Part shown: positions 1-39,074 of the stretch, one piece after another
Numbering within the stretch: position 1 is the stretch's first letter
Layout: each line of letters opens with the position of its first letter
Made by a program: the position numbers and the translations under genes
Notes under the pieces: generated by a model
The model's input: the letters and a program-made list of their open reading frames with translations, nothing else
The model's database searches: none
What the model was told of the DNA's origin: nothing
NCBI GenBank assembly: GCA_027483465.1
Contig: JAIXUQ010000058.1
Coordinates: forward strand, 1-39,074
DNA length: 39,074 nt
Direction: 5' to 3'
From: Sphingomonadales bacterium
GTDB lineage: Bacteria; Pseudomonadota; Alphaproteobacteria; Sphingomonadales; Sphingomonadaceae

Positions 1-77
1 ATGTCACCCGCCGCAAGCGCGCCGGGCAAAAGAGCGTCTTCATCGACGGCCCGCATTTCGAGCTGAGTGCCGCCTGA
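1..77 (+). CDS. 3' end of an unidentified gene (5' end outside window)
   Basis: Reading from base 3, a frame runs open to a TGA at 75-77 and gives a basic then mixed tail ending in FIDGPHFELSAA. It lies 42 bases before the next plus-strand gene, as expected for the end of an upstream gene. The fragment is too short to assign to a family. Another frame also ends nearby (TGA at 64-66), so the frame choice is an inference from the fit to a plausible protein tail. Confidence 0.35.
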   Translation, partial: VTRRKRAGQKSVFIDGPHFELSAA

Positions 78-119
78 TCGGCTTGCGCGGGGCGCGCCGC
101 GCCGCTACCCGCGCAGGCC

Positions 120-1307
120 ATGCCGCCTGATGCCATCATCCTGGGGGCCGGCGGCGCCGGCCTGTTTTGCGCCGCCACCGCCGCCCAGGCCGGCGCGCGC
201 GTGCTGGTGATCGATCACAATGCCGAACCGGGCCGCAAGATCCTGATTTCCGGCGGCGGCCGCTGCAATTTCACCAACATCGGCGCGGTGCCCGAACGCT
301 ATCTCAGCGAGAATCGCCACTTCGCCCGCTCCGCCCTGTCGCGCTACACGCCGGCGGATTTCCTGGCGCTGGTGGAAAAACACCGCATCGCCTGGCATGA
401 AAAGACCCTGGGGCAGTTGTTCTGCGACGGCTCGGCCCGGCAGATCGTCGCCCTGCTGATGGACGAATGCGCCGCCGGGCAGGTGGAGTTCGCCTTTGGC
501 GCCGCCATCAGCGATGTCGGCCATGCCGATGGCCGCTTCACCGTCACCACCAGCGCCGGCACGTTCACGGCGGCCAATCTGGTGATCGCCACCGGCGGCC
601 CGGCCATCCCCAAGCTGGGGGCGACCGGCTTTGCCTATCAACTGGCCAAGCAGTTCGGCTGCAAGATCATTCCGCCGCGCCCGGCGCTGGTGCCCTTCAC
701 CCTGCCGCAGGGCGAAAATCTGTTCCGCGAACTGGCCGGCGTGGCCGCCGACGTGGTGGCGAAAGCCGGCAAGGCCGCTTTCCGCGAGGCGGCGCTGTTC
801 ACCCACAAGGGGCTTTCCGGCCCGGCGATGTTGCAGGTTTCCAGCTATTGGCGGCATGGCGAGGCGATCGCGGTGGATTTCCTGCCCGATGCCCCGGCCG
901 ATTGGCTGCTGGGCGCCAAGCGGCAGCGGCCAAAGGCCGGCCTGAAAGCCGTGCTGGCCGCTGCCCTGCCCGAACGGCTGGCCGAGGCGCTGAGCGCGGC
1001 GCTGGCGCTGCCCGGCGAACTGGGTGCGCACAAGGACGCCAGCCTGAGCGCCGCGATGGCCCGCCTCAAGGCCTGGGCCTTCCGCCCCGATGGCACCGAG
1101 GGTTTTGCCAAGGCCGAAGTCACCGCCGGCGGCATCGACACCGCCACCCTGAGCAGCCGCACCCTGATGGCCAATCATATTGAAGGGCTGTTCGCCATCG
1201 GCGAGGCAGTGGATGTGACAGGCTGGCTGGGCGGTTACAATTTCCAATGGGCCTGGGCCTCGGGCCATGCCGCCGGGCAGGCGATTGCGGAAAGGGTGCG
1301 CGGATGA
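120..1307 (+). CDS. NAD(P)/FAD-dependent oxidoreductase, HI0933/BaiN (YhiN) family
   Basis: This is a 395-residue flavoprotein. The N-terminus has the dinucleotide-binding loop GAGGAG (residues about 9-14) followed by the end of the beta strand VLVIDHN. The family signature GRKILISGGGRCNFTN sits at about residues 38-53, and a second glycine-rich segment ATGGP lies near 160. The C-terminal FAD-contact block includes GEAVDVTGWLGGYNFQWAW. Length and motif order match HI0933/YhiN proteins, which bind FAD; one relative (BaiN) acts in gut bile-acid metabolism, but most have no known substrate. The stop codon overlaps the nitroreductase start (ATGA), so the two are probably co-translated redox enzymes. 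The cytosolic location is inferred from the lack of a signal peptide. Confidence 0.9.
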   Translation: MPPDAIILGAGGAGLFCAATAAQAGARVLVIDHNAEPGRKILISGGGRCNFTNIGAVPERYLSENRHFARSALSRYTPADFLALVEKHRIAWHEKTLGQLFCDGSARQIVALLMDECAAGQVEFAFGAAISDVGHADGRFTVTTSAGTFTAANLVIATGGPAIPKLGATGFAYQLAKQFGCKIIPPRPALVPFTLPQGENLFRELAGVAADVVAKAGKAAFREAALFTHKGLSGPAMLQVSSYWRHGEAIAVDFLPDAPADWLLGAKRQRPKAGLKAVLAAALPERLAEALSAALALPGELGAHKDASLSAAMARLKAWAFRPDGTEGFAKAEVTAGGIDTATLSSRTLMANHIEGLFAIGEAVDVTGWLGGYNFQWAWASGHAAGQAIAERVRG

Positions 1308-1978
1308 TGACCTATGACGAGGTGGTGCTGGGCCGCCGCTCCATCCGGGGCTTTCTGAACAAGCCGGTGCCGATGGAACTGATCCGGGAGATCCTGGCGC
1401 TGGCGATGCGCAGCCCGTCATCGATGAACACCCAGCCGTGGAATTTCACTGTCGTCACCGGCGAACCGCTTGACCGTATCCGCGCCGGCAACACCGAACG
1501 CAACCTGGCCGGCATCCCCCACAGCCGCGAATTCCGCACCGGGGAGGCCTTTGCCGGCGTCCACCGCGAGCGACAGATCGGCGTGGCCAAGCAATTGTTT
1601 GCCGCCATGGGCATCGCCCGCGATGATGCGCCGGCGCGGCAGGATTGGGTGCTGCGCGGCTTCCGCCAGTTTGATGCGCCGGTGTGCGTGATCATCACCT
1701 ATGACAAGGTGCTGGCGGGCAGCGACGACACGCCGTTCGATTGCGGCGCCGTCTCCACCGCGCTGGTCAACGCCGCCTGGTCACGCGGGCTGGGCGCCGT
1801 GATCAACAGCCAGGGCATCATGCAGTCGCCAGTGGTGCGCGAACATGCCGGCATCGCCGATGACCAGGTGATCATGAAGGCCATCGCGCTGGGCTGGCCG
1901 GACGAGACATTCCCCGCCAACGCCGTGGTGTCGGAGCGCAAGAGCGTCGATGAGGCGGCGCGGTTCGTCGGTTTTTAG
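1304..1978 (+). CDS. Nitroreductase family FMN-dependent oxidoreductase
   Basis: This 224-residue protein has the nitroreductase fold signatures: an N-terminal RRSIRGF phosphate/FMN contact, SPSSMNTQPWNF at about residues 37-48, and a C-terminal ALGWPDE segment typical of family members that close the FMN site. Such enzymes reduce nitro groups, quinones or enones with NAD(P)H; the physiological substrate cannot be read from the sequence. I chose the ATG at 1304 because it overlaps the preceding stop as ATGA and begins with the usual TYDEVV lead-in; the in-frame start at 1247 lies inside the previous gene. The last 30 codons are duplicated downstream at 2982-3071. Confidence 0.9.
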   Translation: MMTYDEVVLGRRSIRGFLNKPVPMELIREILALAMRSPSSMNTQPWNFTVVTGEPLDRIRAGNTERNLAGIPHSREFRTGEAFAGVHRERQIGVAKQLFAAMGIARDDAPARQDWVLRGFRQFDAPVCVIITYDKVLAGSDDTPFDCGAVSTALVNAAWSRGLGAVINSQGIMQSPVVREHAGIADDQVIMKAIALGWPDETFPANAVVSERKSVDEAARFVGF

Positions 1979-2000
1979 GCTGGGGCCTGGCGCCAGGCGT

Positions 2001-2810
2001 TCACTCCAGCATCAGGCCGACCACGCGCCAGCCATCGCCTTCCTGCACGAGTGACAGGGTTTCGATGGCGTCGGGTTTGCCGGCAAACCGGGTGCGGAAC
2101 CGGACCTGCCACAGACCGTCAGGCGGGGCTGGCACATAGGAACTGCTGATCACATCGCGGCGGCTGGCCGGGCCGAGCGGGCCGTGCACGCGGGCGGCGA
2201 CTTCGGCCCAGCGGGCGCTGGAGTTGAGCGCGCGAAAGCTCTTGCCGGTGGCGTTCCAGCTGCCGGCCCAGTCGCCGGCATCGACCAGCGCCAGAAAGCG
2301 GCGGGCGGCAGCGACCGGCGGGCTTTCGCCCGCAAGGGCGGGGGCCGGTTCCGCCAGCGTGGCAGTGAGGGTGCCGGTGCTGGCCGAGGCCGCCGGGGGC
2401 GACACATCGGCTGGGGGATCGGCCGAGGGATTGGAGGGCAGGGCCAGCGCGACGATGGCGGCGAACGACAGGACAAAGGACATGGCAACGGCTCCGGTTT
2501 GCCAGCCCGGCCGGGGCCGCGGGCCGCGGGCGGCAGGCTGGTGTGGCGCAGACTGGGCCGGTGCGGACGGGATTGCAGCCCCCAAAGCCGTGTCCGCCGA
2601 TTTTTCGGGGGCTTCGGCAGCCAACAGCAGGCGGGCGGCCTCGCGGCTGCTCGATACGCCCAGCTTGCGCCGCGCATCACGCAGCCGTTCGTTGATGGTG
2701 TGGACCGACAGGCCAAGATGGCGGGCGATGCTTTTTGCGTCATGCCCCTGGGCCAGCAGGCGCAGCGCCTCCTGTTCCTTGGGCGTGAGGGCATTGAGGC
2801 CGCTGGTCAT
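2001..2810 (-). CDS. Membrane-anchored LuxR-type HTH regulator with DUF4019-like C-terminal domain
   Basis: This 269-residue protein starts directly with a LuxR/GerE helix-turn-helix (residues about 6-63, with LTPKEQEALRLLAQG and the recognition helix around LSVHTINERLRDARRKLGV). A proline/alanine-rich linker follows, then one membrane segment (about 110-126, MSFVLSFAAIVALAL), a second low-complexity linker, and a folded domain of about 100 residues ending VVGLMLE that resembles DUF4019. The predicted arrangement is a cytoplasmic DNA-binding head, one transmembrane anchor and an exported domain, which suggests one-component sensing across the inner membrane without phosphorelay (inference). 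I took the ATG at 2810; an upstream in-frame TTG at 2816 is possible. It is an island of opposite orientation between an intact nitroreductase and a remnant of a second copy. Confidence 0.8.
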   Translation of the reverse strand: MTSGLNALTPKEQEALRLLAQGHDAKSIARHLGLSVHTINERLRDARRKLGVSSSREAARLLLAAEAPEKSADTALGAAIPSAPAQSAPHQPAARGPRPRPGWQTGAVAMSFVLSFAAIVALALPSNPSADPPADVSPPAASASTGTLTATLAEPAPALAGESPPVAAARRFLALVDAGDWAGSWNATGKSFRALNSSARWAEVAARVHGPLGPASRRDVISSSYVPAPPDGLWQVRFRTRFAGKPDAIETLSLVQEGDGWRVVGLMLE

Positions 2811-2981
2811 GGCCAAGGGCTAACCGCGCGGCCGGCCGCAGGCCACCCCGAATTTTTCGGGTGCAGCGACCCTGTGGCGGCTGCCAGCCGCAGCGGCCAG
2901 GCCATCAGGGGGCGCGGGTGTTGGGGCACGAGCGGGTTTGAATTCTGCTTTTCGCTCATGGGCCTGGTGTTGGGCCCGGCA

Positions 2982-3071
2982 CTGGGCTGGCCGGATGAGA
3001 CCTTCCCCGCCAACGCCGTGGTGCCCGAGCGCAAGAGCGTTGATGAGGCGGCGCGGTTCGTGGGGTTCTAG
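2982..3071 (+). pseudogene. Remnant of a second nitroreductase copy (last 29 codons plus stop)
   Basis: These 90 bases repeat the end of the nitroreductase gene (1889-1978), including the stop codon. Codon by codon, 22 of 29 sense codons are unchanged, six differ silently, and one differs in meaning (Ser to Pro). Both copies end in AG but use TAG after silently different Phe codons. Upstream of 2982 the similarity stops abruptly, and no start codon or ribosome site precedes a useful frame. Mostly silent differences imply the two copies diverged while both were translated, so this was probably the end of a complete paralogue later lost by deletion or replacement. Confidence 0.85.
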
Positions 3072-3376
3072 GCCAGCCGGTGCGGGCTGGGATCGCCCTC
3101 TTCGGCGATCAGGTCGCGGCGGGCGGTGGCGAGGGCTTCGGCCAGGATGGCGGCGGTTTCGGCCGGGCCATGGCCGATGGCACGGGCGAGGCCCGCCAGC
3201 AGCGCGGAATCGGGGCAGACCGACAGGCTGGCGGCCAGCCCCGCCGGATCAAGCCCATGGGCGCGGGCGATCAGGCTGAGGGCGCGGGCGCGCTGGCGGA
3301 AGCTGAACGCTTGCAGCCGCGCGGTTTCCACCTCGGCCTTCTTGTGCAGCGCCCGGGCCAGATCCCATTCGGCCAC
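3068..3376 (-). CDS. Small uncharacterised protein, translationally coupled to the hydrolase
   Basis: This 102-residue, Ala/Leu/Arg-rich, probably all-helical protein begins with the GTG codon at 3374-3376, one base after the stop of the upstream hydrolase gene, which suggests coupled translation. It starts MAEWDLARALHKKAEVE and ends DPSPHRLA. Two hydrophobic-amphipathic segments (around ALSLIARAHGLDPAGLAASL and SALLAGLARAIGHGPAETAA) look like soluble helices rather than membrane spans. There are no recognisable motifs, so no function is proposed. It converges on the nitroreductase remnant, overlapping its end by a few bases. Confidence 0.6.
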   Translation of the reverse strand: MAEWDLARALHKKAEVETARLQAFSFRQRARALSLIARAHGLDPAGLAASLSVCPDSALLAGLARAIGHGPAETAAILAEALATARRDLIAEEGDPSPHRLA

Positions 3377-3377
3377 C

Positions 3378-4229
3378 TCACACCCCGTTGGCCTTGAAAT
3401 GTGCCAGCAATTTCGCCCAGGCATCCGCGCCGGCCGCCGCGTTGTAGCTGGGGCGGTAATCGGCGAGGAAACCGTGATCGGCCTGCGGGTAGAGGATGAT
3501 GCTGCTCTTCGTGCCCCTGATCGCAGCCTGCATCGCCTCCACGTCGGCCACCGGAATGCCCTTGTCGAGCGCGCCATAGAGGCCGAGCACCGGGGCCTTC
3601 AATTCGCCGGCCACCTCGATCGGCCATTTGCGCCCTTCCGCGCCCGGTTCGCCCTTGATGCGGCCATACCAGGCGCCGCCGGCCTTCAGCGCCGGGAAGC
3701 GCGCCGCCGCCATCCAGGTGACGGCGCCGCCCCAGCAGAAGCCGGTGATGCCGATCCGGCTGGCGGCAACAAAGGCCTGCGCCCCCAGCCAATCGAGCGT
3801 GGTTTTCGTGTCCCCCATCACCTGTTCGTGGCCGGCCTTGGCGACGATGGCGCGGATGGCGGTGAAATCGGTGAGCTTGGGCAGGCTCTTGTCGGGATCG
3901 CCGCGGAAGAAATATTCGGGCGCCACCGCGACATAGCCGGCGCGGGCAAAGCGGCGGCAGACATCCTGGATCCATTCGTGCACGCCGAAAATCTCGTTCA
4001 CCACGATCACCGCCGGGTGCTTGCCGGCCGCCGCCGGCCGCGCCACATAGGCCGGCAGGCCGCCGGGCAGGGTTTCCCAGCCGGTGACGAGGCCATCGGC
4101 CGGGGTGCGGATCGGTTCGGCCTGCGCGGCGATATCAAAGGCGGCATAGCCGGCCGCCAGAAGCACGGCGCGGCGGGAAAGGGCGAGATCGGCGGCTTCG
4201 GTGCCATCGGGGCGGGTGAGCGTGGCCAT
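3378..4229 (-). CDS. Dienelactone hydrolase family protein with Tat-type signal
   Basis: This 283-residue alpha/beta hydrolase has the dienelactone hydrolase triad in order: nucleophile Cys in GFCWGGAV, Asp in YGALDKG, and His in QADHGFLADY. The conserved NEIFGV oxyanion-region motif is present. The N-terminus carries LSRRAVLLAAGYAAF, an SRR-x-x-L arrangement followed by a hydrophobic stretch, so export by the Tat pathway is likely. Family members cleave lactones or esters; the substrate is unknown. The ATG at 4229 follows a good ribosome site (AGGGGA about 8 bases upstream). It is the first gene of a two-gene minus-strand unit with the 102-residue protein. A much longer reading frame through this start continues antisense into the transporter gene and is not meaningful. 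Confidence 0.9.
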   Translation of the reverse strand: MATLTRPDGTEAADLALSRRAVLLAAGYAAFDIAAQAEPIRTPADGLVTGWETLPGGLPAYVARPAAAGKHPAVIVVNEIFGVHEWIQDVCRRFARAGYVAVAPEYFFRGDPDKSLPKLTDFTAIRAIVAKAGHEQVMGDTKTTLDWLGAQAFVAASRIGITGFCWGGAVTWMAAARFPALKAGGAWYGRIKGEPGAEGRKWPIEVAGELKAPVLGLYGALDKGIPVADVEAMQAAIRGTKSSIILYPQADHGFLADYRPSYNAAAGADAWAKLLAHFKANGV

Positions 4230-4282
4230 GTGGTGATCCCCTGTGTGAGTCGAGGCCAAGCTTAGGCGGTGAAGTGCAGCCA

Positions 4283-5545
4283 TCACAAGAGCAGCATGCC
4301 GGCGCTGGCCAGGGCCATCAGCGCCACGGCGCCCCAGCCGATCAGGGCCTGGGCCCCGGTGACACGATATCGGCCCATCACCGCGCGGCGGCTGGCCAGC
4401 AGCATGATCGCCAGCATCACCGGCACGGCCACCACGCCATTGGCCACCGCCGACCAGAACAGCGCCTGCATGGCATCGATGCCGGCCAGATCGATGCCCA
4501 GCGCCGCCAGCACGGCCAGGCTGATGATGGCATAAAAGCCGGCGGCCTCCCGCGGTTTCAGTTCCAGCCCGGCGCGCCAGCCCATCAGTTCGGCAAGGGC
4601 ATAGGCGGCCGAACCGGCCAGCACCGGCACCGCCAGCAGGCCGGTGCCGATGATGCCGCTGGCAAACAGCGCGAAGGCGAAATCGCCGGCCACCGGCCGC
4701 AGGGCGGCGGCGGCATCGGCGGCGGTGGCGATGGCATGGCCGGCGGCCCCGTGCAGCGTGGCCGCGGTGGCGGCGATGATGCACAGCGAAATCAGCATGG
4801 TGACCAGAAAGCCCACCGCGCTGTCCATCACCAGCCGGTGCAGTTCGCGCGTGGCACCGCGCGGCCGGCGGGACAGGGGCGCCACATGGTGCAGGCGCAT
4901 TTCCTCGATCTCCTGGCTGCTCTGCCAGAAAAACAGATAGGGGCTGATGGTGGTGCCCAGGATGGCGACGATGGTGGTGGCGCTGCCGGCCGGCACGCTG
5001 GGCCACAGGCCGGCGGCAAAGGCGCGCCACGGCACCCCGGCCACCAGCACGACCCCCACATAGGCGAACAGCGACAGGGTGAGCCATTTCAGCAGCCCGA
5101 CATAGCGATGATAGGGCACGAACACCTGCAGCAGCAGCGAGCCGGCAGCAAAGCCGGCCATCAGCGCCGTGCGGTTGCCGCCGGCAACCAGCCGCGCCGC
5201 TTCGGCCATGGCGGCGATATCGGCGGCGATGTTGAGGATATTGGCCCCCAGCAGCAGGACCACCACCCCCCACACCGCCGGGCGCGGCAGGCTGGATTTC
5301 AGATTGGCGGCCAGCCCCTTGCCGGTGACACGGGCGATTTCGGCACAGGTGAACTGGAAAACCGTGAGAAAGGGCCACGCCAGCACCACCGGCCACAACA
5401 GCGCATAGCCGTGGGTGGCGCCGGCCTGAGCATAGGTGGCAATGCCGGACGGATCATCATCGGCCGCGCCGGTGACCAGCCCCGGCCCCAGCGCCGAATG
5501 ATAGGGCGGCCGTTTCAGGCGATGATGCAGTGGCGCTTTCGTCAC
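4283..5545 (-). CDS. Nramp-family divalent metal transporter with non-canonical metal-site motifs
   Basis: This 420-residue membrane protein has about eleven hydrophobic spans and the Nramp (SLC11) architecture. The first span carries ADDDPSGIATYAQAGA where classical Nramps have DPGN. The span-6 region reads TTISPYLFFWQSSQE where classical Nramps have a Met-Pro-His metal site. The Asp and Pro of span 1 and the Pro of span 6 are kept, but the Asn, Met and His equivalents are not. This subgroup is common in bacteria, but its ion preference may differ from Mn/Fe (inference). The start is a GTG at 5543-5545, preceded by AGAGGGGGCGAAG, a strong ribosome site. A metal-box-like palindrome lies just upstream. 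Confidence 0.88.
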   Translation of the reverse strand: MTKAPLHHRLKRPPYHSALGPGLVTGAADDDPSGIATYAQAGATHGYALLWPVVLAWPFLTVFQFTCAEIARVTGKGLAANLKSSLPRPAVWGVVVLLLGANILNIAADIAAMAEAARLVAGGNRTALMAGFAAGSLLLQVFVPYHRYVGLLKWLTLSLFAYVGVVLVAGVPWRAFAAGLWPSVPAGSATTIVAILGTTISPYLFFWQSSQEIEEMRLHHVAPLSRRPRGATRELHRLVMDSAVGFLVTMLISLCIIAATAATLHGAAGHAIATAADAAAALRPVAGDFAFALFASGIIGTGLLAVPVLAGSAAYALAELMGWRAGLELKPREAAGFYAIISLAVLAALGIDLAGIDAMQALFWSAVANGVVAVPVMLAIMLLASRRAVMGRYRVTGAQALIGWGAVALMALASAGMLLL

Positions 5546-5571
5546 CTTCGCCCCCTCTTGTTGGCCGGCGC

Positions 5572-5601
5572 GATAAAGATTACGCTCATGTAATCATTAT
5601 C
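5572..5601. promoter_or_regulatory. Fur-box-like inverted repeat between divergent genes (putative metal-responsive operator)
   Basis: GATAAAGATTAC (5572-5583) and GTAATCATTATC (5590-5601) are inverted repeats matching at 11 of 12 positions around a 6-base spacer. Each arm resembles the half site of the classical Fur box (GATAATGATAATCATTATC), although the spacing is wider. The site is in an AT-rich island of an otherwise GC-rich region, its centre 41 bases upstream of the transporter GTG and 34 bases upstream of the divergent secreted-protein ATG. Binding by Fur, Zur or another metal regulator is inferred from sequence and context only. Confidence 0.6.
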
Positions 5602-5619
5602 AGCTTGCCGGATCCTGCC

Positions 5620-6087
5620 ATGCGCCCAGCCCCGAATCCGTTTGCCGCCCCGGCCGCCCTTTCCGCCCTTACCGGTTTTGCCGGTTTTGCCGGCCTGTTG
5701 CTGCTTGCCGGCACCGCGGCCGTTGCGCAAACGCCGCCGCCCGATCCCCGGCTGGCTGCCGAACAGCGCGGCTGGATCGATGATCATGCCCGCTGGAATG
5801 CCCAGCACATGGCCGCGGCGCGCCGGCTGGAGGCGGTGGCCGCCGCCCTGCGCCGGCACGACACCAGCTTTGATCTGCACGGCGTGGAATTGCGCGCCCA
5901 TGATCGCCGGGTGATCGCCGAAGGCCACAGCGCGGCGGCGCGGGAACAGCAGGCGCGGCTGCGCGCCGCCCATGCCGAAGCCGCGCGCAGCCACCGCCGG
6001 CTGATGGCCGAAGTGGCCGATCTGGAACGCACCATCGCCGCCGATCTGCACGCCGCCCGCTTCCGGCCGGGCGATGGCCGGAAATAG
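5620..6087 (+). CDS. Small secreted helical protein of unknown function
   Basis: This 155-residue product has an N-terminal hydrophobic stretch (about residues 17-34) ending in AAVAQ, a typical signal peptidase I site, so it is predicted to be periplasmic. The mature part begins with TPPPDPRLAAEQRGWIDDH and is then almost entirely charged/alanine-rich helix with many Arg, His and Glu residues (for example RLEAVAAALRRHD and REQQARLRAAHAEAARSHRRL), suggesting a coiled coil. The mature part has many His residues, which with the metal-box-like palindrome immediately upstream could point to metal binding, but this is speculative. An in-frame start at 5530 lies inside the divergent transporter gene and would lack a signal peptide; the ATG at 5620 is preferred. 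Confidence 0.65.
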   Translation: MRPAPNPFAAPAALSALTGFAGFAGLLLLAGTAAVAQTPPPDPRLAAEQRGWIDDHARWNAQHMAAARRLEAVAAALRRHDTSFDLHGVELRAHDRRVIAEGHSAAAREQQARLRAAHAEAARSHRRLMAEVADLERTIAADLHAARFRPGDGRK

Positions 6088-6121
6088 GGGCCCAACACAC
6101 AGCGGCGGCGGGCTGGCGGTT

Positions 6122-7030
6122 TCAGGGCCGGTAACGGATCAGGCCTTCCTGCATCACGCAGGCGATGGGATTGCCGCCGATATCGTGCACGATGGCGCGG
6201 TTGATGCCGCGCCCGCCGGCGGCCATCGGGCTGTCCTGATCAAACAACTGCCACTGGTTCATGTCGGGCGTCTGGTTGAACCAGATGGCATGATCAAGGC
6301 TGGCCGATTGCAGGGCGGGGTTTGACCAGCCGATGCCGTGCGGGGCCAGGCAGGTATCGAGCAGCGTCATGTCGGAGGCATAGGCGAACAGGCAGCGTTG
6401 CAGCACCGGATCGGCGGCCTGTTCGGGGCTGAGGCTGGCGGCCAGGCGCACCCAGTGGCGCTGTTGCGGCGGGCGTTTCCGGGGGTTGAAGAAATCATCA
6501 TCGCCATCCACCGCCCGCACATCCAGCGGCCGTTCGCGGGTGAGCCAGATGGTGCGCCAGGGTTCGGGCGCGTTGGGGGCGTTGCGCCGCGCCCATTCCG
6601 AATCGCTTTCCAGCGTTTCGGGGTGCGGCACATCGGCCGGCGGGCGCACATCATGCTCCAGCCCGTCTTCGGGCAGCTGGAAACTGGCGGCCATGTTGAA
6701 GATCGGCCGGCCCTTCTGGATCGCCACGACCCGGCGGGTGGTGAAGCCGGCGCCGTCACGGTCACGCTCCACCTTGTAGACGATGGGCAGCTTGGGATCG
6801 CCGGGGCGGATGAAATAGCTGTGCAGGCTGTGGCACAGGCGGGGCGCCTCCACCGTGCGGCTGGCCGCCATCAGCGCCTGCGCCACCACCTGGCCGCCAT
6901 AGACGCGAATCCAGCCCTCATCGGTGGACTGGCCGCGGAAGAGATCGGTTTCCACTTCCTCGAGCGCGAGGAGCGAGAGCAGGCGGGCGACGGCGCGCGG
7001 GCCGACGGGATCATCAGATGGGCTGGTCAT
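6122..7030 (-). CDS. tesB: Acyl-CoA thioesterase II
   Basis: This 302-residue double-hotdog thioesterase hydrolyses medium- to long-chain acyl-CoA to free acid and CoA in the cytoplasm. The N-terminal hotdog contains RVYGGQVVAQALMAA and HSLHSYFIRPGD, both strong family signatures. The second hotdog carries the catalytic Asp in SLDHAIWFN, a small polar residue in DSPMAAGGRG, and the Gln in CVMQEGLIR. The length is normal for TesB. I chose the ATG at 7030, preceded by AGGAACGGTGGC; the upstream in-frame ATG (7063) adds eleven unconserved residues. It is transcribed away from the tRNA-Asp gene and shares its upstream region. Confidence 0.93.
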   Translation of the reverse strand: MTSPSDDPVGPRAVARLLSLLALEEVETDLFRGQSTDEGWIRVYGGQVVAQALMAASRTVEAPRLCHSLHSYFIRPGDPKLPIVYKVERDRDGAGFTTRRVVAIQKGRPIFNMAASFQLPEDGLEHDVRPPADVPHPETLESDSEWARRNAPNAPEPWRTIWLTRERPLDVRAVDGDDDFFNPRKRPPQQRHWVRLAASLSPEQAADPVLQRCLFAYASDMTLLDTCLAPHGIGWSNPALQSASLDHAIWFNQTPDMNQWQLFDQDSPMAAGGRGINRAIVHDIGGNPIACVMQEGLIRYRP

Positions 7031-7083
7031 GCCACCGTTCCTAGCGGAGAATGACTTGTCCACAAGCTGAATTGAATCGATGC

Positions 7084-7112
7084 TTGACAGGCCTGCGCGG
7101 CTTCCATATCTG
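7084..7112 (+). promoter_or_regulatory. Sigma-70-type promoter of tRNA-Asp
   Basis: TTGACA (7084-7089), a perfect -35 element, is separated by 17 bases from TATCTG (7107-7112). Transcription would start near 7119, about 12 bases before the mature tRNA. The bases between the -10 and the start are GC-rich, as in stable-RNA promoters under stringent control. Confidence 0.7.
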
Positions 7113-7130
7113 CGCGGCTCCGCAAGACAC

Positions 7131-7207
7131 GCGGGTGTAGCTCAGTCGGTTAGAGCGTCGGCCTGTCACGCCGAAGGTCGCGGGTTCGAGCCCCGTCACT
7201 CGCGCCA
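7131..7207 (+). tRNA. tRNA-Asp (anticodon GTC), CCA encoded
   Basis: This is a 77-base cloverleaf. The acceptor arm GCGGGTG (7131-7137) pairs with CACTCGC (7197-7203) with one G-U pair, followed by discriminator G and an encoded CCA at 7205-7207. The D arm contains TAGCTCAGTCGGTTAGAGC. The anticodon stem TCGGC/GCCGA encloses the loop CTGTCAC, giving anticodon GTC for aspartate. The T arm contains GGTTCGAGCCC. No anomalies were seen. It has its own strong promoter and a terminator downstream. Confidence 0.97.
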
Positions 7208-7223
7208 CTTGCCCCAAGTGGCG
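7203..7223 (+). other. Hairpin overlapping the tRNA-Asp CCA end
   Basis: CGCCACTTG (7203-7211) and CAAGTGGCG (7215-7223) form a perfect 9-bp stem with a 3-base loop. The left arm includes the discriminator and CCA of the tRNA, so in the precursor this stem competes with normal exposure of the 3' end. It may guide or delay 3' processing, or may act as a weak pause before the main terminator. Confidence 0.55.
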
Positions 7224-7225
7224 AC

Positions 7226-7267
7226 ACGAAAAACCCCGCTGCCAGCGTTGGCAGCGGGGTTTTTCGT
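7226..7267. terminator. Bidirectional rho-independent terminator between tRNA-Asp and chorismate mutase
   Basis: There is a perfect 18-bp inverted repeat: 7226-7243 pairs with 7250-7267 around the 6-base loop AGCGTT. The GC-rich core CCCCGCTGCC is flanked by runs of A on the left and T on the right, so either strand yields a hairpin followed by a U tract. It lies between convergent genes and can end both the tRNA transcript (plus) and the chorismate mutase operon (minus). Confidence 0.92.
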
Positions 7268-7279
7268 TTGGCCTGTTGG

Positions 7280-7594
7280 TTACGCCGCGTCGGGGTGGCG
7301 CCGGTCCCACTCGCCCAGTTCGTGGGCGATGGAGGATTCGACCAGGATTTCCCACAGCGCCTCGGCGAGGCCGGCGGGCAGGCCGGCGGCGGCCGCAGCA
7401 GCGCTTGCATTGGCGATCACCTGGGCCTTGCGGGCCTCGTCGCGCACATGGCTGCGCGCCGGCTTGATGCGGGCGGCGGCATCCATATAGGTGAAGCGGC
7501 GGGCAAGGAGCGCGACCAGCTCGCGATCCAGCGCGTCCACCCCGGCGCGCACCTCGGTCATGGTCTGGCAGGCGGCGGCCGGCAAAACGGTCAT
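7280..7594 (-). CDS. Chorismate mutase, AroQ type
   Basis: This 104-residue all-helical protein has the AroQ signature VRAGVDALDRELVALLARR followed by the Lys in AARIK. The family's later helices (PARSHVRDEARKAQVI and EALWEILVESSIAHE) are also present. It converts chorismate to prephenate, the entry to phenylalanine and tyrosine synthesis. The size matches single-domain monofunctional enzymes; no prephenate dehydratase domain is attached. The start at 7594 follows GGAGAGTGAA and overlaps the stop of the DUF2842 gene as ATGA, so it is translationally coupled as the last gene of the fau operon. The shared bidirectional terminator follows directly. Confidence 0.88.
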   Translation of the reverse strand: MTVLPAAACQTMTEVRAGVDALDRELVALLARRFTYMDAAARIKPARSHVRDEARKAQVIANASAAAAAAGLPAGLAEALWEILVESSIAHELGEWDRRHPDAA

Positions 7595-7830
7595 TTCACT
7601 CTCCAGCGGCCGGTGTTCATCCACAGCAGCACGGGTTTCAGCGGGGCGATCCACGCCAGCCCGGCGGCGGCATAGATCAGCATTTCAACAAGGCGCGGCA
7701 GGCCCTGCAGCCAATCGGCCAGCGCGGCGATGGCCAGTGCATAGGCAGCGATGTAGAGGATGATGCCCAGCATGCCGACCGGCTTGCGCCAGCTCGGTTC
7801 GGGCGGAATGCGGTGGGGCGAAATCGTCAT
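7591..7830 (-). CDS. DUF2842 family small membrane protein
   Basis: This 79-residue protein has two hydrophobic spans (about residues 20-41, GIILYIAAYALAIAAL, and 50-70, LIYAAAGLAWIAPLKPVLLWM) separated by a short polar loop, preceded by SWRKPVG. The RKPVG lead and the AWIAPLKPLL-like second span are typical of DUF2842, a short inner-membrane family in alphaproteobacteria with no known function. It lies between fau and chorismate mutase, overlapping the latter by four bases and 11 bases from fau. Confidence 0.75.
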   Translation of the reverse strand: MTISPHRIPPEPSWRKPVGMLGIILYIAAYALAIAALADWLQGLPRLVEMLIYAAAGLAWIAPLKPVLLWMNTGRWRVK

Positions 7831-7841
7831 GGCCCCGGCCC

Positions 7842-8399
7842 TTAGCGGTGCTGGCGGCAATCGACCAGCCGCTCCGGTGTCGCGACCAGATCCAGCGGCA
7901 TGTCCCACGGCTCGGCCGGCAGGGCCGGCGCGATCTGGCATTCCCAGGCCAGCCCGATGGCCAGCACCGGACGGCGGGACCGCAGGCGGGCCAGCGCCCG
8001 GTCATAATAGCCGCGGCCCTGGCCCAGCCGGACGCCCGACAGGGTGACCGCGATCAGCGGCACCAGCAGCAGATCAGGCTCAACGCGCGGGGCGCCGGCG
8101 GGCGGTTCGGGGATGTTCTGGAAGCCCGGCACCAGCGTGCTCCATTCGGCCAGGTGGAAGCTGATTTCGGGGCCGGAAACGCGCGGGAAGGCATGCGGGC
8201 CCAGCCGCTTTTCCACCCACACCGGGTCAATCTCGTCACCCACCGCGGCATAGCTGCCGGCAAGGCTTACCCCGGCCAGCGCCGGGGCGATCACCACGGC
8301 CAGTTGCCGTTCCAGCTGTTCGCGCGCGCCGGCCGGCAGCCCGGCCACAAAGGCCTTGCGGGCAGCGCGATAGTGGCGGCGCAGATCGGATTTTGACAT
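7842..8399 (-). CDS. fau: 5-formyltetrahydrofolate cyclo-ligase
   Basis: This 185-residue enzyme converts 5-formyl-THF to 5,10-methenyl-THF using ATP, returning stored folate to one-carbon metabolism. The N-terminus SKSDLRRHYRAARKAF fits the ATP/phosphate-binding start of the family, and the C-terminal half has the diagnostic LGQGRGYYDRAL loop and WDMPLD before the end. The ATG at 8399 gives the standard length; the longer in-frame start at 8516 would run through the 6S RNA gene. It sits directly downstream of 6S RNA and zapA, the well-known zapA-ssrS-fau order, so it is probably transcribed at least partly from the ssrS promoter. Confidence 0.92.
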   Translation of the reverse strand: MSKSDLRRHYRAARKAFVAGLPAGAREQLERQLAVVIAPALAGVSLAGSYAAVGDEIDPVWVEKRLGPHAFPRVSGPEISFHLAEWSTLVPGFQNIPEPPAGAPRVEPDLLLVPLIAVTLSGVRLGQGRGYYDRALARLRSRRPVLAIGLAWECQIAPALPAEPWDMPLDLVATPERLVDCRQHR

Positions 8400-8435
8400 G
8401 ACGGGGCTTTGGGCTGGCCTTTGGGCGGGTGATGT

Positions 8436-8597
8436 GGCGGGACCACCATGGGCCGTTGGACTTGAAGATCCTCTGACGCCAGTAACGTCAGGTGGGAACC
8501 AGTTGTGGTGAACCACGGCTCACCCAGTGCCAGCCCCCAATAGGATGATTATCGCCTCAGGGATGCTTGCTTGCTCGTACCGGGCAGTGCCCGCCGC
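8436..8597 (-). ncRNA. ssrS: 6S RNA (RNA polymerase-binding regulator)
   Basis: The minus strand between zapA and fau, the classic location, contains the conserved 6S block ATCCCTGAGGCGATAATC, the same position and form as CCCUGAGCCGAUA in E. coli 6S RNA. On the opposite side of the bubble it has GGGTGAGCCGTGGTTCACC. The 5' GGCGGGCAC (8595-8587) can pair with GTGGTCCCGCC (8446-8436) through a 2-base bulge, closing the long stem. 6S RNA mimics an open promoter and sequesters the housekeeping RNA polymerase in stationary phase. The 5' end comes from the promoter and the 3' end from the closing stem, so both are good to roughly ten bases. No U-tract terminator follows, so the 3' end is probably made by processing. 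Confidence 0.87.
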
Positions 8598-8602
8598 CTG
8601 TT

Positions 8603-8631
8603 GCTATAGGCGCTGGGGCCGCCGGGCTCAA
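8603..8631 (-). promoter_or_regulatory. Promoter of 6S RNA, overlapping the zapA stop codon
   Basis: Read on the minus strand, TTGAGC (8631-8626) and TATAGC (8608-8603) are 17 bases apart, a good sigma-70-type pair. It predicts a start near 8597, exactly where the 6S closing stem begins. The zapA stop TGA (8630-8628) lies inside the -35 hexamer. Confidence 0.65.
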
Positions 8632-8942
8632 GTGCCGGCCAGCGCTTCCAGCCGGGCCACCAGCGCGGCCAATTGGGCCAGATCGGGGCCAGAATCGGGG
8701 CCGGCACTGGCGGCGGCGCTGGCCGGCGGCGGGTTGGCACCGCGCGCTTCGGCCAGTTCATCGGCCAGCATCAGCGCCACCAGCACCAGCAACTGCGTTT
8801 CGGGCAGGGTGCCCAGCGCGGTGGTGAGGCGGTGGGCGCGGGCCGACAGTTCGTCACCCAGCCGGGCGATGCGCACCTCGTCGCCATCGCGCGCCGGGAT
8901 GCGATAGCTGCGCCCCGCGATGGTGAGCAATGCCTGGCCCAT
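8628..8942 (-). CDS. zapA: Cell division protein ZapA
   Basis: This 104-residue protein starts with a beta-hairpin head, LLTIAGRSYRIPARDGDEVRI, then a helix with LGDELSARAHRL and LPETQLLVLVALMLADELAEA, matching ZapA, which cross-links FtsZ filaments at the division site. A Pro/Ala-rich linker and a short C-terminal helix (LAQLAALVARLEALAGT) follow. The position upstream of 6S RNA and fau is the conserved context. Its ATG overlaps the stop of the upstream coiled-coil gene by one base (TGATG), so translation is coupled. Its own stop forms part of the ssrS -35 element. Confidence 0.9.
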   Translation of the reverse strand: MGQALLTIAGRSYRIPARDGDEVRIARLGDELSARAHRLTTALGTLPETQLLVLVALMLADELAEARGANPPPASAAASAGPDSGPDLAQLAALVARLEALAGT

Positions 8943-9139
8943 CAGTGCGGCCCGGCCAGCAGCGCATCGATGGCGGCCACCGCCTCGCCGGCGGCGGCCT
9001 CGATCCGCGCCAGGCGCGCCCGGTCTGCCCCCTGTTGCTGGCGCAGTTCGCCGATCATGGCCTGTTCGCCCAGACGCCGGCGCTCGATGGCGGCGATGGC
9101 ACGCTCGAGTCGCTCCAGCAGGCTGTCCAGTTCGGAAAT
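8942..9139 (-). CDS. Short coiled-coil protein upstream of zapA, apparent ATT start
   Basis: This 65-residue frame runs from an ATT at 9139-9137 and starts (I/M)SELDSLLERLERAIAAIERRRLG. It is entirely heptad-like helix with LRQQQGADRARLARIEAAAGEAVAAIDALL. Its stop overlaps the zapA ATG by one base, strong support that the frame is real. There is no in-frame ATG, GTG or TTG upstream within the likely transcript, which begins near 9174. The ATT has a well-placed ribosome site (GGGAG, seven bases upstream). An ATG in the same leader is in another frame. By position and form it could assist ZapA or FtsZ, as small coiled-coil division proteins do, but that is inference. A sequencing frameshift is the alternative. 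Confidence 0.6.
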   Translation of the reverse strand: MSELDSLLERLERAIAAIERRRLGEQAMIGELRQQQGADRARLARIEAAAGEAVAAIDALLAGPH

Positions 9140-9180
9140 GGCTGCTCTCCCACCATCAGGCTGCGGTGCGCCCGCGTTGA

Positions 9181-9210
9181 TTGATAGGGGCAGTTGTGAA
9201 GGAGCGTCAA
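9181..9210 (-). promoter_or_regulatory. Promoter of the coiled-coil/zapA/fau operon
   Basis: On the minus strand TTGACG (9210-9205) and TATCAA (9186-9181) are 18 bases apart. The predicted start is near 9174, leaving a leader of about 35 bases before the ATT start. No equally clear promoter is visible on the plus strand for tkt in the 9211-9346 segment, although TTGACG occurs at 9252-9257 without a good partner. Confidence 0.55.
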
Positions 9211-9346
9211 GAATCGCACCCGCCAATTTTGCCGCGCTGGCAAGCAAAAGGTTGACGTTGCCGCCGTGCATCGGCCAAAGCCCGGCGCGACATATTCCGC
9301 TCTTCCAGCGCTGCTGCCGGCGGCGCCGCAACAGGTACGGCCGCGA

Positions 9347-11326
9347 ATGACCGATTTCTCCCCCGCCTGGGCTGCCCGGGCCAATGCCATCCGGGCGCTG
9401 GCGATGGACGCGGTGGAGGCCGCCGCCAGCGGCCACCCTGGCATGCCGATGGGCATGGCCGACGTGGCGACCGTGCTGTTTGCCAATCACCTGAAATATG
9501 ATCCGGCCGCCCCGCGCTGGCCGGATCGCGATCGCTTCGTGCTGTCGGCCGGCCATGGTTCGATGCTGATCTATGCGCTGCTGCACCTGACCGGCTATGC
9601 CAGCCCGACGCTGGACGACATCAAGCGCTTCCGCCAGTGGCACAGCCCTTGCGCCGGCCACCCGGAAAACACCGAATTGCCGGGCGTGGAATGCACCACC
9701 GGGCCGCTGGGGCAGGGGCTTGCGATGGCGGTGGGCATGGCCATGGCCGAACGCCATCTGAACGCCGTGTTCGGCGATGCGCTGGTGGATCATGCCACCT
9801 GGGTGATCGCCGGCGATGGCTGCCTGATGGAGGGCATTTCACAGGAAGCGATTTCGCTCGCCGGCCATCTGCGGCTGGGCCGGCTCAACCTGATCTGGGA
9901 CGATAACGGCATTTCCATCGATGGCCCGGTCAGCCTGGCCAGTTCCGAAGACATGGCCGCCCGCTTTGCCGCTGCCGGCTGGCATGTGGTGGCGTGTGAC
10001 GGGCATGATTTTGCCAGCATTGATGCGGCGCTCACGGCGGCCAGGGCCGATCCGCGCCCCAGCCTGATCGCGGCGCGCACCACCATCGGCAAGGGTGCCC
10101 CCACCAAGGCCGGCACCAGTGGCAGCCATGGCAGCCCGCTGGGTGCCAAGGAGATCGAGGGTGCCCGCGCCGCGCTGGGCTGGACCCACGGCCCGTTCGC
10201 GATTCCGGCCGAGATCAAGGCCTGGTGGGAAGGGCTGGGCGCCCGCGGCGCTGCTGCCCGCGCCGCCTGGGAAGCCCGGCTGGCCACGCATGCACAGGCC
10301 GGCGAGTTCACCCGCCGCATGGAGGGCCGCCTGCCCGAAGGCAATGCCGCCTATCAGGCGCATGTTGCCGGCCTGATCGCCAATCCGCCCAAGATTGCCA
10401 CCCGCAAGGCCAGCGAGATGGCGCTGGATGCGCTGGTGCCGGCGCTGCCCGAGCTGCTGGGCGGCTCGGCTGATCTCACCGGCTCCAACAACACCAAGGC
10501 CAAGGGCCAGCCGCTGTTTTCGGCCGCCGATTATGGCGGCCGTTATGTGCATTATGGCATCCGCGAATTCGGCATGGCCGCCGCGATGAACGGCATGGCG
10601 CTGCACGGCGGGGTGATCCCCTATGGCGGCACCTTCCTGGTGTTCAGCGATTATATGCGCAACGCCATCCGGCTGGCCGCCATCCAGCAGATCCGGGTGA
10701 TCCATGTCGCCACGCACGACAGCATCGGGCTGGGCGAGGATGGCCCCACCCACCAGCCGATCGAGCATCTGGCATCGTTGCGCGCCATGCCCAATGTGGC
10801 GGTGTGGCGGCCGGCCGATGCGGTGGAAACCGCCGAGGCCTGGGCCTGCGCCCTGAAGGACGCAACGCGCCCCTCCGTCCTTGCCCTGTCGCGCCAGAAT
10901 CTGCCGCCGCTGCGCAGCGATGCCGGCGAGATGCTGAGCGCGCGCGGCGCCTATCGCCTGGTCGCCGCCGGCCACAAGCGCGCCGCCGTGCTGATCGCCA
11001 CCGGTTCAGAAGTGCATATCGCGGCCGAGGCGGCGAGCCTGCTGGAGGCCGATGGCATCGGCTGCGATGTCGTCTCCATGCCGTGCTGGGAAGCGTTTGC
11101 GGCGCAGGATGCCGCCTATCGCGCCGATCTGCTGCCGGCGGGTGTGGCGAAGATCTCGGTGGAAGCCGGGGTGACGATGGGCTGGGAGCGCTGGACCGGC
11201 AGCGACGGGCTCAACATCGGCATTGATCATTTCGGGGCATCGGCGCCGGCCGAACGGCTGTATGCCGAATATGGTTTGACCGCGCCGGCCATCGCCGCGC
11301 GGGTGAAGGCCCATCTGGGCCGCTGA
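9347..11326 (+). CDS. tkt: Transketolase
   Basis: This 659-residue thiamine-diphosphate enzyme moves two-carbon ketol units between sugar phosphates in the pentose phosphate pathway. Visible features are the N-terminal His motif SGHPGMPMG, the ThDP/Mg site [13 protein letters not shown] with the later WDDN, the linker [14 protein letters not shown], the Pyr-domain [17 protein letters not shown] carrying the catalytic His region, and the C-terminal domain with ATGSEVHIA. Length and domain order are standard. The ATG at 9347 gives the usual [21 protein letters not shown] beginning; the ribosome site is weak (AGG about 12 bases upstream). It leads a same-strand run tkt-gap-pgk-fba-thiE and diverges from the zapA operon. 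Confidence 0.96.
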
Positions 11327-11341
11327 GGAAGGGCAAGACAC

Positions 11342-12349
11342 ATGGCACTGAAGGTTGCAATCAACGGATTTGGCCGCATCGGCCGCAATGTGCTGCGCGC
11401 CATTGCCGAATCCGGCCGCACGGATATCGAGGTGGTGGCGATCAACGATCTCGCCAGCGCCCAGGCCAATGCCCGCCTGCTGGCGCGGGACAGTGTGCAC
11501 GGCGCCTTCCCCGGCAGCGTGAGCGTGGATGGCGATGCAATCGTGGTGAACGGCAAGCGCATCGCCGTGACCGCCGAGCGTGATCCGGCCAAACTGCCGC
11601 ACGCCGCCATGGGCGTGGACATCGCGCTGGAATGCACCGGGTTCTTCACCGATGCCGCCAAGGCCGGTGCCCACATGACGGCCGGCGCAAAGAAGGTGCT
11701 GATCTCCGCGCCGGGCAAGAATGTTGACCTGACCGTGGTGTATGGCGTGAACCACGGCAAGATCGCGGCGGAACACAATATCGTTTCCAACGCCTCGTGC
11801 ACCACCAATTGCCTGGCGCCGGTGGCGATGATCCTCGATCGCGAATTCGGCATCGTGAAGGGCCTGATGACGACGGTCCACGCCTATACCAACGACCAGA
11901 AGATCCTTGATCAGATCCACGATGATCCGCGCCGCGCCCGCGCCGCTGCGCTGTCGATGATCCCCACCACCACCGGCGCCGCCCGCGCCGTGGGCGAGGT
12001 GCTGCCGCAGCTGAAGGGCAAGCTGGATGGTTCGGCCATCCGCGTGCCGACGCCGAATGTCTCGGTGGTCGATCTCACCTTCGAAAGCGCCAAGCCGACG
12101 AGCAAGGATGAGGTGAACGCGGCGCTGGCGGCGGCAGCGGCCGGCGAACTGAAGGGCGTGCTGGATTTCGCCGTGGAACCGCTGGTGTCGATCGATTTCA
12201 ACCACAGCCCGGCCTCGTCCACCGTGGACAGCCTGGAAACCGCGGTGATCGGCGGCAATCTGGTGCGCGTGCTCGCCTGGTATGACAATGAATGGGGCTT
12301 TTCCAACCGCATGGCCGATACGGCCGTGGCGATGGGCAAGTTTCTGTAA
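11342..12349 (+). CDS. gap: Type I glyceraldehyde-3-phosphate dehydrogenase
   Basis: This 335-residue protein opens with the Rossmann motif [16 protein letters not shown] and has the catalytic block [12 protein letters not shown] with Cys153 as nucleophile. [16 protein letters not shown] and [12 protein letters not shown] are further family signatures. It oxidises glyceraldehyde 3-phosphate to 1,3-bisphosphoglycerate with reduction of NAD(P). The Asp typical of NAD specificity after the second strand is seen as AINDLAS. It begins 15 bases after tkt with a strong ribosome site (GAGGAAGGG) and is followed after five bases by pgk, so the product passes directly to the next enzyme encoded. Confidence 0.97.
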
Positions 12350-12354
12350 TCCCC

Positions 12355-13566
<1,212 letters not shown>

Positions 13567-13579
13567 AAAGGGGGAAGAC

Positions 13580-14494
13580 ATGTCGATCACGCCAACCGTG
13601 AAGGCCATATTGGCGAATTACGAGAGCGACAATCCGGGCACCAAGGCCAATCTGGCGCGCATGCTGATGCAGGGCCGGCTGGGCGGCACCGGCAAGATGG
13701 TGATCCTGCCCGTTGACCAGGGCTTTGAACATGGCCCGGCGCGCAGCTTTGCGCCCAATCCCGAAGCCTATGACCCGCATTATCATTACCAGTTGGCGAT
13801 CGATGCCGGGCTTTCGGCCTATGCCGCGCCGCTGGGCATGCTGGAAGCCGGTGCCGACACATTTGCCGGCCAGATCCCCACCATCCTCAAGGTGAACAGC
13901 AGCAACAGCTGGGCCACCGGCATCAACCAGGCCGTGACCGGCGGGGTGGACGATGCGCTGCGCCTGGGCTGCGCCGCCATCGGCTTCACCATCTATCCGG
14001 GCGCGGACGATGTGTTTGACATGATGGAGGAATTCCGCGAGCTGGCGGCCGAGGCCAAATCGGTCGGCCTGGCCACCGTGCTGTGGAGCTATCCGCGCGG
14101 CGGCAAGCTGACGAAGGACGGCGAACTGGCGCTGGACGTGGGCGCCTATGCCGCGCACATGGCCGCCCTGCTGGGCGCGCACATCATCAAGGTGAAGCTG
14201 CCCACCGCCCATATCGAGCAGAAGGATGCGGTGAAGGCCTATGAGGGCGGCGACTGGTCAACCCAGGACAAGCGGGTGGCCCATGTCGTCAAATCCTGCC
14301 TGAATGGCCGCCGGCTGGTGGTGTTCTCGGGCGGCGCCACCAAGGGCACCGATGCGGTGTATGAGGATGCGATTGCCATCCGTGACGGCGGCGGCAACGG
14401 CAGCATCATCGGCCGCAACACCTTCCAGCGCCCGCGCGCCGAGGCGCTGGCTATGCTGGACCGGATCATCGACATCTATCTTGGGAACTCATGA
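13580..14494 (+). CDS. Class I fructose-bisphosphate aldolase (FbaB/DhnA type)
   Basis: This 304-residue TIM-barrel aldolase belongs to the DhnA-type class I group, which uses a lysine Schiff base rather than a metal. The signatures are ILPVDQGFEHGPARSF near residue 40, IGFTIYPG, IIKVKLP (Lys204/206, one of which is the probable Schiff-base region) and the phosphate-binding FSGGATKGTD late in the barrel, followed by GSIIGRNTFQRP. It interconverts fructose 1,6-bisphosphate with triose phosphates, completing the gap-pgk-fba set. The ribosome site AGGGGGAAG precedes the ATG, 13 bases after pgk. No class II (zinc) aldolase is present in the window. Confidence 0.93.
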   Translation: MSITPTVKAILANYESDNPGTKANLARMLMQGRLGGTGKMVILPVDQGFEHGPARSFAPNPEAYDPHYHYQLAIDAGLSAYAAPLGMLEAGADTFAGQIPTILKVNSSNSWATGINQAVTGGVDDALRLGCAAIGFTIYPGADDVFDMMEEFRELAAEAKSVGLATVLWSYPRGGKLTKDGELALDVGAYAAHMAALLGAHIIKVKLPTAHIEQKDAVKAYEGGDWSTQDKRVAHVVKSCLNGRRLVVFSGGATKGTDAVYEDAIAIRDGGGNGSIIGRNTFQRPRAEALAMLDRIIDIYLGNS

Positions 14495-15177
14495 GCGACG
14501 ACGATCTGATCCCGCTGCCGGCCGATTTTGCTGATCGCTTCGATCAGGAAGAGCGGCCGGCGTGCCAGCTCTATGTCATCTCGCCGGCCCGCATTGAATT
14601 GCCGGCCTTCACCGAGAGCCTGAAGGCGGCGCTGGACGGCGGGCCGGTGGCGGCGTTCCAGCTGCGGCTGAAGGACGTGGATGATGATGCGGTGCTGCGG
14701 GCGTGTGAGGCGCTGCTGCCGGTCACCCAGGCCCATGATGTCGCCTTCATCCTGAATGACCGGGCCGATCTGGCCAAGCGTGCCGGCGCCGATGGGGTGC
14801 ATCTGGGGCAGGGCGATGGCAGCCTGGCTGAAGCCCGCGCGCTGCTGGGGGCGGGGGCCCAGATCGGCCGCACCTGCCACGACAGCCGCCACCTGGCCAT
14901 GGAGGCCGGCGAGCAGGGCGCCGATTATGTCGCCTTTGGCGCCTTTTACGACACCACCACCAAGCCGAGCCCTTACCGGCCAACGCCCGATATCCTGGGC
15001 TGGTGGACCACGCTGAGCCAGCTGCCCTGCGTGGCCATTGGCGGCATCTTCCCGCACAATGCCGCGCCGCTGGTGCGCGCCGGTGCCGATTTCATCGCCG
15101 TGGTGCGCGCCGTGTGGGAGCATGAGGGCGGGCCCGCCGCGGGGGTCGCCGCCTTTGGTGAGGTGCTGGGCTGGTAA
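14491..15177 (+). CDS. thiE: Thiamine phosphate synthase
   Basis: This 228-residue (beta/alpha)8 enzyme joins the pyrimidine and thiazole halves of thiamine. The motifs run in order: QLYVISP, QLRLKD (pyrophosphate-side Arg/Lys), ILNDRADLA, GADGVHLGQGD, IGRTCHDS, a DTTTKPSP loop equivalent to the TxTK motif, and CVAIGGI. It has an N-terminal extension of about 25 residues ahead of the barrel. It overlaps the aldolase stop as ATGA, so it is translated with the glycolytic genes. Transketolase, first gene in this run, needs thiamine diphosphate, which may explain the linkage (inference). The spacing of CHDS (usually a small residue and His) is slightly unusual. Confidence 0.88.
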   Translation: MSDDDLIPLPADFADRFDQEERPACQLYVISPARIELPAFTESLKAALDGGPVAAFQLRLKDVDDDAVLRACEALLPVTQAHDVAFILNDRADLAKRAGADGVHLGQGDGSLAEARALLGAGAQIGRTCHDSRHLAMEAGEQGADYVAFGAFYDTTTKPSPYRPTPDILGWWTTLSQLPCVAIGGIFPHNAAPLVRAGADFIAVVRAVWEHEGGPAAGVAAFGEVLGW

Positions 15178-15269
15178 TCGCCCGCCGCTTCGGCTAAGGC
15201 CGCCGCGTTCTTTCGCATCCCCATCCCCCACGCGCGGCCGGCCCCAGCCCGGCTGCAAGGACTTGCCCC

Positions 15270-16067
15270 ATGGTTGCCCATAGTTCGCTGATCACCGTCA
15301 TGGAAAAGGCCGCGCGCAAGGCGGCGCCCAAGCTGCGGCGCGATTTCGGGGAGGTGGATGCGCTGCAGGTGAGCCGCAAGGGACCGGCCGATTTCGTCTC
15401 CAATGCCGACAAGGCCGCCGAAGCCGCCGTGGTGGAGGTGCTGCGCCACGCCCGTCCGGACTGGGGCCTGCTGCTGGAGGAAGGCGGCGAGATCAAGGGG
15501 GCCGACGCGCGCTGCCGCTGGATCGTCGATCCGCTGGATGGCACCAGCAATTTCCTGCACGGCATCCCGCATTTCGCCATTTCCATCGCCGCCGAAATCG
15601 ATGGCGAGGTCACCTCCGGCCTGATCCACCAGCCACTGACGGGGGAGAGTTTCTGGGCCGAGAAGGGCCGCGGCGCCTGGCTGTCGGACCGGCGGCTGCG
15701 CGTTTCGGCGCGGCGCGACCTGAATGATTGCCTGATCGCCACCGGCATCCCCTATCAGGGCCATGGCAACCGGGCGCAGTTTTCGGCCATTCTTGATGCG
15801 GTGATGCCGGAAGTGGCCGGGGTGCGCCGCTTTGGTGCCGCCGCGCTTGATCTGGCCTGGCTGGCGGCGGGGCGGTTCGATGGCTTCTGGGAAACCGGCC
15901 TGTCGCACTGGGATGTGGCGGCGGGCTTCCTGCTGGTGCGGGAAGCCGGTGGATTCGTTTCGGATTTCCGCGGTGGGCAGGATATGGTGGCCCGCCGCGA
16001 GGTGGTGGCCGGCAACAGCGCCATCCAGTCAAAGCTGCACAAGCTGGTGGCCGGCGCGCTGCGCTGA
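15270..16067 (+). CDS. Inositol monophosphatase family protein
   Basis: This 265-residue Mg-dependent sugar phosphatase has the two metal-site motifs of the family: WIVDPLDGTSNFLHGIPHFA (residues about 86-105) and SHWDVAAGFLLVREAGG near residue 210, plus the upstream EEGGE that supplies a metal-ligand Glu and DFVSNADKAAE for Lys/Asp contacts. SuhB proteins of this family hydrolyse myo-inositol 1-phosphate and, in E. coli, also act in rRNA antitermination; which role applies here cannot be told. It is 92 bases downstream of thiE without a clear terminator or promoter between, and nuoA begins 151 bases later. Confidence 0.92.
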   Translation: MVAHSSLITVMEKAARKAAPKLRRDFGEVDALQVSRKGPADFVSNADKAAEAAVVEVLRHARPDWGLLLEEGGEIKGADARCRWIVDPLDGTSNFLHGIPHFAISIAAEIDGEVTSGLIHQPLTGESFWAEKGRGAWLSDRRLRVSARRDLNDCLIATGIPYQGHGNRAQFSAILDAVMPEVAGVRRFGAAALDLAWLAAGRFDGFWETGLSHWDVAAGFLLVREAGGFVSDFRGGQDMVARREVVAGNSAIQSKLHKLVAGALR

Positions 16068-16150
16068 GCCGCACCTGTCAATTGCGCCAAGAGACGAGAT
16101 GGCGCGGCCGGCAGTGATGACAAAATGTCGCATTTTTTGGCCCAGGGTGG

Positions 16151-16179
16151 TTGCCCCACCGGCCAGGGGCGGCTAATCA
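16151..16179 (+). promoter_or_regulatory. Possible promoter of the nuo operon
   Basis: TTGCCC (16151-16156) and TAATCA (16174-16179) are 17 bases apart, giving a predicted start near 16186 and a leader of about 33 bases before nuoA. The -10 is imperfect, and the pair is proposed mainly by position. A palindromic TGACAAAATGTC-like element followed by a T run lies just upstream (about 16109-16137) and may be unrelated. Confidence 0.4.
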
Positions 16180-16218
16180 TGGTGCATCGCAACAGCCAGA
16201 TGAAGGCGCACCCAGGCC

Positions 16219-16596
16219 ATGTCGGCCATCGCATCCGAATATCTGCCGGTGCTGCTGTTTTTTGCAGTGGGCATCGCCTTTGCGCTGATCTTTGTCAGCG
16301 CCCCCATCGCCGTTTCGGCGCTCACCGGCACGGCCAAGCCGGAAGCGGTGAAACTCTCGGAATATGAAAGCGGCTTTCCCGCCTTTTCCGATGCCCGCGC
16401 CAAATTTGATGTGCAATTCTATCTGGTTGCCATCCTGTTCATCGTGTTTGACCTGGAAGCGGCCTTCCTGTTCCCGTGGGCGGTCAGCCTGCACTGGGGC
16501 GGGGAAAGCGCCTGGTGGGCGATGATGGAATTCCTGGGCGAACTGGCCATCGGCCTTGTCTATGCCTGGAAGGTGGGAGCGTTGGAGTGGGAGTGA
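16219..16596 (+). CDS. nuoA: NADH-quinone oxidoreductase subunit A
   Basis: This 125-residue subunit has three membrane spans: residues about 8-34, then [22 protein letters not shown] near 70-92, and a third near 100-120. The conserved loop [24 protein letters not shown] is diagnostic for NuoA/ND3; the E. coli and mitochondrial loop carries a Cys where this reads SGFPAF. NuoA sits at the junction of membrane and peripheral arms of complex I near the quinone site. Its stop overlaps the nuoB ATG by one base. Confidence 0.96.
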
Positions 16597-17138
16597 TGCA
16601 GCCTGGGGAGAGCAAGGGCGCCATTGCCCTGCCCGAAAGCAACCGCGACCTGTTTCTGGCCGATGTGAGCCAGGAGGTGGCGGACAAGGGCTTTCTTGTC
16701 ACCTCGACCGAGGATCTGTTCCATTGGGCGCGCACCGGCAGCCTGTGGTGGATGACCTTTGGCCTGGCCTGCTGCGCGGTCGAGATGATGCACACCAACA
16801 TGCCGCGTTATGACATGGAGCGGTTTGGCATCGCGCCGCGCGCTTCGCCCCGCCAGTCTGACGTGATGATCGTGGCCGGCACGCTGTGCAACAAGATGGC
16901 CCCGGCGCTGCGCCGCGTCTATGACCAGATGGCCGAGCCGCGCTATGTGATTTCGATGGGCAGCTGCGCCAATGGCGGCGGCTATTATCACTACAGCTAT
17001 TCGGTGGTGCGCGGCTGTGACCGGATCGTGCCGGTGGACATTTATGTGCCCGGCTGCCCGCCCACGGCCGAGGCGCTGCTTTATGGCATCCTGGCCCTGC
17101 AGCGGAAGATCCGCCGCGTGGGCGTGTTCGAGCGGTAA
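16596..17138 (+). CDS. nuoB: NADH-quinone oxidoreductase subunit B
   Basis: This 180-residue subunit carries the N2 [4Fe-4S] cluster that passes electrons to quinone. The ligands appear as the tandem cysteines in [11 protein letters not shown], the Cys in [16 protein letters not shown], and the Cys in [22 protein letters not shown] is a further family signature. The ATG at 16596 overlaps the nuoA stop (TGATG); a longer in-frame start at 16476 runs inside nuoA and is not credible. NuoC follows after three bases. Confidence 0.97.
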
Positions 17139-17141
17139 GAG

Positions 17142-17786
17142 ATGAGCATCATTGCGCCGGAATTGGGCAGGCACAGCTGGCCGGTGATGGGCCGGCACCC
17201 GGATTTGCACGGCCGCCTGGCCGCCTTGCTGGGCGATGCCCTGATCACGATTGACGATCATGTGGGCGAAACCAGCGTGACGGTGGCGCGCGCGGCGCTG
17301 GTGGAGAGCGTGGCGGCACTGCGCGATGCGCCCGATCTGCGCTTCAACCAGTTGATCGACATTTGTGGCGCCGATTTTCCCGACCGGGCGGAACGCTTCG
17401 AGGTGGTGGTGCACCTGCTGTCGATGGCGCAGAATCTGCGGCTGCGGGTGAAGACCAGCACCGATGGCGCCGCCCCGGTGCCCAGCCTGACCGGCCTGTT
17501 CCCCAATGCCGGCTGGTATGAGCGCGAGACCTGGGATTGTTATGGCGTGATGTTTGCCGGCAACCCCGACATGCGCCGCATCCTTACCGATTATGGCTTT
17601 GAAGGTCACCCCTTCCGCAAGGATTTCCCGCTCACCGGCCATGTCGAGCTGCGCTGGTCGGAAGAGCACAAGCGGGTGGTGTATGAGCCGGTGCGGCTGG
17701 CGCAGGATTTCCGCAGCTTTGATTTCCTGAGCCCCTGGGAAGGCACGGATTATGTGCTGCCGGGCGATGAGAAGGCGGCAAAATGA
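17142..17786 (+). CDS. nuoC: NADH-quinone oxidoreductase subunit C
   Basis: This 214-residue peripheral-arm subunit has the family block [51 protein letters not shown] near residues 112-163, the invariant NuoC C-terminal signature. The N-terminal alpha/beta domain includes [13 protein letters not shown]. NuoC and NuoD are separate here, as in most alphaproteobacteria, not fused as in E. coli. The stop overlaps the nuoD ATG as ATGA. Confidence 0.96.
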
Positions 17787-19027
17787 GCAGCTTGGGCAAT
17801 GCCGGCGCCGCCTGGACGGCCGATGACACGGTGGATGTGCTGCCGGCCAAGGACGGCAACGAAATCCAGAACTACATGATCAATTTCGGGCCCCAGCACC
17901 CGGCGGCGCACGGCGTGCTCCGGCTGGTGATGGAGCTGGACGGCGAGATCATCGAGCGCTGCGACCCGCACATCGGCCTGCTCCACCGCGGCACCGAAAA
18001 GCTGATCGAATACAAGACCTATCTGCAGGCGCTGCCCTATATGGACCGCCTCGATTATGTCAGCCCCATGTGCATGGAGCACAGCTATGTGCTCGCCGTG
18101 GAGAAGCTGGCGGGCATCGAGGTGCCCTTGCGGGCCAAGTATATCCGCACCATGTTTGCGGAAATCACCCGCATTCTCAATCACATCCTCAACACCACCG
18201 CGCATGCGATGGACGTCGGCGCGATGACGCCGATGCTCTGGCTGTTCGAGGAGCGCGAAAAGCTGATGGAATTTTACGAGCGGGTCTCGGGCGCGCGCTT
18301 CCATGCTGCCTGGTTCCGCCCCGGCGGGGTCCACCAGGATCTGCCGGCCGGTATGCTGGAGGATATCGCCGCCTGGTGTGATGGCTTCCCGCGCCTGCTC
18401 GATGAATTCCAGGGCCTGGTGGCCGACAACCGCATCTTCAAGCAGCGCAATGTCGATATCGGGGTGATTTCCAAGGAAGACGCGATCGCCATGGGCTTCA
18501 CCGGCCCGTGTATCCGCGCTTCGGGCGTGGCCTGGGATTTGCGCAAGGCCCAGCCCTATGATGCCTATCATCTGGTGGATTTCGATGTGCCCGTCTCCAA
18601 CGACGGCGATTGCTATGCCCGTTTCATGGTGCGCATGGCCGAAATGCGCGAGAGCGTGAAGATCATCCGCCAGTGCGTGGCCGCGATGCCGCCGGGGCCG
18701 CACATCACCGATAACCGCAAGGTGGCGCCGCCGTCGCGCCGCGAGATGAAGCGCTCGATGGAAGCGCTGATCCACCATTTCAAGCTCTACACCGAAGGCC
18801 TGCACGTGCCGGCCGGCGAAGCCTATGTGGCGACCGAAAGCCCCAAGGGCGAATTCGGCATCTATCTGGTGGCCGATGGCACCAACCGCCCATGGCGCTG
18901 CCATATCCGCGCCACCGGCATGGCGCATCTGCAGGCGATGGATTTCCTGTGCAAGGGGCACTTGTTGGCCGATGCGCCGGCGGTGCTGGGCAGCCTTGAT
19001 ATCGTGTTTGGCGAGGTGGACCGGTGA
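17783..19027 (+). CDS. nuoD: NADH-quinone oxidoreductase subunit D
   Basis: This 414-residue 49-kDa-type subunit forms the quinone cavity with NuoB. Motifs include [22 protein letters not shown] (with the quinone-site His), [38 protein letters not shown] and the C-terminal ending DIVFGEVDR, the usual last residues of NuoD. No insertions or breaks were seen. It is followed by a GTGA-overlapped small ORF rather than directly by nuoE. Confidence 0.97.
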
Positions 19028-19194
19028 AGCAAGACGCGACATTCTGGGCCATGGCCCTTGCCGGCCCGGCAGCCATTGCCGCGGCGGCCTTTGCGATCGG
19101 TGCTTCCGGCGGGAACGGCATGATCCTCGTGGCTGGCGGCGCCGGCTTGTGGACAGCCTTTTTCATGACCTGGGCCAGGAAGCGCAGCCAATGA
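19024..19194 (+). CDS. Small two-span membrane protein in the nuo operon (56 aa)
   Basis: The GTG start at 19024 overlaps the nuoD stop (GTGA), and the TGA at 19192-19194 overlaps the next gene's ATG (ATGA), so the frame is tightly coupled on both sides. The product starts [17 protein letters not shown], has two hydrophobic stretches (about residues 8-27 and 33-50, with GGNG between) and ends TWARKRSQ, the positive end expected on the cytoplasmic side. No family was recognised. Its place between nuoD and nuoE suggests a role in complex I stability or assembly, by context only. Confidence 0.72.
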
Positions 19195-19523
19195 GCAAAC
19201 TTGCGATCGCCGAGGCGATGATCGCCCATTACAACGCGCAGGATGCCGATGCCTATGTCGCGCTGATGACCGAGGATGCGGTGGAGGCCGGCTATCGCGG
19301 CGCGGTGCTGCGCGATGGCAAGGAGGGTGTGCGCGCCGGGTTGAAGGCGATGTTTGCCCAGTTCCCGGAAAACCGCGCCGAGATCATCACGGGATATGAA
19401 CTGGGGCCATTCGCGGTGCTGCACGAGAAGGTGTGGCGCAGCAATGACGGCGAACCGTTCGAGGTGATGAGCGTTTACAGTTTCGAGGGCGATTTGTGCA
19501 GCCGGGTGGAATTCATCCGGTGA
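19191..19523 (+). CDS. SnoaL-like / NTF2-fold protein in the nuo operon
   Basis: This 110-residue protein looks like the NTF2/SnoaL cone fold: an N-terminal helix AEAMIAHYNAQDADAYVALMTEDAVE, then strands with RGAVLRDGKEGVRAGLKAMFAQFP, YELGPFAVLHEKVWRSNDGEPFEVMSVYSF, ending with a final strand LCSRVEFIR. Such proteins may be isomerases, small-molecule binders or protein-interaction modules; no catalytic set is evident. It is cytosolic (no signal peptide). It overlaps the neighbours at both ends (ATGA, GTGA), so it is made with the nuo subunits. A soluble NTF2-like protein inside a nuo operon is unusual. Confidence 0.8.
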   Translation: MSKLAIAEAMIAHYNAQDADAYVALMTEDAVEAGYRGAVLRDGKEGVRAGLKAMFAQFPENRAEIITGYELGPFAVLHEKVWRSNDGEPFEVMSVYSFEGDLCSRVEFIR

Positions 19524-19777
19524 GCAGCTGGGGCCTGATCACCGCCGTGGATGATTGGCTGCATGCCAATCGCCGGCTGGTGGCGGCCGTGTCGATCGCC
19601 GCCTTCGTGCTCAGCTGTGCCCATCATGCCCGCTTCATCCGCGTGCCCGAACTGTGGCAGCTGCCGGCGGCTTTTGCCTGGATCATCCCGGCCCTGCGCT
19701 ATGGCGTGTGGGAGGTGATGGTGACACCGAAATTGCAGGAGCGCCGCCGGCGCCTGGAAAGCCCGCACCATGACTGA
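19520..19777 (+). CDS. Small membrane protein in the nuo operon (85 aa)
   Basis: This 85-residue product from the GTG at 19520, which overlaps the previous stop as GTGA, starts MSSWGLITAVDDWLHANRRL. It has a first hydrophobic span (about 20-37, VAAVSIAAFVLSCAHHARF) and a second (about 48-68, LPAAFAWIIPALRYGVWEVMV), and ends with a strongly basic tail KLQERRRRLESPHHD. It overlaps nuoE by eight bases. No family was recognised; association with complex I is inferred only from operon position and coupling. Confidence 0.72.
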   Translation: MSSWGLITAVDDWLHANRRLVAAVSIAAFVLSCAHHARFIRVPELWQLPAAFAWIIPALRYGVWEVMVTPKLQERRRRLESPHHD

Positions 19778-20363
19778 TTATCGCGATTTCACCTGGACTG
19801 ATGCCAACAAGGCCGAGGCCGACCGCATCATCGCGCTGTATCCGCCCGGCCGGCAGGCCAGCGCGATCATGCCGCTGTTGTGGCTGGCGCAGTATCAGAT
19901 GCGCGACGAAACCGGCATTGCCTGGCTGCCGGTGCCGGTGATCGAATATGTCGCCGCCCAGATCGGCATGCCCTATATCCGCGCCTACGAAGTCGCCAGC
20001 TTCTACACCATGTACAATCTGAAGCCGGTGGGCCGCTATCATGTGCAATTGTGTGGCACCACGCCCTGCCTGCTGCGCGGCAGCGACGAGATCATGAAGG
20101 CCTGCAAGGACAAGGGCCTGAAGAAGGGCGCCACCACCGCTGATGGCCTGTTCACCCTGACCGAGGTGGAATGCCTGGGTGCCTGCGCCAATGCGCCGAT
20201 GGTGCAGATCAACGACGATAATTATGAAGACCTGACCTATGACAGCATGACCGGGATTCTGGACATGCTGGCGCGCGGTGAGACGCCCAAGGTGGGCAGC
20301 CAGATCGGCCGCACCGCCTCGTGCCCCGAAGGCGGGCCGACCACGTTGACGGAGATGGCCTGA
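19770..20363 (+). CDS. nuoE: NADH-quinone oxidoreductase subunit E
   Basis: This 197-residue peripheral-arm subunit binds the N1a [2Fe-2S] cluster. It is thioredoxin-like, with cysteine pairs in QLCGTTPCLLRG and VECLGACANAP. The N-terminal helices contain ASAIMPLLWLAQYQ, and YEVASFYTMYNLKPVGRYHVQ is the family's most conserved block. The C-terminal tail TASCPEGGPTTLTEMA is longer than in E. coli and typical of alphaproteobacteria. The ATG lies inside the preceding gene's end; its stop overlaps the next small ORF by one base. Confidence 0.95.
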   Translation: MTDYRDFTWTDANKAEADRIIALYPPGRQASAIMPLLWLAQYQMRDETGIAWLPVPVIEYVAAQIGMPYIRAYEVASFYTMYNLKPVGRYHVQLCGTTPCLLRGSDEIMKACKDKGLKKGATTADGLFTLTEVECLGACANAPMVQINDDNYEDLTYDSMTGILDMLARGETPKVGSQIGRTASCPEGGPTTLTEMA

Positions 20364-20524
20364 TGAAACCGCGCGCGATGGCCGGCCTGGCCTTCATCCT
20401 GGGGGCCATCGGCCTGTTGATCTATGGCATCATCAGCGGTGAATCGCTGGTGCCCGTCGCCATGGCCCTGCTGGTGGCTGGTCTGGCACTGAGCGCGAAG
20501 GCGCGTGAGCGCGGCGGCAAGTGA
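20363..20524 (+). CDS. Small two-span membrane protein in the nuo operon (53 aa), possible paralogue of the next gene
   Basis: This 53-residue product starts at the ATG overlapping the nuoE stop (TGATG). It has MKPRAM, then two hydrophobic stretches (about residues 7-24 and 28-45) joined by SGES, then the basic tail KARERGGK. It aligns with its neighbour over GL-x-x-Y-x-x-x-x-G-x-x-L-x-PV-x-x-A, suggesting tandem duplication. It is predicted to be an inner-membrane hairpin. The function is unknown. Confidence 0.7.
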   Translation: MKPRAMAGLAFILGAIGLLIYGIISGESLVPVAMALLVAGLALSAKARERGGK

Positions 20525-20709
20525 TGGCCATGAACCAGCGCCGTTCCCTGCGTCCGCTCATGCTTGGCCTTGCCCTGGCGATGTTTGCCGTGGCCTTCGG
20601 GCTGGTGGTCTACAGCGGGGCGACCGGCGCGCAGTTGCTGCCGGTGAGCGTGGCGTTCTTCGCCTCGGCCAGCATGTTGATGATCCTCGTGAACAAGCAG
20701 AAGAAGTGA
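20524..20709 (+). CDS. Small two-span membrane protein in the nuo operon (61 aa), possible paralogue of the previous gene
   Basis: The ATG at 20524 overlaps the previous stop (TGATG); a GTG one codon earlier is also possible. The product has a basic N-terminus (MAMNQRRSLRP), two hydrophobic spans (about 12-31 and 38-56) with SGATGAQLLPV between, and ends VNKQKK. Spacing and the G-L-x-x-Y ... L-x-PV pattern match the preceding 53-residue protein. It ends six bases before nuoF. The function is unknown. Confidence 0.7.
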   Translation: MAMNQRRSLRPLMLGLALAMFAVAFGLVVYSGATGAQLLPVSVAFFASASMLMILVNKQKK

Positions 20710-20715
20710 CCCGCC

Positions 20716-22023
20716 ATGCTGGCTGACAAGGACCGGATTTTCACCAATCTCTATGGCTTCCAGCCGTGGAACTTGAGCGCGGCGAAGCTGCGCGGGGATT
20801 GGGCCGACACGAAGGATCTGCTGAGCGTTGGCCCCGATGCCATCATCGACGCGATCAAGGCCAGCGGCCTGCGCGGCCGCGGCGGGGCGGGTTTTCCCAC
20901 CGGCATGAAGTGGAGCTTCATGCCCAAGACGCCCAACCCGGAACGGCCATCCTATCTGGTGGTGAACGCCGACGAGAGCGAGCCGGGCAGCTGCAAGGAC
21001 CGCGAGATCATCCGCCATGATCCGCACAAATTGATCGAGGGCGCGCTGATCGCCGGCTTTGCCATGCGCGCGCGGGCGGCCTTCATCTATATCCGCGGTG
21101 AATATATTGCCGAGGCCAAGGTGCTGATGGCCGCCGTGCAGGAGGCCTATGCCGCCGGCCTGATCGGCCGCAATGCCTGCGGGACGGGCTATGATTTCGA
21201 TGTCGTCGTGCATCGCGGCGGCGGCGCCTATATCTGCGGCGAAGAAACCGCGATGATCGAAAGCCTGGAAGGCAAGAAGGGGCAGCCGCGCCTGAAGCCG
21301 CCGTTCCCGGCCGGCGCCGGCCTGTATGGCAACCCGACCACGGTGAACAACGTGGAAAGCGTCGCGGTGGTGCCGACCATCCTGCGCCGTTCACCCGAAT
21401 GGTTTGCCGCCATCGGCCGGCCCAAGAACGAGGGCACCAAGCTGTTCCAGATCAGCGGCCATGTGAACCGGCCGTGCGTGGTGGAGGAGGCGATGAGCAT
21501 CCCCTTCCGCCAGCTGATCGATGAACATTGTGGCGGCATCCGCGGCGGGTGGGACAATCTGCTGGCGGTGATCCCTGGCGGTTCGTCGGTGCCGCTGGTG
21601 CCGGCGCACCAGATCATGGATTGCCCGATGGATTTCGATGCCCTGCGCGAACTGAAATCCGGCCTGGGCACCGCCGCCATCATCGTGATGGACAAATCGA
21701 CCGACATCGTGCGGGCGATCGCGCGGCTGAGCTATTTCTACAAGCATGAAAGCTGCGGCCAGTGCACGCCATGCCGCGAAGGCACCGGCTGGATGTGGCG
21801 GGTGATGGAACGGCTGGTGACGGGTGACGCCGAAGCCCACGAGATCGACATGCTGCTGGAAGTGACCACCCAGGTGGAAGGCCACACCATCTGCGCGCTC
21901 GGTGATGCGGCGGCCTGGCCGATCCAGGGCCTGATCCGCCATTTCCGCCCCGAGATCGAGGCGCGCATTGCCAAGCGCAAGGGCTTTGTGGCGATGCCGA
22001 ACCTGGCGGTGGCGGCGGAGTAG
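20716..22023 (+). CDS. nuoF: NADH-quinone oxidoreductase subunit F
   Basis: This 435-residue subunit binds NADH, FMN and a [4Fe-4S] cluster, the electron entry point of complex I. It has the NADH/FMN motifs [17 protein letters not shown] and [36 protein letters not shown], and the cluster ligands [15 protein letters not shown] plus a later Cys in [10 protein letters not shown]. It is intact with a standard length. It is the last nuo gene here: the expected nuoG does not follow, and a convergent cupin gene begins after 42 bases. A 6-bp stem at 22042-22059 without a U run is the only terminator-like element. Confidence 0.97.
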
Positions 22024-22065
22024 CATCCCGCCGCCGGGGCACCGGTCACGCTCGACCGGGCCGGC

Positions 22066-22494
22066 CTATTGCCCGCCGAATGTCACATAGAACTTGCGGT
22101 AGCCGGCGGTTTTCCAATTGCCTTTCCAGCCCTTGGGGATGGTCACGCCGTCGCCGGCCTTCACCTCGATCACCGTGCCATCGGCCGAGGTGAGGGTGAC
22201 GCCGCCGTCCAGGAAATACATGAATTCATTGTCGGGGTAGGAGGCGATATCCTCGTTGGAGGCGGTGGCGGCATAGATGCCGGCCGAGGATTTGTCCTTG
22301 GTCAGCAGCATTTCCACCCATTTGGTGGTGTGGCCGCCCTTGGTTTCGATGATCGCCTTGGGCGAGGTGAAGATGCTGCCCTTGGCCTGCTCTGCGGTGA
22401 CAATCACCGGCTTGGCCGGCGCCGGGGCCACTGTTTGCGCCTGGGCCGTGCCGGCCACCGCCAGGGTCGCCATGGCCACCATCATCATCCGCAT
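22066..22494 (-). CDS. Secreted cupin-domain protein
   Basis: This 142-residue protein has a signal peptide (residues 1-20, with VAMATLAVAGTAQAQ and a cleavage after AQA) and a single cupin barrel. The barrel shows NEFMYFLDGGVTLTSADGTVIEVKAGDGVTIPKGWKGNWKT, the spacing of a cupin motif pair, but the classical metal-ligand His residues are replaced (NEFMYFLDG and GDGVTIPKG), so it may not bind metal in the usual way. Similar secreted single-domain cupins occur in sphingomonads; the substrate is unknown. The ATG at 22494 starts the signal peptide; the longer frame to 22659 overlaps gyrA. Confidence 0.8.
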   Translation of the reverse strand: MRMMMVAMATLAVAGTAQAQTVAPAPAKPVIVTAEQAKGSIFTSPKAIIETKGGHTTKWVEMLLTKDKSSAGIYAATASNEDIASYPDNEFMYFLDGGVTLTSADGTVIEVKAGDGVTIPKGWKGNWKTAGYRKFYVTFGGQ

Positions 22495-22645
22495 GCCCGT
22501 CACTCCCGCCTGAATGCCTCGTGCCCCAAGTCTATCGCGGGCGCGGGCGTGCGCAAGCCGGGCGCCTTTCCACTGGCCTTTTTGCCCGCTTTCCCCTAAT
22601 CGGGTCATTGACCTGCAACATTTGCTGCCGAGCTGATAAAAGACA

Positions 22646-25321
22646 ATGGAATCAACCACTCAGCCGCCTGCCGGCACGCCCGATATCCAGCCCGTCTCCA
22701 TCGTGGCGGAGATGCGCACCAGCTTCCTCGATTATGCCATGTCGGTGATCGTGGCGCGGGCGCTGCCCGATGTGCGCGATGGCCTGAAACCGGTGCACCG
22801 CCGCATCCTGTGGGGCAGCCACGAAAACGGCTTCACCTGGAACAAGCCCTACCGCAAATCGGCCCGCATCGTTGGCGATGTGATGGGCAAATATCACCCG
22901 CATGGTGACAGCGCGATCTATGACGCGCTGGCGCGCATGACGCAGGACTGGTCGATGCGGCTGCCGCTGATCGACGGGCAGGGCAATTTCGGCTCGATGG
23001 ACCCCGATGCCCCGGCTGCCATGCGCTATACCGAGGCGCGGCTGGCCAAGTCCGCCGATGCGCTGCTGGCGGATATAGACAAGGACACGGTGGATTTCGT
23101 GCCCAACTATGATGGTTCGGAGCATGAGCCATCGGTGTTGCCGGCGCGCTTTCCCAACCTGCTGGTGAACGGCGCCGGCGGCATCGCCGTGGGCATGGCC
23201 ACCAACATTCCGCCGCACAATCTGAACGAGGTGGTGGATGCGGTGCGTGCCTATCTGGATGATCCGCTGATCACGGTGGAAGGGCTGATGGCGCATGTGC
23301 CGGCGCCCGATTTTCCCACCGGCGGGCTGATCCTGGGATCGAGCCAGCTGCGCACCGCCTATGAGACCGGGCGCGGCTCCATCCGGCTGCGCGCCCGCCA
23401 TGAGATCGAGGAAGGCCGCGGCGACAAGCGCGCCATCGTGCTCACCGAAATTCCCTATCAGCAGGGCAAGAACGCGCTGGTGGAGAAGATCGCCGAGGCG
23501 GTGAAGGACAAGCGCATCGAGGGCGTTTCCGACCTGCGCGACGAGAGCAACCGCGAAGGCGTGCGCATCGTGCTGGATCTGAAGCGCGATGCGACGCCCG
23601 ATGTGGTGCTCAACCAGCTGTGGCGCTACACCCCGGCGCAGCAGAGCTTTGCCATCAACATGCTGGCCATCCGCGGCGGCCGGCCCGAATTGATGGGCCT
23701 GAAGGACATCATCCAGGCCTTTGTCGAATTCCGCGAGACGGTGATCACCCGCCGGTCCAAGCATGAACTGGCCAAGGCGCGGGATCGGGCGCATCTGTTG
23801 ATCGGCCTGGTGATCGCAGTGGCCAATCTGGATGAGGTGGTGCGGATCATCCGCGCCAGCGCCAGCCCGGCCGACGCGCGCGAGACGCTGATGGCGCGGG
23901 AATGGGATGCGGGCGAAATCCGCCCCTATCTGGCGCTGGTGGAGGCCGGCACGGTGGATGCCGATGCGGCCACCATCCGCCTGACCGAGGCCCAGGTGCG
24001 CGCCATCCTGGATTTGCGCCTGCAAAAGCTCACCGCGCTGGGCCGCGATGAAATCGGCAATGAATTGAAGGAACTGGCCGGCAGCATTGCCGATCTGCTG
24101 GATATCCTCACCAGCCGGGTGCGGCTGCGCAGCGTGCTGCGGGCCGAGCTTGATGCGGTGTCGGACGAGTTCCAGTCCCGCCGCCGCACCGAGATCGTGA
24201 CGGCGCATGACGATATCGACGACGAGGATCTGATCGAGCGCGAGGACATGGTGGTGACCGTGACCCGCGATGGCTGGATCAAGCGGGTGGCGCTGGCCGA
24301 GTATCGGGCGCAGGGGCGCGGCGGCAAGGGCCGCAACGCCATGGCCACCAAGGATGAGGATGCGGTGACGACCCTGTTTGTCACCTCCACCCACAATCCG
24401 GTGCTGTTCTTCTCCACCGCCGGCAAGGTGTATCGCCTGAAAGTGTGGCGCCTGCCGCAGGGCAGCCCCCAGGCCAAGGGCAAGCCGATCAACAATCTGC
24501 TGCCGCTGGCCGAGGGCGAGACGATCATCACCACCCTGCCGCTGCCCGAGGACGAGGCCGAATGGGGCCGGCTGCACGTGATGTTTGCCACCGCGCTGGG
24601 CAGCGTGCGCCGCAACGCCATGGACGCCTTCACCAGCGTGCCCACCGCCGGCAAGCTCGCCATCCGCTTTGAGGAGGGCGATGACGATCGCCTGATCGGT
24701 GTCGCGCTGTGTGACGAGGCCGATGACGTGTTCCTGGCGGCGCGCAGCGGCAAGGCCATCCGTTTCCCGGTGAGTGATGTGCGCGAATTCGTGTCGCGCA
24801 CCTCCACCGGCGTGCGCGGCATGAGCCTTTCCGATGATGATCAGGTCGTCTCCATGGCGATCCTGAAGGCCTTTGATGCCAGCGTGCAGGAGCGCGAGGA
24901 TTATCTGAAAGCGGCCGCCTGGAAGAACGATCCGGCGCCGCGCATCCTTTCGGAAACCCGCATGGGCCAGTTTGCGGCGGTCGAGGAGTTCATCCTGACG
25001 ATCACCGCCAACGGCTTTGGCAAGCGCAGTTCGGCATTTGAATATCGCCAGTCGGGCCGGGGCGGGCAGGGCATCCGCAACATCGCCGAAAGCGACCGCA
25101 ACGGCGATGTGGTGGCCAGTTTCACCGCGCAGGATGATGATGACGTGCTGCTGGTGACCGATCAGGCCAAGCTGATCCGCATCCGCGCCGCCGAAATCCG
25201 CATCATGGGTCGCGCCGCCCAGGGCGTCACCCTGTTCAAGGTCGCCGATGATGAGCATGTGGTGTCGGCCGCGCTGATCCCGGCCGATCGCGAGGAGGGG
25301 GAGGCCGCGCCGCCGGCCTAA
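22646..25321 (+). CDS. gyrA: DNA gyrase subunit A
   Basis: This 891-residue type II topoisomerase subunit cuts and rejoins DNA to introduce negative supercoils. The N-terminal breakage-reunion domain has the active Tyr128 in MRYTEARL. The quinolone region [18 protein letters not shown] has Ser89 and Asp93, equivalent to E. coli Ser83 and Asp87, so it appears to be quinolone-sensitive wild type at these two sites. The C-terminal pinwheel contains the GyrA box QGRGGKG at about residue 556, which distinguishes it from ParC. An acidic DD-rich stretch occurs in the C-terminal blades. No strong ribosome site precedes the ATG (leader ends GATAAAAGACA). Its stop overlaps the convergent YhhN gene by four bases. 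Confidence 0.95.
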
Positions 25322-26007
25322 TCGCCGTGCTGCGCCTTGGCCAGCAGGCCGCGCGCCACGCCCAGCGTGATCAGCCATTGCCCGCCGATATAGAGGCTCC
25401 ACACCAGGGCACCGTCGATCATGCTGTCAACCAGGGTGCCGCTGCCCAGCCGCAGCACGATCAACGTATCGGAAGCGACGAACATCAGTGCGCCCACGGC
25501 GGCCAGGCGCGGGAAGCGGCTGGTCCACAGGCTGGCCGCCATGGCGCAGAGCAGCAGGGCATAGACGAGGGTGAGGCCATAATTCTGCCCTGGCGGGGCA
25601 AGCAGCGCCGGCATCGCCAGCGCATAGGCCATCAGGCCGGCGATCATCGCCACATCGGCGATGCCGCCCCCACGCCGGTGGCGGGCATAGAAGGCGATGG
25701 CAACCCCATGGCCCAGCGCGAAACTGGCGGCGCCGGCTTCGAACAGGCCGGGCAGGGCCAGCAGCATGTCGCCGATCGCGCCCAGCAGCATCACCAGCGC
25801 CAGCCAGGCCGACCCGTTGGTGCGCAATTGCGCCGCAGCCGAGGACAGCAGCAGGGCACCGCTGCCTTTCAGCAGCACATGCGCCGGCCCGGTGACCAAC
25901 GGCCCCAGCAGCAGATAAGCCAGGCCGGCCAGCCCCGCCATCGCCAGCATGGCCCGGAACCGGATGGGCAGGCCGGCTGGAGCGTGGAGCGAGATCAGCG
26001 CGGTCAT
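25318..26007 (-). CDS. YhhN/TMEM86 family membrane protein (lysoplasmalogenase-like)
   Basis: This 229-residue protein has about eight membrane spans and the conserved polar positions of the YhhN family: LGAIGDMLLALPGL (Asp in a span), FALGHGVAIAFYAR, and MFVASDTLIVLRL (Ser-Asp in a span). Eukaryotic TMEM86B and some bacterial relatives hydrolyse lysoplasmalogens; activity here is inferred from family only. The ATG at 26007 is preferred over in-frame ATGs at 26055 and 26034, which add unconserved residues. It is convergent with gyrA with a four-base overlap of the stops (25318-25321). Confidence 0.85.
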   Translation of the reverse strand: MTALISLHAPAGLPIRFRAMLAMAGLAGLAYLLLGPLVTGPAHVLLKGSGALLLSSAAAQLRTNGSAWLALVMLLGAIGDMLLALPGLFEAGAASFALGHGVAIAFYARHRRGGGIADVAMIAGLMAYALAMPALLAPPGQNYGLTLVYALLLCAMAASLWTSRFPRLAAVGALMFVASDTLIVLRLGSGTLVDSMIDGALVWSLYIGGQWLITLGVARGLLAKAQHGD

Positions 26008-26184
26008 GGGCCTTATTGTCGGCCTTGACGGGCGCATCAGCAAGGCCGCAAACACTCTCTCACCGATTGTTCATCTTGGGTGTGGGATGGTGCAGCGATC
26101 AGCTGGCCGTGGCCATGCATGTGACCGGTTGACGCGGATGGAACGACCGCTTAGCCCAAGGCGGACCGCTTGAGGGAGGCATGA

Positions 26185-29044
<2,860 letters not shown>

Positions 29045-29051
29045 CGCCGGA

Positions 29052-30197
29052 ATGACACCCGCAGCCCGTCTGGCGGCCGCCATCGAGATATTGGACCAGG
29101 TGATCATCGCCGCCCGTGATGGCGGTGCTGCGGCCGACACCATCATCCAGCGCTATTTTGCCAGCCGCCGCTATGCCGGATCGAAAGACCGGCGGGCGGT
29201 GCGCGATCTGGTGTTTGCCGTGGTGCGATCCCTGGGCGAACGGCCGGCCAGCGGCCGCGCGGCGGTGATCGGCCATGCCCGCGCCCATGATCCGGGCCTG
29301 CTGGCGCTGTTTGATGGCGGCGGCCATGCCCCGCCGGCGCTGGTTCATGGCGAGCCGGCGGCCCGCACCGGCCTGGCCCCGGCCTGGCTGCGCGATGCGC
29401 TGGCCCAGCGGTTTGGCGAGGATGTTGACCGGCACCTGGCCGCCCTGCTGGATCGCGCCCCGCTCGATGTGCGGGTGAATGCGCTGAAGGCCACGCGCGA
29501 TGCCGTGCTGGCCGATCATCCCGATTGGCACGTGCTGCCGGCCACCGCCCATGGCCTGCGCCTGCCGCCGGGCACCAATGTGGAGGCATTGCCCGAACAT
29601 GCCGCCGGGCTGATCGAGGTGCAGGACGAAGGCAGCCAGATCGCCGCGGCGGCGCTGGCGGTGCGGCCGGGCGAGACTGTGGTTGACCTGTGCGCCGGGG
29701 CCGGCGGCAAGACGCTGGCGCTGGCGGCCGGGATGGGCGGCAGCGGCCGGATCATCGCCTGCGACACCGATCGGGCGCGGCTGGCGCAACTGGCCCCGCG
29801 TGCGGCGCGGGCCGGGGTGGCGGCGGAAACCCGGTTGCTCAACCCCGGCGCCGAAGCTGCCGCGCTGGCCGATCTGGCCGGTGCCTGTGATGCGGTGCTG
29901 ATCGATGCGCCCTGTTCGGGCAGCGGCACCTGGCGGCGCAACCCCGAAAGCCGCTGGCGCCTGACGCCTGACCGGTTGGTCCGGCTGGTGGCGACGCAGG
30001 CCCACCTGATCCGGCTGGCCACCGGTCTGCTGCGGCCCGGCGGGCGGCTGGTCTATATCGTCTGTTCGCTGCTGCCGGCCGAGGGTGAGGCGCAGCTGGC
30101 CGACACGCCGGGGCTGGCGGCCTGGCAGCACCGGGTGCTCACCCCGGCCGATCAGGGCTGCGACGGCTTTTTCATCGCGCAGTCATCCCGGCTCTGA
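29052..30197 (+). CDS. RsmB/NOP family m5C RNA methyltransferase
   Basis: This 381-residue protein has an N-terminal NusB-like helical region (DRRAVRDLVFAVVRS) followed by a SAM-binding Rossmann domain: VVDLCAGAGGKTLALAAGM (motif I), IIACDTDRARLAQL (motif II), and the paired cysteines in DAPCSGSGTWRRNPESRWRL (motif IV) and YIVCSLLPAEGE (motif VI), as needed for 5-methylcytosine chemistry. E. coli RsmB modifies C967 of 16S rRNA; the exact target here is inferred. It is shorter than E. coli RsmB but typical for alphaproteobacterial members. It is close behind guaB, and a small TPR gene follows. Confidence 0.88.
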   Translation: MTPAARLAAAIEILDQVIIAARDGGAAADTIIQRYFASRRYAGSKDRRAVRDLVFAVVRSLGERPASGRAAVIGHARAHDPGLLALFDGGGHAPPALVHGEPAARTGLAPAWLRDALAQRFGEDVDRHLAALLDRAPLDVRVNALKATRDAVLADHPDWHVLPATAHGLRLPPGTNVEALPEHAAGLIEVQDEGSQIAAAALAVRPGETVVDLCAGAGGKTLALAAGMGGSGRIIACDTDRARLAQLAPRAARAGVAAETRLLNPGAEAAALADLAGACDAVLIDAPCSGSGTWRRNPESRWRLTPDRLVRLVATQAHLIRLATGLLRPGGRLVYIVCSLLPAEGEAQLADTPGLAAWQHRVLTPADQGCDGFFIAQSSRL

Positions 30198-30210
30198 TAT
30201 TGGACGCGGC

Positions 30211-30690
30211 ATGATCCAGCGTTTTGCCCTGCTTGCCTTTGTACTCATTGCGGCCGCACCGGCCGCCGCCGTGGGCCGGGATGACCAGTTGAAGCCGGCA
30301 TCCGTGCAATTTGCCGGGGCGGGGCAGGCGGCGCTGGCGGCCGGCAAGCCGCAGGACGCCATCGACAGTTTCGAGGCGGCGCTGGCGGTGGACCCGCGCA
30401 ACGTGGCGGCCTTTGCCGGCATCGCGGCGGCCTATGAGAAGCTGGGCCTACCGGGCAAGGCGGTGAAATATTATCGCGAGGCGCTGGCGCTGAACCCGTC
30501 GGACATTGCGGCGCTGGAAGGCCAGGGCCGGGCTTTGGTGGCACGCGGGGCCACGGCGCGGGCGCAGATCAACCTGGCCCGCATCAAGGCGCTGTGCAAG
30601 GCCGATTGCAGCGCGGCCACCCGGCTGGAAGGCATGATCGCCAAATCGGCCGCCGAAACCGCCGCTGGCCCGGCCAAGCCCAAGGGCTGA
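30211..30690 (+). CDS. Small exported TPR protein
   Basis: This 159-residue protein has a signal peptide (residues 1-21, MIQRFALLAFVLIAAAPAAAV) and two clear TPR units: GAGQAALAAGKPQDAIDSFEAALAVDPRN and GIAAAYEKLGLPGKAVKYYREALALNPSD, then a partial third (GRALVARGATARAQINLARIKAL). A CKADC pair of cysteines near residue 132 could form a disulphide in the periplasm. It is 13 bases after the methyltransferase stop, in the same direction, and ends convergent to rsmA with two bases between. The partner is unknown. Confidence 0.78.
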   Translation: MIQRFALLAFVLIAAAPAAAVGRDDQLKPASVQFAGAGQAALAAGKPQDAIDSFEAALAVDPRNVAAFAGIAAAYEKLGLPGKAVKYYREALALNPSDIAALEGQGRALVARGATARAQINLARIKALCKADCSAATRLEGMIAKSAAETAAGPAKPKG

Positions 30691-30692
30691 GG

Positions 30693-31517
30693 CTAACCCA
30701 GGCGCGCCGCGGCCTTCGCAAAGGCTTCGACCGGCACGGTTTCGGCGCGGGCCTCGGGCTTGATGCCTTCGGCTTCCATCGCTTCCAGCGCGCCGGGCAG
30801 GCTTTTCAGGCTGGCGCGCAGCATCTTGCGGCGCTGGCCAAAGGCGGCGGCGGTGAGCGCGGCCAGCCGGGCCGGGTGGGCTGCCGAAAGCGGCGGGGCC
30901 GGCACCAGATGCACCACCGCCGATTCCACCTTGGGCGGCGGCACGAAGGCGCGGGCCGGCAGGGTGAGGGCGATTTTCGGGCTTGAGCGCCACTGCGCCA
31001 GCACCGCCAGCCGGCCATAGGCGGCGCTGCCCGGCTGGGCGGTGATGCGTTGGGCCACTTCCTTCTGGAACATCAGGGTGAGGCTGGCCCACCATGGCGG
31101 CCATTCCGGGCCATCGAGCCAGCCGGTGAACAGCGCCGTGCCGATATTGTAGGGCAGGTTGGCGACGATATGGGCGCCGTCCCCGGCCAGTGCGCGCGAA
31201 TCCACGGCCATGGCATCGCCGGCCACCACGCTGAGCTGGCCATCGGCCGCGGTGGCCAGTTCGGCCAGGGCGGGCAGGGCGCGGTCATCCCGCTCCACGG
31301 CCACCACCGCCGCCCCGGTGCGCAGCAGGGCGCGGGTGAGGCCGCCAGGGCCGGGGCCAACCTCATAAACGCGCGAACCCGCACCAAGGCCGGGGATGCG
31401 GGCGATGCGATCGAGCAGATTGGTATCGGTGAGGAAATTCTGCCCCAGCGATTTCTTGGCGTTGAGGCCGTGCGCGGCAATCACCTCGCGCAGCGGGGGC
31501 AGATCGGCGAGGGCCAT
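30693..31517 (-). CDS. rsmA: 16S rRNA dimethyladenosine transferase
   Basis: This 274-residue KsgA enzyme dimethylates the two adjacent adenosines near the 3' end of 16S rRNA, a late check in 30S assembly. It shows [18 protein letters not shown], the SAM motif [16 protein letters not shown], the acidic VVAVERD, and the catalytic [11 protein letters not shown] (the N-L-P-Y block for N6 adenine methylation). The C-terminal helical domain has [16 protein letters not shown]. The ATG at 31517 is five bases after the pdxA stop, consistent with an operon from lptD. Confidence 0.95.
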
Positions 31518-31522
31518 GTGGA

Positions 31523-32521
31523 TCAGCGGCGGCGGGCGGCGCAATCGGCCGCCATGCGGATGGCGGCGATCATGGCGCCGGGGGAGGCCAGGCCTTTGCC
31601 GGCGATATCAAAGGCGGTGCCATGATCGGGCGAGGTGCGCACGATCGGCAGGCCCAGCGTGATGTTCACCCCATCATCGAAGTGCAGCGCCTTCAGCGGG
31701 ATCAGCGCCTGATCATGATACATGCACAGCGCCGCATCATAACGGGCGCGGGCATGGGCGTGGAACATCGTGTCGGCCGGCAGCGGGCCAAAGGCGTCGA
31801 TGCCCTCGTCGCGCAGCTGTTCGATGGCCGGGCGGATGATCTCGATTTCCTCCCGCCCGATGGTGCCGCTTTCGCCGGCATGGGGGTTGAGGCCGGTGAT
31901 CGCGAGCCGGGGCGCGTCCAGCCCGAAATCGCGGGCCAGGCTGCGCGCGGTGATGCGGGCGCGGTTGACGATGAGATCGGTGGAGATGAGGCGCGGCACC
32001 TCGGCCAGCGGCACATGCACGGTGATCGGCACGGTGCGCAAGGTGGGGCCGGCCAGCATCATCACCGCGTTGCTGGCCGCCACGCCGCAGCGTTCGGCCA
32101 CGAATTCCGTCTGCCCCGGATAGGCAAAGCCGATGGCGGCCAGCTGGGATTTGGCCACCGGGCCGGTGACAAGGGCCGAGGCCATGCCCTGCCGGGCAAG
32201 GCCGCAGGCCAGTTCCAAACTGTCGAGCGCACAGCGGGCGCCGGGCAGATTGGGCTGGCCGGGCACGATCTCGCCGGGATCATCCACCTGGATCAGCGGC
32301 AGCGCATCGCCAAAGGCGCTGACGGCATGGCCGGGATCGGAGAGCACGGCGATCGGCCCGGCCCACACAGCGCGGATCGCGCGGGCATCGCCAATCGCGA
32401 GGAATGGCGGCAGGCTGGCGCTGAGGCGCTGTTCCCAGGCCGCGGCAATCACCTCCGGGCCAACGCCGGCCGGATCGCCGATGGACACCGCCAGCGGCGC
32501 CGAGGGCGCGGGCCCGGCCAT
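31523..32521 (-). CDS. pdxA: 4-hydroxythreonine-4-phosphate dehydrogenase
   Basis: This 332-residue enzyme oxidises 4-phosphohydroxy-threonine in pyridoxal phosphate synthesis. It starts [14 protein letters not shown]. The metal-binding histidines are visible in [20 protein letters not shown] and [29 protein letters not shown] is another strong signature. The ATG overlaps the surA stop by one base (TGATG). The order surA-pdxA-rsmA is as in E. coli. Confidence 0.95.
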
Positions 32522-33858
32522 CAGCGGTAATCGACGATGGCGTCGCGCCGCAGGTCGCGCAGATAGCGGCGGGCGCGCATGCCCACGCGCTCTTCGTTCA
32601 TCTGGTTGTAGATCTCGTCGAAATTGGGCGCGCGGGCCTGCACCTGGCTGTCATCGCGCCCGCACAACACCAGCACGCGCAGGCCTTCCTCGGCCGAGCC
32701 AAAGGCCGGCGTGGCTTCCCCGATCGACATGCGGCCGAGGATATTCTGCAGCGCCGGCGGCAGATCCTTCATGCGGATGGCATCGTTGGTGGCGACATCG
32801 CCGCCCACCTGCTTGGCCAACGCCTCCACGCCGCCGCAGCCGCCCATCTTCTGGGTGAGGGCGCCGATTTCGGCCACCTTGGCGCGGGCCTGCGCCTCGG
32901 TGGTTTCGGGCTTGAGCGCAATGGTCAATTGCTTGAGGCTGAGCAGCGCCAGCGTGGGATCGGCAGCCAGCACCTGGCGCTTTTCGATCAGCGAGACGAT
33001 GGCGACGCCGCCCGGCACCGGGATCGGATCGCTCACCTGGCCGGGCTGCATGCCGGCCAGCACCGGGGCGAGGGCATCGTTCAATTGTTCGGCGCGCACC
33101 CAGCCCAGATCACCGCCGAGGCCGGCGGTGGAGGCTTCGGAAAACTGCCGGGCATAGGCCACGAAGCTGGCACCACCGCGCACCTGACCGACGATGCGCG
33201 CGGCATCCTCCAGCACCTGCTGCTGGTTTTCGGTGGTGGCGGTCAGGAAAATCTCGCCAACATGATATTCGTCCTTGCCCTTGGCGGCGTTCAGCTTGTC
33301 CACCACCGCCTGCACTTCATCATCGCCCACGTTCACCAGCGGCTCCACCTTGCGGCGCAGCACCCGGCTCCACGCCATTTCGGCGCGGATCTGGGCCTTG
33401 AGGCTGCTGGCCGACGATCCGGCCTGGGCCAGATAGGCCTCGAACTGCGGCACGGTGCGCTTGAAATTCTGGGCAATCCGCTCGAACGAGCGTGTGATTT
33501 CGGATTCCGGGATGCGGATGTCGTTCTCGCTGGCTTCCTGCAGCTGCAATTTCTCGTCGATCAGGTTGCGGATGATCTGCAGGCGCAGGCGCTGGCGTTC
33601 GGCCTCGTCGATGCGGCCGCCGTTGGCCGCCAGCACCAGCGCCAACCGGTGATCAATATCGGTATCGGTGATCACATCGCCGTTGACGATGGCCTGCGCC
33701 TTGCGCAGCGCCGGGTCAACCGCGCCCAGCAGGACGATATCGGGCAGATCATCGGCGGAAAAACTGCGTTCGGCGGTCTGGGCGCCAGCACCGCCTGCCA
33801 ACGGCGCCGCCAGCATGGTCAGGGCCAAGAGAGACCGTTTGAACAAGTGCAACCGCAT
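32521..33858 (-). CDS. surA: Periplasmic chaperone / peptidyl-prolyl isomerase SurA
   Basis: This 445-residue exported protein has a signal peptide (residues 1-26, SLLALTMLAAPLAGGAGAQ), an N-terminal SurA chaperone domain (AIVNGDVITDTDIDHRLAL through LRRKVEPLV) and one recognisable parvulin domain (YHVGEIFLTA, GGDLGWVRAEQLNDALAPVLAGMQPGQVSDPIPVPGGVAIVSLIEKR). The later parvulin-like stretch (LKQLTIALK through VLVLCGRDD) is degenerate, so the isomerase activity probably lies in the first one. SurA escorts unfolded outer-membrane proteins, including LptD, encoded just upstream. Ribosome site GGAG is at about -12. Transcription could begin in the 200-base gap to lptD or continue from lptD. Confidence 0.93.
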   Translation of the reverse strand: MRLHLFKRSLLALTMLAAPLAGGAGAQTAERSFSADDLPDIVLLGAVDPALRKAQAIVNGDVITDTDIDHRLALVLAANGGRIDEAERQRLRLQIIRNLIDEKLQLQEASENDIRIPESEITRSFERIAQNFKRTVPQFEAYLAQAGSSASSLKAQIRAEMAWSRVLRRKVEPLVNVGDDEVQAVVDKLNAAKGKDEYHVGEIFLTATTENQQQVLEDAARIVGQVRGGASFVAYARQFSEASTAGLGGDLGWVRAEQLNDALAPVLAGMQPGQVSDPIPVPGGVAIVSLIEKRQVLAADPTLALLSLKQLTIALKPETTEAQARAKVAEIGALTQKMGGCGGVEALAKQVGGDVATNDAIRMKDLPPALQNILGRMSIGEATPAFGSAEEGLRVLVLCGRDDSQVQARAPNFDEIYNQMNEERVGMRARRYLRDLRRDAIVDYR

Positions 33859-33990
33859 TCCATCACTCCGCCGCGCCCGAGGCGCCGTTACGCCTTAGCC
33901 CATGGCTGCGCATGGGGGGAAGCATCAACTTGGCGCTGTTAGGCCGCCACGGCTGAACCACGGGTGAAATTTCCGTCAGTCTTTGCTGCC

Positions 33991-34080
33991 AGGCCGGTTC
34001 AATGGCCGGGTGCCTTGCGCCGGCCGGTTTACCGGCCGAGTGTTTTGCCCCGGCCGGTTTACCGGCCGAGTGTTTTGAAC
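33991..34080. repeat. Three tandem 30-bp units spanning the lptD stop codon
   Basis: Units at 34021-34050 and 34051-34080 are identical over 28 of 30 bases (CGGCCGGTTTACCGGCCGAG, then TGTTTTG plus three). A degenerate third unit is at 33991-34020. Each good unit contains a perfect 7-bp hairpin CGGCCGG-TTTA-CCGGCCG. The right unit overlaps the last codons and TAA of lptD (34059-34061), so the duplication copied the gene's tail. The T run is on the plus strand, so this is not an obvious terminator for the minus-strand lptD transcript. It lies in the 200-base gap between surA and lptD, in which no other element was seen. Confidence 0.8.
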
Positions 34081-36362
34081 GCGATGTTGATCTGGAAGGC
34101 GTTGCCGGGGCGGAAATCGCGGTCGCCCACATAATCGCGCCGCCAGCCCAGGCCGATGCGGAAACATTCATCCTCATATTCCAGGCCAAAGCGGTGGCGG
34201 ATGCCGCGGAAGCCATTGCCGCTGGCCAACGGATTGTCGGCCTTGGTGGTGAGATCGATGATGCCGTTGCCGAACAGTGTCCAGAAGCGGGCAAAGGCGA
34301 TGCGGCCGGCCAGCCGCAGTTCCTGCCGATCTTCCAGATCCTCCAGCGTGACGTTGCGGTTGAGCCTTATATAGGCCGCCGAGACATAGGTGCGCCGCCC
34401 GCCCAGTGTCAGGTCGATCTCGTTGCGGCGCACGGCCAGATTGTCCTTGTCCAGCCGGAACCGGTGGGTGAGTTCGACAATGCCGCCGAATTTCAGCGCC
34501 AGCCGGCCGACCACGTCGGAAAGCCGGCCCTGAAAGCCGGTGCCGGCGGCAAATTCGCGGCCATCGCCGCTCAGCCGCAGCGACTGGCCGATTTCGGCGC
34601 GCAACTGCACGCCCGAACGATCGAGCGCATATTCGGTGCCATAGGTGATGCGGCTGCCGCTTTCGAACCGGTCAAGCCCCGGCGCGCGGTTGAGATCGAA
34701 CAGGCTGACATCTTCCAGCTCAAAGGCGCGGGCATCCTCGTTGGGGAAACCCAGGTTGCGCACCGTGGGCGCCGCGATCAGCTGCACGCGCGGCGTGATC
34801 GTCTGCTCGCCGCCAAAGGCCGGGCCGGCGAATGGCCAGCTGACATCGGCGGCGGCCAGCGCAATGCCGCGCCCGCGCCAGCCATCGCGGCCGGCATAAT
34901 CGGGGAAGGTGGCCAGCCGGCTGTTGCGCACATCGTAAAGATCGCCGCGCACCAGGCCGGTGATCCCGATGCGCTGGCCCAGCGGAGTGAACAGGCTGCG
35001 ATCCCAGCGCGCCCAGCCCAGCGCACGGAACATGTCCTGCCCGTTGCTGCGCACCAGGTTCATGCTGTTGGCGCCGACACGCACGCGGCCGCCGGCCACC
35101 TGCCAATCGGGCCGCCAGTCATAATCGATCAGCGGCAGCACCAGCGGGCTTTCGCCGGCGCGATCGGTGGCGCGCAGGCCCTGGAAAAACCAGGCCGAAA
35201 GCGACAGCCAGCTTTCGCTGGTGATGCGTTCAAGGGCATAGCTTGAGCGCAGCGTGTCATCGAAGCCCAAGCCGTAACGGCGGTTGAACGTGTCGTCGCT
35301 GCTGAGCCGCAGCGAGAAGACCGAGCGCCACAGGCTGCTGTGCTGCAAGCGGCCCTTGATGCCCAGATAGCCGCGGAACTGCTGGCCCATGTCCAGCTCG
35401 GTTACCCCGTCGGCGGCCAGATCAAAGCGGCGCGAGACGGTGAACATGCCGTCCACCTGGATCGGTCCGTCGTTCAGCAGCCGCCGCGCCTGAAAGGCCA
35501 GCGCCGGATTGGTGGCGGTATAAAGCCATGGCGTGAGGGTGAGATCATGATCAGGCCCCAGCGCCATGTGCACCGGCGCCGAAACCCCCAGGCCCAACTG
35601 CCGCTGGATTTCCACGGCCGGCACCAGAAGGCCGCCGGCGCGCGGCGCATCGCCATCGGGGTGGGACAGACGCGGCAGATAGAGCACCGGCACGCCAAAC
35701 AGCTCCACGCTGGCATTGCGGTAGGAAATGCGGTGCCGCTGCTGATCATAGCTGATCTTCACCGCCTTGATCTTCCACACCGGCACCTGCGGGCAGCCTT
35801 CGCTGTTGATCACCGCGCAGGGCGAGTAGGCGGCATGATCAAGGGCATAATTGTTGCCATTGCGGGTGGCGGCACGCGCGCCCAGCCGGCCGCCATCATT
35901 GAGCACCAGCAGCATGTTGGCGATGGCGCCGTCTTTCAGGCTGTCAGACAGGGTGATGCGATCACCCAGCGCCTGGTTGCCGGCTGGATCGGTGATGGAG
36001 ACATTGCCGATGGCCACCACCTCGCCGGGCTCGGTCTCGGTGCCGCGGCGATACTCCACCCGGTCGGCCACCAGCGCATAGCCATCGCGCGACACCCGCA
36101 CCCGCCCTTGCGCCGTGACCAGCCGGGCGGTTTCGTCATAGCTCAGCTGATCGGCTTCGAAATCCACCGTGTCACCGGGGGCGGGCAGGGCGGATGCGCG
36201 CGCCGGCGCATCAGGATCGGCGTTGCGCGGATCGGGATTGCCCCACAGCGCCGGGCTCATGCGCTGGGCCAGGGCGGCCTGCGGCACCAGCCCGGCCAGC
36301 GCCACACCGGCAAGGGCGGCAATGCGGCGGGCCTGGGGCCGGGCGGGGCGCTGTGGGATCAC
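34059..36362 (-). CDS. lptD: LPS-assembly protein LptD
   Basis: This 767-residue outer-membrane barrel, with LptE, inserts lipopolysaccharide in the outer leaflet. It has a signal peptide ending around residue 33 (LVPQAALAQR), then a proline-rich spacer, an OstA/LptD N-terminal jellyroll domain (VDFEADQLSYDETARLVTAQGRVRVSRDGYALVADRVEYRRGTETEPG), then the barrel domain with aromatic-rich strands to the C-terminal Phe (AFQINIAFKTLGR). Cysteines occur in SPCAVINSEGCPQVP and near the end (DECFRIG), fewer than in E. coli. The start is a GTG (36360-36362) with a modest ribosome site; no ATG before the signal peptide is available. The C-terminal codons are duplicated in the tandem repeat. Confidence 0.94.
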   Translation of the reverse strand: MIPQRPARPQARRIAALAGVALAGLVPQAALAQRMSPALWGNPDPRNADPDAPARASALPAPGDTVDFEADQLSYDETARLVTAQGRVRVSRDGYALVADRVEYRRGTETEPGEVVAIGNVSITDPAGNQALGDRITLSDSLKDGAIANMLLVLNDGGRLGARAATRNGNNYALDHAAYSPCAVINSEGCPQVPVWKIKAVKISYDQQRHRISYRNASVELFGVPVLYLPRLSHPDGDAPRAGGLLVPAVEIQRQLGLGVSAPVHMALGPDHDLTLTPWLYTATNPALAFQARRLLNDGPIQVDGMFTVSRRFDLAADGVTELDMGQQFRGYLGIKGRLQHSSLWRSVFSLRLSSDDTFNRRYGLGFDDTLRSSYALERITSESWLSLSAWFFQGLRATDRAGESPLVLPLIDYDWRPDWQVAGGRVRVGANSMNLVRSNGQDMFRALGWARWDRSLFTPLGQRIGITGLVRGDLYDVRNSRLATFPDYAGRDGWRGRGIALAAADVSWPFAGPAFGGEQTITPRVQLIAAPTVRNLGFPNEDARAFELEDVSLFDLNRAPGLDRFESGSRITYGTEYALDRSGVQLRAEIGQSLRLSGDGREFAAGTGFQGRLSDVVGRLALKFGGIVELTHRFRLDKDNLAVRRNEIDLTLGGRRTYVSAAYIRLNRNVTLEDLEDRQELRLAGRIAFARFWTLFGNGIIDLTTKADNPLASGNGFRGIRHRFGLEYEDECFRIGLGWRRDYVGDRDFRPGNAFQINIAFKTLGR

Positions 36363-36466
36363 TCCGGTCGCTTAGCCGGCCGGCCAGATGGCTGCAACCA
36401 TCCGCTTGGGTTCGCCGGCAACCCGCCCTAAAGGAAAAGGCCAATCGAATCGAAAGGGATCGCCTG

Positions 36467-37945
36467 ATGCTTGCCGTGTCGTTTCTGCCTGCCGTTGCCG
36501 ATGCCGCCCACCCGCTGGTGGTGCTGGCCGGCCCCGGTGACACGCTGGCCGGGCCGGCGGCGGCGGCCGATGCCGCCACCGGTGGGGCGCTGACGCGGGC
36601 AGCAAAGGCGGCGCGTTTCGAAGGGGATGCGGGCACCATCGTGGAGATTCTGGCTCCGGCCGGGCTGGCGTGCAGCCGCCTGCTGCTGGTGGGCACCGGC
36701 AAGCCCGAAAAGCTGGATGCGCTGGCGGCCGAACGGATCGGCGGCGCCATCACCGCCCGCCTGCTGACCAGCGGCGAAACCGACGTGCAGGTGGATGTGG
36801 GCGGCGTGCTGGGCGGCGAACTTGCCGCGCATCTGGCCCATGGTGCCCAGCTGCGCAGCTGGCAGTTCAACCCCTATCGCACCCGCCTGAAGGACAAGCA
36901 GAAGCCCAGCCTGGCCCGGCTGGCGATCGTGGGTGCCGAGGATGCGGCCGCGCCCTTTGCCCGGCTGGCGGCGATTGCCGGCGGCGTGGCGCGCACCCGC
37001 ACGCTGGTGAGCGAACCGCCCAACATCCTCTACCCCGAGAGCTTTGTGGCCAAGGCGCTGGATCTGGCCGGTCTGGGCATCGAGCTGATCGTGCTGGATG
37101 ATGCCGAGATGAAGCAGCTTGGCATGGGTGCCCTGCTGGGCGTGGCGCAGGGATCGGTTCGGCCGGCGCGCATGCTGGCGATGCGCTGGAACGGCACCGG
37201 GCGCGATGACGTGAAGCCGGTGGTGTTTGTGGGCAAGGGCGTGACCTTTGATACCGGCGGCATCAGCCTGAAGCCGGCCGCCGGCATGGAAGACATGAAG
37301 TGGGACATGGGCGGCGCCGGTGCCGTGACCGGGGCGATGCACGCGCTGGCGGCGCGCAAGGCCAATGCGCATGTGATCGGCGTGGTGGGCCTGGTGGAGA
37401 ATATGCCCGATGGCAATGCCCAGCGGCCCGGCGATGTGGTCACCACCATGAACGGCCAGACCGTGGAGGTGATCAACACCGATGCCGAGGGCCGGCTGGT
37501 GCTGTGCGATGCCATGTGGTGGGCGCAGGAGACGTTTGACCCGGAGATTGTGGTCGATCTGGCGACGCTGACCGGCGCGATCATCATCAGCCTGGGCCAC
37601 GAGCATGCCGGCATGTTCTGCAATGATGACGGCCTGGCCGAGCAGTTGCGGGCGGCCGGTGCGGCGGTGGGCGAGAAATTGTGGCGGATGCCGATCGGCG
37701 ATGCCTATGACAAGCTGATCGACAGCGACGTGGCCGACATGAAGAATGTCGGCCCGCGCGAGGGCGGCTCGATCAGCGCGGCGCAATTCCTGGCGCGCTT
37801 CCTCAAGCCCGGCGTGAAATGGGCGCATCTGGATGTGGCCGGCACCGTGTGGTCGAACAAGCCGGGCGCTGTCCACGACAAGGGCGCCACCGGCTATGGC
37901 GTGCGCCTGCTTGACCGGTTCGTGGCCGACAATTTCGAGGGCTGA
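36467..37945 (+). CDS. pepA: Leucyl aminopeptidase (M17)
   Basis: This 492-residue di-metal aminopeptidase has a divergent N-terminal domain and the conserved catalytic domain: VFVGKGVTFDTGGISLKPAAGMEDMKWDMGGAG (metal ligands Lys/Asp), VVGLVENMPDGNAQRPGDVV and NTDAEGRLVLCDAMWW, the M17 signature. YPESFVAKALDLAGLGIEL marks the linker. It clears N-terminal residues from peptides and, in some bacteria, also binds DNA as an ArgR/Xer cofactor (not testable here). Ribosome site AAAGGGAT is 8 bases before the ATG at 36467. It is divergent from lptD with about 100 bases between. Confidence 0.95.
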   Translation: MLAVSFLPAVADAAHPLVVLAGPGDTLAGPAAAADAATGGALTRAAKAARFEGDAGTIVEILAPAGLACSRLLLVGTGKPEKLDALAAERIGGAITARLLTSGETDVQVDVGGVLGGELAAHLAHGAQLRSWQFNPYRTRLKDKQKPSLARLAIVGAEDAAAPFARLAAIAGGVARTRTLVSEPPNILYPESFVAKALDLAGLGIELIVLDDAEMKQLGMGALLGVAQGSVRPARMLAMRWNGTGRDDVKPVVFVGKGVTFDTGGISLKPAAGMEDMKWDMGGAGAVTGAMHALAARKANAHVIGVVGLVENMPDGNAQRPGDVVTTMNGQTVEVINTDAEGRLVLCDAMWWAQETFDPEIVVDLATLTGAIIISLGHEHAGMFCNDDGLAEQLRAAGAAVGEKLWRMPIGDAYDKLIDSDVADMKNVGPREGGSISAAQFLARFLKPGVKWAHLDVAGTVWSNKPGAVHDKGATGYGVRLLDRFVADNFEG

Positions 37946-37959
37946 CTTGCAATCGGGGG

Positions 37960-37990
37960 GCGCGGCCTGTAGGGGGCCGCGCATCCGTTT
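37960..37990 (+). terminator. Possible terminator between pepA and ndk
   Basis: GCGCGGCC (37960-37967) and GGCCGCGC (37975-37982) form a perfect 8-bp stem with a 7-base loop; ATCCGTTTT follows. The T run is short and begins four to five bases after the stem, so read-through into ndk is likely. Confidence 0.45.
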
Positions 37991-38017
37991 TCCCCCATCA
38001 AGCAAGTGGACTTTCCC

Positions 38018-38440
38018 ATGGCCATCACCCGCACCTTCTCGATCATCAAGCCCGACGCCACCCGCCGCAACATCACGGGCAAGGTGAACGCGATGATCGA
38101 AGCCGCCGGCCTGCGCATCGTCGCGCAGAAGCGCCTGCACCTCACCCAGGCCCAGGCCGAAGGCTTTTACGCCGTTCACCGCGAGCGCGGCTTTTTCGGT
38201 GAACTGGTGCAGTTCATGATTTCGGGCCCGGTGGTGGTGCAGGTGCTGGAAGGCGAAGATGCCGTTCCGGCCTATCGCGCCATCATGGGCGCCACCAACC
38301 CGGCCAACGCCGAACCGGGCACCATCCGCAAGGAGCTGGCCGAATCGATCGAAGCCAACACCGTCCACGGTTCGGACAGCGACGAGAACGCCGCGATCGA
38401 GATCGCCTATTTCTTCTCGGCGTGCGAGATTGTTGGCTGA
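38018..38440 (+). CDS. ndk: Nucleoside-diphosphate kinase
   Basis: This 140-residue enzyme equalises NTP and dNTP pools by ping-pong phosphate transfer. It begins [17 protein letters not shown] and has the active histidine in [20 protein letters not shown], with [17 protein letters not shown] before it. The length is exactly typical. The ATG at 38018 matches the family start; an in-frame GTG at 38006 would add four residues. It follows pepA by 72 bases. Confidence 0.97.
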
Positions 38441-38465
38441 ACCGGTCAGCATTGAACCCAAGGAA

Positions 38466-38494
38466 GGGCCGCAGCGCAATCTGCGGCCCTTTTT
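38466..38494 (+). terminator. Rho-independent terminator after ndk
   Basis: GGGCCGCAG (38466-38474) and CTGCGGCCC (38481-38489) form a perfect 9-bp stem with loop CGCAAT, followed by TTTTT. Two preceding A bases can extend the stem. Confidence 0.92.
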
Positions 38495-38592
38495 CATTGG
38501 GGCGCCTCACGGCCGGCGTGGTTTGCCGGTTTCAAGAATATCCCTTGCATTCTTTACATCGAACTCGTCCCGTTGGCGTTTGAGGTGTCGTC

Positions 38593-38817
38593 ATGAGCAA
38601 GCCGATAACCCTGAATGTCCGCGTGGGTGGGGCATTGGGCGCCTTTGTGACCGCCAATGTCGGCGAAGACGGCGCCTATGAGAATGTCAGCGAATATGTC
38701 CGCGATCTGATCCGGCGCGACAAGGAACGGGTGGAGGCGGAAGGCTTCGCCCGGCTGAAGGCGGAGCTGGCGGCGGCTGTCGGGCGGCGCGGCGGGCATC
38801 CTGACCATATTGCATGA
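38593..38817 (+). CDS. ParD-like antitoxin, C-terminally truncated and altered
   Basis: This 74-residue frame begins MSKPITLNVRVGGALGAFVTANV and has the ParD core YENVSEYVRDLIRRDKERVEAEGFARLKAELAAAV, a ribbon-helix-helix DNA-binding domain plus the start of the toxin-binding helix. The last residues, GRRGGHPDHIA, do not fit ParD; family members normally continue about 15-20 residues with a toxin-wrapping tail. The break coincides with a shift into a ParE-like end in the next frame (38798-38863), so a deletion fused the two genes. The ribosome site GAGGTG is well placed. The DNA-binding half may still work as a repressor. Confidence 0.7.
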   Translation: MSKPITLNVRVGGALGAFVTANVGEDGAYENVSEYVRDLIRRDKERVEAEGFARLKAELAAAVGRRGGHPDHIA

Positions 38818-38863
38818 GCGGATGCACCAGCTTGGCAGCTTCCGCGACGACGCGGGTCGCTAG
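38798..38863 (+). pseudogene. Relic of a ParE-type toxin C-terminus
   Basis: In the frame one base ahead of the antitoxin, the sequence reads ILTILHERMHQLGSFRDDAGR and then TAG (38861-38863). ParE/RelE-family toxins commonly end with a strand and tail like V-R-I-L-R-I-L-H-Q-R-M-D; the ILTILHERM here fits this closely. Everything earlier in the toxin, including the active-site region, is missing, so no functional toxin can be made. The relic overlaps the end of the convergent YjbR gene by a few bases. Confidence 0.6.
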
Positions 38864-39074
38864 ATCGGCAGCATTGCCAGCCGCTTCGGCGCGCACAGGC
38901 GCCAGGCGGCGGTCAGCATGGCCTCGATCATCGTCCAGTCTGGACGGTCGGTGAGGACCACGCCCACCCAGCCTGATGGCCCATAATATTTCGGGCGGAA
39001 AAACCGGTCAGGGTCCTGCTCGATCAGCATGGCCTGCTCGTCGAGGCCGGAGACTTTCAGCAGCAGGGCGGTGA
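38860..39074 (-). CDS. MmcQ/YjbR family protein (3' part; 5' end outside window)
   Basis: The last 70 codons of a minus-strand gene are present, ending with TAG at 38860-38862. The visible part reads LLLKVSGLDEQAMLIEQDP, then DRFFRPKYYGPSGWVGVVLTDRPDW and the final helix IEAMLTAAWRLCAPKRL. The FFRP-KYYGPSGWVGV block is the family's most recognisable section. MmcQ/YjbR proteins are small (about 110-120 residues) CyaY-like-fold proteins called DNA-binding in databases, though a role is not established. The start lies beyond the window edge. Confidence 0.87.
   Translation of the reverse strand, partial: TALLLKVSGLDEQAMLIEQDPDRFFRPKYYGPSGWVGVVLTDRPDWTMIEAMLTAAWRLCAPKRLAMLPI

Follow-up and report, generated by a model that had tools for sequence, protein, structure and literature searches.

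Extra Genes and Proteins Around Complex I

Complex I operons are usually regarded as tightly conserved, and unassigned URFs are known within the nqo/nuo clusters of Paracoccus and Rhodobacter capsulatus. The five small ORFs considered here, A to E, are alike, by description, in being unassigned ORFs amid complex I genes. Extra proteins of alphaproteobacterial complex I are likewise found in Paracoccus denitrificans, namely NDUFS4, NDUFS6, NDUFA12 and CI-PIMT, the last reported as an enzyme fold recruited as an extra subunit of the hydrophilic domain (PMC11522691). In contrast to these supernumerary subunits, A to E are at most putative partners of the complex; they match no Pfam family of NDUFS4, NDUFS6 or NDUFA12 at E ≤ 1, and NCBIfam gives no support for any known extra complex I subunit either. 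A small two-span ORF of DUF5337 (PF17272) likewise lies in the nuoE-nuoF junction of another alphaproteobacterial family (locus L239, E 9.9e-20), and A, C, D and E have no Pfam match to DUF5337. ORF B is of the same family as 3FF2/Saro_2299 of Novosphingobium aromaticivorans, an uncharacterised cystatin/NTF2-fold protein deposited without a function, and relatives with 80-92% identity to Saro_2299 are located between nuoD and nuoE. A literature search, from which subscription papers were mostly absent, found no functional description of the ORFs, of the junctions that hold them or of 3FF2/Saro_2299.

Five Small Genes in a Sphingomonad nuo Cluster

The window, meaning the whole stretch of DNA analyzed, spans 39,074 nt of a Sphingomonadales bacterium (GCA_027483465.1, contig JAIXUQ010000058.1). 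The features of interest are:

17783..19027, + strand: nuoD (PF00346, E 3.4e-123 to 8.6e-123), upstream edge of the nuoD-nuoE slot, ending in CCGGTGA
19021..19027, + strand: left 7-nt direct repeat CCGGTGA at the nuoD end, bordering the A+B block
19024..19194, + strand: ORF A, 56 aa, GTG start, two predicted membrane spans
19191..19523, + strand: ORF B, 110 aa, soluble protein of NTF2/SnoaL fold, orthologue of PDB 3FF2 (Saro_2299)
19517..19523, + strand: right 7-nt direct repeat CCGGTGA at the ORF B end, bordering the A+B block
19520..19777, + strand: ORF C, 85 aa, weakly hydrophobic
19770..20363, + strand: nuoE (PF01257, E 2.5e-52)
20363..20524, + strand: ORF D, 53 aa, two predicted membrane spans
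20524..20709, + strand: ORF E, an orphan of 61 aa with two predicted membrane spans
20716..22023, + strand: nuoF (PF01512, E 2.1e-48; PF10589, E 2e-32), final nuo-cluster gene of the window genome

Direct reading of the sequence places A, B and C in the nuoD-nuoE gap and D and E in the nuoE-nuoF gap, and upholds, with minor corrections, the first-pass annotation of five small ORFs (56, 110, 85, 53 and 61 aa) between nuoD, nuoE and nuoF. Stops and starts overlap by GTGA at nuoD/A and B/C, by ATGA at A/B and by TGATG at both nuoE/D and D/E, while nuoF starts six bases after E. The start/stop overlaps reported initially hold at joints other than C/nuoE, where the 3' end of C overlaps nuoE by 8 nt (ATGACTGA) and there is no bare start/stop. 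Two membrane spans had been ascribed to four of the ORFs; a Kyte-Doolittle scan agrees for A, D and E but leaves C doubtful, under the threshold. One point of framing needs correction: the nuo cluster of this genome stops at nuoF and gyrA comes next. Here nuoH and the other later nuo genes sit on a separate contig (two duplicates were retained in one of the comparisons behind this).

All five ORFs are real genes, as had been proposed. Codon-usage scores for B, C, D and E exceed those of all 353 spurious ORFs (45-120 aa long and drawn from incorrect reading frames within known genes) and that of A lies within the top 2%, and homologues of A to D occupy the same junctions. Purifying selection, whose absence would have spoken against function, is evident for A to D, with the 95% intervals of pooled pN/pS all below 1: 0.53 (0.38-0.72) for A, 0.10 (0.06-0.15) for B, the lowest of the four, 0.35 (0.22-0.52) for C and 0.65 (0.48-0.87) for D, which is weakly constrained. 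Pairs with dN/dS of at least 1 number 2/33 for A, 0/118 for B, 3/13 for C and 1/15 for D, all selection estimates being pairwise Nei-Gojobori dN/dS or pooled pN/pS and not codon-model tests.

Insertion Slots and Their Occupants

Gaps of at least 120 nt are common at three junctions in the GTDB family of the window genome, designated f1, namely nuoD-nuoE (87/120), nuoE-nuoF (69/118) and nuoF-nuoG (47/88), and rare or absent at nuoA-nuoB (0/81), nuoB-nuoC (0/90), nuoC-nuoD (8/101) and nuoG-nuoH (0/8); for loci L002-L081, membership of f1 reflects nearest hits and not a GTDB label. Outside f1 the same three junctions are open in 7-10% of cases (9/111, 8/112 and 10/97, respectively). These three junctions are insertion hot spots in the f1 family. 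Before clustering, tree building and the junction survey 13 exact-duplicate loci were removed, and near-duplicates stayed. Other slot occupants include a cupin, a coiled coil and two-span proteins, and in other families a 366-aa ORF with nine spans and a two-gene insert; the coiled-coil family X11 is present in all three slots, and 15 gaps of at least 120 nt hold no ORF accepted by the caller. Because so many unrelated kinds of gene occupy them, the slots seem tolerant rather than united by a shared function. Singleton slot ORFs are partly doubtful, since the caller gives a bonus to start/stop overlaps (which also bears on the coupling counts) and the codon score does not exceed 2 in 32/205 slot ORFs.

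The occupants of the window differ in distribution. ORF A belongs to a family of 10 slot ORFs and has matches in 13/98 genomes (E ≤ 0.01), 8 of these at nuoD-nuoE; among its strong matches 8/11 (window included) are at nuo and three lie away from it. All strong matches of ORF C are at nuo (5/5, window included), with five weak ones elsewhere, and the ORF D family has six members, all in nuoE-nuoF (6/6 strong matches at nuo, window included). ORF E is present in 1/60 genomes, no homologue being found among the 59 others. In comparisons with the 204 other slot ORFs, the top two scores (z 7.3 and 5.8) fall to members of the D family, and E may have arisen from D by tandem duplication followed by divergence; the remaining four D-family members score z 0.4-2.5, and profile comparison gives 6% for D and 23% for A. 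As an assignment this was set aside, with two pairwise scores in its favor and no support from profiles. Joining the two-span families through profile comparison was likewise abandoned, the scores being weak (best 37%).

ORF B: Fold, Linkage and Constraint

The prediction that one ORF would be NTF2/SnoaL-like proved correct, with ORF B matching SnoaL_2 (PF12680, E 1.4e-13) at 51.8 bits against a curated cut-off of 27, which places it in the SnoaL-like/NTF2-like superfamily. Its AF2 model (pLDDT 96.2) has a cone-shaped alpha+beta fold and agrees closely with 3FF2 (E 5.8e-50, 58% identity, TM 0.95), which matches the ORF B profile over its full length (positions 2-111 of 111). Its fold neighbors are ketosteroid isomerases (TM about 0.75-0.86, query-normalized) and limonene-epoxide hydrolases, and eight polar residues are invariant across 19 rows (E32, Y35, R36, R41, R48, E79, R83 and Y96). 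The catalytic Tyr14 and Asp38 of ketosteroid isomerase align to Leu and Gly in the B profile, Asp99 lying beyond the alignment, and ORF B was rejected as a ketosteroid isomerase. Thus B has its fold and Pfam family in common with the SnoaL_2/ketosteroid isomerase-like NTF2 superfamily but differs in these two residues and in its linkage to nuo. Saro_2299 was found intact, with Met removed, by top-down mass spectrometry (PMC3608174). The list in which it appears was weighed as evidence against B partnering complex I in the cytoplasm; tempering this, ORF B has no predicted signal, and the list also contains Cpn10 as well as an ATPase delta/epsilon subunit.

Conserved linkage to nuoD/E/F had been suggested as a check, and every strong match to B, C or D sits at nuo. 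For B this holds in 56/56 located genomes with E ≤ 1e-20. Its strong matches among 98 relatives, window included, adjoin nuoE in 22/22 cases, the best family loci lie between nuoD and nuoE in 30/30 (as do 2/2 further loci), and the strong matches beyond the family, which fall in two further families, are at nuo in 3/3. Linkage was located in 30 of the 61 B-bearing family genomes and in 11 more from the 98-relative set, the other 20 standing outside the count. The coupling seen in the window is retained, with B starting 4 nt inside the upstream stop at 28/32 loci. The gene is under strong purifying selection, and B is 91-95% identical to the window copy in 7/13 other B-bearing genomes of the same genus. 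Where B and nuoE were both measured at close loci, dN/dS is lower for B in 6/7 (0.05-0.10 vs. 0.17-0.23); against this, L085 shows the reverse (0.35 vs. 0.13) and the B median over 118 pairs is 0.24. The nuoE values come from 8 close loci only.

Gain, Loss and Inheritance

Of 98 relatives, 76 have no nuo-type ORF B, and 61/298 family genomes have it while 237/298 have no match (E ≤ 1e-12); complex I therefore works without it. Presence in most complex I-bearing members of the lineage is seen neither for B nor for E. Among same-genus genomes rated 100% complete, G007, G012, G019 and G021 lack B at nuo and have no copy elsewhere at E ≤ 1e-8. Absence in close relatives had been named as evidence against a role, and it is partly observed: each ORF is missing from some same-genus genomes, with G012 lacking some of the five and G007 and G014 lacking all. 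With E an orphan, the idea of the five as a fixed subunit set of the lineage fails. The five ORFs belong to a shifting add-on set, gained and lost at the same junctions by relatives.

On the nuo tree the presence of B (32/152 loci) requires 22 changes, against 25-32 (mean 29.6) in 100 shuffles. Vertical-only inheritance of B was rejected: the nuo tree joins L096, L097 and L103 (support 100/98), whereas the B tree places L096 with the window clade and rejects that grouping (p-AU 2.3e-6), L096 being from a genome (G016) 78% complete and 6% contaminated. A similar conflict at L085 is not significant (p-AU 0.0875), and both tested groupings were chosen after viewing the trees. The nuoD and B ends share at least 7 nt at 11/32 B loci (controls: nuoD end vs. 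nuoE end 0/32, B end vs. nuoE end 3/32). Excision of a cassette through the CCGGTGA repeats was discarded as a general mechanism, since 10 of these 11 loci are of the window clade. Searches of plasmid and phage collections gave no match that would point to a mobile origin of B (E ≤ 1e-5), and A to E match no PHROGs or PADLOC family at E ≤ 0.01.

Accessory Subunits, Passengers or Spacers

We tentatively favor, at a little under even confidence, a reading in which A to E are exchangeable nuo-coupled accessory genes and B probably serves complex I in an accessory or assembly role. The three junctions flanking the genes of the NADH-oxidizing module would be operon-internal slots that admit small genes in Sphingomonadaceae. 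Entrants would mostly begin within the stop codon of a neighbor, so that their translation would keep pace with that of NuoD, NuoE and NuoF and they could be gained, swapped or lost cleanly. As the operon of the window genome is cut after nuoF, it has two slots left, and these would house the five genes. B would most likely act on the peripheral arm in an accessory or assembly role, as a soluble NTF2-fold protein that lacks two isomerase catalytic residues and may bind a nuo product or nearby ligand during module building. A, D, E and perhaps C would be small hairpins in the membrane that the enzyme can do without, whether as weak accessory subunits or as passengers. Counting for this reading are the slot specificity, the nuo linkage of B, its lower dN/dS than nuoE at most close loci, the solved and detected Saro_2299 protein, the two replaced isomerase residues and the precedent of CI-PIMT. 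Counting against it are the many genomes that lack B, the diversity of slot occupants, the matches of A and C away from nuo, the weak constraint on D and the orphan status of E. What is inferred is that these proteins touch complex I at all, where B resides in the cell and what any of them does; B may be an unrecognized helper or subunit of complex I, a candidate at this stage.

A plausible though somewhat doubtful alternative is that the nuoE/F/G junctions are simply tolerant, and that unrelated small genes, with products unconnected with complex I, become established there owing to the strong, steady expression of the operon. The unrelated contents of the slots and their high turnover fit this well, as do the 22 changes in B presence, the use of all three slots by X11, the occurrence of A elsewhere and the 15 gaps without an accepted ORF. 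However, a free passenger would be expected in other places too, and the located close relatives of B keep to one junction under strong purifying selection. Much less probable is that the overlapping ORFs are translational spacers which set the NuoD/NuoE/NuoF ratio through repeated termination-reinitiation, their products being irrelevant; the overlaps found at almost all joints, both in the window and at B loci, and the weak constraint on D would suit such a role, but selection at the amino-acid level on A to D, the 91-95% identity of B in 7/13 same-genus genomes and a B orthologue that is folded and expressed do not. We give an equally slim chance to B being, like other proteins of its fold, an enzyme (isomerase, cyclase or hydrolase), one that makes or clears some small compound, for instance a damaged cofactor or something quinone-like, and resides in nuo for co-regulation: its fold neighbors and invariant polar residues would accord with this, yet Tyr14 and Asp38 are not retained, there is no known substrate and linkage is to nuo only. 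That the ORFs arose by chance or through annotation artefact is hardly credible, as the orphan status of E and the codon score of A, weakest of the five, are outweighed by codon usage, by homologues of A to D at the same place, by selection and by the B orthologue seen by mass spectrometry.

Significance

In this one family 3/6 well-surveyed junctions (nuoA-nuoB to nuoF-nuoG) are open to small genes, with neighboring junctions closed. B looks as a dedicated partner should, its close copies being found at one place only and being more constrained than nuoE in most close pairs, yet it is frequently lost. This makes testable how accessory subunits of bacterial complex I arise, and nuo offers a candidate context for 3FF2, a structure released in 2008 without a function. 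The broadest picture, which we consider unlikely though worth stating, is of a sphingomonad complex I with an exchangeable outer layer, in which the nuoE/F/G slots would supply interchangeable supernumerary proteins (B for the peripheral arm, the hairpins for the membrane) co-translated with the N-module and recombining as cassettes between lineages. Such proteins might tune or protect the enzyme, and B would then be an unrecognized subunit of known structure.

Gene order and the end of the nuo cluster

On the plus strand of the window the genes run nuoA-B-C-D, A, B, C, nuoE, D, E, nuoF, with A to E denoting the small ORFs. The start/stop overlaps claimed for these in the first-pass annotation are present at the GTGA, ATGA, GTGA, TGATG and TGATG joints, however, the C/nuoE joint is an 8-nt overlap; the six bases between E and nuoF were read as described. 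The single NTF2/SnoaL-like product announced among the five is B, which exceeds the cut-off for SnoaL_2 by a wide margin, and Pfam and NCBIfam searches placed no family above cut-off for A, C, D or E. By codon usage B, C, D and E lie above 353 of 353 spurious ORFs and A above 98%.

The cluster ends at nuoF in the window and is followed by a minus-strand cupin and then gyrA:

22066-22659, minus strand: Cupin_3 protein, antisense in the nuoF-gyrA interval

This protein probably has a signal peptide, judged by eye, and its true start is likely internal. Within the window's genus, gyrA follows nuoF in L003, L004, L005, L011, L256, L257, L258 and L260, and neither gyrA nor nuoG lies within the available stretch after nuoF in L259 and L261. 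The nuo operon of this genus is cut after nuoF (window 20716-25321; L255-L261), while nuoG occupies that place in 116 of the 123 loci of the family and order that have room for it. A separate location of nuoG-N was observed in the window's genome only, where nuoH is on contig 56 in the order nuoG-H-[145-aa ORF]-I-J-K-L-M-N (genes other than nuoH were assigned by eye and from the order of tblastn matches in relatives). The ORF in the 433-nt nuoH-nuoI gap has no Pfam match:

L255 11395-11832, minus strand: 145-aa ORF, nuoH-nuoI interval of the window's genome

Inserts concentrate at three junctions

The loci compared comprised 80 from NuoE matches, regions from further relatives and a class-wide set, for which 80 of 110 matching genomes were fetched (the window's not counted). 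Across a first survey of 166 loci, with one gap unreadable in four, the nuoD-nuoE gap ranged from -16 to 1546 nt and the nuoE-nuoF gap from -11 to 824 nt.

Open nuo junctions (gap of at least 120 nt; 13 exact duplicates removed before counting)
Junction: Sphingomonadaceae; other families
A-B: 0/81; 0/32
B-C: 0/90; 0/81
C-D: 8/101; 1/106
D-E: 87/120; 9/111
E-F: 69/118; 8/112
F-G: 47/88; 10/97
G-H: 0/8 (Sphingomonadaceae only)

By these counts it is specifically the junctions flanking the N-module genes that are open, and this is characteristic of the family. Inserts outside the family are occasional, for example DUF5337 in the nuoE-nuoF junction of L239; two further loci of other families, L242 and L246, hold different nuoD-nuoE inserts, namely a pair of ORFs that by eye look AbrB-like and PIN-like, and an ORF of 366 aa for which nine spans are predicted. 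The nuoD-nuoE slot is empty, with a direct GTGA overlap of nuoD and nuoE, in five loci: L090 (G012) and L104 (G007) of the window's genus, and L008, L010 and L014 near it. In L101 (G014, also of that genus) the gaps are just 47 and -11 nt.

In all, 205 slot ORFs were called, of which 32 have doubtful codon scores. They fall into many families, including singletons and cupins. Among them are a 34-member two-span family (nuoE-nuoF) and the 32-member B family (nuoD-nuoE); A has 10 members, C and D six each, and E stands alone. A coiled-coil family of 75-95 aa, X11, uses all three slots across sphingomonads (five ORFs in D-E, six in E-F, two in F-G; L003, L006, L052, L053, L062, L069, L074, L114, L117 and L118), whereas B is tied to one junction. 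Slot ORFs of L042, L055, L063, L073 and L133, located in nuoD-nuoE or nuoE-nuoF gaps, resemble by eye translated palindromic intergenic repeats (e.g. HAELVSAS, ALSLSKG), and the insert DNA is therefore probably in part repeat elements.

Conserved linkage, proposed as a check on the five products, held for B, C and D, whose strong matches are all at nuo, but A occurs partly elsewhere and E gave no match in 59 other genomes searched. Among 98 genomes (window included), A had 11 matches at E<=1e-9, eight at nuo and three elsewhere; C had five strong and five weak matches, D six and three, the weak ones elsewhere. Local comparison of E with 204 slot ORFs ranked two D-family proteins on top (z 7.3 and 5.8), with z 0.4-2.5 for the remaining four D members and 4.8 for an A member (L052); in profile comparison D reached 6% and A 23%. 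From sequence, E may possibly be a diverged copy of D.

ORF B

B matched 23 of 98 relatives (window included) at E<=1e-8, and 22 matches adjoin nuoE; the 23rd, at 32% identity, is a distinct SnoaL protein located elsewhere. The sequence of 3FF2, the solved structure of the B orthologue, matched 61 of 298 family genomes, in 25 of 96 genera. The position of B was checked in 41 of these 61 genomes. In 30 of the 30 best loci it is encoded on the strand of nuoD and nuoE and lies between them, and likewise in two more; in 28 of 32 loci its start overlaps the upstream stop by 4 nt. Counting each genome once, B is at nuo in all 56 genomes in which a match with E<=1e-20 was located. A class search (E<=1e-9) found 8 of 385 genomes, three in the family, three strong matches in two other families, and two weak ones with no nuo genes on the fetched stretch. 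The relatives in those other families (L298, L299 and L300; f12 and f106; 35-38% identity) all sit between nuoD and nuoE, thus the pairing of B with nuo either goes back a long way or arose by repeated recruitment.

The AF2 model of B has a pLDDT of 96.2, and its closest solved structure is 3FF2, Saro_2299 of Novosphingobium aromaticivorans, followed by other NTF2-fold proteins, ketosteroid isomerases and epoxide hydrolases. In a profile alignment, B has Leu and Gly at the ketosteroid isomerase positions Tyr14 and Asp38. PMC3608174 lists Saro_2299 as intact, with Met removed and no predicted signal, in a periplasmic fraction; B may accordingly reside in the cytoplasm or in the periplasm.

Turnover and possible exchange

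On the NuoD/E/F tree the presence of B (32 of 152 loci) required 22 changes, compared with 25-32 in 100 shuffles; a nuoD-nuoE gap of at least 150 nt required 21 and a nuoE-nuoF gap of at least 110 nt 28. In L096, from an incomplete, 6% contaminated genome, B (and A, by eye) is like that of the window clade, whereas the nuo genes group with L097 and L103. Forcing B of these three loci together was rejected (p-AU 2.3e-6), as was forcing the L096 nuo genes into the window clade (3.7e-42). In the window clade, A and B are flanked by a direct repeat, CCGGTGA, with the GTGA joints inside it. Loss of A and B between the repeats would leave an empty joint as in relatives, a route that would hardly apply outside this clade.

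Accessory genes or passengers

The suggested selection is borne out for A to D by pooled pN/pS below 1, although some single pairs of A, C and D reach 1 or more. Against window-clade relatives the pooled values are 0.10 (0.06-0.15) for B, 0.35 (0.22-0.52) for C, 0.53 (0.38-0.72) for A and 0.65 (0.48-0.87) for D. Median dN/dS over pairs is 0.54, 0.24, 0.43 and 0.40 for A to D, with values of at least 1 in 2/33, 0/118, 3/13 and 1/15 pairs (window C against L076, for instance, gives 1.35). B is below nuoE in six of seven close loci with both genes (0.05-0.10 vs. 0.17-0.23), with the reverse in L085 (0.35 vs. 0.13); against six farther loci B gives 0.06 (L096) and otherwise 0.19-0.37. That the slot genes are passengers, a reading to be set beside the turnover on one side and the constraint on B on the other, is quite conceivable but clearly short of even. 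For A, C, D and E it is about as good as the accessory reading.

Unassigned ORFs (URFs) in alphaproteobacterial nuo clusters are a long-known observation, and DUF5337, a profile match here, is an already-known kind. In the literature we found no account of a junction-specific hot spot or its turnover, or of an NTF2 family that is linked to nuo and has an orphan structure. The closest documented parallel comes from Paracoccus (PMC11522691), where CI-PIMT, an enzyme fold, is attached to the hydrophilic arm. Selection and linkage together suggest a service of B to something connected with nuo, and the frequent absence of B suggests that this service is optional; that the slot genes, foremost B, have an accessory role is just short of an even proposition.
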